IMG/VR virus record: IMGVR_UViG_3300020526_000086
Coordinates: 1-41,097 of that record
Direction: 5' to 3' (one strand)
From: a virus
DNA: 41,097 nt
Below are positions 1-41,097 of the stretch, piece by piece (the stretch's first letter is position 1; the number at the start of each line of letters is the position of its first letter). The notes under the pieces were generated by a model, which ran no database searches, was not told where the DNA came from, and saw only the letters and a list, made by a program, of their open reading frames with translations. Both the position numbers and the translations under genes were made by a program.

Positions 1-42
1 CTTGACCCAGATAAACCGATTGATAAAAGATACGGTAAGTAG
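1..42 (+). CDS. C-terminal end of a gene cut by the window edge
   Basis: Frame 1 is open from the first base and reads LDPDKPIDKRYGK before a TAG stop at 40-42. Only 13 residues are visible, rich in Lys, Asp and Pro, so the product cannot be identified. The reading frame ends ten bases before the -35 box of the psbD promoter, which fits the end of a real upstream gene rather than chance. Confidence 0.45.
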   Translation, partial: LDPDKPIDKRYGK

Positions 43-51
43 AAATCTCTA

Positions 52-80
52 TTGACCTATTTTGTGAAGTATTGTAAACT
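52..80 (+). promoter_or_regulatory. sigma70-type promoter of psbD
   Basis: TTGACC (52-57) and TAAACT (75-80) are separated by exactly 17 bases, a good match to the host housekeeping sigma consensus. Transcription would start near 87, giving a leader of about 23 bases with GGAGG at 101-105 before the psbD ATG at 110. Confidence 0.65.
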
Positions 81-109
81 AAATATGAGAAATACTAAAA
101 GGAGGATTG

Positions 110-1171
110 ATGGTATCTTCATCACTTTCATTACCAAACCAACAACGAAGTTGGTTTGATTTACTTGATGATTGGTTGAAAAGAGATAGGTTTGTTTTTA
201 TTGGTTGGTCTGGTTTACTTTTTATGCCTTGTGCTTACCTAGCATTAGGTGGATGGTTTACTGGAATTACATTCGTCACGAGTTTTTATACACACGGTCT
301 AGCATCCTCATTTCTAGAAGGTTGTAATGCGTTGACAGCAGCTGTGTCAACCCCTGCAGATGCTATGGGTCATTCTCTTCTTCTGCTCTGGGGTCCTGAG
401 GCTCAAGGGGATATCGTCCGATGGTTCCAACTTGGGGGACTCTGGACTTTTGTGGCACTCCACGGCGCCTTTAGTTTGATTGGATTTATGCTCAGGCAGT
501 TTGAGATTGCCCGTCTTGTAGGTATTCGTCCTTATAACGCAATCGCATTCTCTGGTCCTATTGCAGTATTTGTTTCTGTATTCCTGATGTATCCACTGGG
601 TCAATCCAGTTGGTTCTTTGCACCTTCCTTTGGGGTTGCTGCTATCTTCAGATTCCTTCTATTCCTTCAGGGTTTCCATAACTGGACACTCAATCCCTTC
701 CATATGATGGGAGTTGCTGGTATCCTTGGTGGAGCACTACTCTGTGCAATTCACGGAGCAACTGTAGAAAACACTCTATTTGAAGATAGTGATCAAGCAA
801 ACACTTTCAAAGCATTTGAACCAACACAAGAGGAAGAAACCTACTCTATGGTTACTGCTAATAGATTCTGGTCTCAGATTTTTGGTATTGCTTTTAGTAA
901 CAAGCGTTGGCTTCATTTCTTTATGTTGTTTGTACCTGTAATGGGTCTTTGGACCTCCAGTATCGGTATTATTGGTCTTGCCCTTAATCTTCGTGCTTAC
1001 GATTTTGTTTCTCAGGAGATTCGTGCTGCTGAAGACCCGGAATTCGAAACTTTCTATACAAAGAACGTGCTTCTTAACGAAGGCTTGCGTGCCTGGATGG
1101 CTCCAGTAGATCAACCTCATGAAAATTTTGTGCTGCCAGAGGAAGTTCTTCCGAGGGGCAATGCTCTGTGA
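110..1171 (+). CDS. psbD: Photosystem II D2 reaction-centre protein
   Basis: This encodes the D2 protein, which with D1 binds P680, pheophytin, QA and the non-haem iron in the thylakoid membrane. The 353-residue product is full length for cyanobacterial D2 and reads with D2 features throughout: the [16 protein letters not shown] amino end, [14 protein letters not shown] with the chlorophyll-ligand His, the [17 protein letters not shown] loop and the LPRGNAL carboxy end. ATG at 110 is chosen over TTG at 107 because GGAGG (101-105) lies four bases before it. The gene has its own promoter and terminator. Its codon use looks more GC-rich than the small genes that follow, as expected for a host-derived gene. 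Phage psbD is known to replace turned-over D2 so that photosynthesis continues during infection. psbA is not in this window. Confidence 0.98.
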
Positions 1172-1178
1172 TATACTG

Positions 1179-1201
1179 GGAGGGGCAACCCTCCTTTTTT
1201 T
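1179..1201 (+). terminator. Intrinsic terminator after psbD
   Basis: GGAGGG (1179-1184), a GCAA tetraloop and CCCTCC (1189-1194) form a perfect 6-bp GC-rich stem followed by seven T residues (1195-1201). It starts eight bases after the psbD stop and separates psbD from the next genes. Confidence 0.9.
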
Positions 1202-1333
1202 ATGATTAGTTCAGAAACTCCTTATAAGTTGGCAGAAATTATCAGAGACACTTGGCCTCAGATATATAGAGTAACATCAAATAAAAAAGATGAAAAAAGT
1301 AGCAGTATTCGGATCCGCAAGAACGAGTCCTGA
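1202..1333 (+). CDS. Possible 43-residue peptide overlapping the LOG gene
   Basis: An ATG directly after the psbD terminator opens a frame starting MISSETPYKLAEIIRDTWP and ending at TGA 1331-1333, overlapping the LOG gene by 44 bases in another frame. The first 29 residues look like a helical protein, but the tail lies inside the neighbouring gene and no Shine-Dalgarno sequence is visible before the ATG. It could be a real microprotein, the remnant of a longer gene, or leader sequence. Confidence 0.3.
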   Translation: MISSETPYKLAEIIRDTWPQIYRVTSNKKDEKSSSIRIRKNES

Positions 1334-1838
1334 TTCTGGTCTTTATCAAGCAGTAGAAAAACTTGGTAAAAATATTGCAGCAGAAGGTTGGGTAGTAGTT
1401 ACTGGAGGTGGTCCAGGAACTATGGAGGCAGCAAACAAAGGAGCAATGAGTGCTTGTATGGGCAATTCTCTATGTTCTGTTGCAGAAGCAATCTATCTAC
1501 CCTTTGAAGATGGAGTGAATCCTTATGTTCAAGAATATGAAAAGCATCAGACATTCTATTCAAGATTGCATACATTCTCAGAATGCGATGCTTTTATTGT
1601 GACTCCTGGTGGTATTGGAACTCTTCTTGAGATGGCAATGATTTATCAGTTGGTTCAAGTTAATCATATTGATAAGAAACCGATTATTTGTGTAGGTAGA
1701 ATGTGGAGAACACTTAAGCATTGGATTGAAGATGAGATGCTTGATAATGGATTTCTTAATAATGAAGAGATGAAACTAATTCATTATGTTGATAGATTTT
1801 CAGAGGCAACTCATTTATTAAAAGGACTTCTTACTTAG
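1290..1838 (+). CDS. LOG-family protein (nucleoside monophosphate phosphoribohydrolase-like)
   Basis: The 182-residue product has a Rossmann-like fold with the two family signatures: VVTGGGPGTMEAANKGA (residues 37-53) and PGGIGTLLEM (106-115). LOG proteins, often mislabelled lysine decarboxylases, cleave the N-glycosidic bond of nucleoside 5'-monophosphates, releasing base and ribose 5-phosphate; plant and bacterial members activate cytokinins. The usual short RK motif between the signatures is here FYSRLHTF, so the substrate is uncertain. Length is normal for the family. The gene lies between the psbD terminator and a run of small phage genes. In a phage it could take part in nucleotide salvage during host-DNA breakdown, which is inference. 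Confidence 0.85.
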   Translation: MKKVAVFGSARTSPDSGLYQAVEKLGKNIAAEGWVVVTGGGPGTMEAANKGAMSACMGNSLCSVAEAIYLPFEDGVNPYVQEYEKHQTFYSRLHTFSECDAFIVTPGGIGTLLEMAMIYQLVQVNHIDKKPIICVGRMWRTLKHWIEDEMLDNGFLNNEEMKLIHYVDRFSEATHLLKGLLT

Positions 1839-1847
1839 TTTAATTAT

Positions 1848-2060
1848 ATGAACTTTACAATCTTTACAAATACTTCTGATTTGCTATATGATAAGCATAA
1901 CTACAAATTAGTTAAAAATAATAAGAAAACTATTATTTTTGATAATTGGGAAGATGCAAAATCTTATTGGTTTAAAAATGTATCCCTTGGCAATTTAAAT
2001 TACTTCGAAATTTTAGATAAAGACACTTTAAATAAAAATGAAAAAAAGAAAGGATTTTAA
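1848..2060 (+). CDS. Hypothetical 70-residue protein
   Basis: A small AT-rich gene nine bases after the LOG stop. The product begins MNFTIFTNTSDLLYDKHNY and is rich in Asn, Lys and aromatic residues, with no signal peptide, membrane segment or recognisable motif. The middle (NWEDAKSYWFKN) could form an amphipathic helix. It ends three bases before the next gene, so the two are probably cotranscribed. No function is assigned. Confidence 0.6.
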   Translation: MNFTIFTNTSDLLYDKHNYKLVKNNKKTIIFDNWEDAKSYWFKNVSLGNLNYFEILDKDTLNKNEKKKGF

Positions 2061-2063
2061 ATA

Positions 2064-2363
2064 ATGAAAATGTATAATGAAGAATATTTCTCAGTGATTG
2101 AAACTAAAACTGGTAGAAAGATTGCTGATTGTGGTGAAGAAGAAGATGCATTAATGATAGTTTCTTTTGATCCCCAAAATAGAACTATCACAAAAAATAA
2201 ATTTTTGATGGGACAAGTTGTTGATATTGAAGTTCAAAAAACATTACCAACTACAAATATAGAAAAAGTATATAATAACAATAACTTCACAAAAAACAAA
2301 AAAGAACTAAAGCAGCACTATATATCTTTGCCTGGAGGTGAAGGAATTCCAGTCATAGTATAA
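2064..2363 (+). CDS. Hypothetical 99-residue protein
   Basis: The amino half reads like a small beta-rich domain (FSVIETKTGRKIADCGEEED, then ALMIVSFDPQNRTI), with a strand, turn and strand pattern. The carboxy half is a polar Asn/Lys-rich linker ending in LPGGEGIPVIV. Its stop TAA shares a base with the ATG of the next gene, so translation is probably coupled. Small proteins of this kind are frequent between core genes in T4-like cyanophages. The family was not recognised. Confidence 0.6.
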   Translation: MKMYNEEYFSVIETKTGRKIADCGEEEDALMIVSFDPQNRTITKNKFLMGQVVDIEVQKTLPTTNIEKVYNNNNFTKNKKELKQHYISLPGGEGIPVIV

Positions 2364-2554
2364 TGCATCCCAGGAAACATAAACAATTAAAAAATCAAAG
2401 AAAGAAAAGGATGTATACGCCCGAAGGGTATATAAATGATCCACCAGATACTAAATGCCCTTATTGTGGAAAAGAAAAAAAACCTTGTTCTCATATAAAC
2501 AGTTTATCTCGTGCTTGGGCTAGGCAATCGTGCAAAAAGAAAAACAATAGTTAA
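2363..2554 (+). CDS. Small basic protein with a zinc-knuckle-like Cys cluster
   Basis: The 63-residue product is highly basic at both ends. Between them, CPYCGKEKKPCSH carries a CxxC pair followed by Cys and His, which could form a small treble-clef or zinc knuckle. The amino end (MHPRKHKQLKNQRKKRM) would bind nucleic acid. The gene overlaps its predecessor by one base and is followed by a hairpin terminator at 2608-2649, so it closes the transcription unit. A role in binding nucleic acid is inferred from composition only. Confidence 0.55.
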   Translation: MHPRKHKQLKNQRKKRMYTPEGYINDPPDTKCPYCGKEKKPCSHINSLSRAWARQSCKKKNNS

Positions 2555-2607
2555 TATATAATATAAGTTAGACATTTTTATGCCTAATACAAATTTAAAT
2601 TTATTTC

Positions 2608-2649
2608 AATAACCTCTTCGCACAAATGTGTGCTAGGGGTTATTTTTGT
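2608..2649 (+). terminator. Two-tier hairpin terminator
   Basis: AATAACC (2608-2614) pairs with GGTTATT (2638-2644), enclosing an inner stem GCACA (2620-2624) with TGTGC (2629-2633). A T-rich stretch follows. It lies in the 124-base gap before the HNH gene and would end the transcript of the small genes upstream. Nothing else could be made out in the AT-rich sequence at 2555-2607. Confidence 0.6.
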
Positions 2650-2678
2650 AAGTTTTTTTACCAAAAAATAAAAGATTT

Positions 2679-3059
2679 ATGGATGTTTTAAATTCTCCCC
2701 AAGACTTTTTATATAATTTGAAAGCTTCTACATCCTCAGAAGCAAAAAGATTATGGAAACAATCAATAAAGGAAAAATGGAATCATTCATGTGCTTATTG
2801 CGGAACAAAGGATGGAGAATTAACAATAGATCATATAGTTCCTCAAATGAAAGGGGGCAACGATCATATAACTAATGTTCTCTGCTGTTGTGAGAAGTGC
2901 AATCATTCTAAAGGGCATGAAAATTGGGAAACTTGGTTTCACAATCAAAAATTCTTTACAAGAGAAAGATATGATGCTATACTTCGTTGGCAAAGACAAA
3001 TGTTGGAAAAGGAATTAACACTCTATAAGTATAAACCAAGGAGAAATAAAGTATTATGA
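2679..3059 (+). CDS. HNH endonuclease
   Basis: The 126-residue product carries a compact HNH (beta-beta-alpha metal) nuclease fold: CAYC (residues 38-41), DHIVP with the catalytic Asp-His pair (51-52), the conserved Asn in HITNVL (66), and a second CxxC in CCEKCNHSKGH. Two CxxC pairs hold a structural zinc. It is a free-standing enzyme with little beyond the nuclease domain. Such genes are common in cyanophages, either as homing endonucleases or as host-DNA nucleases. It overlaps the glutaredoxin gene by four bases (ATGA), so translation is coupled. Which DNA it cuts cannot be told. Confidence 0.9.
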   Translation: MDVLNSPQDFLYNLKASTSSEAKRLWKQSIKEKWNHSCAYCGTKDGELTIDHIVPQMKGGNDHITNVLCCCEKCNHSKGHENWETWFHNQKFFTRERYDAILRWQRQMLEKELTLYKYKPRRNKVL

Positions 3060-3292
3060 ATATTAAAATTTACAGCAGATCTGGTTGCCCATATTGTGAT
3101 AAGATCAAGACTGTTTTGAATCAAAAAGATATTGAGTTTACATCTTATGAATTAGATGAAGATTTTAATCGAGATGAATTTTATGCAGAATTTGGAACGG
3201 GAACTACATTCCCACAAATCATTTATAATGATCAAAAATTAGGAGGTTGTTCCGATGCAGTTAATTACTTCATCCAAAACAATATCATCTAA
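3056..3292 (+). CDS. Glutaredoxin
   Basis: The 78-residue product is a full-length small glutaredoxin. CPYC (residues 11-14) is the dithiol active site, TTFPQI holds the cis-proline, and GGCSDA is the glutathione-binding turn. It would reduce disulfides with glutathione in the host cytoplasm; in T4-like phages the usual client is ribonucleotide reductase, which is not in this window. Its ATG overlaps the HNH stop, and the next gene starts on the base after its own stop. Confidence 0.93.
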   Translation: MNIKIYSRSGCPYCDKIKTVLNQKDIEFTSYELDEDFNRDEFYAEFGTGTTFPQIIYNDQKLGGCSDAVNYFIQNNII

Positions 3293-3478
3293 ATGGGTTC
3301 TATAAATAATCCAGACACACTAGAAATGAATAAGGGTGTCGAATTGCTACTTAGAAATAGGAGGGAGAAAAAAAATTTAGAGACTAAACAGAAAAAGTTT
3401 GGTTTTTCGAAAAAAATTTCTCTCTTTACGAGGGAAATTGAAATAAATTTTTTTATTTCTTTAATTGAAAAAAGATAA
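3293..3478 (+). CDS. Hypothetical 61-residue basic protein
   Basis: The gene starts immediately after the glutaredoxin stop. The amino part (GSINNPDTLEMNKGVELLLR) looks like a conserved helical phage domain, and small proteins beginning with a similar NPDT...MN.GVE pattern follow glutaredoxin in other cyanophages as far as I recall. The carboxy part is Lys/Phe-rich and lies over an RNA hairpin (3415-3439), so it may be poorly constrained. Function unknown. Confidence 0.5.
   Translation: MGSINNPDTLEMNKGVELLLRNRREKKNLETKQKKFGFSKKISLFTREIEINFFISLIEKR
3415..3439 (+). other. RNA hairpin inside the 61-residue gene
   Basis: AATTTCTCTC (3415-3424) and GAGGGAAATT (3430-3439) pair over ten positions with one G-T wobble and a five-base loop. 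A run of seven T begins about eight bases later. It resembles a weak or displaced terminator or a processing site before the gene at 3499, but it lies within an open frame. Confidence 0.35.
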
Positions 3479-3498
3479 CTCTCTCGGAGGAACTAAAA

Positions 3499-3726
3499 AT
3501 GTTAGCAGCAGAACTCACAATTTTTTCTTTGGTTTCATTTTTATTTTTATTGGTTGGTGGAGTGATTGGTTGGCTAACAAAGCAACATGTATATAGCACG
3601 CAACAGTTGCAAGTATATACACATCCAGAAATGTTTGATAATAATGGAAATGTAATTCCAGATGAAATAATAGCAGTACGATTTGAGAATGACCATGACT
3701 ACGACGAAGACGAAGACGAAGACTGA
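3499..3726 (+). CDS. Small single-pass membrane protein with an acidic tail
   Basis: GGAGG (3485-3489) precedes the ATG. The 75-residue product opens with a hydrophobic helix (about residues 5-27, TIFSLVSFLFLLVGGVIGWL), probably an inner-membrane anchor. A short soluble domain contains YTHPEMFDNNGNVIPDEI, and the protein ends in alternating Asp/Glu (DYDEDEDED). The DNA of this tail is a GACGAA repeat that also encodes the start of the next protein in another frame. The domain is of a kind common in T4-like cyanophages, but its function is unknown. Confidence 0.75.
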   Translation: MLAAELTIFSLVSFLFLLVGGVIGWLTKQHVYSTQQLQVYTHPEMFDNNGNVIPDEIIAVRFENDHDYDEDEDED

Positions 3727-4261
3727 ACCAAAAACAGTTAAATTGCCTCCAAAACCATTTGCTTTTGAAGTTCTTTCTTTAGTTTCAAAGCAAAGATCAA
3801 ATGCCAAAAAAGTAGAACTCCTTAAAGAGTACGAGCATGATTCTTTGAAGGCAATTTTTATTTGGAACTTTGATGAGAGTATAATTTCAATGCTTCCCCC
3901 AGGTGAAGTTCCATATTTTGGTGATAATGATTTTAAGACTTCAACCATGACTGAAAGAATTCAGCAGGCAGTTGATACAATGGGGGATTTGAGTTCAGAA
4001 TCTATTGGTGCATCGGACCAAAAACATACAGCAATTAGAACCGAGTATACAAAGTTTTATAATTTTATTAAGGGTGGCAATGACTCTTTAAGCTCTTTGC
4101 GAAGGGAAAATATTTTTATTAATCTTTTAGAAGGAATGCATCCTTTAGAAGCAGAAATTCTTTGTTTATGTAAAGATAAAAAACTTCAAGAAAAATATAA
4201 AATTACAAAGGAATTAGTATCTGAAGCATATCCTGATATTACTTGGGGAGGTAGGAGTTAA
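3695..4261 (+). CDS. Conserved cyanophage protein of about 188 residues
   Basis: The frame is open from TTG 3683, with ATG codons at 3689 and 3695; 3695 is chosen because GAGA (3685-3688) lies six bases before it. The amino end is Thr/Lys alternation followed by a Pro-rich stretch, all over the repeat shared with the upstream gene. The body is helical and soluble (FEVLSLVSKQRSNAKKVELL, later EGMHPLEAEILCLCKDKKL) and ends AYPDITWGGRS. I recall proteins of this type as a conserved uncharacterised family of T4-like cyanophages (perhaps DUF6433), without a known role. The stop shares a base with the next ATG. Confidence 0.75.
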   Translation: MTTTKTKTKTEPKTVKLPPKPFAFEVLSLVSKQRSNAKKVELLKEYEHDSLKAIFIWNFDESIISMLPPGEVPYFGDNDFKTSTMTERIQQAVDTMGDLSSESIGASDQKHTAIRTEYTKFYNFIKGGNDSLSSLRRENIFINLLEGMHPLEAEILCLCKDKKLQEKYKITKELVSEAYPDITWGGRS

Positions 4262-4518
4262 TGATAAAAATTCTCCATCAAGATTGCGATCCCGAACTTG
4301 CAAATGATCGTAGTTTACCATACACGGCATATCTAGTTAATTATGAAGATGATGGAGTTAAAAAGTATGACATTGTTATTTGTAATAAAAAAATAGATAT
4401 TTTTGATTATTACTGGGACAAGTATAGAGAAGGATTAAAAAATTTTAAACAAAGTGAGGGAAGAACTAATCCAAAACTTTGGGGAGTTCAGGTAAAGGAG
4501 TCTAAAAAGAAAAAATGA
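4261..4518 (+). CDS. Hypothetical 85-residue protein
   Basis: The product is a small alpha/beta protein (LPYTAYLVNYEDDGVKKYDI, then VICNKKIDIFDYYWDKYREG) ending in a basic tail. No motif is recognised. The ATG shares a base with the upstream stop and the stop overlaps the next ATG (ATGA), so the genes at 3499-4697 form one tightly coupled series. Function unknown. Confidence 0.65.
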   Translation: MIKILHQDCDPELANDRSLPYTAYLVNYEDDGVKKYDIVICNKKIDIFDYYWDKYREGLKNFKQSEGRTNPKLWGVQVKESKKKK

Positions 4519-4697
4519 ATGAAGACTTTCAACGTATTCTTAGAGAAGAATTAAAAAAAGAATTTGAAGAACAGATGGGAGTATCTGTTAATCAAACTGA
4601 ACTTAAAAAAGTAATAAAGGAATATAAAAAAATTAAAAAATTCCAAAAGACTTCTTTGTATCAAGTAATGCAAATGGATAAAAAAGAAAAAAAGTAA
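4515..4697 (+). CDS. Hypothetical 60-residue charged helical protein
   Basis: The product is almost entirely charged helix (MNEDFQRILREELKKEFEEQ at the start, then LKKVIKEYKKIKKFQKTS), with a probable short coiled coil. It overlaps its predecessor by four bases and ends inside the left arm of the 12-bp inverted repeat at 4695-4730. It closes the coupled series. Function unknown. Confidence 0.6.
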   Translation: MNEDFQRILREELKKEFEEQMGVSVNQTELKKVIKEYKKIKKFQKTSLYQVMQMDKKEKK

Positions 4698-4730
4698 TTT
4701 CGTAAAATTGTATCAAACTTTACGAAATTA
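4695..4730. repeat. 12-bp perfect inverted repeat before a promoter
   Basis: TAATTTCGTAAA (4695-4706) and TTTACGAAATTA (4719-4730) are exact inverted copies around a 12-base loop. The right arm ends one base before the -35 box of the promoter at 4732-4760. It could be an AT-rich terminator stem of the upstream series (no clear T-run on the plus strand) or a dyad operator for a dimeric regulator. Confidence 0.75.
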
Positions 4731-4731
4731 C

Positions 4732-4760
4732 TTGACTATATACAGCAACGGGTCTAGTAT
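4732..4760 (+). promoter_or_regulatory. sigma70-type promoter of the microprotein operon
   Basis: TTGACT (4732-4737) and TAGTAT (4755-4760) are 17 bases apart, very close to consensus. Transcription would start near 4767, directly before the first aptamer module at 4768, so the transcript would begin with the RNA switch. Confidence 0.8.
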
Positions 4761-4767
4761 GACCCTA

Positions 4768-4851
4768 CGTTCATCAGAGACAACTCTGACGCAAGTAGGA
4801 CGGCGGAACGGAACGTTCATCCCAATGGGACGCAAACCGCCCGAAGGAACG
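4768..4851 (+). promoter_or_regulatory. Tandem glutamine-aptamer-like RNA (glnA / Downstream-peptide type)
   Basis: Two modules lie in a row. Module 1 (4768-4810) has CGTTCATC, a CAGAG/CTCTG hairpin, GACGCAAGTAGG and a closing GAACG. Module 2 (4814-4851) has CGTTCATC, a CCCA/TGGG hairpin, GACGCAAAC, CCGAAG and a closing GAACG. As I recall, the elements CGTTCAYC, GACGNAAGTAGG and CCGAAGGAACG are the conserved core of the glutamine-binding glnA and Downstream-peptide (glutamine-II) RNAs, found in cyanobacteria and cyanophages before short peptide genes, which is the setting here. GGCGG (4802-4806) could also pair with CCGCC (4837-4841) across the modules. Module 2 departs from GNAAGTAGG, so the pair may be one pseudoknotted unit rather than two independent aptamers. 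Confidence 0.8.
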
Positions 4852-4866
4852 GGACCTAAAAATCTC

Positions 4867-4882
4867 ATTTCTTTGGAGAAAT
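4867..4882 (+). promoter_or_regulatory. Hairpin over the ribosome-binding site of the first microprotein
   Basis: ATTTCT (4867-4872) and AGAAAT (4877-4882) are perfect inverted copies around TTGG. The Shine-Dalgarno GGAG (4875-4878) lies in the loop and right arm, eight bases before the ATG at 4887. It could act as the expression platform of the upstream RNA switch. Confidence 0.45.
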
Positions 4883-4886
4883 CCTC

Positions 4887-5024
4887 ATGGCTAAAGTAGT
4901 ATATCGGGGCATCGAATATGATACTCAGAAACGTATTGAGTACCAACAACAAATGATGCAACAACCCCAACAATACAACGAAACCTATCGTGGTATTAAG
5001 TTTGTAAAAGAGGGGCATAAGTGA
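4887..5024 (+). CDS. DUF4278-like microprotein (45 residues)
   Basis: The product begins MAKVVYRGIEYD and ends with TYRGIKFVKEGHK, separated by a Gln/Met-rich stretch. The repeated YRG-(I/V)-x-(Y/F) motif is the signature of DUF4278, a family of short cyanobacterial and cyanophage proteins of unknown function. The gene lies directly downstream of the tandem aptamer, which is the usual position of Downstream-peptide genes. Its TGA overlaps the next ATG. In glutamine-responsive cyanobacterial systems, peptides of this kind have been linked to nitrogen status, so a role in tuning host nitrogen metabolism is plausible but unproven. Confidence 0.8.
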   Translation: MAKVVYRGIEYDTQKRIEYQQQMMQQPQQYNETYRGIKFVKEGHK

Positions 5025-5119
5025 TGAAAAAACTTAATGTGCTTCAATTAATTAAAGAGCAAAAGCAGAAAGAGCAACGTCGTCATGAAGCACTTCTTGT
5101 AAATGCAGGAGCAAAATAA
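5024..5119 (+). CDS. Microprotein of 31 residues
   Basis: The ATG overlaps the previous stop (ATGA) and the frame ends at TAA 5117-5119, where the next ATG begins. The product (MKKLNVLQLIKEQKQKEQRR, then HEALLVNAGAK) is one charged amphipathic helix. Its place in a chain of four overlapping start/stop junctions is the main evidence that it is translated. Function unknown. Confidence 0.55.
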   Translation: MKKLNVLQLIKEQKQKEQRRHEALLVNAGAK

Positions 5120-5205
5120 TGCTTCAATTTATTGTTACCTCTAGTGCAACTATTGTATTAACAACTATTTTATTATCCGTTTATATTCAATGGTTATATA
5201 AATGA
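5119..5205 (+). CDS. Membrane micropeptide of 28 residues
   Basis: The ATG shares a base with the previous TAA, and the TGA overlaps the next ATG. The product is essentially one transmembrane helix (FIVTSSATIVLTTILLSVYI) with a short WLYK end. It may sit in the plasma or thylakoid membrane. Function unknown. Confidence 0.5.
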   Translation: MLQFIVTSSATIVLTTILLSVYIQWLYK

Positions 5206-5372
5206 TGGATTATCACTACCATTCGGATGATATTGATAAAGATAACAGACCACCTGCTTGTTATCAATTAACTTATAGGGGATGCAAATATTGGTCTTGC
5301 TATAAAATACATCTTCGAGAATGGTTTGAAAAAGTCTTAACTATAGATCCAATATTTAATAAGAGGAGTTGA
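5202..5372 (+). CDS. Microprotein of 56 residues with a YRG motif
   Basis: The product begins MMDYHYHSDDIDKDNRPPAC and contains LTYRGCKYWSCY, resembling the LTYRG(V)xY start of DUF4278 domains, then a Trp-containing helix (HLREWFEKVLTIDPIF). It is the last gene of the coupled chain of four, and its stop lies in the loop of the terminator at 5362-5388. The two flanking members of the operon thus share a YRG motif, suggesting related or cooperating peptides. Four Cys/His-rich positions could bind metal. Function unknown. Confidence 0.6.
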   Translation: MMDYHYHSDDIDKDNRPPACYQLTYRGCKYWSCYKIHLREWFEKVLTIDPIFNKRS

Positions 5373-5388
5373 CTACTCCTCTTTTTTT
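5362..5388 (+). terminator. Intrinsic terminator of the microprotein operon
   Basis: AGAGGAGT (5362-5369) and ACTCCTCT (5375-5382) form a perfect 8-bp stem with a TGACT loop, followed by seven T residues. The stop codon of the last microprotein lies in the loop. The unit from promoter 4732 to terminator 5388 is complete. Confidence 0.92.
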
Positions 5389-5397
5389 GTGTAAAAT
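5369..5397 (+). promoter_or_regulatory. sigma70-type promoter overlapping the terminator
   Basis: TTGACT (5369-5374) lies in the terminator loop and TAAAAT (5392-5397) follows at a spacing of exactly 17 bases. It would start transcription near 5404, shortly before the small gene at 5420 and thyX. Confidence 0.6.
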
Positions 5398-5419
5398 GAT
5401 GTGAGAAAGTACTTTTCTT

Positions 5420-5596
5420 ATGGACAAAGACAAACTAAAATTAATTGTCCGTAATCTAGAGCTTTTGATTGATTCTTTAAAATCAGAAATTTATTCTGAT
5501 GCAGATTCTTACAAGAATCTAAATTTAAAAGAACCAAAATTGACAGATTACGATGAAGTTTTTTATGACGGAGATGATGATGGATACCCAGACTAA
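5420..5596 (+). CDS. Small acidic protein upstream of thyX (58 residues)
   Basis: The product starts MDKDKLKLIVRNLELLIDSL, a leucine-rich helix, and ends in an acidic tail (DYDEVFYDGDDDGYPD). Short proteins with this helix plus acidic end are found in front of thyX in other cyanophages as far as I recall. The gene follows the promoter at 5369-5397 and overlaps the start of thyX by 17 bases in another frame, so the two are probably translated together. Function unknown. Confidence 0.7.
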   Translation: MDKDKLKLIVRNLELLIDSLKSEIYSDADSYKNLNLKEPKLTDYDEVFYDGDDDGYPD

Positions 5597-6308
5597 ATCA
5601 ATTGTTAAACTGATTTCTGTTACTCAAGGTGCAGGAGAACTTGCAGGAAAATCTGCACAAGAAGTGATTACTTATACTGCCCGTGTAAGCAACCCAAGTA
5701 ACCAACTTAAATTTGATACTGCTGCTGGACTTCTACGTTATTGTATTAAGCAAAATCATTGGTCTATCTTTGAGCAAGCAGATATGACTCTTGAGATTAA
5801 TACTACTAGAGGTATCGCAGCTCAAGTGCTTCGTCATAGGTCCTTTACATTTCAGGAATTTTCACAACGTTATGCAGACACGAAGCTTCTGACTGATCTT
5901 CCCGAGGTTCCTGAACTCCGTAGGCAGGATGAAAAGAATCGTCAGAACTCAACCAATGATCTGGATGAGCATACACGAGAGAAGTTTGAGGGAATGATTG
6001 AGCAGCACTTTGAAGAGGCACAACGTCTTTACGATAAGATGCTTGAAAAGGGGGTTGCAAAGGAATGTGCAAGGTTTGTGCTTCCACTCGCAACACCAAC
6101 AAGAATTTACATGAAAGGCTCAGTAAGGTCATGGATTCATTATATCGATTTGCGTTCTGCCCATGGAACCCAAAAAGAACACATAGACATTGCAGAAGCA
6201 GCACGATGTATCTTTATCTGCCAATTCCCTGATATTGCTGAGGCACTTAGTTGGGAAGCAGAGAACTGCCCAGAATGCTCTGATGCACCCTCTATTACTA
6301 TTGAATAA
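5580..6308 (+). CDS. thyX: Flavin-dependent thymidylate synthase ThyX
   Basis: ThyX methylates dUMP to dTMP using methylene-tetrahydrofolate, FAD and NADPH. The family signature RHRxxSxxxxSxR appears as RHRSFTFQEFSQR, with Thr at the first Ser position. The downstream block ARFVLPLATPTRIYMKGSVR is also typical, as is HIDIAEAARCIFICQFPDIAE near the end. Length (242 residues) is normal. Several in-frame ATGs exist (5553, 5574, 5577, 5580); 5580 is chosen because GGAG (5570-5573) lies six bases before it. It supplies dTTP for phage DNA and is a common cyanophage gene. Confidence 0.95.
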   Translation: MDTQTKSIVKLISVTQGAGELAGKSAQEVITYTARVSNPSNQLKFDTAAGLLRYCIKQNHWSIFEQADMTLEINTTRGIAAQVLRHRSFTFQEFSQRYADTKLLTDLPEVPELRRQDEKNRQNSTNDLDEHTREKFEGMIEQHFEEAQRLYDKMLEKGVAKECARFVLPLATPTRIYMKGSVRSWIHYIDLRSAHGTQKEHIDIAEAARCIFICQFPDIAEALSWEAENCPECSDAPSITIE

Positions 6309-6311
6309 ATA
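6304..6311 (+). promoter_or_regulatory. T4-type late promoter-like box
   Basis: AATAAATA matches the NATAAATA late-promoter motif described for T4-like cyanophages and lies 24 bases before the ATG at 6335. The downstream genes are mostly replication genes, so it may be a chance match in AT-rich DNA. Confidence 0.35.
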
Positions 6312-6334
6312 TTTTTATCGTTATTTCATAACAT

Positions 6335-6583
6335 ATGGCAACATACCCTGTTATTCATAAAGAAACTGGTGAACAAAAAGAAGTGACGATGAGTGTTCAC
6401 GAATGGGACCAGTGGAAAAAAGAAAATCCAGATTGGGATAGAGATTGGTCTGACCCAGCAACTTGCCCTGGAAGTGGGGAAGTTGGTGAATGGAAAGACA
6501 AGCTTTCGAAATCAAAACCAGGATGGAATGAAGTTCTAACTAGAGCATCTAAGATGCCCGGTGCTACTGTGAGGAAAAATTAA
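6335..6583 (+). CDS. FmdB-like small regulatory protein without the zinc cysteines
   Basis: The 82-residue product begins MATYPVIHKETGEQKEVTMS and has PDWDRDWSDPATCPG and a conserved-looking end, PGWNEVLTRASKMPGATVRK. T4-like phages carry proteins of this layout related to FmdB-type zinc ribbons: an ETGE strand pair, an ENPD segment and a GWNEVL..A end. Only one Cys is present, so no zinc ribbon can form. It overlaps the start of phoH by one base. A regulatory role is only inferred from the family. Confidence 0.6.
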   Translation: MATYPVIHKETGEQKEVTMSVHEWDQWKKENPDWDRDWSDPATCPGSGEVGEWKDKLSKSKPGWNEVLTRASKMPGATVRKN

Positions 6584-7344
6584 TGGCAAGAAAGAGAAGA
6601 AATGGTGATCAACCAATTGGTGTTGGTATGACTGCTAGGCAAATGAAAAGGAGAAAACCGATAAGTTCGGAACTGCTTATAGATATAGAACCTTTAACAG
6701 AAAATCAAAAAAAGTTATTCCAATCATATTCTGAAGGAAAACATTTGGTTGCTTATGGTGCTGCAGGAACTGGAAAAACATTTATTAGTCTTTATAATGC
6801 ACTAAAAGAAGTTCTTAATCAAATTACTCCATACGAACAAATTTATGTTGTTCGTTCTTTAGTTGCCACAAGAGAAATTGGATTTCTTCCTGGAGATCAT
6901 GAAGATAAATCATCTCTTTACCAAATTCCATATAAGAACATGGTAAAATACATGTTCCAACTTCCATCTGAAACTGATTTTGAAATGCTTTATGGCAGTT
7001 TGAAGCAGCAAGAAACAGTCAAGTTTTGGAGTACATCTTTTGTTCGTGGAACTACGTTAGATAATTCAATTATTATTGTTGATGAATTTCAAAATATGAA
7101 TTTTCACGAATTGGATTCTATCATCACTCGTGTTGGAGAAAATTCAAAGATTATTTTTTGTGGTGATGCAACTCAAAGTGATTTAACTAAAACCAACGAA
7201 AGAAATGGTATTAGTGATTTTATGAATATCTTGAGAAAAATGCCATCCTTTGATATAATTGAATTTGGTATTGAAGATATTGTTCGTTCTGGACTTGTTA
7301 AAGAATATCTAATTGCAAAAATTGAATCTGGTCTGAATGTCTGA
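6583..7344 (+). CDS. phoH: PhoH-like ATPase
   Basis: The product (253 residues) is a PhoH-family P-loop ATPase: Walker A GAAGTGKTF (residues 59-67) and Walker B IIIVDEFQNM (163-172) with the Asp-Glu pair at 167-168, then a sensor region CGDATQSDL. A basic amino-terminal tail (MARKRRNGDQ) precedes the domain. PhoH is one of the most widespread cyanophage genes. Host homologues are induced by phosphate limitation, and the domain resembles helicases with RNA-related activity, but the phage role is unknown. It sits in a block with exonuclease, gp33 and gp59, arguing for a nucleic-acid function here. Confidence 0.95.
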   Translation: MARKRRNGDQPIGVGMTARQMKRRKPISSELLIDIEPLTENQKKLFQSYSEGKHLVAYGAAGTGKTFISLYNALKEVLNQITPYEQIYVVRSLVATREIGFLPGDHEDKSSLYQIPYKNMVKYMFQLPSETDFEMLYGSLKQQETVKFWSTSFVRGTTLDNSIIIVDEFQNMNFHELDSIITRVGENSKIIFCGDATQSDLTKTNERNGISDFMNILRKMPSFDIIEFGIEDIVRSGLVKEYLIAKIESGLNV

Positions 7345-8026
7345 AACTAATTTTAATCATGTTGAATTGAATTTACCAGCATTAGAAAGGGAAACAATTG
7401 ATGGGATTAGATTTTATAAAGTACCTGGAGAAACAAATCTCCATCGGTTAGTTTCTATTACCTCAGTAACCAGTCATTTCAATAAAAAAATCTTTGAGGA
7501 TTGGAGAAAAAAGGTAGGAGATAAAGAAGCAGATAAAATTACAAAACAAGCAACCAGTCGTGGTACTGATATGCATACTTTGGTAGAACATCATTTAAAA
7601 AATGAAGATCTACCTAAAGTTCAACCATTGTCAGATTTCTTATTTAAAATTGCTAAACCAGAATTGAATAAGATAAATAATATTCACGCACTAGAGAAAT
7701 CTCTTTATAGTAAAGTGCTTGGAATTGCTGGGACTGTTGACTGTATAGCAGAATATAATGGTGAACTAGCAATTATAGACTTCAAAACATCTAAGAAACC
7801 AAAACCCAAAGAATGGATTGAACATTATTTTGTACAGGCTGTTGCTTATGCCTGTATGTTATACGAAATGACTGGAATAGTAACTAAAAAATTAGTTATT
7901 TTAATGGCTTGTGAAAATGGAGAATGCGTTGTTTATGAAGAATATGACAAATCAAAATACATTAAATTACTCTCAAAATATATTAGAAAGTTTGTTGAAG
8001 ATCGAACCAATTCCTATGGAAGATAA
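7337..8026 (+). CDS. PD-(D/E)XK exonuclease (RecB-like)
   Basis: The 229-residue product has the RecB-type nuclease core: a helix with RGTDMH (76-81), Glu 120 in ALEKSLYS, Asp 135 in GTVDCIAEY, the DFK triad (148-150), and Q167/Y171 in the following helix (FVQAVAYACM). It resembles the exonuclease conserved in T4-like cyanophages and mitochondrial MGME1. It would degrade DNA ends in replication, recombination or host-DNA breakdown. The start overlaps phoH by eight bases and the end overlaps gp33 by eleven. Confidence 0.88.
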   Translation: MSETNFNHVELNLPALERETIDGIRFYKVPGETNLHRLVSITSVTSHFNKKIFEDWRKKVGDKEADKITKQATSRGTDMHTLVEHHLKNEDLPKVQPLSDFLFKIAKPELNKINNIHALEKSLYSKVLGIAGTVDCIAEYNGELAIIDFKTSKKPKPKEWIEHYFVQAVAYACMLYEMTGIVTKKLVILMACENGECVVYEEYDKSKYIKLLSKYIRKFVEDRTNSYGR

Positions 8027-8270
8027 CTTAAGGGAAAAGATTAAGGAAAAGTTTTTATGCCCCCAGAAATTTTCTCAGGACATTGAACAAATAGTTAAAG
8101 TATCTAAAATTAATTATATTGATGCAATTGTCACTTATTGTGAAGAACATAGCATCGAGATTGAAACTGTTTCTAAATTGATTTCCAAACCTCTGAAGGA
8201 AAAACTTAAGTATGATGCAACAAAATTAAATTTCTTAAAGAAAACAAGTCGTGCTACACTTAATATTTGA
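8016..8270 (+). CDS. 33: Late-transcription coactivator gp33
   Basis: The 84-residue product aligns by eye with T4 gp33: CPQKFSQDIEQIVKVSKINY followed by IDAIVTYCEEHSIEIETVSK corresponds to the T4 region with FIIEKMVEEFGMSY and LEATTAFLEENSI. gp33 bridges the RNA polymerase beta flap and the sliding clamp and enables transcription from late promoters. The ATG at 8016 is chosen over earlier in-frame codons (frame open from 7911), because upstream residues would lie wholly inside the exonuclease gene. The order 33-59-...-32 is the T4 order. Confidence 0.85.
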   Translation: MEDNLREKIKEKFLCPQKFSQDIEQIVKVSKINYIDAIVTYCEEHSIEIETVSKLISKPLKEKLKYDATKLNFLKKTSRATLNI

Positions 8271-8272
8271 TT

Positions 8273-8863
8273 GTGACTCCTTTTGATGTTTATAAAACTT
8301 ATCTTGCGTTAAAAAATCATTTTACAAAAGATAATTATGATTATTTTAAATATTGTGGAAAGTCTAGAGCATCTCTAGACTCTTTTCATAAAAGGAAGGA
8401 TAGATACTTTTTTGAAAGAATGTCCCGTCAAAAAACAGAAGAAGAAATTAAGGCATATTTTGTTGCTAATTTTATTGAATGCGATGATTCTCAAACCTTA
8501 TGGATTGGTGAAATTATTAGAGGTGGAGAATCAGTATATAAAGACTGGATGAAAAAAATTCAAAGTTTAACTTATTTGTTTAAAACAGAGTCTGAGGTTT
8601 TTATAAGAAAAGATAACTTTGACAATCTTTTTGACTGTAAGGATGGACAGCACCCAGAATTACTTAAAAAGTATTTGCAGAAAGCATTGTCATTGGAAAC
8701 ATTAGTTATACTTGATACTATATTGAATTACTCTTCAAAGTTTGACAAAAAACTTATAGATCCAGTGTGGGAAACCGTTAGTTTAAAAATTAAAAAATAT
8801 AAACCATTCCTAAATATTGATGAGTCTAAGTGTAAGCAGATTCTTAAGGAGATAGTATTATGA
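8273..8863 (+). CDS. 59: DNA helicase loader gp59
   Basis: The product matches T4 gp59, which loads the gp41 replicative helicase onto forks covered by gp32. Residues FDVYKTYLALKNHF, KRKDRYFFERMS and WIGEIIRGG correspond to T4 SVYKLYLMIKQHM, KRRDKYFFQKLS and WIGDI. The carboxy half is helical (SLETLVILDTILNY), as in T4. The frame can start at TTG 8267, overlapping the gp33 stop, or GTG 8273 (protein MTPFDVYK...); GTG is preferred. Neither has a strong Shine-Dalgarno sequence, so translation is probably coupled to gp33. It is followed by a DUF1825 gene with a four-base overlap. Confidence 0.9.
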   Translation: MTPFDVYKTYLALKNHFTKDNYDYFKYCGKSRASLDSFHKRKDRYFFERMSRQKTEEEIKAYFVANFIECDDSQTLWIGEIIRGGESVYKDWMKKIQSLTYLFKTESEVFIRKDNFDNLFDCKDGQHPELLKKYLQKALSLETLVILDTILNYSSKFDKKLIDPVWETVSLKIKKYKPFLNIDESKCKQILKEIVL

Positions 8864-9192
8864 GTAGATTTTTTGATTCCGAAATGGTCAGAAAATCTAT
8901 AATCGAATTAGATGCAATTCAACAAAAACTTTTTAAACAAGTTTTAAATCTTTCTTTTTATGATAATGATGGCAAGAAAGAGCATCTTGATTTGATGAAA
9001 AAGTTTTTAGAAAAGCAAAAACTTTTTATTTTTAGATTATCACTTTCTGAAGATCCAGAAGCAGTTGAATTAAAGGAAAGAATCCTTGATTCTGCTCGTC
9101 TTTTTGGATTAGGTAAAGATGGGACAGTTGATGAATTTTTTAAAGTTCTTGAATCTCAGATTGAGTATCTTGAGAAAACCCTTGACGACTAA
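8860..9192 (+). CDS. DUF1825-family protein
   Basis: The 110-residue helical product begins MSRFFDSEMVRKSIIELDAI and contains KKEHLDLMKKFLEKQKLFI and RLSLSEDPEAVELKERIL. The FFDSE start and the R-x-LS-x-DP-x-A block are features of DUF1825, a family otherwise of cyanobacteria, so this is probably a gene taken from a host and now fixed between gp59 and gp32. Function is unknown. Its place between the helicase loader and the single-strand binding protein suggests a link with replication, which is inference. Confidence 0.75.
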   Translation: MSRFFDSEMVRKSIIELDAIQQKLFKQVLNLSFYDNDGKKEHLDLMKKFLEKQKLFIFRLSLSEDPEAVELKERILDSARLFGLGKDGTVDEFFKVLESQIEYLEKTLDD

Positions 9193-9210
9193 CCTGCTTA
9201 GTGCTAGACT
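9182..9210 (+). promoter_or_regulatory. sigma70-type promoter of gp32
   Basis: TTGACG (9182-9187) and TAGACT (9205-9210) are 17 bases apart. The -35 box overlaps the last codons of the DUF1825 gene. The start would lie near 9217, giving a leader of about 48 bases that contains the ATACG repeat. Confidence 0.7.
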
Positions 9211-9212
9211 TA

Positions 9213-9263
9213 ATACGTACCGATACGGCACACACTTCTAATACGATTAATACGGAGAATACG
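9213..9263 (+). repeat. ATACG repeats in the gp32 leader (possible autoregulatory operator)
   Basis: ATACG occurs five times (9213, 9223, 9241, 9250, 9259). The last three are spaced exactly nine bases apart and run into the ATG at 9265. T4 gp32 represses its own translation by binding an unstructured repeat leader next to a pseudoknot. This leader is unstructured and periodic in the same place, though of different sequence. Confidence 0.55.
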
Positions 9264-9264
9264 A

Positions 9265-10200
9265 ATGTCTTTTGCTGATCTTAAAAAGCAATCTAAAATG
9301 GGTTCCCTGACCGAGAAACTCATTAAACAAGTAGAAAAACTGAATGATAGTGGTTCCAAAGATGATGACCGTTTTTGGAAACCTGTTATGGATAAGAGCG
9401 GTGTAGGTTCCGCAGTTATCCGTTTCCTTCCTGCCCCCGAAGGTTGCGAACTTCCTTGGGCACAAGTTTGGTCTCACGCATTCCAAGGTCCTGGTGGTTG
9501 GTTGATTGATAACTGCCTCACTACTCTTGGTCAGCAATGTCCTGTTTGTGAAAAGAATCGTGTTCTCTGGAACTCTGGTTCAGACCGTGACAAAGAAGAA
9601 GCACGTAAGCAGAAGCGTAAGCTTTCTTATTACTCAAACATTTATGTTGTTCGTGATCCTGCCAACCCAGACAATGAAGGTAAAGTCTTCCTTTATAAGT
9701 TTGGTAAGAAAATCTATGACAAGATTCTTGCTGCAATGCAACCAGAGTTTGAAGATGAAACTCCCATCAATCCTTTTGACTTCTGGACTGGTGCTCACTT
9801 CAAACTGAAACTTGTCAAGAAAGATGGTTATTGGAACTATGATAAGTCAGAGTTTGCATCTCCTTCTGCACTTCTTGATGGAGACGATGATGAACTTGAG
9901 CGTATCTACAAGTCTCTGAATAATCTGAATGATTTTACAGACCCCAAAGAGTTCAAGTCTTATGATGACCTGAAGAAGCGTCTTGATTATACTCTTGGAC
10001 TTCGTGGTGTTCCTAAATCTCAAGATCCAGAAGTTGTTGCTGAAGAGGAAGAGTGGGAACGTGAACGTCGTGGTGAAACTACTTCTTCGTCCTCTCGTTC
10101 ATCTACCTTTGATAACGCAGAAGTTCCTTCTTCCAAGTATAGTGATGACGAAGATGAAGATGATGCTCTTTCTTACTTCCAGAAACTTGCCGAGTCGTGA
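9265..10200 (+). CDS. 32: Single-stranded DNA-binding protein gp32
   Basis: gp32 coats single-stranded DNA in replication, recombination and repair. The 311-residue protein has the three T4 regions: a basic amino end for cooperative binding (MSFADLKKQSKMGSLTEKLI), an OB-fold core with the zinc site His71, Cys84, Cys92, Cys95 (T4: His64, Cys77, Cys87, Cys90), and a Ser-rich acidic tail (DDEDEDDALSYFQKLAES) that binds partner proteins. It has its own promoter and repeat-bearing leader. Its codons look more GC-rich than the neighbours, consistent with high expression. The next gene starts at a GTG overlapping its stop. Confidence 0.97.
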   Translation: MSFADLKKQSKMGSLTEKLIKQVEKLNDSGSKDDDRFWKPVMDKSGVGSAVIRFLPAPEGCELPWAQVWSHAFQGPGGWLIDNCLTTLGQQCPVCEKNRVLWNSGSDRDKEEARKQKRKLSYYSNIYVVRDPANPDNEGKVFLYKFGKKIYDKILAAMQPEFEDETPINPFDFWTGAHFKLKLVKKDGYWNYDKSEFASPSALLDGDDDELERIYKSLNNLNDFTDPKEFKSYDDLKKRLDYTLGLRGVPKSQDPEVVAEEEEWERERRGETTSSSSRSSTFDNAEVPSSKYSDDEDEDDALSYFQKLAES

Positions 10201-10436
10201 AATCTCTGATTATTCTTTTTGCAATTTTTATTGCTTCTCCAGCAGAAGCAATAACTTGGAATCAATTCTGGAGACCATTTAGAGGAGGTGGATACTATTA
10301 TGCCCCTTCTTATTATGCTCCAAGAGTATATGGCAGTTGCAGAAGGGAAGTCATTCGTGAAGAGGTAGTTTCTGGAGATGGAAGAATTGAACCTTATGTT
10401 AGAACATTTAAAGAGGTTCAATACTACCCCTGCTAA
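10197..10436 (+). CDS. Small secreted protein with signal peptide
   Basis: The frame starts at GTG 10197, overlapping the gp32 TGA. The amino end MKSLIILFAIFIASPAEA is a classical signal peptide with an AxA cleavage site after residue 18. The mature part has a Tyr/Gly/Pro-rich stretch (FRGGGYYYAPSYYAPRVYG) and two Cys near the ends. It would be exported to the periplasm. The sequence resembles small exported proteins seen in cyanophages, but the function is unknown. It is transcribed with gp32 and faces the minus-strand block. Confidence 0.7.
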   Translation: MKSLIILFAIFIASPAEAITWNQFWRPFRGGGYYYAPSYYAPRVYGSCRREVIREEVVSGDGRIEPYVRTFKEVQYYPC

Positions 10437-10442
10437 TAAAAA

Positions 10443-10517
10443 TCGACCCTTAAAATAAAAAAAGGGTCGAAAAAAATTCCCGCAAAATTTTCTCTCATGG
10501 GGATTTTGCGGGAATTT
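10443..10517 (-). terminator. Two tandem hairpins between converging genes
   Basis: Stem 1 pairs TCGACCCTT (10443-10451) with AAGGGTCGA (10462-10470). Stem 2 pairs 15 bases at 10474-10488 with 10503-10517. Read on the minus strand each stem is followed by a T-run (the A-runs at 10471-10476 and just before 10443), so both work best as terminators for the minus-strand genes. Stem 2 overlaps the stop of the 96-residue gene. On the plus strand they would halt or protect the gp32 transcript less strongly. Confidence 0.8.
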
Positions 10518-10806
10518 ATCTATTATTTCTTGGATTAAATGCTCTCTTAGTATTTCTATCTTCAAACTGGGAAGATCTATCATACTTCATCATATTTCTA
10601 GTATCTGATACAAATACTGAAACATATTCTGGTCTAAGTAAAAGTAATTTTCTTTTTTCTTCGTTTAATTTAATTTCATAATCATAATTTGATACTGCAA
10701 CTGCTTCATTAACAACATTGACAATATTTCCATTACTATCCAAATACTCCAATAATTGGGCATCCGATTCTATAAAAACTTTTACTCCTGGGATTGGGTA
10801 TGCCAT
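10516..10806 (-). CDS. Hypothetical 96-residue protein after gp53
   Basis: The product (MAYPIPGVKVFIESDAQLLE start) has a beta-rich first half and a charged second half ending RNTKRAFNPRNNR. It is the last gene of the minus-strand structural block, eleven bases after gp53, and its stop lies in the terminator stem. A small baseplate-associated role is possible from position alone; no family is recognised. Confidence 0.7.
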   Translation of the reverse strand: MAYPIPGVKVFIESDAQLLEYLDSNGNIVNVVNEAVAVSNYDYEIKLNEEKRKLLLLRPEYVSVFVSDTRNMMKYDRSSQFEDRNTKRAFNPRNNR

Positions 10807-10817
10807 TTTTATTTTAT

Positions 10818-11666
10818 TTATTGAGTTACTTCGTTAGTAAAGTTGAACGTTGGTCTTATCTCACCATCGACTAAAGTTCCAGTTATTTCATAAAGTCTAT
10901 CGGATAAAACAACTTTATTATCTAATACGATATCATTTACATTAATATCAAATTTTTGACCATTTCTTAAATTGACTCTTAGGATTCCACTCCAACTTTG
11001 AGGCCAATTCGTCAAAGCATTTAATATTGCTACATCATTTGCCCCTGTTTTGTCTGCAGTTGTTATTTTCAAATATGAAACTGTTGTTCTTATATCTGTT
11101 ATATTTGTTGTAATTTCTCTACCACTTCTATCATATACTGATAGTCTTTGATTTAAATTTACCTTTACAATAGTATTTGATTTTGCAGAAGGGAAGGATT
11201 CAAGCAAATAACTATTGGAACTTGTATTTGTATTTACTTCAATTGAACTAAACGTATCTACTATTAAACCACCTTCTATTAGTACCCTACCAAACTCATC
11301 TTTATATTCAACTGTTTCATAATGATGGACATCATATAATACTTCTTCTGATCCATACTTATCCAAAAGATATTTGTATAATGAATTATTATCTAATGGC
11401 CATTGTTCATTATAATTTGTAATATTGTTTGTTAATAGTATTATCCAATCTAACTGAGAATTATTATAATATTTTTCCGCAATTTGGTCTGGTCTTTCAT
11501 TATCTTGTATTTGATAATATGTAAATGCGGTAATTATATTTTTAAAATCTTCTCTTACTTTTGGTCTTTTAAATATATTTTTTACAAGAGTATATTCATC
11601 TATACCAGTTCTTTCATTAAATACTGATGCGTATTTTAAGTTTGGAAGTTCTCTGAAGTATGGCAT
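10818..11666 (-). CDS. 53: Baseplate wedge protein gp53
   Basis: gp53 is a wedge component that helps join wedges around the hub. The product (282 residues; T4 about 196) begins MPYFRELPNLKY. It has the LysM-like segment typical of gp53: IQDNERPDQIAEKYYNNSQL then DWIILLTNNI (about residues 52-82), followed by YNEQWPLDNNSLYKYLLDKY. The carboxy half is extra beta-rich sequence not expected in T4 gp53. Its ATG is two bases after the gp48 stop. The gene order with gp48 and gp4 supports the call. Confidence 0.88.
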   Translation of the reverse strand: MPYFRELPNLKYASVFNERTGIDEYTLVKNIFKRPKVREDFKNIITAFTYYQIQDNERPDQIAEKYYNNSQLDWIILLTNNITNYNEQWPLDNNSLYKYLLDKYGSEEVLYDVHHYETVEYKDEFGRVLIEGGLIVDTFSSIEVNTNTSSNSYLLESFPSAKSNTIVKVNLNQRLSVYDRSGREITTNITDIRTTVSYLKITTADKTGANDVAILNALTNWPQSWSGILRVNLRNGQKFDINVNDIVLDNKVVLSDRLYEITGTLVDGEIRPTFNFTNEVTQ

Positions 11667-11667
11667 A

Positions 11668-13161
11668 TTAGTAACCTATATCGTCTGGTCCAATTGAATC
11701 TAAATCGGGAATTAGATTATTTGCAATATCTGGTTGATAATCAGATTCATATATTGGTTCAATTTCAGTAAATGACATTCCCATTGTTACCGAAATTGGT
11801 TGTCCTGGTGCTTCTTCATCAACATAAGAAGCCCACTGACTTTCTGGAGTATAGTTCACACTAAAACCAGTTAAAGCGCATAGTTTAAATCTATTGAGAC
11901 CTTTTATTGCACCACCATTGCTCTTATATGTTAATTTAAAGATGTTAGGGGTTCCAAGGAATAAAGATCCTGCACCAGCACCTGCACCAGCATTTAATTT
12001 TCTTGCTGCCATCCCTTGCTTGAAAAATCTAATAATTCTTCTAACATTTCTTGCTTCTAGTTTACTTCTTGGAGTTAACTTATACCCAAAGTTAAAATCT
12101 CTTAGTGTAGGTGAATTAAAGAGTAATTCTAAGTTTGAGTTTGGAACTATGCCAAGACCTCTTGCTAGTATTGTTTCTGGTGGTACTTCAAATCCAAATT
12201 GTTTTGCTGCATATGAAGTTAAAACAGATTTTAACTGTTCTGCTACTGCTTGATTTTGTAGTGCATTGACTCCACCTGCTTGACTTGCCATAGATAATAG
12301 TTGAATTAACTGAGTTGCATCAAAACCAGTAAATGCTCCTGTTGCTTTTCCTGCTGCTATTTTTGCAACTGTAGCTGCTGGATTTTTGTTTATATCTGAA
12401 ATTAATGCTGCTGTCAAATTGTTCATTGAATCTGGGCCCCAAGAAACAGAATTATTATCTTTTACATCATTGGGTATAGGCAATATTACAATTTTATCTT
12501 CCCCCTGAAGAACAGCACTATTTCTTTGCAATCCATTAAGCAAAATATCCTTCAATTCACCACTTAAAAATGCCTCTCCTGATGGTGATTTGTATCTATA
12601 CTGATTTATTTGTAGTATATCTTGTCTAGTCTCCAATAAATCAAATGGGTAAATGAGAAGTCCTTTTGCTGCCCTTCCAAATAATTCATCTTCATTTCTA
12701 CTTGGGAATGTTAATGGTTGCCCTGTTCCCAATCCTCCACCGTTAGCACCAGTTAATCCTCCAGTGTTTGTTTGTGTTGGTTGTGGTAATTGTGATGGTT
12801 GTCCAACCACAGGTGCTCTTGCCACATCTAAAAATGATGGTTTTATTGCTCCTCCAGCAGTCCCTCCCAATACTGCTCTTTTCTTTTTTACTTCATTTTT
12901 AATTTCTTGATATAATGCATCTATATTTGCTTGCCCAAATGTGCTCACTGCATTTTGAGTAAATGATCCATTTCTAAAAATATACTCACAAGGATCATTT
13001 AAATCTGGTTGATTGAAAATATTAATTCCTACTCTTCTTACTACATCAACATTCCCATTTTCTGGATCATATCTCAAATCATAATCTGAGGTTGGGCACG
13101 GTGCTCCCTGTTGTCTTTTTAGTGATGTGATTATGAATTCTTTTAAAACTTGCGATGCCAT
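11668..13161 (-). CDS. 48: Baseplate tail-tube cap protein gp48
   Basis: gp48 caps the hub and, with gp54, starts the tail tube. The 497-residue product has gp48-like blocks: LIYPFDLLETRQDILQINQY (around 160-180), then near the end FNFGYKLTPRSKLEARNVRR, IIRFFKQGM, LCALTGFSVNYTPESQWASY and MSFTEIEPIYESDY. The region 100-150 is a Gly/Gln/Pro-rich linker, longer than in T4, and GAGAGAGS forms a loop later. The start at 13161 is followed at once by the upstream gene stop (13162). Confidence 0.85.
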   Translation of the reverse strand: MASQVLKEFIITSLKRQQGAPCPTSDYDLRYDPENGNVDVVRRVGINIFNQPDLNDPCEYIFRNGSFTQNAVSTFGQANIDALYQEIKNEVKKKRAVLGGTAGGAIKPSFLDVARAPVVGQPSQLPQPTQTNTGGLTGANGGGLGTGQPLTFPSRNEDELFGRAAKGLLIYPFDLLETRQDILQINQYRYKSPSGEAFLSGELKDILLNGLQRNSAVLQGEDKIVILPIPNDVKDNNSVSWGPDSMNNLTAALISDINKNPAATVAKIAAGKATGAFTGFDATQLIQLLSMASQAGGVNALQNQAVAEQLKSVLTSYAAKQFGFEVPPETILARGLGIVPNSNLELLFNSPTLRDFNFGYKLTPRSKLEARNVRRIIRFFKQGMAARKLNAGAGAGAGSLFLGTPNIFKLTYKSNGGAIKGLNRFKLCALTGFSVNYTPESQWASYVDEEAPGQPISVTMGMSFTEIEPIYESDYQPDIANNLIPDLDSIGPDDIGY

Positions 13162-13659
13162 TTATGGTGAGTCCCACACTCTGTATTTTGGTACTTTTTG
13201 TCCTCTTTTATCAACAAAACTTTCTGTTGGTAATAATGAGACACCAACCCAATCATTTTTTGGAACCTTAAACATTTCTGTCACAACACCAGAAAAAAGA
13301 TACTTGTGTAAGGTTTTTTTAGGCGCATTTGATATTCCTAATTTATTTATCAATGATTTAGCAACTCCTCCTCTATATTGTGGATTGAGGTAATGTAAAT
13401 TTGCCCCAACAAAGTATCCTTCTCTTGGATTTACTTCTATGATATATGATAATGGATGTTGGTCCCACCATTCATATTTTTGTGGATATTTAGCAGAATA
13501 CAAAAAGAATACTAAGTCACCAGGAATTATAAAATTTGTATCAAATTCATTTATATTTTTCCTTTGATATGCACTAAGTTCGTTCATTAGTTGGTTTGTC
13601 CACCAATTAGTGCTTCTAAATCTTTTTCCTGCTTGTTTTTTTAGTTCTTCGGAAATCAT
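13162..13659 (-). CDS. Conserved phage protein between gp4 and gp48
   Basis: The 165-residue product has a recognisable pattern (IIPGDLVFFLYSAKYPQKYE, then PLSYIIEVNPREGYFVGANL and HYLNPQYRGG) that recurs in uncharacterised proteins of T4-like phages as far as I recall. It is soluble and has many aromatic residues, with helices at the amino end. Its ATG overlaps the gp4 stop by four bases, and gp48 begins right after it. A role in head completion or baseplate assembly fits the position, but this is inference. Confidence 0.7.
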   Translation of the reverse strand: MISEELKKQAGKRFRSTNWWTNQLMNELSAYQRKNINEFDTNFIIPGDLVFFLYSAKYPQKYEWWDQHPLSYIIEVNPREGYFVGANLHYLNPQYRGGVAKSLINKLGISNAPKKTLHKYLFSGVVTEMFKVPKNDWVGVSLLPTESFVDKRGQKVPKYRVWDSP

Positions 13660-14123
13660 TTTACTGGTATCCCCAATTCTTTTTCTGTTAGAATTCTAAA
13701 TTCATATTTTCTATCTGCACACCACTCCTTTGCTGCTTTCCATTTTGCTTGATTTACTGCCCAGGTTTTTACTCTATATGCCCAAGACTTAGTTTTTCTT
13801 TTTGGATTTTGTTCTGGCATATTTAAATCTTTTTGTGGTTTTATTTCAACAACTAAAGTTCTAGGAATACCATTTTTATCTCTGTACTTAACAAAAAAAT
13901 CAGGAAAATACCTATGAACTTTATTATCAATTGGTGAAATATATGGTATAAAAAATTCTTCAGATCTCCACTCGTTTACACTTTCTGTAAGATCGCAATA
14001 TTGCATAAATTTCAATTCATAAGATGATCGATAAACTATATTAGTTGGATCACCTTTATACTTTTCTGGTTTTGATGGTCTAAATTTTCCTTGCCGATAC
14101 CCAGAATCGTCCTTATGTGGCAT
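13656..14123 (-). CDS. 4: Head completion protein gp4 (PD-(D/E)XK nuclease fold)
   Basis: The 155-residue product matches T4 gp4 (also gp50/65), needed to finish filled heads so that tails can attach. Typical blocks are RPSKPEKYKGDPTNIVYRSS, ELKFMQYCD and FFIPYISPIDNKVHRYFPDF. Pro74-Asp75 and Glu93-Ile-Lys95 (VVEIKP) form a PD...EXK nuclease signature, as in TnsA-like enzymes, so it may trim DNA ends. It is the first gene of the minus-strand block and follows a late-promoter box at 14151-14158. Confidence 0.9.
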   Translation of the reverse strand: MPHKDDSGYRQGKFRPSKPEKYKGDPTNIVYRSSYELKFMQYCDLTESVNEWRSEEFFIPYISPIDNKVHRYFPDFFVKYRDKNGIPRTLVVEIKPQKDLNMPEQNPKRKTKSWAYRVKTWAVNQAKWKAAKEWCADRKYEFRILTEKELGIPVK

Positions 14124-14150
14124 ACATAGTATAGATGTTTTCTTAAAGAA

Positions 14151-14158
14151 TATTTATC
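14151..14158 (-). promoter_or_regulatory. T4-type late promoter box for the minus-strand block
   Basis: On the minus strand this reads GATAAATA, matching NATAAATA, 28 bases before the gp4 ATG. It lies in the 37-base gap between divergent genes and ends two bases before the gp54 ATG on the other strand. Confidence 0.6.
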
Positions 14159-14160
14159 CG

Positions 14161-14931
14161 ATGGCAGGACAAGGAGCAGGATATCCTGAGATTGGTCCAC
14201 TTTATATGTCAACAACTTTGCCTAGAGTAAATCCTACTCTTGCTGGAGCAATAGATGTTTTTGGTGCCTTATCTCAAACAAGTCAATTTAAAGTATCTCT
14301 ACACTTGACTAATGGGCAAGGTGGATTGGATGGTGGTGACACTGAATTAATGACTTGGTTAAAAGATGCAAATTTAACTAGAGATCCAGCACAAAATACA
14401 TATTATGATTTCTTTTGTTCAGAGGCATCTCTCCCTGGAGCAACTTTTGACGTTACCGAAGAATCGGGAAGTCGTCAAGGAGTAATTGAGAAATTCCCAA
14501 TGAGAAGAATATATCCAGAGTTTACGATGACTTTTTATGTCGATAATGATTATCGATTAATAAGATTATTTGAAGAGTGGATGAATTATATAAATCCAGT
14601 ATATACATCTGGTGGAATATATCCAGTATCAGATAAAGGGCAGGGAGGAGCAAAGGATAGAGACAATTTCTTTAAAGTAAGATACCCAAACACATATAAG
14701 AGAATTATTTCTATAACCAAATTTGAAAGAAATTTTAGGGAACAGCCAGGAACTTCTGGAGGAGCACTTGGAAATCTTCCCACTATAACCTATAGAATGA
14801 TTGATGCTTTTCCTACCAATATTACTGCTCTACCATTATCATATGAAGGTTCAACAATAACAAAAACTACCGTGACATTTGACTATTCAAGATACGTTAT
14901 CGAAAGAAATGAAGGAACGATACGTCCATAA
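14161..14931 (+). CDS. 54: Baseplate tail-tube initiator gp54
   Basis: gp54 sits on gp48 and nucleates polymerisation of the tail tube. The 256-residue product has a tail-tube-like core: FKVSLHLTNG, YYDFFCSEASLPGATFDVTE, then MRRIYPEFTMTFYVDNDYRL and IRLFEEWMNYINPVY, a pattern also seen in gp19-type tube proteins, followed by YPNTYKRIISITKFERNF and IDAFPTNITALPLSY. The first plus-strand gene after the divergent gap, it has a weak ribosome-binding site and no clear plus-strand late box. Confidence 0.82.
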   Translation: MAGQGAGYPEIGPLYMSTTLPRVNPTLAGAIDVFGALSQTSQFKVSLHLTNGQGGLDGGDTELMTWLKDANLTRDPAQNTYYDFFCSEASLPGATFDVTEESGSRQGVIEKFPMRRIYPEFTMTFYVDNDYRLIRLFEEWMNYINPVYTSGGIYPVSDKGQGGAKDRDNFFKVRYPNTYKRIISITKFERNFREQPGTSGGALGNLPTITYRMIDAFPTNITALPLSYEGSTITKTTVTFDYSRYVIERNEGTIRP

Positions 14932-14934
14932 ATA
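14927..14934 (+). promoter_or_regulatory. T4-type late promoter box before gp26
   Basis: CATAAATA matches NATAAATA and overlaps the gp54 stop codon (14929-14931), 28 bases before the gp26 ATG at 14963. The spacing is the same as for gp4. Confidence 0.55.
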
Positions 14935-14962
14935 CTAATAACTGATTTTTTTATGGGTTATT

Positions 14963-15691
14963 ATGCCATTACCAAAAATATCTGCTCCAACATATGAGTT
15001 GGATTTGCCTTCATCTGGAAAGACTATAAAATATAGACCATTTTTAGTAAGAGAAGAAAAAATACTTATTCTTGCATTAGAAAGTCAAGATACAAAACAA
15101 ATTACTACTGCAATTAAGCAGGTGCTAAAAGAGTGTATTATTACAAAGGGAATTAAAGTTGAGGAACTCCCAACTTTTGATATTGAATATATTTTCTTAA
15201 ATGTCAGAGGCAAATCTGTTGGAGAGAGTATTGATTTAATTGTTACTTGTTATGATGACGGAGAAACTCAAGTTCCCGTTACTGTTTATATTGATGAAGT
15301 AAAAGTACATAAAGACCCCAACCATAAGGTAGATATACATCTTGATAGTAAATTGATTTTGAGGATGAAATATCCATCATTAGACCAATTCATTAAAAAT
15401 AATTTTGATTTTAGTTCAGCACAAAGTGAGTCAAATATCGAAAAGTCTTTTGATATCATTGCATCTTGTATTGATATGGTTTACAATGATGAAGATTCTT
15501 GGGCGGCATCAGATTGTACGAAGAAAGAATTGGTTGAGTTTATAGAACAAATGAATTCTAACCAATTTAAACTAATTGAAACTTTCTTTGAAACAATGCC
15601 AAAATTATCTCATACGATTACTGTTAAAAATCCAAAAACAGGTGTTGAAAATACAGTTAAGTTGGAAGGACTAACAAGTTTTTTCGGTTAA
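14963..15691 (+). CDS. 26: Baseplate hub assembly protein gp26
   Basis: The 242-residue product matches the T4 gp26 family (T4_baseplate): YELDLPSSGKTIKYRPFLVR, EEKILILALES, then LPTFDIEYIFLNVRGKSVGE. In T4 gp26 is required for hub assembly. Its place directly before two large tape-measure-like genes is that of the tail assembly chaperones of other tailed phages. Codons 15680-15685 (TTT TTC) with the preceding T form a slippery heptamer, and gp51 follows in the -1 frame, so a fused longer product is possible. Confidence 0.88.
   Translation: MPLPKISAPTYELDLPSSGKTIKYRPFLVREEKILILALESQDTKQITTAIKQVLKECIITKGIKVEELPTFDIEYIFLNVRGKSVGESIDLIVTCYDDGETQVPVTVYIDEVKVHKDPNHKVDIHLDSKLILRMKYPSLDQFIKNNFDFSSAQSESNIEKSFDIIASCIDMVYNDEDSWAASDCTKKELVEFIEQMNSNQFKLIETFFETMPKLSHTITVKNPKTGVENTVKLEGLTSFFG
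15664..15685 (+). promoter_or_regulatory. Candidate -1 ribosomal frameshift site
   Basis: T TTT TTC (15679-15685) is a canonical X XXY YYZ heptamer in phase with gp26, six bases from its stop. GGAAGGA (15664-15670), eight bases upstream, is a Shine-Dalgarno-like stimulator, as in dnaX. After a -1 slip the frame reads CGG TTA ATT ATG and continues through gp51 without a stop. Confidence 0.6.
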
Positions 15692-15693
15692 TT

Positions 15694-15873
15694 ATGGCTC
15701 ATATGGAACTTGAGTCATATTTTAGAATTAACTTTGCCTTGATGCAGTTCCATAAATACTCATTGACTGAGATTGAAAATATGATGCCTTGGGAACGTGA
15801 TATTTACGTTGGATTATTGCAACAGCATATAGAAGAAGAAAAGTTGAAACAACAACAAGCAAATGCCAGTTAG
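15694..15873 (+). CDS. 51: Baseplate hub assembly protein gp51
   Basis: The 59-residue product (FRINFALMQFHKYSLTEIEN, then MMPWERDIYVGLLQQHIEEE) matches the short proteins annotated as gp51 in cyanophages. In T4, gp51 has a catalytic role in hub assembly and is much longer. The MPWERDIY block resembles the carboxy part of tail assembly chaperones made by frameshifting. The ATG is two bases after the gp26 stop with no good ribosome-binding site, and the frame is exactly -1 relative to gp26. It overlaps the next gene by eleven bases. Confidence 0.75.
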   Translation: MAHMELESYFRINFALMQFHKYSLTEIENMMPWERDIYVGLLQQHIEEEKLKQQQANAS

Positions 15874-17734
15874 TTCCCTGCTATCACCAGAAAAAATTGT
15901 AGGAGGAAGAAGAGTATCTCTGGATTCCTTTCAGAACTTTGTTTCTGGTGGTGCTCCACTTGGGAGTTCTGTTGTTTCTAGTGCGGCAAATAATGTTGTA
16001 GGTTTTCAAAGAGCATCTGTTAGACCAGTAACACCTGATTTAAGTTCAATTGTTAACACAATTTCTTCAAATATTCTTAGTCAGGTTTCTAGCCAGATAG
16101 AAAGTGTAACTAATATAACCAATAAAAATGTAGATGCAAAAGTACAGCAGGTTCGTTCAGAGGTAACTAGAGAGATACAACCTCTTTACACGAAGCAAGA
16201 AAATAATATAACACAATTACAGTCTGCTGTTACCAATATAACTCAACAGGCAGACTCTACTATAACTAAACTTGTTGAAGAATATAGAAAAAAAGTTTCT
16301 GAAGTTGATGACGCAAAACCAACTGGAATTCTTGGAAACTTCTTAAAAGTTTTCAAAGGTGCTTTAGACTTTATTCAGTTTTTTGCAAGTAAGAAAAATT
16401 TAGATAATTTAGATTCAAATCTAAAGTCATTACAAAAAATATTTACAGATAGTTTTGAAGTAGCAAAACTAATTAGAAATACTATTAATAAAATAGTTGG
16501 ACAATTATCAAATCTTCCTAAAGCATCACCATCCGGAAGTCCAGGATTAAATATTGATTTAAAGGTTCCCGAACAAGGATTAAAACAAACTGCCCCAAGA
16601 GGAATGGGGAACTTAATGAAAAAAGGTGGGATGTTTGCACTTGGTGCTGGTGGATTAGCAGCAGGAGCAGGTGTAGTTAATGCTCTTTCTGATACAGGAG
16701 TTGCACCCGTTCAACAGCAACCAGGATTCCTTGGAGGATTAGTCGAGGGTCTTGGTGGAATTGTTGATTCATTTACTTCTGCAGTTAATAGTCTAATCAA
16801 AGGTTCTAATGATAAGTCTGGAGGAACTTCTGGTGGAGGAGGAGGTGGTGGTGGATCCAAAACTGGTCCTGCTAGTGCTCCTTCTGCTCCTCCCGGTGGT
16901 CCTAGTTCTAGTGGGAAAGTAGATACTAGTAAAATCTCAGGAGATACTCCAGAACAAAAAGCATTTCTTGCGACTGTGGGTTCAACAGAAGCAGGAACTT
17001 ATAATACAATTGTTGGGGGTCAGCAAATACCAGAACTTACTAAAATGACTATACAGGAAGTTTATGATATGGGTATGAAATCTCCAATAATGAGTGGTAA
17101 ACTTCCAGATAGATTTGGAGGAAGACCCATTAAGTATGGAGCAGATTCCCATGCTATGGGAAGGTATCAATTTATACCACAAACTATGATGAGTGCAATG
17201 AAGTCTGCGGGACTTAACCCAACAGACTTATATAGTCCGGAGAATCAAGATAAAATGGCTTTGGCATTTGCAACTACAATTGGTATAGATGTAAATAGAC
17301 CAATGACAGAATCTGACTACAAAAAGGCAGGAAGTAGTGTTGCTTGGGAAGGTATGAGAAAAATATCTTATACTGAAGCTAAAAAACGTTATGATAAGTA
17401 TTTAACACAAGTTCGTTCGGCAACAAAAGGTCAAGGTGGTCCCGATTTACCAGATTGGAAATTATCACCAGAAAAGAGAGAAGAATTAAAAAATATGGCA
17501 ACTAAGGTTGCTCAGCCACCACCATCCCAAGCAGCACCAAGTGTAAATGTGATGCCATTTGATTTCGGCACACAGATGCCACAACAGAAATCTTCTGGTT
17601 CACAATCCCCATCTTCTGGTCCTGCGGCACCTGCTGGAGCACAAGGTCCAACTGCACCATTTTTACCTGCAGGAAACCCAGACAATTTCCTAATTCTTTA
17701 CTCAAAAATAATCTATAATATTGTTGACGGATAA
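15863..17734 (+). CDS. Tail protein with coiled coil and GH104-like lysozyme domain
   Basis: The 623-residue product begins with a long helical/coiled region (residues 60-210, for example ITNKNVDAKVQQVRSEVTRE). A glycine-rich hydrophobic stretch follows (MFALGAGGLAAGAGVV, about 255-275), then a Gly/Ser/Pro linker (315-350). A lytic domain follows: KAFLATVGSTEAGTYN with candidate catalytic Glu 376, IVGGQQIPELTK, MGRYQFIPQTMM (432-443) and LYSPENQDKMALAFA, resembling lambda endolysin R (GH104). It would cleave glycan strands. Its position after gp26/gp51 and its layout are those of a tape-measure or hub-associated protein. The stop overlaps the next ATG by one base. Confidence 0.8.
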   Translation: MPVSSLLSPEKIVGGRRVSLDSFQNFVSGGAPLGSSVVSSAANNVVGFQRASVRPVTPDLSSIVNTISSNILSQVSSQIESVTNITNKNVDAKVQQVRSEVTREIQPLYTKQENNITQLQSAVTNITQQADSTITKLVEEYRKKVSEVDDAKPTGILGNFLKVFKGALDFIQFFASKKNLDNLDSNLKSLQKIFTDSFEVAKLIRNTINKIVGQLSNLPKASPSGSPGLNIDLKVPEQGLKQTAPRGMGNLMKKGGMFALGAGGLAAGAGVVNALSDTGVAPVQQQPGFLGGLVEGLGGIVDSFTSAVNSLIKGSNDKSGGTSGGGGGGGGSKTGPASAPSAPPGGPSSSGKVDTSKISGDTPEQKAFLATVGSTEAGTYNTIVGGQQIPELTKMTIQEVYDMGMKSPIMSGKLPDRFGGRPIKYGADSHAMGRYQFIPQTMMSAMKSAGLNPTDLYSPENQDKMALAFATTIGIDVNRPMTESDYKKAGSSVAWEGMRKISYTEAKKRYDKYLTQVRSATKGQGGPDLPDWKLSPEKREELKNMATKVAQPPPSQAAPSVNVMPFDFGTQMPQQKSSGSQSPSSGPAAPAGAQGPTAPFLPAGNPDNFLILYSKIIYNIVDG

Positions 17735-19704
17735 TGGCAAAAACAATTTCTTCACCCTTAGTTGCTGCTGCTAATTCCATTTCCTCAATGGGAAATACTT
17801 CCAATAAAAATTTTGCGGAGGTAAAAAAAAGTTATAAAGGTTTAATTGACTTTTTAGATATTAATGTAGAGCAGATTGAATCAATAAAATTACCAAAACA
17901 AAATAAAATAAAAGAATTAGCAAATATAAACATTGCATCAAATTTTGGTTCTGCTGGAAACCTTTTAAGAAATCTTGCTTCTGGTGCATTTGATGCTGCT
18001 AGTTTTGTTAGTAACTTTTTCCCAGGTGGTGGTGATGTAGGTAAACCAAAAGGTCCTGCAGGAAAACCAAAAGCACCAACTGCTCTGGGTTCAAAATTAA
18101 GATTTAGTGGATTCAGATCAATTGGAATTGCAAATGCTATTTTTGCTGGACTTGATTTTGCAACTGGTCTCAAGGAAGGTGAAAGTGTAGGAAAAGCAGC
18201 AGCAGGAGCAGGTGGTTCTCTTGCTGGTTCATTACTGGGTGGAGCAATTGGGCAAACACTTATTCCAATTCCAGGAGTTGGATTTGTTCTTGGTAGTATG
18301 GCAGGTGGACTACTTGGTGGTTATGCTGCAGATAGAGCAGTTGAAGCAACATCAGGAAAACCAGACATACAGAAAAAACAAGAAGAAAGATTAAAGGCAC
18401 AGGAAGAACGTCAAAAAGCACTAACACAAGATGACAAAAGAGTTCCTTCTCTTCTAAGAAGATTTTCAGAAACTGTTGATAGTTTTGAAAAGTTTGCCAA
18501 CCAAACATTTAGGTCTGTTATGACTGCTGCTGGTGCAGAAGATATGCCAATGGATTATGGTATAGATTCATCTATTCTTCCTAGTCCAGAAGAGATGCCA
18601 GGAGAGTTGCAAGATATAAGAGCAGAAGGGGGGGAATTACCAAGTAAAGAAGTTTCATCTTCATATGGTTGGAGATGGGGAAGGATGCATAGTGGAGTTG
18701 ATTATCCAAGACCAAATGGTCTCCCAATAAGTGTAATTCAACCAGGAAAAGTATCTCAAGCAGGTTGGATTGATGGTTATGGTTATTCGGTAACAGTTTC
18801 TCATCCAGGAGGAACTGCTAGTTTTTATGCTCATATGAGTAAAATAAATGTTAAGAGTGGTCAGGCAATTGAACCTGGAACAGTAATCGGTAATGTTGGA
18901 AGTACGGGTAGATCTACAGGACCACACGTTCATTTTGAAGTTCTTAGAGGTGGAAAACCAGTATCAATACCAAATAATGAAGGTGACAAATATTTTAGAT
19001 TTGGAGGAAATGTAAAAGTTGTCTCCAAAAAACCAGCAGGAATGCAATCTGGAGCACCAACAGCAGTAATAACAGCAGGAAATACTGATACTGATCCAAA
19101 AAAAGCTGCCGAAAATATTAAAAAATCTATTGAAGAACTAAAGAGTAAGGGATATAATGTAGTTATTGTTCCACCGTCTCAACAACAAGGTGGTGTTGGA
19201 GCAGCAATAGAAAAAACAGCAAAGCAGTCCGGTGCTACTGTAGAAAAAGTATCCAATATGGATACAACTTCAATGAAGTCATTGCAGGAAAAATACAAAG
19301 GAGCAAGATTTATTGGAGATGGAAATAAAGGCAGTGAGAATATATTGCAACAAATTCAATCAATGCAAAAAGTAAGAGCAGTTGGTGGATCGGAATTTGA
19401 TATTAACTCAATGACTCCAGAACAAATACAAGAATATCAACAATATGTTATGGGTGTTCCTACTAATCAAATGGTTCGAGCAGTTGAATCATACCCAGCA
19501 TATAATGCACCAGGACAATCTTCTATAACTTATATACCAATTATGATGGGTTCTTCTGGTGGAGGTTCTTCACCCCAGAGACCAGTAATTATATCAGGTG
19601 GAGGTGGTGGAGGAGGAACAGTTATTCTTCCAGGACCAACAGAAGGACAAGTGGTAAATAGTTTAATGAAAACTATGTTGTTAACTAATTTATCAGGTTC
19701 ATAA
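17734..19704 (+). CDS. Tail protein with M23 endopeptidase domain
   Basis: The 656-residue product has a short helical start, then a glycine-zipper hydrophobic region (about 155-200, AGGSLAGSLLGGAIGQ and GVGFVLGSMAGGLLGG) suited to cross a membrane. A charged coiled segment follows, then an M23/LytM zinc endopeptidase (about 310-415): HSGVD with His319 and Asp323, FYAHMS, and HVHFE with His398 and His400. It would cut peptide cross-links of peptidoglycan. The rest has an alpha/beta stretch and Gly-rich loops. It overlaps both neighbours by one base and probably works with the preceding GH104 protein in wall penetration. Confidence 0.83.
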   Translation: MAKTISSPLVAAANSISSMGNTSNKNFAEVKKSYKGLIDFLDINVEQIESIKLPKQNKIKELANINIASNFGSAGNLLRNLASGAFDAASFVSNFFPGGGDVGKPKGPAGKPKAPTALGSKLRFSGFRSIGIANAIFAGLDFATGLKEGESVGKAAAGAGGSLAGSLLGGAIGQTLIPIPGVGFVLGSMAGGLLGGYAADRAVEATSGKPDIQKKQEERLKAQEERQKALTQDDKRVPSLLRRFSETVDSFEKFANQTFRSVMTAAGAEDMPMDYGIDSSILPSPEEMPGELQDIRAEGGELPSKEVSSSYGWRWGRMHSGVDYPRPNGLPISVIQPGKVSQAGWIDGYGYSVTVSHPGGTASFYAHMSKINVKSGQAIEPGTVIGNVGSTGRSTGPHVHFEVLRGGKPVSIPNNEGDKYFRFGGNVKVVSKKPAGMQSGAPTAVITAGNTDTDPKKAAENIKKSIEELKSKGYNVVIVPPSQQQGGVGAAIEKTAKQSGATVEKVSNMDTTSMKSLQEKYKGARFIGDGNKGSENILQQIQSMQKVRAVGGSEFDINSMTPEQIQEYQQYVMGVPTNQMVRAVESYPAYNAPGQSSITYIPIMMGSSGGGSSPQRPVIISGGGGGGGTVILPGPTEGQVVNSLMKTMLLTNLSGS

Positions 19705-21011
19705 TGTCAGTAGCAGTATCACGATTAAGTTTTAAGCAAGTAGTAATAGAATCAACGGATGGGGAAACCAAAGTTGATGTTACTAACTCACTAATTTTTA
19801 TTGATTATTTTGAGGATATTTTATCTCCTTGTGTTACTATGGAGATGCATTTATTTAATAGTTCGTCTTTACTGAATATTCTACCAATTCGTGGAGGAGA
19901 AAGAGTAGCAATTTCTTTAGATACTGCATTTGGTGAATTTGAACTTGATGGTGAGAATTCCATGTATGTTTATAAAGCTAGTGGAATGAATCAAACAACT
20001 ACTAGTGAAATGTTTAAATTGAGTTTAGTATCCAGAGAAGGGTTAACTAATGAAACTGCAAGGTGTCAAAAGAAATATACTGGGAATATCAAAACAACGG
20101 TAGAAAGTATATTAAAAGATGTTTTAAAGACTGAAAAATATAAAGAAGAAAATATAGAGGGAACTGCAAATTCATATGCATTTATTGGAAACCAGAAAAA
20201 ACCATTTCATATTTTAACTTGGTTGTGTCCAAAATCAATGCCGCAATATTCTGGAGGAGTTTCTGGAGGAAATAAAGATGGATTGGCAAAAGGAACCGCA
20301 GGATTTTTATTTTTTGAAAATAAAGATGGATTTAATTTCAAAAGCATTGATAATTTAGTATCAAATGCAAAACTAGGAGAATCCTCATCAGATTTAAAAA
20401 ACATACCATATTATTTTTATACAGAAATTAATGATCAAAATAAAGTGGTAAATGATTTTAAAATTTTAAATTATAACTTTGAAAAGAATATTGATTTGAT
20501 GAAATCTCTTAGGGTTGGCATGTATTCAAATAAAACATATTTCTATGACTTGTATACTAATACGTTAAATCAATACACATATTACTTAAAGAATGAAATT
20601 AAAAATAAATTAGGCACAAATGATGATATTCCAGTTCCAAAAGGATTTGAGGAATCTATAACAAGATTGATGTTTAGAACATCTGATAGGGGTGTTCTTG
20701 ATAATCAGGGGGTAACGAAAGATTCCGGAAGAGATGTTGCCGATATGGCAAAGGCATTTTCTAGATATAATATTTTGTTCACTCAAGCACTAAATATGAA
20801 TGTGCCATGTAATATCAATCTAAAAGCTGGTGATGTAATATATGCAGAATTTCCTGCAATAGAAAGAACAGATAATAAAGAACCAGACAAAGATCAAAGT
20901 GGTTTTTATTTAATAAAAGAAGTGAGACACCATTTTGAAGCACAACAGGTTGTTTCCAGTCTAAGGTTGATTCGAGATAGTTATGGACTTTATGGGTCAC
21001 AAAATGCTTAA
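19704..21011 (+). CDS. 27: Baseplate hub protein gp27-like
   Basis: gp27 forms the trimeric hub that carries the gp5 spike. The 435-residue product starts SVAVSRLSFKQVVIES and continues with hub-type beta domains: SLIFIDYFEDILSPCVTMEM and HLFNSSSLLNILPIRGGERV, then LGTNDDIPVPKGFEESITRL and AGDVIYAEFPAIERT. These recall the tail-tube-like domains of gp27 and gpD-like hubs. It directly precedes CP12 and gp5 in the hub region. Confidence 0.75.
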   Translation: MSVAVSRLSFKQVVIESTDGETKVDVTNSLIFIDYFEDILSPCVTMEMHLFNSSSLLNILPIRGGERVAISLDTAFGEFELDGENSMYVYKASGMNQTTTSEMFKLSLVSREGLTNETARCQKKYTGNIKTTVESILKDVLKTEKYKEENIEGTANSYAFIGNQKKPFHILTWLCPKSMPQYSGGVSGGNKDGLAKGTAGFLFFENKDGFNFKSIDNLVSNAKLGESSSDLKNIPYYFYTEINDQNKVVNDFKILNYNFEKNIDLMKSLRVGMYSNKTYFYDLYTNTLNQYTYYLKNEIKNKLGTNDDIPVPKGFEESITRLMFRTSDRGVLDNQGVTKDSGRDVADMAKAFSRYNILFTQALNMNVPCNINLKAGDVIYAEFPAIERTDNKEPDKDQSGFYLIKEVRHHFEAQQVVSSLRLIRDSYGLYGSQNA

Positions 21012-21019
21012 GAGAAAAA

Positions 21020-21229
21020 ATGGAACTCCAAAATTTAATTAACGATATCTGCGAAGAACTAGAAAGTCCTTCAATAAATAGACAGAGAAGCAGATACTTA
21101 AAAAATTATCTGTCAGAATTACTGGAATATCAAAGTAACCATCCAGAAGAAACCGCAGTTCCAACTCATTTAGAGTTATACTGCGATCTAAACCCAGGCG
21201 CACCTGAATGCAGAATTTTCGATGATTGA
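21020..21229 (+). CDS. cp12: Calvin-cycle regulator CP12
   Basis: CP12 joins GAPDH and phosphoribulokinase into an inactive complex when oxidised, slowing the Calvin cycle. The 69-residue product has the CP12 carboxy end almost intact: LELYCDLNPGAPECRIFDD, with Cys55 and Cys64 in the Cx8C spacing. The amino end is helical and lacks the usual first Cys pair (only Cys11), as in the cyanophage forms I recall. The gene lies between gp27 and gp5 and overlaps gp5 by eight bases, so it is transcribed with late structural genes. Phage CP12 is thought to divert NADPH to the pentose phosphate route and nucleotide synthesis. Confidence 0.88.
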   Translation: MELQNLINDICEELESPSINRQRSRYLKNYLSELLEYQSNHPEETAVPTHLELYCDLNPGAPECRIFDD

Positions 21230-23825
21230 AGAATCTTTATTAAAGTCAAATTTTTTAGGAAGAGACGGATTTGTTTGGTGGATAGGACAAGTGGCACCTG
21301 CTGCTGTCTGGAGAACTGAAAAATCAAAATTTGACTCAGGAGAAAACAAAAGAGATGACAAAGGCAACCCCAAAATAGGGGAAGGTTGGGCGTATCGTTG
21401 TAAAGTAAGGATTGTAGGGTATCACACTTTTGATGGAGATATTCTCCCAGATAACGATCTTCCTTGGGCACACGTTTCAATGAGTCCAGAAAATGGAACT
21501 GCTCAAGGAAGTGTCGGAAAGACAATGATGATTGTTGGTGGAGAGACTGTTTATGGATTCTTTTTGGATGGAGAAGACGCACAGCAGCCCGTAATTGTTG
21601 GTTGTTTGCATAGAAATGAAAGTGCATCAAAGAATTTTATTACCCCAGAGTTTCTAGCAAAAGAAAAAAGTTCTCAATTTAAACCATTTACTGGACATCA
21701 AGGACCATTGATTCAAGGTCCTACACAAATAAGAGAAAAGAATCCAGCAATTCAACAAGAACCAACTGTTGCGGCAAATCCAACAGTTGGAATACAAACA
21801 TCTAGTTTAGTGGGAGATCCAGTACCAGCATCAAGAGAACAGAATAAACCAGGTTCAGATCAATTAATTCGCAAATCTTTAGCAACACAACAATTTGTAC
21901 TAAAAGGTTGTGAAATAAAGGTAGTAAGAGAAAATGGATGTAATGATAATATAATTGGAAAAATTTCAAAAGTCATTCAAGATTTCGTTGCTTTTGTGAA
22001 TCGTTTAGAAAAAGCAATTGATACTTATATTGATCCTGTTTTAAATACATTAGTAGATATAACAACAGAAATAAAAACCTTTGCAACTAGAATTGTTGGG
22101 ATTGTAAAGTTTATAATCAATAATATGAGAAATGGTATTATTGGTTTAATTACAAAATTATTCGGAAAGTTTATTGGATTAATTGTTCCACTACCACAAC
22201 AACCACCAGTTGCTAGTGCAACAAAAAATATTATTGATATTATTTTTTGTGTTTTTGAAAAATTACTTCCAATATTGATTGATTTCATAATTAACATGCT
22301 TACCAATATGGTAGGTAAGGCAATCAATGCTCCACTTTGTGCTGTAGAGCAAGCTGTTGGATCAATTTTAGCAAAACTAATTGATGCAATAGATGGACTT
22401 CTTTCTCCTATTTTTTCTGGATTGAATTGGTTACTTGGTGCAGTCGGTCAAGTTAAAGATATCTTGGGTAAAGTGTCTTCAATCGCACAACAGATTTTGA
22501 GTTTCCTAGCATGTGATAGATTAAAATGTGAAACTCCAATTGAATGGTCTCCTTGTGGGGGTCCAGAAAAAAAGGGTTCTGATAGTTGGAATAGAACACT
22601 AAAGAGTATGAATGTGCTTAAGGGAATTAACTCTAATCTTAGTCTTGCTATGAGTCAGATGTCTCTATTTGGGTATACTGGAAGTTCTCCATATAAAGAC
22701 TGCACTGAAAAAGCATTAAGACCAAAAAATCAAAAAGATCAAATTCCTTTACCTCCTGGTGTAATAGCACCCAGATGCATACCACCAGAAGTTGAGATTT
22801 TTGGAGATGGTATTAGGGCACAAGCAGTTCCTATAGTTAATAATTCTGGAAGTATAATTGCAATAGAAATCTTAAATAGAGGTAAAGGATACTCTAAACC
22901 ACCGACTGTTGTTATAAGAGATAATACCAATCATGGAAGTGGAGCACAAGCGTCTGCATCTGTAGTAAATGGTGAAGTTACGTCCATTTATTTAAATAAT
23001 TCTGGTTCTGGATACTGTCCAACTAATTTAACCTCAATTTTAAAATCTCCAACATATGTGGTTACAGCAAATAAGTATAGTTTTTATGAAGGAGAAACAG
23101 TAACTTTTACTATAAATACCGAAAATATTCCAGATGGTACTGTTCTCGAATATGAGATTTCTGGTGATATAACTCCAACTGACATTGAAGGTTTATCTAG
23201 TTTCTATGGAAGTGTCACATTATCATCGGGAAGAGCAACTAAATCATTTAAATTCAAACAAGATAGTATCAATGAAAATGCTGAAATAGTAATTTTTGAT
23301 TTATTAGACAAAGATGGAATAAAAGTTGCCAGAACGACAGTAGTTGTAAGTAATGAACTGTCTCCAGTTCTTGCTCCTGCACCAAATAATCCAATAGAAT
23401 CCCCACCAGGAACATTTATTCCTGGTGATGGTGGTGGAACTGGATTTGGAAATACTACTACATCAAGACCTATATTCCCTGGAATTGGTACACAAATAAC
23501 ACCAGAAACGGGAATTGGTACTGGCATTGTAGGTATCGTAACAAGTGTAATAATTCCAAATCCAGGAACAGGATATACTGGTGGTGATACTATTAATGTA
23601 GGTCCTTGTGTTTTTGAAATTATTGTTTCAAGTTCTGGTGCTATAGTTGGAGTTAAATCAACAACTTGTACAACAGAATTCTCTGATCTACCAACAGCAA
23701 TTATTAACACAAACACTGGTGAAGGTGCTAGGGCATTCCCAGTCCTCACATTGTCACCTAAATTCAATCAACCAGTGGTTACTGTTAATCAAGAAGGAAT
23801 TATTAAAGTTGTTGATTGCATATAA
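21222..23825 (+). CDS. 5: Baseplate hub and spike protein gp5-like, without lysozyme
   Basis: gp5 forms the central spike. The 867-residue product starts with the gp5 OB fold (residues 10-130): WWIGQVAPAAVWRTEKSKFD, CKVRIVGYHTFDGDILPDND, LPWAHVSMSPENG, VGGETVYGFFLDGEDAQQPV. The T4 lysozyme domain is missing. Instead there is a long hydrophobic helical region (about 245-430), then modules with LNRGKGYSKPPTVVIRD and NNSGSGYCP, a Calx-beta-like stretch (YSFYEGETVTFTINTE) and more Gly-rich modules. The usual gp5 beta-helix is probably supplied by the next gene. Confidence 0.82.
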   Translation: MIEESLLKSNFLGRDGFVWWIGQVAPAAVWRTEKSKFDSGENKRDDKGNPKIGEGWAYRCKVRIVGYHTFDGDILPDNDLPWAHVSMSPENGTAQGSVGKTMMIVGGETVYGFFLDGEDAQQPVIVGCLHRNESASKNFITPEFLAKEKSSQFKPFTGHQGPLIQGPTQIREKNPAIQQEPTVAANPTVGIQTSSLVGDPVPASREQNKPGSDQLIRKSLATQQFVLKGCEIKVVRENGCNDNIIGKISKVIQDFVAFVNRLEKAIDTYIDPVLNTLVDITTEIKTFATRIVGIVKFIINNMRNGIIGLITKLFGKFIGLIVPLPQQPPVASATKNIIDIIFCVFEKLLPILIDFIINMLTNMVGKAINAPLCAVEQAVGSILAKLIDAIDGLLSPIFSGLNWLLGAVGQVKDILGKVSSIAQQILSFLACDRLKCETPIEWSPCGGPEKKGSDSWNRTLKSMNVLKGINSNLSLAMSQMSLFGYTGSSPYKDCTEKALRPKNQKDQIPLPPGVIAPRCIPPEVEIFGDGIRAQAVPIVNNSGSIIAIEILNRGKGYSKPPTVVIRDNTNHGSGAQASASVVNGEVTSIYLNNSGSGYCPTNLTSILKSPTYVVTANKYSFYEGETVTFTINTENIPDGTVLEYEISGDITPTDIEGLSSFYGSVTLSSGRATKSFKFKQDSINENAEIVIFDLLDKDGIKVARTTVVVSNELSPVLAPAPNNPIESPPGTFIPGDGGGTGFGNTTTSRPIFPGIGTQITPETGIGTGIVGIVTSVIIPNPGTGYTGGDTINVGPCVFEIIVSSSGAIVGVKSTTCTTEFSDLPTAIINTNTGEGARAFPVLTLSPKFNQPVVTVNQEGIIKVVDCI

Positions 23826-23855
23826 ACTAAATACAGAATATACCTTTATTATAAA

Positions 23856-24413
23856 ATGTCGGAACAACAAGCAAAAGAGTGGTGGCAGCAGGGGTTTGGA
23901 TATAGACTTCAAGGGGGAAATGTAGAATCTGGAAAGGAAGTATCATATTCTATGATTACCGATGAAGGTACTGGTTTTATGTATTATAAAACTGGGGATT
24001 ATTGGAATATTAATGATCGTAGTTCTGTTGAAAGGTGTGGAATAAAACTAAATGATAAAGAAGTTGCAAAGATAATTAAGGCAGATAATGGTGATATTGT
24101 TTTTGAAGCTCCAAACGGACAGATCACATTAAAAGCAAAAAATATCAGAATTATTGCCGAAGATGGTGATGGTGAAATTACTATGCAAGCAGGAAAAATT
24201 CTAGAGGCTGATGCACCAACATCAAGACTCAAAGGAACTAATGTTGATATCACCGCAGTTAGTGGTGCTCAGATTATAGGATCTTATGTTGATGCATCAG
24301 CATCCACTCAAGCAACTGTTTCATCTTTAACTGACGTAACACAGGGATCTCTTGTTGGCACAGTATTGAATGTTCTCGGTAATGTTAAAAAATTCTTAGA
24401 GTATTTCGCATAA
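23856..24413 (+). CDS. Spike-like beta-helix protein
   Basis: The 185-residue product starts with a short globular part, then runs as short repeated beta strands: NGDIVFEAPNGQITLKAKNI, RIIAEDGDGEITMQAGKI and LKGTNVDITAVSGAQIIGSY. This is the pattern of the triple-stranded beta-helix of the gp5 carboxy end and VgrG-type spikes. It follows gp5 and probably forms or extends the needle, as a separate chain. An ACTAAATA stretch before the gene is a degenerate late-promoter match. Confidence 0.65.
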   Translation: MSEQQAKEWWQQGFGYRLQGGNVESGKEVSYSMITDEGTGFMYYKTGDYWNINDRSSVERCGIKLNDKEVAKIIKADNGDIVFEAPNGQITLKAKNIRIIAEDGDGEITMQAGKILEADAPTSRLKGTNVDITAVSGAQIIGSYVDASASTQATVSSLTDVTQGSLVGTVLNVLGNVKKFLEYFA

Positions 24414-24414
24414 T

Positions 24415-25287
24415 ATGGCAGCAACAGCATCTATCGCAAATATTGGAGATAAACTTATAGTAGGTGCAGTTGATACCTCATTTTTAACTGCTTCTAGTAG
24501 AATTCTCCCAGGCACTGCAGTTTTGAACGGACCTGTTTTTATTGGAGCAACTCCGCAGGTAGGAATAGCTCGTGCTACTTGTATGATCGGTCCACCACTT
24601 CCTGGTGTTGCTGCCCCAGCATCTTTGGAAGTTACTGGAATTACCAATATTATTGGTAGTCTTAATGTTTTTGCTGTAAGTTTATTTACTGGTGTTTGCA
24701 CAAAACAAGGAGTAACAATTAAAAATGCTCTCAGTTTAAAAAACTCAATTAGTTTAAGTAACTCAATAAACATCGGAAATGCTCCAAAGATTAATAATGC
24801 TCCTTTAATTGTTCATTCAATTGGGTCTTTTGATGGTATATGTACTGCAGCAGATTTCTTTGCTGGTGGTACTTCATTAGTTCAAACTTATGGGATTGCA
24901 CTTTCTAAAAAACCATTTGATATTCTTCACCCAACAAAAAAAGATCATAGACTTCGTTATGTTTGCTTAGAGGGTCCAGCAGCAGAAGTTTATATTAGAG
25001 GATATCTTGATGGGACAAATAAAATAGAACTTCCGGATTATTGGAAAGGTTTAGTTGATATGAATACAATTGGTGTTCAGTTAACACCAATTAGAATGCA
25101 TCAAGAATTATATGTTGATAGAATAGAAGATGAAAATACAATTTATATTAAAAATAATAATGGTGGAACTATTAAGTGCTATTATACTGTAATGGGAGAA
25201 AGAAAAGACACAGAAAGAAACATTCCAGAATATAAAGGATTGACACCAGCTGACTATCCAGGAGATAATAGTGATTATAAATTATAA
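24415..25287 (+). CDS. Baseplate/tail protein with beta-helix and fibre-type end domain
   Basis: The first half of the 290-residue product is beta-repeat sequence (SLKNSISLSNSINIGNAPKI). The second half carries FDILHPTKKDHRLRYVCLEG with PAAEVYIRGYL, a domain common near the end of tail fibres and spikes. DYWKGLVDMNTIGVQLTPI follows. It begins two bases after the preceding stop. Its position suggests a needle tip or fibre component. The exact T4 equivalent was not recognised. Confidence 0.7.
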   Translation: MAATASIANIGDKLIVGAVDTSFLTASSRILPGTAVLNGPVFIGATPQVGIARATCMIGPPLPGVAAPASLEVTGITNIIGSLNVFAVSLFTGVCTKQGVTIKNALSLKNSISLSNSINIGNAPKINNAPLIVHSIGSFDGICTAADFFAGGTSLVQTYGIALSKKPFDILHPTKKDHRLRYVCLEGPAAEVYIRGYLDGTNKIELPDYWKGLVDMNTIGVQLTPIRMHQELYVDRIEDENTIYIKNNNGGTIKCYYTVMGERKDTERNIPEYKGLTPADYPGDNSDYKL

Positions 25288-25295
25288 TTTAGATT

Positions 25296-25979
25296 ATGAG
25301 AAAAACTCATGAAGTTTTTCCTTTAGCAATTCATCAAACAACAATAAATTGCCACAAAGAGTTTAAGGAAAAGCACTACGAAAGTCTTAAAAAATATTGG
25401 TTTAACGGATATGAGCATGAGTCCCCAGAGGCATCTTCAAGGATATTTGTCCATTTGAATAATCAATATAAACAATTTTTTGATTCTCTTAAAGATGCTT
25501 TAGATGAATATTTGGGAGTACTTGGAATTGATTATAATTTGATGAATTATCATATAGTCAAATCTTGGGTTGTGTATCATAGGGATGACACAACACCACC
25601 ATTGGCATTCCATAAACATAATGAAGCAAATATTAGTTTTGTTTACTACTTAAACACTGACGAGACCTCGGATAAATTCGTCGTAAGTAGAGTTCCAGAC
25701 AATAATGCAAATCAAGTATGTGAAGGTTGGTTTGATGTTGCAGATGAACATAATGTAATGACTGGATTTAATAAATTTAACTGCAATCATTATACTATAA
25801 CTCCCCATGAAGGAACAGTTTTAATAATGCCAACTGGAACTTACCATCATACTAAAAAATCAGTTCCAAGAATATCTCAGAGATGTGCTATTGCTGGAGA
25901 TTTGAGAGTAACTCTTAAACCAGAATATTATAAACACCATCAAGGATGCACTCACCCATCTCAATGGTTGGAATTATAG
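25296..25979 (+). CDS. 2-oxoglutarate/Fe(II)-dependent oxygenase-like protein
   Basis: The 227-residue product looks like the double-stranded beta-helix oxygenases found in many cyanophages. His106/His108 lie in LAFHKHNEANISFVYYLN, and PHEGTVLIMPTGTYHH holds the likely distal iron His (184/185), followed by an Arg (192) and IAGDLRV. The canonical HxD is not perfect (HKHNE), so the iron ligands are uncertain. The gene sits between baseplate and fibre genes. Phage members may hydroxylate proteins or nucleotides; here modification of virion proteins is possible but not shown. Confidence 0.7.
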   Translation: MRKTHEVFPLAIHQTTINCHKEFKEKHYESLKKYWFNGYEHESPEASSRIFVHLNNQYKQFFDSLKDALDEYLGVLGIDYNLMNYHIVKSWVVYHRDDTTPPLAFHKHNEANISFVYYLNTDETSDKFVVSRVPDNNANQVCEGWFDVADEHNVMTGFNKFNCNHYTITPHEGTVLIMPTGTYHHTKKSVPRISQRCAIAGDLRVTLKPEYYKHHQGCTHPSQWLEL

Positions 25980-25981
25980 TA

Positions 25982-25989
25982 AATAAATA
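25982..25989 (+). promoter_or_regulatory. T4-type late promoter box
   Basis: AATAAATA (NATAAATA) lies in the 41-base gap before the gene at 26021, 31 bases upstream of its ATG and just after the oxygenase stop. Confidence 0.5.
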
Positions 25990-26020
25990 TTAAAAAAATT
26001 GTCTTTTAGTATCTTTTAAT

Positions 26021-27772
26021 ATGTCAATATCACAAGAAATCATCAATGAGATGAAGCAAGATTTGGAAAGAAAGATAAAGGCAAGAGAGGGTGTTTTAGA
26101 TAGGTTAGCAATAGCAGATATTGAAATTGACCAATTAACTGGAGTCATTAAAGGATTGGACTCCGCATCTTTGCCATTCATTAATAATATAAATCAGGTA
26201 GTGCCTTCAATTCAATCTGCATATGATGCAAGAATAGCAGCAGATTGTAGAACTGATTTAATCTGGGAAGAAGGGAAATCATTTACAGGTTCAGTCACTA
26301 GTGGTTCTGGTGATGGTGCAACCACAACCCAAGTTACATTTACTCCGTATACAGTAGCAAAAAATAAAAATACTGCTGATTTTGAACCATTTCAAGGAAT
26401 AAAATATTATAGTAAACCATCACAAAGAGACTATGGATCATCATTAGTTGCAGAATTTGATGCTCTTGTCTCTCAAGGATCAACTGTAGTTGGTATCGTT
26501 GGTATAGATGGAGATCCAGTAACAAGTGTTCCAAGTGCAATTCAAATTAATGATACTTTGATAGATTCTTTTGATAATCCAACAATTTTTACAACTGGAG
26601 ATTTACCAGAAGTTATTGGATTTGGTACAACTGAGATAGTTGGAATAGTTACCACTTTAATTTGTGGCATCAATACTGGGTCCAATATCCTTAGAAATTT
26701 TGGAGCAGGAAATATTGGTATAGTTAGTGTGGGAATGGTGGTGATGGATCCTGTAGTAACTGGAAATGATCCTAGTTTTAGTGGTACACTATCAACTACT
26801 GGGTGGACTAGAATTACTGGGTTTGGGACAGCAAATCAAATTATAGAATATTATAATCCTTCTGGCATTTTGACAACATCAACTTTGACTGTTCCTACAT
26901 TAATATTAGATAAACCAGCAATAAATTATTTGGAAGAGGGAGAGTTTAGAGTTGGAATATTAACTCAAGTTCCAGCATTGTTTATATCTACTGCGGCATT
27001 AGCTTCATATGGAAGTACGCAAATGTATGTACTAAGAAATGATCGAGATATTGATGCAGGATTTGATTACTTAAAGAGTCCAAATACACCATTAAAAATT
27101 GGAATAATGGGGTCTGGAGACGTTGGTGTTGGAAATAGTGTTTTTTATGACACTTCCGGAAAACCAAATGAAACTCAAAGATATAATCCAAATAAAACTT
27201 TTATTGATCCAACAATAAAAAATAGGAATGACTGTTTATTTAAGAATGATGGCACTCCAAGAAAAAATGCAACCTGGGATAGTGATAGAAAAGAGTGTAC
27301 ACTAAGAGATGAACCTGCAGTTGGTGCAGGAAGAGTAAATTATAATATTGGCACTACCCAGTGGCCAACATTGACAGTATGTACAGGAGGAGGAGAATCC
27401 CCAGTAATTTGTACTACTACATATCCTCCAGAAGGAACAGTTGTCACAATTGGAGGAACTGCTGGACCAACTATTTCTTATGCAAGTACTGGTCCGACAG
27501 GGAGAAATCCCAATAGTGCTGCTTGTAATGCACTAAATTCGGCAATAACAAATGCCGAATCCAATTTAACTAATGTCATAAATCAAAATAGACCACAGGC
27601 AGAGGCACTTGTGAATAGATCAGAAGTTCTTAGAAATAGAAGATCAGAGAAAGAACTTTATGCTTGGTCTTTATTGGTATCTGCAGCAAGATTAAGAGAA
27701 GAAATAGAATTACTCAAAAAACAAATATCAGAAATGGAAAGTTTTGATTTTACTCCATATGAAATGATTTAG
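26021..27772 (+). CDS. Virion structural protein with terminal coiled coils
   Basis: The 583-residue product starts with a helical coiled coil (MSISQEIINEMKQDLERKIK and KAREGVLDRLAIADIEIDQL) and ends with another (residues about 510-575). Between them is a beta-rich, Gly/Thr/Val-rich body (for example DLPEVIGFGTTEIVGIVTTL) and a short Cys-containing stretch (NRNDCLFKNDGTPRKNATWD). This looks like a trimeric structural or fibre-like protein. No T4 equivalent was recognised. It follows a late-promoter box. Confidence 0.65.
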   Translation: MSISQEIINEMKQDLERKIKAREGVLDRLAIADIEIDQLTGVIKGLDSASLPFINNINQVVPSIQSAYDARIAADCRTDLIWEEGKSFTGSVTSGSGDGATTTQVTFTPYTVAKNKNTADFEPFQGIKYYSKPSQRDYGSSLVAEFDALVSQGSTVVGIVGIDGDPVTSVPSAIQINDTLIDSFDNPTIFTTGDLPEVIGFGTTEIVGIVTTLICGINTGSNILRNFGAGNIGIVSVGMVVMDPVVTGNDPSFSGTLSTTGWTRITGFGTANQIIEYYNPSGILTTSTLTVPTLILDKPAINYLEEGEFRVGILTQVPALFISTAALASYGSTQMYVLRNDRDIDAGFDYLKSPNTPLKIGIMGSGDVGVGNSVFYDTSGKPNETQRYNPNKTFIDPTIKNRNDCLFKNDGTPRKNATWDSDRKECTLRDEPAVGAGRVNYNIGTTQWPTLTVCTGGGESPVICTTTYPPEGTVVTIGGTAGPTISYASTGPTGRNPNSAACNALNSAITNAESNLTNVINQNRPQAEALVNRSEVLRNRRSEKELYAWSLLVSAARLREEIELLKKQISEMESFDFTPYEMI

Positions 27773-27833
27773 TAATGATTTGTAAGGCAACTATATATTA
27801 TAAGAAGAATTATCCTATTACAAAAAGTAAGTA

Positions 27834-30800
27834 ATGGCAGACAGATATCCTTTAATTGCTAATCCTGATACTAAACAGATAGAGGAATTAGCATCTTTTG
27901 ATAATTTAAATTTAACTAATAATAGTATTGTTGGTGCCACAACAATTACTTCAAATCAATTTATTGGAGATCTGGCAGGAACTGCTACAACTTCAACCTT
28001 TCTAGCAAATGCATCAAATATTATTACTGGAGTAATAAATCCATCCAGATTAAGTGGAACTTATAATATCGGTGTCACAACATCTCTTTTTCTGCAAAAT
28101 GCAGCAAATGTATTATCTGGAATACTTCCAAGAGAAAGATTAGGTGGTGAATATGATATTAATATCACTGGAACTGCTTCTACAGCAAATGCTTTAACTG
28201 ATGGTTCTCAAATTTTAGATGGTGTTATTCCAATTGAAAGACTTACTGGAGTTTATAATATTGATATTACCGGAACTGCTTTTAATGCAGTTGGTGCAGC
28301 AACATCAATTTCAATTGGTAATTCAAGTCTATCACCAGCAGAAAAGCACTACGTTTTATACTCGGAATATACCGACAGAGATGCTAGTGTTTATACTGAT
28401 TCCAATTCTTTAGTTTATATTCCTTCAACAAATAGACTTGGAATTAATTCAGATAGTCCTTCCTACAATTTAGATGTACACGGAATTGCAGGAATTACCA
28501 CATTACTAGCCAATAATGCAAATATCACTAATCTGAGTGGTCTTGTTGGAGTTGATACAATTACGAGTGACACATTAGCAGAAGCACTTGGATTTAATGT
28601 TGGTCTAACAACATTTTTAAATCTTAATGTTGAAGAACAAACCACTTTAAATGATTTAAATGTAACTGGAATTGCAACGATTGGAAATATTACATTTTCT
28701 TCCCTTGATAGTTCTCTGAATTCCCCACAAATTAATGCAACCAATACCAATACAACAGGAATTGCAACCTTTAATTCAATTTCTATTGGTTCAACTGAGA
28801 TAATAAATTCTGCAAGATTTTTTGTAAATCTTGCAGGAATTGACACTTCAACAAAATCCATATTAGTTGATTCTTTAGACGTTGGATTTTTCCAAGATCT
28901 CACATTGTCTGGTGTCGGAACACTATCTGGCAATGTCTTAATTACCAATGGTGTTAACGTTAATGGAGAATCAGTTTTAGAAGATCTTACAGTTACTGGT
29001 GTAACTTCGTTCACTTCAGTAAATGCAGATACTCTTAATGTATTAGAATATCTTGGAGATGGATCAACTTTATCTGGAATCGTAACTTCTGTTGTTGCCG
29101 GCATTGGTGTTACACTATCTCCTGCTGGAGGTACTGGTCGTGTGACAATTTCTGCTTTTAGACCAATAGGTAAAACTATTTTTGTATCACAATCAGGAAG
29201 TGATTCAAATACTGGATTAGCAGAGAACGATACAAAACGTACAATAAAAGCAGCAGCAGCAATTGCACTATCAGGAGATACAATTAAAGTATTCCCAGGA
29301 ATATATGTAGAAAATAATCCAATTATTCTTGGAAGAAATGTTGCTGTAGAAGGTGCAGAACTTCGCAACTGTATCGTAAGTCCACAAAATCCAGGATTGG
29401 ATTTATTCCACGTAAACAATAGTGTTCACATTACTGATTTAAGTTTCCAGGGACAAGAATCACAAAATGGAGCAGCAGTAGTTGCATTCCAACCATTATC
29501 TGGTGTTGCTTCTGATAGATTTTTTGATGCTGCAAGAATGATTCGTTTGAATCTAGATTATATTGCTAGAGAAACAGTTGGTTATTTGACAAGCACTGAT
29601 TATAATGGTGGCACATTCTCAATGGGAATTGGAACTGCCCAAAATTGTGCAGAAGATATTAAATCTATTTTTAAAGCAGTTTGTCACGATATTACAAGAG
29701 GTGGAAACTCAAAATGTGTAGGAGCAGGAAAGTCATATTATACAGAAGTAGGAGCACTTCAGCATATTGTTGGTGTTAAAACAGAAACCATTGATGGTAT
29801 TCGTTATGCTGCAGGAATTGCTCGTGCTGTAATTAATAATTCCACCTGGGGAGGAAAGGCAGTAGGAGTACAAACTAATGTTACTGCTGCTGTTTACAAT
29901 AATGTAGTTGGAGTGGTTACAATTACAGCAACAAACCACGGACTAACAGTTGAAGATTCTGTTAGAGTTGCTGGTTTAGGATTTACTTGTCCATCTGGTC
30001 CAGGAACACTTTTCTATCCATCAGGAAATCTTGGAAATATTTTCTCAGTTAAGAGAGTAATAAATTCAAATCAATTTGAAGTTATAGTTGGACAATCTAC
30101 ACTTCCACACACTTACGTTTCTGGTGGAACTGTTCAAAAATATAGCAATTACCAAAATACCTTTACTCAAGTAAAAGATCTGGCAATGCAAGCAGATCCA
30201 GTTACAGGATTTAATAACGGACTAAATGGATGTGCCAACGTAGTTTCTGCAATTTATTCTTGTGTTGGTGTAGTAACAACAATAATTAACCAAGGACTTA
30301 GTGTTCTTGGTACAGGAATTAATACCACTTTCCCAGGAAATGCAGGAGCAGGAACGACTATTCCAAATCATCCATCATTCTCTCCTGGAGTTGGACCAAT
30401 TACTCAAGGTCCTTACGTAAGGAACTGTACTAACTTTATTCCTAAGAGCATTGGAATGAAAATTGATGGTTTTGCTGCAGAACTAGGAGATAAAGATGAT
30501 ATTGGTGTTACTGGTTCTATGTCAGTTGACTCTTATACTCAATATAATCAAGGTGGTATTGGGGTTTCCATTACTAATGGTGCATATGCACAGTTAGTCT
30601 CTATCTTTACAATTTGTGATGATGTTGCAATTTATACTGGTTCTGGTGGGCAGTGTGATATTACAAACTCAAACTCTTCTTTTGGTACTTATGGACTTGT
30701 TTCAGAAGGAGTTGGTGATGAAACAACGAAATCAATATACAGATATACTGGAAAAGTAGTTCAAAATGCAGGAAGAGGACAAAACGAAGTCATTATTTCA

Positions 30801-31499
30801 GGGGTGGGAACAAACCGTCCATATGATGGTCAATCAATATATTTCGACACACTATATAAAACTATTGCAACAATCAAAGTAACAAATGGAGGTTCTGGGT
30901 ATCTACTTGCACCAAGAGTTACAATTGATTCTCCAACTGGACCTAATGGAATTACGGCACAAGCAACGGCAACTATAGTAAATGATTCCGTTACAGAAAT
31001 AACTGTGATTACCAATGGAACTCAATATATTTCTGCACCAAATATTACAATTGCTCCTCCACCTTCTGGTGTTACTGCAACAGCAGAAGTTGATGCATTA
31101 GAACCACTTTATTATACAGTTCAAAGTGCTACTTTACCTTCTGCAGGTATTTCAACTGTCAGTTTGACACAAAACCTAAATAATACAGTAAGTTCTGGAA
31201 GTATCGCATATTTCTCAAGAGTAAGTTTACAACTTGCTTCTTCTCATGCTTTTGAATTCATTGGTGCCGGAAATACTATTGAAGGTGCAAGACCTGCTCA
31301 AGGTGGAGTAACCATCCAAGAGAATGAAGTTATACAGACAAATGGTGGACTAGTTGTATTCACAAGTACAGACCAAGCTGGTAACTTTAGAATTGGTGAT
31401 GGTGTTGTTATTAATCAGGCAACAGGTTCAATATCTGGACGAGATTTTACAAAAGCACTATTCACAACGATGACACCTTTCATCCTTGCACTAACATAA
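27834..31499 (+). CDS. Large tail-fibre-like protein with pectin-lyase-type beta-helix
   Basis: The 1221-residue product is modular. Residues 40-145 hold about three imperfect repeats (pattern A-N-x-x-x-G-x-I-x-x-x-R-L-x-G-x-Y-x-I-x-I-T-G-T-A). Around 200 is a fibre motif, RLGINSDSPSYNLDVHG. Residues about 447-540 are pectin-lyase-like: SQSGSDSNTGLAENDTKRTI, KVFPGIYVENNPIIL and VHITDLSFQGQ. A HGL...VRVAG module is near 700, and a GSGYLLAPRVTIDS module near 1020. The beta-helix may bind or cleave surface polysaccharide of the host. No catalytic residues could be fixed. Confidence 0.7.
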   Translation: MADRYPLIANPDTKQIEELASFDNLNLTNNSIVGATTITSNQFIGDLAGTATTSTFLANASNIITGVINPSRLSGTYNIGVTTSLFLQNAANVLSGILPRERLGGEYDINITGTASTANALTDGSQILDGVIPIERLTGVYNIDITGTAFNAVGAATSISIGNSSLSPAEKHYVLYSEYTDRDASVYTDSNSLVYIPSTNRLGINSDSPSYNLDVHGIAGITTLLANNANITNLSGLVGVDTITSDTLAEALGFNVGLTTFLNLNVEEQTTLNDLNVTGIATIGNITFSSLDSSLNSPQINATNTNTTGIATFNSISIGSTEIINSARFFVNLAGIDTSTKSILVDSLDVGFFQDLTLSGVGTLSGNVLITNGVNVNGESVLEDLTVTGVTSFTSVNADTLNVLEYLGDGSTLSGIVTSVVAGIGVTLSPAGGTGRVTISAFRPIGKTIFVSQSGSDSNTGLAENDTKRTIKAAAAIALSGDTIKVFPGIYVENNPIILGRNVAVEGAELRNCIVSPQNPGLDLFHVNNSVHITDLSFQGQESQNGAAVVAFQPLSGVASDRFFDAARMIRLNLDYIARETVGYLTSTDYNGGTFSMGIGTAQNCAEDIKSIFKAVCHDITRGGNSKCVGAGKSYYTEVGALQHIVGVKTETIDGIRYAAGIARAVINNSTWGGKAVGVQTNVTAAVYNNVVGVVTITATNHGLTVEDSVRVAGLGFTCPSGPGTLFYPSGNLGNIFSVKRVINSNQFEVIVGQSTLPHTYVSGGTVQKYSNYQNTFTQVKDLAMQADPVTGFNNGLNGCANVVSAIYSCVGVVTTIINQGLSVLGTGINTTFPGNAGAGTTIPNHPSFSPGVGPITQGPYVRNCTNFIPKSIGMKIDGFAAELGDKDDIGVTGSMSVDSYTQYNQGGIGVSITNGAYAQLVSIFTICDDVAIYTGSGGQCDITNSNSSFGTYGLVSEGVGDETTKSIYRYTGKVVQNAGRGQNEVIISGVGTNRPYDGQSIYFDTLYKTIATIKVTNGGSGYLLAPRVTIDSPTGPNGITAQATATIVNDSVTEITVITNGTQYISAPNITIAPPPSGVTATAEVDALEPLYYTVQSATLPSAGISTVSLTQNLNNTVSSGSIAYFSRVSLQLASSHAFEFIGAGNTIEGARPAQGGVTIQENEVIQTNGGLVVFTSTDQAGNFRIGDGVVINQATGSISGRDFTKALFTTMTPFILALT

Positions 31500-31516
31500 T
31501 AGGAGGTTTAACGTAA

Positions 31517-31873
31517 ATGGCAATTGCAAATGCTGCAGTAAATAATTTTAGAACAGTAACAAAAATAGTTGGTGTATCAACAGATGTTGTTTATGAAGCA
31601 CCTGTAGGATTTGTTGGTGTTATTTTGTTGGCACAATGTGCAAATTTGGACACTATTGCACACACTTTTAGTTTTTATCATAATAGAACAGTTGCAGGAA
31701 TTGGAACTGTTACGACAGAACTTGTTAAAGACTTTGAATTACCACCAAGTGATACAGCAAACCTTTTGTCTGGTAAATTGGTATTAGAAACTGGTGATAC
31801 AATCTCTGTTAGTGGTACAGGAACCAACAAACTTAAGTTCTTAACTAGTGTCCTAGAAACATTTAATCAATAA
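31517..31873 (+). CDS. Small virion structural protein
   Basis: A strong ribosome-binding site AGGAGG (31501-31506) lies ten bases before the ATG. The 118-residue product is one beta-sandwich-like domain (VYEAPVGFVGVILLAQCANL, then HTFSFYHNRTVAGIGTVTTE and LETGDTISVSGTGTNKLKFL). It lies between two fibre-like proteins and could be an adaptor or collar subunit. No family was recognised. Confidence 0.65.
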   Translation: MAIANAAVNNFRTVTKIVGVSTDVVYEAPVGFVGVILLAQCANLDTIAHTFSFYHNRTVAGIGTVTTELVKDFELPPSDTANLLSGKLVLETGDTISVSGTGTNKLKFLTSVLETFNQ

Positions 31874-31878
31874 TTAAG

Positions 31879-34218
31879 ATGAGTAGTTCTGAATTTTTAA
31901 GCAAAAGAGTCAAAAAAGTTCCAAATACTGGACTATCCACAACTAGATACAAGTATTTGTCTCTAGAACAAGCAGAACCAGATTTGGGTGACCCACTAGT
32001 TGGACCGTCATCTATAGGAGCAAAAGGCAGTTTTCCACAAAGAGATGCTTTTATTCTTGCTTCTTTTGGCCAACAAAACGAAGAAAATCCGAGTAGATTT
32101 TGGGTTCCACCTGGAGCATTAACTGGACTTGGATTGGGACTCGTTCCTGGTGCAATTACAGTCTTTGATGAGGGTACACTGGTTGGAGCAGCAAGTAGTT
32201 TTACTACTTTCAATTTTGTTGGACTTGGTGTAACTGTAGATAGAATAAGTATCGCATCAACCCAACAAACTGGTATTGCAACGGTAAGAATTACTTCACC
32301 TGGTTTTGGAAGCACAGGAGAAATCCAATATAGAGGTGATAATGGTCTTCTTGCTGGAGCAACTGGGCTTAGATTCTTTACTTCCAATGGAAATGTTGGA
32401 TTTGGAACTACCTTAGCAACTTCTAAATTACACATCGTTGGTGATATTACTGCAGATAATCTATATGTAAGGTCAAATTTATCTGGTTCATTCACTCTCC
32501 CCTCTGGAGAAACTTTAAGTGATTTTAGTATTATTGGAAAATTAAGAAGTAATTATATAAATGCCAACAGATTAGATGCTGTAGATCTTACAGGAATTAA
32601 TACATCACTTATTACAAATATTAGTTCTAATAAAATATCGTCAACCGATATAATTTCTTCTGGTATTTCTACACTATCTACAGCAAATGTAACAACATTA
32701 AATGTAACTAATCAGAATATCTCTGGTGTTTCTACGATTTCCACTTTAAATGCAACTAGGACAACTAGTACATTTTTAGTTTCAACTGCATCAACTATTG
32801 GTGTTTTAACAGCAACATCTGCGAATATTGTTTCTCTAGCTTCTTCATTCGTAAATTTAGGAATTTCTACAGTTGGTTTCAGCAGTATCACCAATCTTTT
32901 TGTAGGAATATCAACCGTAGGATTTGCATCAATAACAAATACTACTATTGGTGTTGCAACAATAACAACAACTAACTCGTCAAGAGTTAATGCTGGTATT
33001 GTATCTGCAACAGGAGCAACTGTAGGTGTTGCAACTATAACAACAGGATTACTAACAGATCTAAATGTTTCTGGTGTAGGAACAGTTAATAATTTAAATG
33101 TAACTGGAATCACAACATCAAATAATTTAAGAGTAACAAACAAATCTACATTAGTTGGTGATTTAGAGGTTGATGGTAATACTTTATATGTAAATTCAAC
33201 CACCAATCGTGTTGGAGTTGGTTCAACTTTACCAGAATATGCATTTGATGTTAGAGGTGATGTCAGATTTGATGAAGTAATTTATGCATCAAATGGTAGA
33301 GGTAATACTGGAGAAGTTTTAACTTCTCAAGGACCAAACCCAGCAGTTTGGGCACCTGCAGTTAATGTTACAGTTGGTGCGGCAAATTCTACTCTTATAA
33401 CAGATATCCCTTCATCTAGTGATATTCACTATGTAACATTTGCTGCAAATACTTCAGATATTGGTTTTTCTTACGTTGATAGTTCTGGTCTTGTTTACTT
33501 ACCTTCATCTAATAGATTGGGTATTGGTTCAACTCAACCTGGATTCTCAGTTGATGTTGCCGGAAATATTAACTTCACTGGTACATTATTTAAAGATGGT
33601 GAGTTATATGTTGCATCCCGATGGGCAATAGACGAAAACGACAACATCTGGAGACTTAATGGCAATGTTGGGGTAGGAACTTCTGCATTATCTAAAAAGT
33701 TTGAAGTAAGTGGTTCTTCAAGATTTAATGGTGAGGTAACTATAACATCATCTGGATCCATTGGTATTGGAACTACATTAGCAAAGTCCAAATTGCATTT
33801 GATTGGAGACAGTAGATTAGATGGACTTGCAAATTTTGAAAAAGCAGTAACAGAAAAAGTTTCAAGTACCTTTGGTACTAACTTCTCAATGTCTTCTGGA
33901 ACACTGAATATTGATTGTTCCAATTCATCCATTATTGTTGGAAATTTACCTGAGTCTGTTTCCACTTGGGCATTTACAGGAATCAGCACAGAAAATGGTA
34001 AGTCAACTACAATCACATTAATTATAGACTCAAGTTCACTCCTCACATACGGAGAAAACTGTACCGTCAATGGATCTGCAATTTCTGGTGGAGTTCGTTG
34101 GAATGGTGGTATTGCTCCAATTACAACAGACAACGAAGACTTCCTAAGTTTTGCTATCGTTAGAGATGCTGCAGGAACCGTTAGAGTGTATGGTTCATCT
34201 TCCCTCAACTTCAGTTAA
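31879..34218 (+). CDS. Tail-fibre-like protein with repeated beta motifs
   Basis: The 779-residue product has a distinct amino domain (SSSEFLSKRVKKVPNTGLST, DPLVGPSSIGAKGSFPQRDA) that probably attaches it to the baseplate. A shaft follows with many degenerate Thr/Val/Ile/Asn repeats (NVTGIxT, GVATITT). The motif R-x-G-(I/V)-G-(S/T)-T-x-P-x-(Y/F)-x-x-D-V-x-G recurs: RVGVGSTLPEYAFDVRG and RLGIGSTQPGFSVDVAG, with looser copies NVGFGTTLATSKLHIVG and SIGIGTTLAKSKLHLIG. The end is a globular beta domain. It resembles a trimeric fibre for host recognition. Confidence 0.72.
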   Translation: MSSSEFLSKRVKKVPNTGLSTTRYKYLSLEQAEPDLGDPLVGPSSIGAKGSFPQRDAFILASFGQQNEENPSRFWVPPGALTGLGLGLVPGAITVFDEGTLVGAASSFTTFNFVGLGVTVDRISIASTQQTGIATVRITSPGFGSTGEIQYRGDNGLLAGATGLRFFTSNGNVGFGTTLATSKLHIVGDITADNLYVRSNLSGSFTLPSGETLSDFSIIGKLRSNYINANRLDAVDLTGINTSLITNISSNKISSTDIISSGISTLSTANVTTLNVTNQNISGVSTISTLNATRTTSTFLVSTASTIGVLTATSANIVSLASSFVNLGISTVGFSSITNLFVGISTVGFASITNTTIGVATITTTNSSRVNAGIVSATGATVGVATITTGLLTDLNVSGVGTVNNLNVTGITTSNNLRVTNKSTLVGDLEVDGNTLYVNSTTNRVGVGSTLPEYAFDVRGDVRFDEVIYASNGRGNTGEVLTSQGPNPAVWAPAVNVTVGAANSTLITDIPSSSDIHYVTFAANTSDIGFSYVDSSGLVYLPSSNRLGIGSTQPGFSVDVAGNINFTGTLFKDGELYVASRWAIDENDNIWRLNGNVGVGTSALSKKFEVSGSSRFNGEVTITSSGSIGIGTTLAKSKLHLIGDSRLDGLANFEKAVTEKVSSTFGTNFSMSSGTLNIDCSNSSIIVGNLPESVSTWAFTGISTENGKSTTITLIIDSSSLLTYGENCTVNGSAISGGVRWNGGIAPITTDNEDFLSFAIVRDAAGTVRVYGSSSLNFS

Positions 34219-34235
34219 TATTATTATTAATTATT

Positions 34236-34799
34236 ATGCCATTTTCATTCGGATTATCAAAAAACTTTCGTTCATCTGAATTCAGAGATCCTGCTATTCT
34301 TTATGGAGATTATTTTGTTTTCAATTACAGGAATACGGATGGGAGTGACTTTGATATTAGGGCAGGTATTTTAAATCCAGCAGTTCCTGGTCTTCTAGGA
34401 TGGGGTGCAAATAATACTTTAGTTACAAACGGAATTACGGTTGCATATTGGGCTGGAGACCAAACTGGGGTTGGAACCGAATCATTTTATATCGATAAAG
34501 CAAAGATGCTTCAAGCATTTCCGACATTAACTTCAATTGAAGTTGATTTGAGGGCATTTTGGTACGGAACAATTGGAAATAATCCAATCATTATGAATAT
34601 GGATGCTTATCAAGGAGGAACTATGATTGATGTTGGATTGAGTTTTACTAATCCAACTGCAGAAAACGAGTTCCCATCATCCAAATCATTTGCTAGATTA
34701 CTAACGTTAAGAACTCAAAACACTGCAACAAATGGTCAAAGACTTGCGAGGGCAATTATAGATTTCAATAACTCGACGTTGACTTATATTGGAGCCTAG
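34236..34799 (+). CDS. Virion structural protein, possible fibre tip
   Basis: The 187-residue product (MPFSFGLSKNFRSSEFRDPA) is one beta-rich globular domain with FNYRNTDGSDFDIRAGILNP, RAFWYGTIGNNPIIMNMDAY and SKSFARLLTLRTQN. It follows the fibre gene by 17 bases and could be a receptor-binding tip or assembly partner. No catalytic motif is visible. Family unknown. Confidence 0.65.
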   Translation: MPFSFGLSKNFRSSEFRDPAILYGDYFVFNYRNTDGSDFDIRAGILNPAVPGLLGWGANNTLVTNGITVAYWAGDQTGVGTESFYIDKAKMLQAFPTLTSIEVDLRAFWYGTIGNNPIIMNMDAYQGGTMIDVGLSFTNPTAENEFPSSKSFARLLTLRTQNTATNGQRLARAIIDFNNSTLTYIGA

Positions 34800-34800
34800 G

Positions 34801-34822
34801 GTGCCAATTAAAAAAGTGGCAC
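34801..34822 (+). terminator. Weak hairpin after the structural genes
   Basis: GTGCCA (34801-34806) pairs with TGGCAC (34817-34822) around an A-rich loop. No T-run follows, so it is a weak terminator or stabilising stem. It separates the structural genes from the small-gene promoter. Confidence 0.4.
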
Positions 34823-34849
34823 ATTAATCACACTTCCCTAGACAATCTG

Positions 34850-34858
34850 TGCTATACT
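34850..34858 (+). promoter_or_regulatory. Extended -10 promoter of the small-gene cassette
   Basis: TG-C-TATACT (34850-34858) is an extended -10 element close to consensus, with no clear -35 at 17 bases. Transcription would begin near 34865, about 20 bases before the ATG at 34885. Confidence 0.5.
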
Positions 34859-34884
34859 AGTTGTGTAAAGAACTTCCACTTAAA

Positions 34885-35052
34885 ATGCAAATTTCCCGAG
34901 AATCACTGAACGACTTGCGAGCACTTCAAGAAGATATGGCAGAACATTTCGCTGATGAAAACTTTCCGATTAGTGGTGAAACATATTGGACTTGCGTTCA
35001 GTGTCTTGCAGAAGCAAAACTTGCAGAACTTCGTGGGGAACTTGTAGCATGA
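34885..35052 (+). CDS. Hypothetical 55-residue helical protein
   Basis: The frame is open from 34861 (TTG), but ATG 34885 is preferred because earlier codons lie in the leader of the promoter at 34850. The product (MQISRESLNDLRALQEDMAE start, AEAKLAELRGELVA end) is helical with Cys at 39 and 42. It overlaps the next gene by four bases (ATGA). Function unknown. Confidence 0.6.
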   Translation: MQISRESLNDLRALQEDMAEHFADENFPISGETYWTCVQCLAEAKLAELRGELVA

Positions 35053-35252
35053 GTCTTTTGAAAATTAATAAAGCAGAACTGGTTGAAGTTCCAGTAAAAA
35101 CAACACCAGAAAATGTCAAAGAATCAAATGAGGCACTATTTTGTGCGAAAATGACTCTTCCTGCTGCAGCAAAACACTGCGGGATGACTCATAAAGAAAT
35201 GAAAATGACCTTTTTGGAATATTTAAAATACCATCCACCAACATATAGTTAA
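35049..35252 (+). CDS. Hypothetical 67-residue protein with helix-turn-helix-like part
   Basis: ATG 35049 overlaps the previous TGA, which selects it over the earlier in-frame codon at 34986. The segment MTLPAAAKHCGMTHKEMKMT resembles a helix-turn-helix (A-A-x-x-C-G-M-x-x-x-E-M), followed by FLEYLKYHPP. A small DNA-binding regulator is possible. The family was not recognised. Confidence 0.55.
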   Translation: MSLLKINKAELVEVPVKTTPENVKESNEALFCAKMTLPAAAKHCGMTHKEMKMTFLEYLKYHPPTYS

Positions 35253-35293
35253 CATATAATTAACAACTAAATATTTCGTAGTGAAACAGTGTA

Positions 35294-35557
35294 ATGAAAT
35301 ACAAAATCACTTCCCATTATTGTTATCACGAGGGAATAATAGTTGATATGTATTTCATAAATGGTGTTCCATTTACATTTGATGATATACCCACAGTAAT
35401 GCAAGATGATCCCTACATTCAAGTGGAAGCAGAGGGAAGTATGGATTATTCTGCTGAGGATATGTTTCTTTGGTCTAATTATCTAATAATGGAAGAATGT
35501 CATCCTCTTTTATTTGATTTGGATTTAGAAAATCCAGAGGAGCTTCCCTGCAACTAA
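35294..35557 (+). CDS. Hypothetical 87-residue acidic protein
   Basis: The product (MKYKITSHYCYHEGIIVDMY start) is a small acidic alpha/beta protein. The second half is Asp/Glu-rich (DPYIQVEAEGSMDYSAEDMF). An ACTAAATA sequence (35266-35273) upstream is one base off the late-promoter motif. Function unknown. Confidence 0.6.
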   Translation: MKYKITSHYCYHEGIIVDMYFINGVPFTFDDIPTVMQDDPYIQVEAEGSMDYSAEDMFLWSNYLIMEECHPLLFDLDLENPEELPCN

Positions 35558-35600
35558 TAAAATATCTTAAAATGAAAACAAAGTGAGTACAAATACCTAA

Positions 35601-36218
35601 ATGAAATCCGATTTTTATATAGATAAAGTAGGTAAAAAAGAAATAAAAGATCTTCTTTATACCTACCATTATCTTAAGGACGAATCTAAAGACTTTAAAT
35701 CGGGGTTCAATTATGGTCTATACAAACAATCATTCACAGACATCCTTAATATTGGCGAGTGTCTTGGTGCTTGCATTTTTACTGGTCTCCCAGTTCCAGA
35801 AATTGCCGTAGGTGCTTTTGGTCTAGAAAGAAATCAGCAAGAAGGAATATATGAACTCTCAAGACTTTGTATACATCCAGATATTCAAAAAGAAGAATAT
35901 AATATCACATCTTGGTTCGTTAGTCGTTGCATAAGGAGATTTAGGAAAGATGCCACAGTTCGTGCTATTCTTAGTTACGCTGACTCTAGTAAGCACACTG
36001 GAGTTATATACAGAGCTTGCAATTTTCAATACTATGGGTTAACTGCTCCCAAAAAAGATTTTTATTATGCCGATGGAACAAAGCACTCTAGAGGCACGGT
36101 TAAAGGTGCAAAAGGTGAGTGGAAAGAAAGAACTAGAAAGCATAGATATCTTATGATTTTTGATGATGAACTTAAAGAAAAACTAAAATGGAAAAAAGAA
36201 ACTAAATCAATTGCCTAG
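35601..36218 (+). CDS. Mom-like DNA-modification protein (GNAT-type fold)
   Basis: The 205-residue product resembles the Mom family of phage DNA-modifying acyltransferases. The pattern YELSRLCIHPD (84-94), NITSWFVSRCIRRF (101-114) and ILSYADSSKHTGVIYRACNF (123-142) followed by YYGLT is typical of this family. Mu Mom converts adenine in DNA to a carbamoylmethyl form that blocks restriction enzymes. A similar role in protecting this phage DNA is inferred. The frame is complete, and the basic carboxy end (KGEWKERTRKHRYL) suits DNA binding. It lies in a cassette between virion genes and may be transcribed apart from them. Confidence 0.8.
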   Translation: MKSDFYIDKVGKKEIKDLLYTYHYLKDESKDFKSGFNYGLYKQSFTDILNIGECLGACIFTGLPVPEIAVGAFGLERNQQEGIYELSRLCIHPDIQKEEYNITSWFVSRCIRRFRKDATVRAILSYADSSKHTGVIYRACNFQYYGLTAPKKDFYYADGTKHSRGTVKGAKGEWKERTRKHRYLMIFDDELKEKLKWKKETKSIA

Positions 36219-36233
36219 AGGGTTTAGTGTCTA

Positions 36234-36241
36234 AATAAATG
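36234..36241 (+). promoter_or_regulatory. Late-promoter-like box before the giant virion gene
   Basis: AATAAATG is one base off NATAAATA and lies 27 bases before the ATG at 36268, the same distance as the boxes before gp4 and gp26. Confidence 0.4.
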
Positions 36242-36267
36242 AAGAAGAAATATACTGCGGTTATAAA

Positions 36268-39200
36268 ATGCCACTATCTAGGTTAGAGAATTTTCTCAAA
36301 AATGCTGAAGGTAATATTTTATATGTAAACCCATCAGATTTTGATGCTACTGACAGTTTTGAAAATCAAGGTAACTCATTAACAAGACCTTTCAAAACAA
36401 TTCAAAGAGCTCTAATTGAAGCAGCAAGGTTTTCATATCAACAGGGAAGAAATAACGATAAGATTGATAGAACAACTATACTTGTTTATCCTGGAACTCA
36501 CTATATTGATAATAGACCAGGATTATCTGTTGAAAATATAAATGGTTCTGCAGTATATAAAAGAAGATCAGGTGTTGATTCATGGACCGTTGACTCTATT
36601 TCTGAGTTAAGTGAATTTACAAATTATGATATACTTGATATAGGAAATGAATTGTATAAGTTCAATTCAGTAACTGGTGGTGTCATTCTCCCTAGAGGAA
36701 CATCTATTATTGGTCTTGATTTAAGAAAAACAAAGATTCGTCCATTGTTTGTTCCTGATCCAGAAGATGAAAATATTGATGTCACTAGTATTTTTAATGT
36801 TACTGGTACTTGTTACTTTACGGCATTTAGTATTTTTGATGGTGATCCAACAAAAACAGTGTATAAAAACTACTCTCAAGCAAGAGTAGTTCCAAATTAT
36901 TCACACCATAAAGTAACAACATTTGCTTATGCAGATGGTGTAAACAAAGTAAAACTTGGTAATTATCAAACATATTTGACTGACCTTGATATGTATTATT
37001 ACAAGGTCACCAAGGCATATGGAGACATTACAGGAAGAGGATTATCAGATTATCCATCATCCTTTGACTTCGAACCAAACGTCGATGAATTTAGAATTGT
37101 TGGTTCATTGGATCCAAACCCACTTGGTATTTCGAGTATTAGATCTGGTAATGGAAACGGTACAGGAGATATTAATGTAATTACCGTTACCACTTCTAAT
37201 CTTCAGACTGGAGAAACAGTTCCACATAATCTTTTTGTGGACAGTCCATTTATTATAAATGGAGTAACTGTAGACCCAGATTCTTATAATGGTTCATTCA
37301 CTGTAAAAGAAGTAGTTGGATTAACTACATTTACATATGTTACTAATGAAGCACCAACAGAATTCTTACCACCAACAAACGAAATTGATACTGCATCCTT
37401 AATAGTCGGAAGTGATACTGTAAGTTCTGCATCTCCTTACATTTTCAACTGTTCCCTTAGATCTGTTTATGGAATGAATGGATTGTGGGCAGATGGTGCT
37501 AAGGCAACAGGATTTAAATCAATGGTTGTTGCCCAATTCACTGGAGTTTCTTTACAGAAAGATAACAATGCATTCATCTTATATAAAGATGGAGCATTTT
37601 ATGATAATACCACTCTACCTCTCAATAGCGTAGATAGACCATTACATACAAATTCTAGATCAATATTTAAACCAAAATACGAAAATTATCATATTCGTGC
37701 ATCCAATGATGCATTTATTCAAAACGTTTCTGTTTTTGCGATTGGTTTTGCTAGACACTTTTTAACAGAGTCTGGTTCGGATATGTCAATCACAAACTCA
37801 AACTCCAACTTTGGTGCAACATCACTTGAATCTGAAGGATATAAAGTAGAATCATTCAATAGAGACGATGTTGGTTATATTACTCACATTCTTCCACCTA
37901 GAGAAATTCCAGAAGAAGAGAATGTTGTATCTTGGGTATCATTAGATACTGAAAAAATCATCAACTCTGCAGATATAAGTAAGTTATATATTTTTGGTGC
38001 AACTAACGAAGAAATTCTACCAGTTCATCAAGTGGATGGATATAGATTGGGTGCATCAAAAGAAGATAAATTAAATTTAACAATTACTATTGGTACAGCA
38101 CAAACTACATATACTACACCAATATTAATGCCAGCAGATGCAGGAAATGGAGTTTCTGCATTCAAAGAGTATGATATAGAAAGAACAGGAACGACCAATA
38201 ATATTGTATCAAATTTATTCACATTAACTACTAATCACAAATTAATTAATGGTGAAAAAGTAAGAATAGTCAGTGATACGGGGCAAGTACCAGATGGATT
38301 AGAGAATGATGGAATATATTATGCAATAACAGATGGATTTGGATCATCTCAATTAAAATTAGCACAATCGCTTAATGATGCATTATCTGGTGTTCCTATT
38401 TTAGGAATCAACAATAATGGTGGAAGATTAAAAATCACAAGCAGAGTTTCAGATAAACTTCCAGGTGAAATCGGTCATCCAATACAGTGGGATTCGGCAG
38501 AAAATAATTGGTATATTACTGGATCTTTAATTTCTTCTGAAAATGAAATATATTCTGCAATAGTTAATACTGGCATTCTTGTTCTTGGTAATGAAACATC
38601 ATCAACATTTATTAGACGAATATCAGACAGCCGTTCAATTAACGATAAAATATACAGAATAAGATATGTTATTCCAAAAGAATTCACAAATGCCAGACAA
38701 CCAACTGCTGGTTTTATTTTACAGGAATCCAAGACAGTTGGTGTAACAAGCATTTCTTACACAAATGATGTATTGTCTAGTGCTAAAGATCTAAGAAATG
38801 AAAAAATTATTGTTGGTGCATCTGGTGGAGTAATTATTAATAACGAGCAAGAAGTTACAATCACTACAGAACTTCCTCACAATTTATATGTTGGTGATAG
38901 TGTAAAGATACAAAAAATAAGAAGTACCAATAATCCAGATTCGACTGGTATTACTTCTACTTTCAATGGTCTGCATACAGTTGAATCCATTCTCAATACA
39001 AAGCAGTTTACTTATACAATTTCAGGAGTAACCACCAATCCTGGTTCATTTACTAATGATATAAATTCTAGAACAACAAGACAGCAAAGAGAAAGTTTAC
39101 CAGTAGTATCAAGAGAATCTTATAAAAATACTTTCTTTGTATACAGAACCGCTCAAATTAAAAAACATATTCCAGGACAAGAAGGGCAAGATGGTGTTTA

Positions 39201-41097
39201 TCACTTAACTGCTCTCGCTTCCAATGTTGCACCACCAGATCAGGTAGGATTTAATTTATCCGATAAACAATTTAATCAGGATGTAAGAAACTTATATCCA
39301 CAATTAGACCGTGATAATATCAATTCAGACCCAGATGCAACAGTAAGTTACGCCGATTTATCGGTAATTGGAAGAGTTATAACAAATGATAAGAAAAATT
39401 CTATCACAAAAGAAGCAATATCATATTATGTTAAAAACTCAAGAATAGGTATAGCATTAACAGATGCTCAAGTAAGTGGAATTGGAAGTACCACTATTTC
39501 GGTAAGAACAGAAATAGAACATAATTTAAATTCCATAAAATCATTTACATTCACTTCTGGGTCTGGGTATCCAGCATCTTCAATAATTTATTCAAGAACT
39601 CTTCAGCAAGTAATCTCAAATGGTAGAGGTGCTACTGTCAAAATAGAAACTAATGCATCGGGACAAGTAACTAACGTTGAATTGTTAGATAGAGGAAGTT
39701 CTTATAATGTCAATGATACTTTAAGTATTCCTGGAGGAAGTTCCCCAAGTATTGTCACTGTAACTTCTATTGTTAATGCCAAAGATTCTTCTATAGAATT
39801 AAGTGGATTTTTCCAACATGATTTGAATGATGTTTATAGAGTTTTGTCTATACCAAATGCAAAAGAATTATTACTATACACAGAAAAAGAATTACCAAAT
39901 TATGTTGTAAATACAAACAACGAAAGTCCGTTCTTAGTTGTTTCTAGTGGTGCAATTTCTATTTTAAGTGCCGAATTAACTGATGTTGATACTGGCATAA
40001 CAACTGTGACTACACAGTCGGCTCATGGATTATTGCCAGGAAATAAGATTAAAATTATTGAAAGTGGAAATTCTGACCTCAATGGATATGCAGTAATTAA
40101 AGATACTGTTGGTCTTACTACATTCACTTTTATTTCCAGATCTAAAGTACAAATAGCAGGAGTTACAGAGGGATCTGTTCTCAAGAGAGGATTTAGTTCA
40201 AATGGAAGAAGTCTTGGAAATGGTGAGGAAAATCTTTTCTCTAGGGGACTATATTTGTATGATGGTTTTGATGCTAACATCAATGGTGCAATAGATTTAA
40301 CTAGCAGTACTATCAACTTTATTGATCCCAACGGCATAAAACGTGGAGATTATTTTGCAATTAATAGTGAAATTGTAAGAATTGCAAGTAGTTCTAATCC
40401 ATTTACAGTTTTAAGAGGACAACTTGGCACATTTAAAGGAATAGCACAATCTGGTGCCATTGCAAAAAGAATAAAAGTAATTCCATCAGAATTACGTAGA
40501 CCTTCATTTATGAGGGCATCTAGTCACACCTTTGAATACCTTGGATATGGACCAGGAAACTACTCTACGGGTATGCCACAAAGGCAGGATAGGGTTCTTT
40601 CTGAAGATGAGATCATGGTCTCACAAGCAAAAGAAAGAAGAGGTGGAACTGTTGTATACACTGGAATGAATGATATTGGTGAATTCTATTCTGGTGCAAC
40701 TAAACTAAGTTCAGCAACTGGTGAACAAACTGTAGTTGATGCTCCAATCCTAACTTATACTGGAGATGACGCACAAGGACAAGGTGGTTCATCTTCAAGT
40801 GGAATTTTTGATGAATTATTGGTAAGGCAAAGAATTACAGTAGAAGGAGGAGAAGGAAATAATCAAACTTCTCAATTCTATGGTCCAGTAAACTTCACCC
40901 AAAAAGTTACTAATCTATCAGAGTTTGGTATTGAAACCAAAAATCTATTCATAAAAGGAACTGCTTCTCAACCAAAATTGATTACAGTTGGTATATCTAC
41001 TCCAACTTCACTTACAATTCCTTCATCTAGACCAGGTGATATATCTTTACTTTCCAACCCAGATGAGCATATTGGTCATGTTCGTGTTGGAAACGAA
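36268..41097 (+). CDS. Giant virion structural protein, incomplete at the window end
   Basis: From ATG 36268 the frame stays open to the last base, giving at least 1610 residues. The start, MPLSRLENFLKNAEGNILYV then NPSDFDATDSFENQGNSLTR and PFKTIQRALIEAARFSYQQG, is strongly conserved in T4-like cyanophages and precedes a pectin-lyase-type region (TILVYPGTHYIDNRPGLSV). Several beta modules follow: copies of H-(N/G)-L-x-x-G-(D/N)-x-(V/I)-K-I (for example TELPHNLYVGDSVKIQKIR and QSAHGLLPGNKIKIIESG) and a module with LLDRGSSYNVNDTLSI. It is probably a large peripheral fibre or spike. The carboxy end is not in the window. Confidence 0.85.
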   Translation, partial: MPLSRLENFLKNAEGNILYVNPSDFDATDSFENQGNSLTRPFKTIQRALIEAARFSYQQGRNNDKIDRTTILVYPGTHYIDNRPGLSVENINGSAVYKRRSGVDSWTVDSISELSEFTNYDILDIGNELYKFNSVTGGVILPRGTSIIGLDLRKTKIRPLFVPDPEDENIDVTSIFNVTGTCYFTAFSIFDGDPTKTVYKNYSQARVVPNYSHHKVTTFAYADGVNKVKLGNYQTYLTDLDMYYYKVTKAYGDITGRGLSDYPSSFDFEPNVDEFRIVGSLDPNPLGISSIRSGNGNGTGDINVITVTTSNLQTGETVPHNLFVDSPFIINGVTVDPDSYNGSFTVKEVVGLTTFTYVTNEAPTEFLPPTNEIDTASLIVGSDTVSSASPYIFNCSLRSVYGMNGLWADGAKATGFKSMVVAQFTGVSLQKDNNAFILYKDGAFYDNTTLPLNSVDRPLHTNSRSIFKPKYENYHIRASNDAFIQNVSVFAIGFARHFLTESGSDMSITNSNSNFGATSLESEGYKVESFNRDDVGYITHILPPREIPEEENVVSWVSLDTEKIINSADISKLYIFGATNEEILPVHQVDGYRLGASKEDKLNLTITIGTAQTTYTTPILMPADAGNGVSAFKEYDIERTGTTNNIVSNLFTLTTNHKLINGEKVRIVSDTGQVPDGLENDGIYYAITDGFGSSQLKLAQSLNDALSGVPILGINNNGGRLKITSRVSDKLPGEIGHPIQWDSAENNWYITGSLISSENEIYSAIVNTGILVLGNETSSTFIRRISDSRSINDKIYRIRYVIPKEFTNARQPTAGFILQESKTVGVTSISYTNDVLSSAKDLRNEKIIVGASGGVIINNEQEVTITTELPHNLYVGDSVKIQKIRSTNNPDSTGITSTFNGLHTVESILNTKQFTYTISGVTTNPGSFTNDINSRTTRQQRESLPVVSRESYKNTFFVYRTAQIKKHIPGQEGQDGVYHLTALASNVAPPDQVGFNLSDKQFNQDVRNLYPQLDRDNINSDPDATVSYADLSVIGRVITNDKKNSITKEAISYYVKNSRIGIALTDAQVSGIGSTTISVRTEIEHNLNSIKSFTFTSGSGYPASSIIYSRTLQQVISNGRGATVKIETNASGQVTNVELLDRGSSYNVNDTLSIPGGSSPSIVTVTSIVNAKDSSIELSGFFQHDLNDVYRVLSIPNAKELLLYTEKELPNYVVNTNNESPFLVVSSGAISILSAELTDVDTGITTVTTQSAHGLLPGNKIKIIESGNSDLNGYAVIKDTVGLTTFTFISRSKVQIAGVTEGSVLKRGFSSNGRSLGNGEENLFSRGLYLYDGFDANINGAIDLTSSTINFIDPNGIKRGDYFAINSEIVRIASSSNPFTVLRGQLGTFKGIAQSGAIAKRIKVIPSELRRPSFMRASSHTFEYLGYGPGNYSTGMPQRQDRVLSEDEIMVSQAKERRGGTVVYTGMNDIGEFYSGATKLSSATGEQTVVDAPILTYTGDDAQGQGGSSSSGIFDELLVRQRITVEGGEGNNQTSQFYGPVNFTQKVTNLSEFGIETKNLFIKGTASQPKLITVGISTPTSLTIPSSRPGDISLLSNPDEHIGHVRVGNE

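Follow-up and report, generated by a model that had tools for sequence, protein, structure and literature searches.

A candidate glutamine-riboswitch leader with a nested, circularly permuted half-copy ahead of a DUF4278 operon in T4-like cyanophages

Introduction

How might a cyanophage read the nitrogen status of its host? The question is raised by a compact unit in the virus record IMGVR_UViG_3300020526_000086, the whole of which (41,097 bases) is the window analysed here. The window carries T4-like cyanophage genes, among them one at 107-1171 that we take, by eye, to encode a photosystem II D2-like protein, a ThyX gene at 5553-6308 (family match), and a gene for a PhoH-like protein at 6583-7344, named for the likeness of the gene order to that of S-PM2. 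An earlier note on this DNA had described positions 4732-5388 as a promoter, two tandem glutamine aptamers, a hairpin over the ribosome-binding site, four small genes and a terminator. When the sequence was re-checked the unit was borne out, with every named part lying at the coordinates given for it. A leader of the glutamine-riboswitch type does precede small genes in this T4-like cyanophage, but the leader is better explained by one nested aptamer than by two in tandem. The analysis thus points to a candidate glutamine sensor for cyanophages, which are among the most numerous viruses of the sea, tied to a protein family that their hosts keep under riboswitch control; how phages read host nitrogen status becomes testable in pairs such as S-PM2 and Synechococcus WH7803.

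Sample of relatives

In a BLASTN search with positions 4690-4900, a match at E up to 1 was obtained for 294 of 50,697 phage records, bearing the names Synechococcus (262), cyanophage (24), Prochlorococcus (6) and marine virus (2), and a pattern scan of IMG/VR gave at least 120 stretches. By simple patterns at least 131 leaders were parsed, comprising at least 60 of class A, at least 40 of the window-like class B and at least 31 of class C. A single-aptamer pattern is passed by 21 of the 31 class C leaders, including two with a large P3 insert (L045, L115); some of the remaining ones are A or B forms that the pattern missed, and two (L081, L103) of seven class C rows that were re-read have no 3′ half. 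At relaxed thresholds, a glutamine-riboswitch match was obtained in 11 of 14 phage loci (above the cut-off in L002 and L004), and the S-CREM1 locus was added after these first 14. The host set comprised 17 riboswitches parsed from 30 host loci.

The leader as a probable single nested aptamer

The predicted parts of the leader, with the support for each, are as follows.

4768-4772, plus strand: 5′ strand of the aptamer's P1, CGUUC (covariation set, RNAalifold, window-free model)
4774-4789, plus strand: outer P2 hairpin, UCAGAG / CUCUGA (folding and structure alignment)
4788-4797, plus strand: junction J2/3, GACGCAAGUA, of glnA-type consensus (Rfam and covariance-model alignments)
4798-4804, plus strand: 5′ strand of the shared P3 helix, GGACGGC (permutation and covariation tests)
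4806-4818, plus strand: inner P1i hairpin, GAACG-GAA-CGUUC, part of the circularly permuted half-copy (RNAalifold; compensatory variants L043, L047 and L084)
4820-4830, plus strand: inner P2i hairpin, UCCC-AAU-GGGA, whose loop is the gene site in class A relatives (folding, covariation)
4836-4842, plus strand: 3′ strand of the shared P3 helix, ACCGCCC (permutation and covariation tests)
4843-4851, plus strand: junction J3/1, GAA, with the 3′ strand of P1, GGAACG (Rfam and covariance-model alignments)
4841-4876, plus strand: alternative hairpin occupying the 3′ strand of P1 together with GG from the ribosome-binding site (free minimum-energy fold)
4875-4878, plus strand: ribosome-binding site, GGAG (sequence)

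The leader at 4768-4851 is of the glutamine-riboswitch kind, and is probably a single glnA-type (type I) aptamer whose P3 holds a nested, circularly permuted half-copy. The outer aptamer has the three-way junction of P1, P2 and P3 with GACGGAAGUA and GAAGGAACG as junctions, and thereby resembles glnA RNA (RF01739), in which CGUUCAUC, the P2 hairpin, GACG(C/G)AAGUA, P3 and GAAGGAACG follow one another and which is likewise linked to DUF4278 genes. It differs from glnA RNA in that P3 is enlarged by the nested half-copy and the window scores below the Rfam cut-off. The GACGCAAGUA of the window is one base off the RF01739 consensus, as it is in many relatives. The inner half lacks the consensus bases GUA and GAA, and a second ligand site is therefore doubtful.

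The earlier note had proposed a scan of the leader with RF01704 and RF01739. That scan yielded sub-threshold matches only, whereas a model built from the relatives matched strongly. No Rfam family reached its gathering score anywhere in the 41,097-nt window. At relaxed thresholds, RF01739 gave 31.5 bits (E 3.6e-5; gathering score 35) at 4812-4855 and a second, weak match of 17.5 bits (E 0.28) at 4768-4810, and RF01704 gave 23.2 bits at 4811-4853, below its gathering score of 33. The covariance model from 33 relatives, with the window excluded, aligned 4766-4851 as one structure with 77.5 bits (E 1.1e-18), and this was its sole match up to E 10 in the 41 kb.

Because Rfam matches each half in the window, the leader could be taken for two independent tandem glutamine aptamers, which would give a more digital response and which, according to the available text of one paper, some glnA RNAs form (PMC2864571). 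Among eight other loci, Rfam also splits L021, L116 and L089 into two halves, those of L021 scoring 39.6 and 38.6 bits and both exceeding the cut-off of 35. It spans the nested layout with RF01739 in three more (L113, 42.9 bits; L108, 40.9; L101, 40.2), in alignments that hold 43-52 nt inside P3, and aligns the other two (L010, L256) as one half. Against a tandem, GAA is missing at the junction of the first half and GUA from the second, so that two complete aptamers are not present, whereas in a true tandem such as L112 both copies have complete junctions. Moreover, the P3 strands of the two halves pair with each other, and this pairing, together with the compensatory changes described next, makes a tandem arrangement unlikely.

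In class B, the stretch that follows GACGCAAGUA in the first module complements the stretch that precedes GAAGGAACG in the second. The strands are GGACGGC/ACCGCCC in the window and AGUCGC/ACGACU, AGUCAC/AUGACU and GGCUAACGC/ACGUUGAGCU in relatives, and the helix retains A-C mismatches at fixed places. The 16 unique class B pairs beat permuted partners, only 2 of 20,000 permutations being as good; for the nine unique class A pairs alone the signal is weaker (288 of 20,000), and for the 25 pairs of both classes none of 50,000 permutations was as good. Covariation was then counted in 33 of the 36 unique leaders; the window was left out for independence, L010 for a junction one base longer, and L082 as very near the window. 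Across these 33, 96.7 percent of the cells of the nested structure are paired, and its double-change cells number 70 against 18.0 in shuffles, a count reached in 0 of 500 shuffles. P3 alone has 16 such cells against 4.0, again with 0 of 500 shuffles reaching this count, and slid controls gave at most 6 for the nested structure and 3 for P3. P1 and P1i are invariant in this alignment, partly since the search patterns fixed their letters, and thus supply no covariation. When no structure was given, RNAalifold paired the first CGUUC with the last GAACG (P1) and the first GAACG with the second CGUUC (P1i), and P3 was absent from its prediction for the same alignment.

The variation that P1i lacks in the alignment is found in three leaders that the class patterns had missed. 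Both sides of P1i are altered in L047 and L084 (CAACG/CGUUG) and in L043 (AAACG/CGUUU), while the first CGUUC is unchanged. These compensatory changes agree with P1i and not with the first P1 of a tandem, which therefore loses one of its five pairs. Five deviating P1i rows were re-read, of which L016 and L091 proved to be mis-parses by the pattern. Of the folds drawn by hand for the window, the nested one comes to −24.8 kcal/mol and the full tandem to −17.4, the tandem being 7.4 kcal/mol less stable.

The same energies bear on a second alternative, in which the RNA is bistable: the first GAACG would pair either with the first CGUUC, forming a small aptamer, or with the second, forming the nested one, and glutamine would shift the balance. 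Over 36 leaders, forcing the nested P1 costs 2.3 kcal/mol and forcing the first tandem P1 costs 2.5, the nested form being cheaper in 21 of the 36, so both folds are available at about equal cost. In the window, the free optimum is the fold that sequesters the ribosome-binding site, at −32.9 kcal/mol; the fold forced to contain the first tandem P1 lies near it at −30.9, and the fold forced to contain nested P1 and P3 reaches only −25.2. Furthermore, the 5′ half may also fold alone, because the first halves of L002 and L004 by themselves exceed the RF01739 cut-off of 35 (35.6 and 35.1 bits). However, L043, L047 and L084 could make the first fold only with a mismatch, the rest of the structure being kept in them. 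A bistable leader is thus a possibility to be kept in mind, though a rather doubtful one.

It may also be asked whether the leader binds a ligand at all, rather than being mainly a protein-binding or processing element that has inherited the likeness to glutamine riboswitches. The P3 insertion is large, and the expression platform of the window is not clear, as such an element would allow. Nevertheless, the junction before the last GGAACG, which the class B pattern left free, is GAA or AAA in 33 of 33 aligned relatives, as in the glnA consensus, and we regard loss of ligand binding as improbable. Conservation of the other consensus junction is uninformative, as the search pattern included it. 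Comparison supports the fold of a single nested aptamer and its conservation, and the likeness to glnA RNA suggests glutamine as the ligand.

The relation between plain and nested forms is seen in close relatives. In L032 and L085 the same operon is preceded by a single aptamer whose P3 is a plain hairpin, and a near-identical fused protein stands behind a plain aptamer in L094 and a nested one in L113; for this reason the inner copy seems to have been inserted into P3 or, conversely, lost from it.

A probable gene-in-aptamer layout in class A relatives

In class A, the loop of P2i is occupied by a gene. Of the 63 class A rows parsed, five were too short, and in all 58 testable leaders listed, including the hand-added L003, L004 and L012, a small gene, 138-245 nt long, lies between the two halves of the aptamer; the 64th row, L005, was not parsed and is treated separately. 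The 3′-half pattern used here is a relaxed form of a stricter one that had detected both halves in 47 of 64 rows; across both strands of these loci, 1.94 million bases in all, the relaxed pattern has 101 occurrences close to leaders and a single one away from them. In 53 of the 58 leaders listed, the stop codon of the inner gene ends two bases into the GAA junction, where P3 meets GAA, so that the last codons and the stop constitute the 3′ half of the aptamer, with protein tails such as DAND, DAHD, AKAD and GAND. Among the five exceptions, the stop lies 15 nt before the junction place in L093 and L129 and 50 nt before it in L134, which has three modules and mismatched P3 strands, and the inner genes of L003 and L121 overrun the junction by 15 and 67 nt. 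L005 has a gene in both P2 loops, the first of which ends in the UAA of GCAAGUAA.

The arms of P2i covary across the inner gene: in 27 unique pairs, 0 of 20,000 permutations were as good, and full exchanges are seen in L121 (GAUUAUG/CAUAAUC) and in L071 and L104 (CCCC/GGGG), where D in the protein tail is replaced by G along with the pairing. For 24 inner genes of one kind, pS is 0.00 and pN 0.045 in the last four codons, against a pS of 0.67 and a pN/pS of 0.46 in the body; the lack of synonymous change is what would be expected if the RNA fixes these codons. Loose single-linkage clustering merged 57 of the 58 inner genes, a result that says nothing about unrelated families. The layout is found in isolates including S-RIM2, S-H38, S-SSM4, P-SSM7, P-SSM2, S-SRM01, S-SZBM1 and DSL-LC02, and the window and S-PM2 have the gene-less form.

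We consider it very likely that class A leaders are indeed built in this way, the layout being well supported. The inner start codon directly follows the aptamer arms and pairs with them in many loci, and it is tempting to speculate that the arrangement works as a toggle, in which a folded aptamer would hide the start of the inner gene, translation of that gene to its stop would have to unfold the aptamer, and glutamine would select either the inner gene or the DUF4278 operon that lies downstream. Layout and toggle taken together are put forward tentatively, as a proposition that falls a little short of an even call. Long stretches within a structured RNA are familiar from introns with genes in their loops and from discontinuous hammerhead ribozymes; class A differs from these in that the RNA is of the riboswitch kind and the last codons and stop codon of the inner gene lie inside the aptamer. 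We know of no other riboswitch with a gene inside its aptamer, and a strict literature search for such a case, which is a weak test, found none.

The downstream genes

Downstream of the leader, the unit continues with four small genes and a terminator.

4887-5024, plus strand: gene 1, 45 aa, DUF4278-type, with two YRG motifs (Pfam, PHROG, pN/pS)
5024-5119, plus strand: gene 2, 31 aa from ATG, basic, helix-like (pN/pS; fusions in relatives)
5119-5205, plus strand: gene 3, 28 aa, with one hydrophobic stretch (pN/pS, weak)
5202-5372, plus strand: gene 4, 56 aa, with the motif QLTYRGCKYW (matches to phage records; pN/pS)
5361-5383, plus strand: intrinsic terminator with a 9-bp stem, followed by a T run (sequence scan)

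The terminator and the four overlapping frames are thus present as the earlier note had them, successive genes overlapping by 1, 1 and 4 nt, and the same four-gene order recurs in L065, L079 and L085. The choice of relatives by motifs in genes 1, 2 and 4 biases the pooled pN/pS values downwards; these values are 0.20 for gene 1 (15 sequences), 0.25 for gene 2 (15 sequences), 0.25 for gene 4 (four sequences) and, a weak result, 0.58 for gene 3 (eight sequences). By these values genes 1, 2 and 4 look like coding genes under purifying selection, and the coding status of gene 3 is uncertain.

The claim that three of the four peptides belong to no family stands for genes 2 and 3, but not for gene 4, which has a YRG motif; gene 1 is of the DUF4278 type. 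NCBIfam gave nothing useful. By itself, gene 1 matches PF14105 (DUF4278) with 19.5 bits (E 0.0013), below the gathering score of 25.3. A DUF4278 match at E 1 or better was obtained, however, for 27 of 27 scanned first-gene proteins including that of the window (best, 1.8e-13), as well as for 13 of 13 host proteins; the profile of phage gene 1 matches that of host DUF4278 proteins with 95.5 percent probability (E 1.4e-8), and gene 1 matches phrog_5049 (3e-11). On these profile matches, gene 1 is assigned to the DUF4278 ("YRG") family. Where the sequence reached far enough, the leaders listed were followed by a YRG or YKG gene in all 53 class A loci, in 36 of 37 of class B and in 20 of 26 of class C, whereas such a gene was present in 18 of 629 control stretches. 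A tighter motif left 53, 36 and 19 loci and 2 of the 629 controls. Gene 4 is matched at E 1 or better by 38 phage records, 37 of them from cyanophages.

Relatives of gene 2 are basic and are fused to YRG proteins in both orders (L113, L094, L009, L027 and others), which suggests that gene 2 and the YRG protein share a task. One such task could be that of IF17, the glutamine synthetase inactivating factor in which, according to the available text of PMC6316151, DUF4278 covers the N-terminal part and the rest is an IF7-like tail. Genes 1 and 2 would then be a split IF17-like factor. This would fit the basic nature of gene 2 and its overlap with gene 1, and in L113 and L094 its counterpart follows a single YRG motif within one fused protein. 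However, comparison of the profile of the gene 2 relatives with that of the IF7-like tail gave a probability of 0.2 percent, gene 2 has no equivalent of the arginines that never vary across the tail alignment, and the relatives have no Pfam match; a split factor is thus very unlikely, and gene 2 as the IF7-like tail was rejected on the negative profile comparison and the missing arginines. In the search of solved structures, gene 2 gave a single chance hit (Mre11, E 1.4). Because DUF4278 forms the N-terminal part of IF17, it is still plausible, by analogy, that the phage peptides retune host nitrogen control, as the earlier note had suggested, although the inhibitory C-terminal part was not found in the profile comparison with gene 2 relatives.

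Relation to known glutamine riboswitches

A glutamine riboswitch in a cyanophage is not new in itself. One is annotated in S-CREM1 (PMC9964418), and the annotated 99-nt match (44.0 bits) has the nested layout and precedes a 48-aa YRG protein, as in the window; our own Rfam scan of S-CREM1 returned only a 57-nt half match of 33.5 bits. The available text of that account describes neither the nesting nor the DUF4278 gene. Likewise, phage-borne glutamine riboswitches are described in Melnitz, where the riboswitch is tied to a tmRNA gene, and in the Prochlorococcus phage AG-345-P14 (PMC9004378), with no mention of a DUF4278 operon in the text available. The DUF4278 literature that was found concerns cyanobacteria (PMC6316151, PMC11288750, as far as available). 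No earlier report of the nesting, of the link between phages and DUF4278, or of a gene within the aptamer was found in the literature available, supplements (for example those of PMC2864571 and PMC9964418) aside.

In picocyanobacteria, Glutamine-II (Downstream-peptide, RF01704) riboswitches likewise precede a YRG/DUF4278 protein, of 33-67 aa, in 17 of 17 parsed cases. In contrast to the phage leaders, they have another core (GCAGUU), and in 17 of 17 no split 3′ half was present. RF01704 is present in 54 of 388 genomes of the hosts' class. If the reading of the phage leaders is true, the nested permuted aptamer, and in relatives the gene housed in an aptamer and stopping at a junction, would widen the range of riboswitch forms, and the nesting may explain why standard scans score many such leaders below the cut-off or as halves.

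Proposed direction of switching

A feasible model may be that the unit is transcribed in the infected cell from the sigma-70-type promoter, with the NtcA box upstream, and that plentiful glutamine stabilises P1, the pairing of the first CGUUC with the last GAACG. P1 would exclude the hairpin in which that GAACG is paired otherwise and the ribosome-binding site is partly taken up; such a hairpin over the ribosome-binding site, claimed in the earlier note, does appear as a predicted fold. With P1 formed, translation of the DUF4278 operon would be expected to rise, and the peptides would then act on host nitrogen metabolism in the way of the hosts' riboswitch-controlled DUF4278 proteins. Host glutamine switches turn genes on with nitrogen or glutamine (PMC6316151, PMC11288750, in the text available), and for this reason ON is the best guess for the phage leader; the action of the peptides is proposed on the same analogy. 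Accessibility of the ribosome-binding site was also considered as proof of ON switching and was rejected as such, being neither uniform nor evident in the window. In the nested state, 10 of 36 leaders gain more than 0.1 in accessibility and none loses that much (L095, with no start codon in reach, was left out), and in the window accessibility goes from 0.37 to 0.32, without opening.

The promoter region

Upstream of the leader lie the following elements.

4732-4760, plus strand: sigma-70-type promoter, TTGACT (4732-4737), N17, TAGTAT (4755-4760) (sequence; like layout in relatives)
4710-4723, plus strand: NtcA-type box, GTA-N8-TAC, 58 nt upstream of the first base of the aptamer (exact match)
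4692-4733, no strand assigned: inverted repeat of 18 pairs around the NtcA box, with a T run on the minus strand only (sequence scan)
4750-4765, plus strand: dyad GGGTC-TAGTAT-GACCC straddling the −10 box (comparison of leader promoters)

By itself, the promoter scan shows no excess over chance, with 7 promoter-like sites in 4400-6400 and 6.8 in shuffled sequence; the promoter first noted is nevertheless present, and a similar one occurs at equal distance in many relatives. GTA-N8-TAC occurs 13 times in the window against 6.6 by chance, a number that 1 of 100 shuffles reaches. Of 115 dereplicated leaders, 59 have an NtcA box at the fixed place of −63 to −52, against a shuffle mean of 0.48; by class the numbers are 29 of 54 (A), 27 of 33 (B) and 3 of 28 (C). 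NtcA may thus control the leader promoter. The box is 31 nt from the −10 box, whereas the usual spacing is 22-23 nt, and activation by NtcA is uncertain on this account. In the 17 parsed host Glutamine-II riboswitches the NtcA box is close by, at −17 to −21, in contrast to −58 in the phage leader. NtcA boxes in cyanophages are already known (PMC3037559, in the text available).

As a separate observation, a T4-late promoter (TAAATA or TATATA) next to the −35 box is an idea only, the motif being common. Stems of at least 5 pairs are found in the last 34 nt of 92 of 115 leaders, against 25.7 in shuffles and against 51 of 115 in an upstream control stretch that includes the palindromic NtcA boxes. 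Dyads of at least 5 pairs centred on the −10 box occur in 50 of 70 leader promoters; elsewhere in these loci 9 of 377 promoter-like sites have one, and one of these nine is itself a leader promoter (L004). The arms of the dyads vary in sequence and remain complementary.

Sequence elements at the leader promoter

Two symmetrical elements accompany the promoter of the glutamine-riboswitch-type leader:
4692-4733, inverted repeat of 18 pairs surrounding the NtcA box, terminator-like when read on the minus strand
4750-4765, dyad around the -10 box, also found at the equivalent position in relatives

The dyad was present in 50 of the 70 leader promoters but in only 9 of 377 further promoter-like sites within the loci that carry these leaders, and its arms covary. 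The dyad may act as a DNA element, or as a hairpin in read-through RNA. At the other promoter box, TATATA continues directly from the -35 box (4732-4743), where many relatives carry TAAATA instead. In sequence, this arrangement resembles a T4-late promoter, and a late RNA from such a motif would start immediately 5′ of the -10 box dyad.

Variation among related leaders

In the window-like, gene-less leaders (class B), the 9-nt P3 helices show recurring A-C/C-A mismatches at every third position. The P3 of the glnA (glutamine riboswitch type I) aptamer carries a different large insert in four related loci (L034, L035, L114, and L115); L034, L035, and L115 scored 45-47 bits, L114 gave no glnA match at E 0.1, and YRG (DUF4278-type) proteins are encoded downstream in L035 and L115. 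The single glnA aptamers of L040, L042, L062, L087, and L117 precede YRG micro-proteins of just 16-17 aa. In phage AG-345-L05 (L005, 1980-2620), both P2 loops hold a gene each, and L134 (6500-6950) has one gene and three modules. Two related phage contigs contain a PhotoRC-II RNA motif (L116, 1397-1492, 79.5 bits; L043, 4778-4872, 82.7 bits).

Follow-up and report, generated by a model that had tools for sequence, protein, structure and literature searches.

A probable single gene with a −1 frameshift for the tail assembly chaperones gp26 and gp51 of T4-like phages, and its counterpart in two paralogous genes of T4

The adjacent genes gp26 and gp51 in the analyzed DNA very probably form one gene that, judging from its sequence and that of its relatives, is expressed by a −1 frameshift as a short and a long tail assembly chaperone. 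The window, that is, the whole stretch of DNA studied, is an uncultivated viral contig of 41,097 bases, whose nearest annotated relatives at the gp26/gp51 locus are T4-like cyanophages. The locus contains the following features.

14161..14931, plus strand: tail-tube-like gene 5′ of gp26 (PF23849, phrog_45).
14963..15691, plus strand: gp26, 242 aa, the short, TAC-N-like product; PF12322/phrog_150, homolog of T4 gp26.
15664..15670, plus strand: GGAAGGA, Shine–Dalgarno (SD)-like putative stimulator, ending 8 nt 5′ of the heptamer.
15679..15685, plus strand: slippery heptamer T TTT TTC in the gp26 phase (X XXY YYZ).
15685..15873, plus strand: −1-frame extension past the slip, 62 codons plus stop; TAC-NC-like together with gp26.
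15693..15719, plus strand: candidate stimulatory hairpin with a 7-nt spacer and a 9-bp stem (15693-15701/15711-15719).
15694..15873, plus strand: gp51 in its usual annotation, with 59 aa, a start ATG at 15694, and no SD; phrog_634 (7e-28).
15863..17734, plus strand: gene 3′ of gp51, 623 aa, overlapping the gp51 end by 11 nt.

In the proposed mechanism, most ribosomes would terminate at TAA and release gp26 as the short chaperone TAC-N. A minority would slip by −1 on T TTT TTC, aided by the upstream SD-like element and the downstream hairpin, and would produce the 303-aa gp26-51 protein, TAC-NC. Both forms would assist in building the tail core (tape measure, hub, and tube), like G/GT of lambda, and would not be retained in the virion. 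The frameshift ratio, the binding partners, and the chaperone action are what we infer for this system.

The 3′ end of gp26 reads AGT TTT TTC GGT TAA. An initial annotation, made from the window alone, had noticed an in-phase T TTT TTC and placed it six bases before the gp26 stop. The phase and the X XXY YYZ pattern are as described; the distance applies to the start of the TTC codon, located 6 nt before the stop, and not to the end of the heptamer, located 3 nt before it. The other elements noticed at that stage, GGAAGGA eight bases upstream and gp51 lying open in the −1 frame from the slip site, are both present: the −1 frame is free of stops up to the gp51 stop codon at 15871-15873. The residues across the slip junction of the predicted fusion are TSFFRLIMAHMELE.

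To this window we compared 80 IMG/VR relatives with gp26, supplemented by scans from S-RSM4, AS-zj, SFP10, and phiM19, so that the gp26 end could be read at 265 loci; these relatives were collected by similarity to chosen queries, and thus the proportions of clades among them are not population frequencies. Among the IMG/VR relatives, xxT TTT TTC or TTT TTT is kept in all 79 with a readable junction, and wherever gp51 could be located among them, the −1 phase is maintained. In the complete set, an in-phase T TTT TT[C/T] followed by an open −1 frame was observed at 248 of 265 loci, and the 17 loci without the heptamer all are Ackermannviridae-like or belong to Vibrio K493. The slip site is also found in phiM19, PhiW-14, AS-zj, D484, VS1, S13, phiAS5, VmeM-32, Astolliot, SRB7757, and LG08. 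Hence alignment of the junction, suggested earlier for other cyanophages, demonstrates conservation of both the heptamer and the −1 phase far beyond close relatives.

Clustering at 90% nucleotide identity left 125 non-redundant heptamer-bearing sequences, in all of which the −1 frame stays free of stops for 58 codons or more. The codon preceding the slip ends in T in every one of them, although seven different codons are used (AGT, AAT, TCT, GAT, GCT, CAT, and ACT). All 125 have TTT as the first Phe codon; as the second, 116 have TTC and nine have TTT. Elsewhere in gp26, TTT accounts for 70% of Phe codons and NNT for 38% of codons, and TTTTTTN in phase occurs 11 times in 29,555 codons, compared with 125 of 125 at the slip place. 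At the first Phe codon, none of 7,528 pairs has a synonymous difference, against an expected 36%, and the three slip codons have the lowest synonymous variation among 238 windows of the gene, a result to be read as a ranking and not as a p-value, since the compared pairs share ancestry. The synonymous-site test on these 125 sequences thus indicates selection on the heptamer beyond the amino-acid need. One could suppose that the site is conserved only for the Phe-Phe end of gp26, which is nearly invariant in the protein, and that no frameshifting occurs. This explanation is hardly credible, as the invariant TTT and the invariant preceding NNT far exceed their frequencies in the rest of the gene.

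Several variants of the site were observed. In L224, L243, and their relatives, the zero-frame stop is shifted 10 codons downstream, and the slip site and the −1 frame are retained. Rhizobium phage RL38J1 (L285, around 2145) has the slip T TTT TTG, the heptamer of P2, inside an annotated repeat region. In addition to the 17 loci mentioned above, Pseudomonas phage Cygsa01 (L286) is devoid of the canonical heptamer. This locus, those of Ackermannviridae (L088, L178-L192), and Vibrio K493 (L086) share the arrangement [AC]TT TTC, one codon, TAA, and keep a gp51-like −1 frame; the Ackermannviridae junction reads ATT TTC ATT TAA. In SFP10, no ATG, GTG, or TTG precedes the conserved part of the gp51-like −1 frame.

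The candidate stimulatory elements differ between clades. In the clade of the window, 49 of 61 non-redundant sequences have GGAGG or GAGGG at a fixed distance of 9-10 nt 5′ of the heptamer, compared with 2.3% in control windows. Sequences of the S-RSM4 clade usually lack the SD. Their heptamer is followed, after 7 nt, by a 9-bp hairpin, and 98% of its cells are paired across 28 sequences. Covariation in this hairpin exceeds all 500 shuffles (0/500), and MA10 and L177 build the same stem from different letters. A possible stem is seen at the same place in the window's own clade (by direct count, 86% of cells are paired across 22 relatives); covariation there is weak, RNAalifold predicted no consensus pairs for this clade, and the hairpin is a weakly supported candidate.

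These elements also bear on the enzyme responsible. In principle, it could be RNA polymerase and not the ribosome that slips to give the fusion, since the site consists of six or seven consecutive T. Transcriptional slippage normally requires longer runs. Here the run stays short and ends in C in 116 of 125 sequences, and the codon phase, the SD at fixed spacing, and a hairpin at a ribosome-type distance are features that act on ribosomes. Transcriptional slippage is therefore very unlikely, and slippage of the ribosome is the preferred explanation.

The other question is whether the T run could be incidental and gp51 a small protein in its own right, started through re-initiation or translational coupling at the ATG that follows the gp26 stop by two bases. 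Annotators do treat gp51 as a gene of its own, and in the 63 relatives with a gp51 ATG this codon is found at +2 in 52 cases, as in the window, and overlaps the gp26 stop in seven. Because the window has this ATG 2 nt after the gp26 stop, independent or coupled initiation may be an extra route to gp51. As the sole explanation it is unlikely. The first 12 codons past the slip contain no ATG in 60 of 125 sequences (the window has one) and none of ATG, GTG, or TTG in 34, yet the frame is coding: in 48 of the ATG-less sequences, 76% of differences in the interval from the gp26 stop to the first ATG fall at third positions of −1 codons. These patterns argue that the −1 frame is translated upstream of any start codon in such relatives. 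An SD-like 4-mer accompanies the gp51 ATG in only one of 63 relatives, compared with 40 of 116 gp26 starts; its absence from the other 62 bears out the early impression that gp51 has no good ribosome-binding site. Re-initiation also leaves the lack of synonymous differences in the slip codon unexplained. Frameshifting by −1, as initially proposed, is supported by all four lines of evidence, namely the start-less relatives, the synonymous constraint, the SD element, and the covarying hairpin.

In the S-RSM4 record, the annotated gp51 start falls within the conserved part, and the N-terminal part of gp51, containing FRIALFHNTLEGYYK, has no ATG ahead of it. The gp51 of AS-zj, VmeM-32, and S13 is unannotated though encoded by the −1 frame; in AS-zj and VmeM-32 (Emmerichvirinae) it is an open −1 frame without a usable start. 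None of the gp26/gp51 records compared has a joined frameshift annotation, whereas the P2 E+E′ record does.

The phage T4 has 26 and 51 as separate genes, a fact already raised in the initial annotation. T4 gp26 and T4 gp51 are both assigned to PF12322 and phrog_150. We built profiles of the gp26 and gp51 families without any T4 sequence. The gp26 profile matches T4 gp26 (E=6e-20) and also residues 15-202 of T4-type gp51 (E=1.4e-12), and the gp51 profile matches the C-terminus of the latter, residues 203-246 (E=3.8e-7). Given these adjoining ranges, the joint in T4 gp51 coincides with the frameshift site. Judged from these comparisons, T4 gp26 and T4 gp51 are paralogs, gp26 being the short form and gp51 a covalent gp26-51 fusion. 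As a consequence, T4 would obtain from two genes what the phage of the window makes by frameshifting, and the separate status of the T4 genes is true without contradicting a frameshift elsewhere. In T4, 26 and 51 are adjacent and divergently transcribed, and in RB43 they lie in tandem on one strand; in both, a frameshift is needless. A review lists T4 gp26 and gp51 both as hub assembly chaperones, and it describes gp51 as required, yet absent from the final particle. Homology to these two proteins supports the tail assembly chaperone assignment made at the outset.

The simplest history would be a duplication of the frameshift gene in the T4 line. In RB43 (L287:1501-2794), gp51 is fused, gp26 is short, and their genes overlap in tandem ahead of a gene-25-like gene, possibly a snapshot of the duplication. 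Members of Straboviridae outside the T4 subgroup, namely VS1 (Vibrio), phiAS5, S13 (Cronobacter), VmeM-32, and AS-zj, keep the frameshift form, so that a single virus family comprises both states.

Structural comparison gave a hint only. No PDB chain matching gp26 or T4-type gp51 was found by sequence. The AlphaFold model of gp26 has a pLDDT of 86, and its fold was found in many large myophages in BFVD; against the PDB, Foldseek returned nothing significant for it or for a second model. The HK97 gp13 tail assembly chaperone (2OB9) appeared at ranks 4 and 13 with non-significant scores (E=1.5-2.4, probability 0.18-0.25; E=1.5 at rank 4).

The gene upstream of gp26 (14161-14931) is nameless in many cyanophages and matches a tail tube family (PF23849, phrog_45). 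Downstream, 15863-17734 and 17734-19704 are consecutive large tail genes; both have long helical stretches, and a lysozyme-like part is present in one and an M23 peptidase domain in the other. One of them may be the tape measure gene. The product of 15863-17734, with its long helical N-terminus and lysozyme-like part, might have this role; in phiM12, it is the second gene past gp51 whose annotation notes similarity to tape measure proteins.

A similar organization is known from other tailed phages. In lambda, a −1 shift close to the 3′ end yields the short and long chaperones G and GT, and the virion contains neither of them (PMC5009743). The gp26/gp51 pair would likewise have a short and a long product with a −1 shift close to the 3′ end. 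In P2, also a phage with a contractile tail, E and E+E′ come from a short gene directly before the tape measure gene, by a −1 shift at T TTT TTG. No sequence similarity was found between lambda G and gp26, nor was any detectable between P2 E/E′ and gp26/gp51; a scan with P2 E returned near-identical copies only. A look-alike motif (HKYSLTEIENM / HWPPSELYPM) was examined and rejected as not significant (hhalign probability 1.3%, P=0.04). In phage Adele (Vandenendeviridae), TAC-N has a T-run slip site, and the downstream ORF had been misannotated as a separate gene (PMC12846349). Its motif is GTTTTT and it belongs to another phage family, whereas gp26/gp51 has T TTT TTC.

The 2025 Adele paper describes poly-T −1 signals as a known feature of TAC-N genes in T4-like phages, and Vladimirov, Gautam, and Davidson 2022 (Virology 566:9-15) is cited there both for this and for T4-like TAC genes with their TAC-N and TAC-NC isoforms (PMC12846349). 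Because of this citation, the core idea has probably been published, though Vladimirov et al. 2022, judging from its title, argues for a non-frameshifting mechanism. The searched literature yielded no description of gp26/gp51 frameshifting, the prior art being represented in it by the cited reference to Vladimirov et al. 2022. A 2016 review described G-T frameshifting as conserved among long-tailed phages, T4 excepted (PMC5009743).

Taken together, it is likely that the −1 frameshift is ancestral for the long chaperone in this large T4-like branch and that many members have lost a separate gp51 start. In the same reading, stimulators are clade-specific, with an SD in the clade of the window and a hairpin in the S-RSM4 clade, and the line of T4 and RB43 swapped the frameshift for a gene duplication, one copy being short (26) and the other fused (51). 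A genome comparison of 2010, in which frameshifting is unmentioned, reported cyanophage gp51 to be devoid of the first ~200 residues and Aeh1 to have no gp51 (PMC3037559). The frameshift would explain the shortness of cyanophage gp51, the missing ~200 residues being gp26. It may also explain the absence of gp51 from Aeh1, whose relatives AS-zj and VmeM-32 hide gp51 as a start-less −1 frame.
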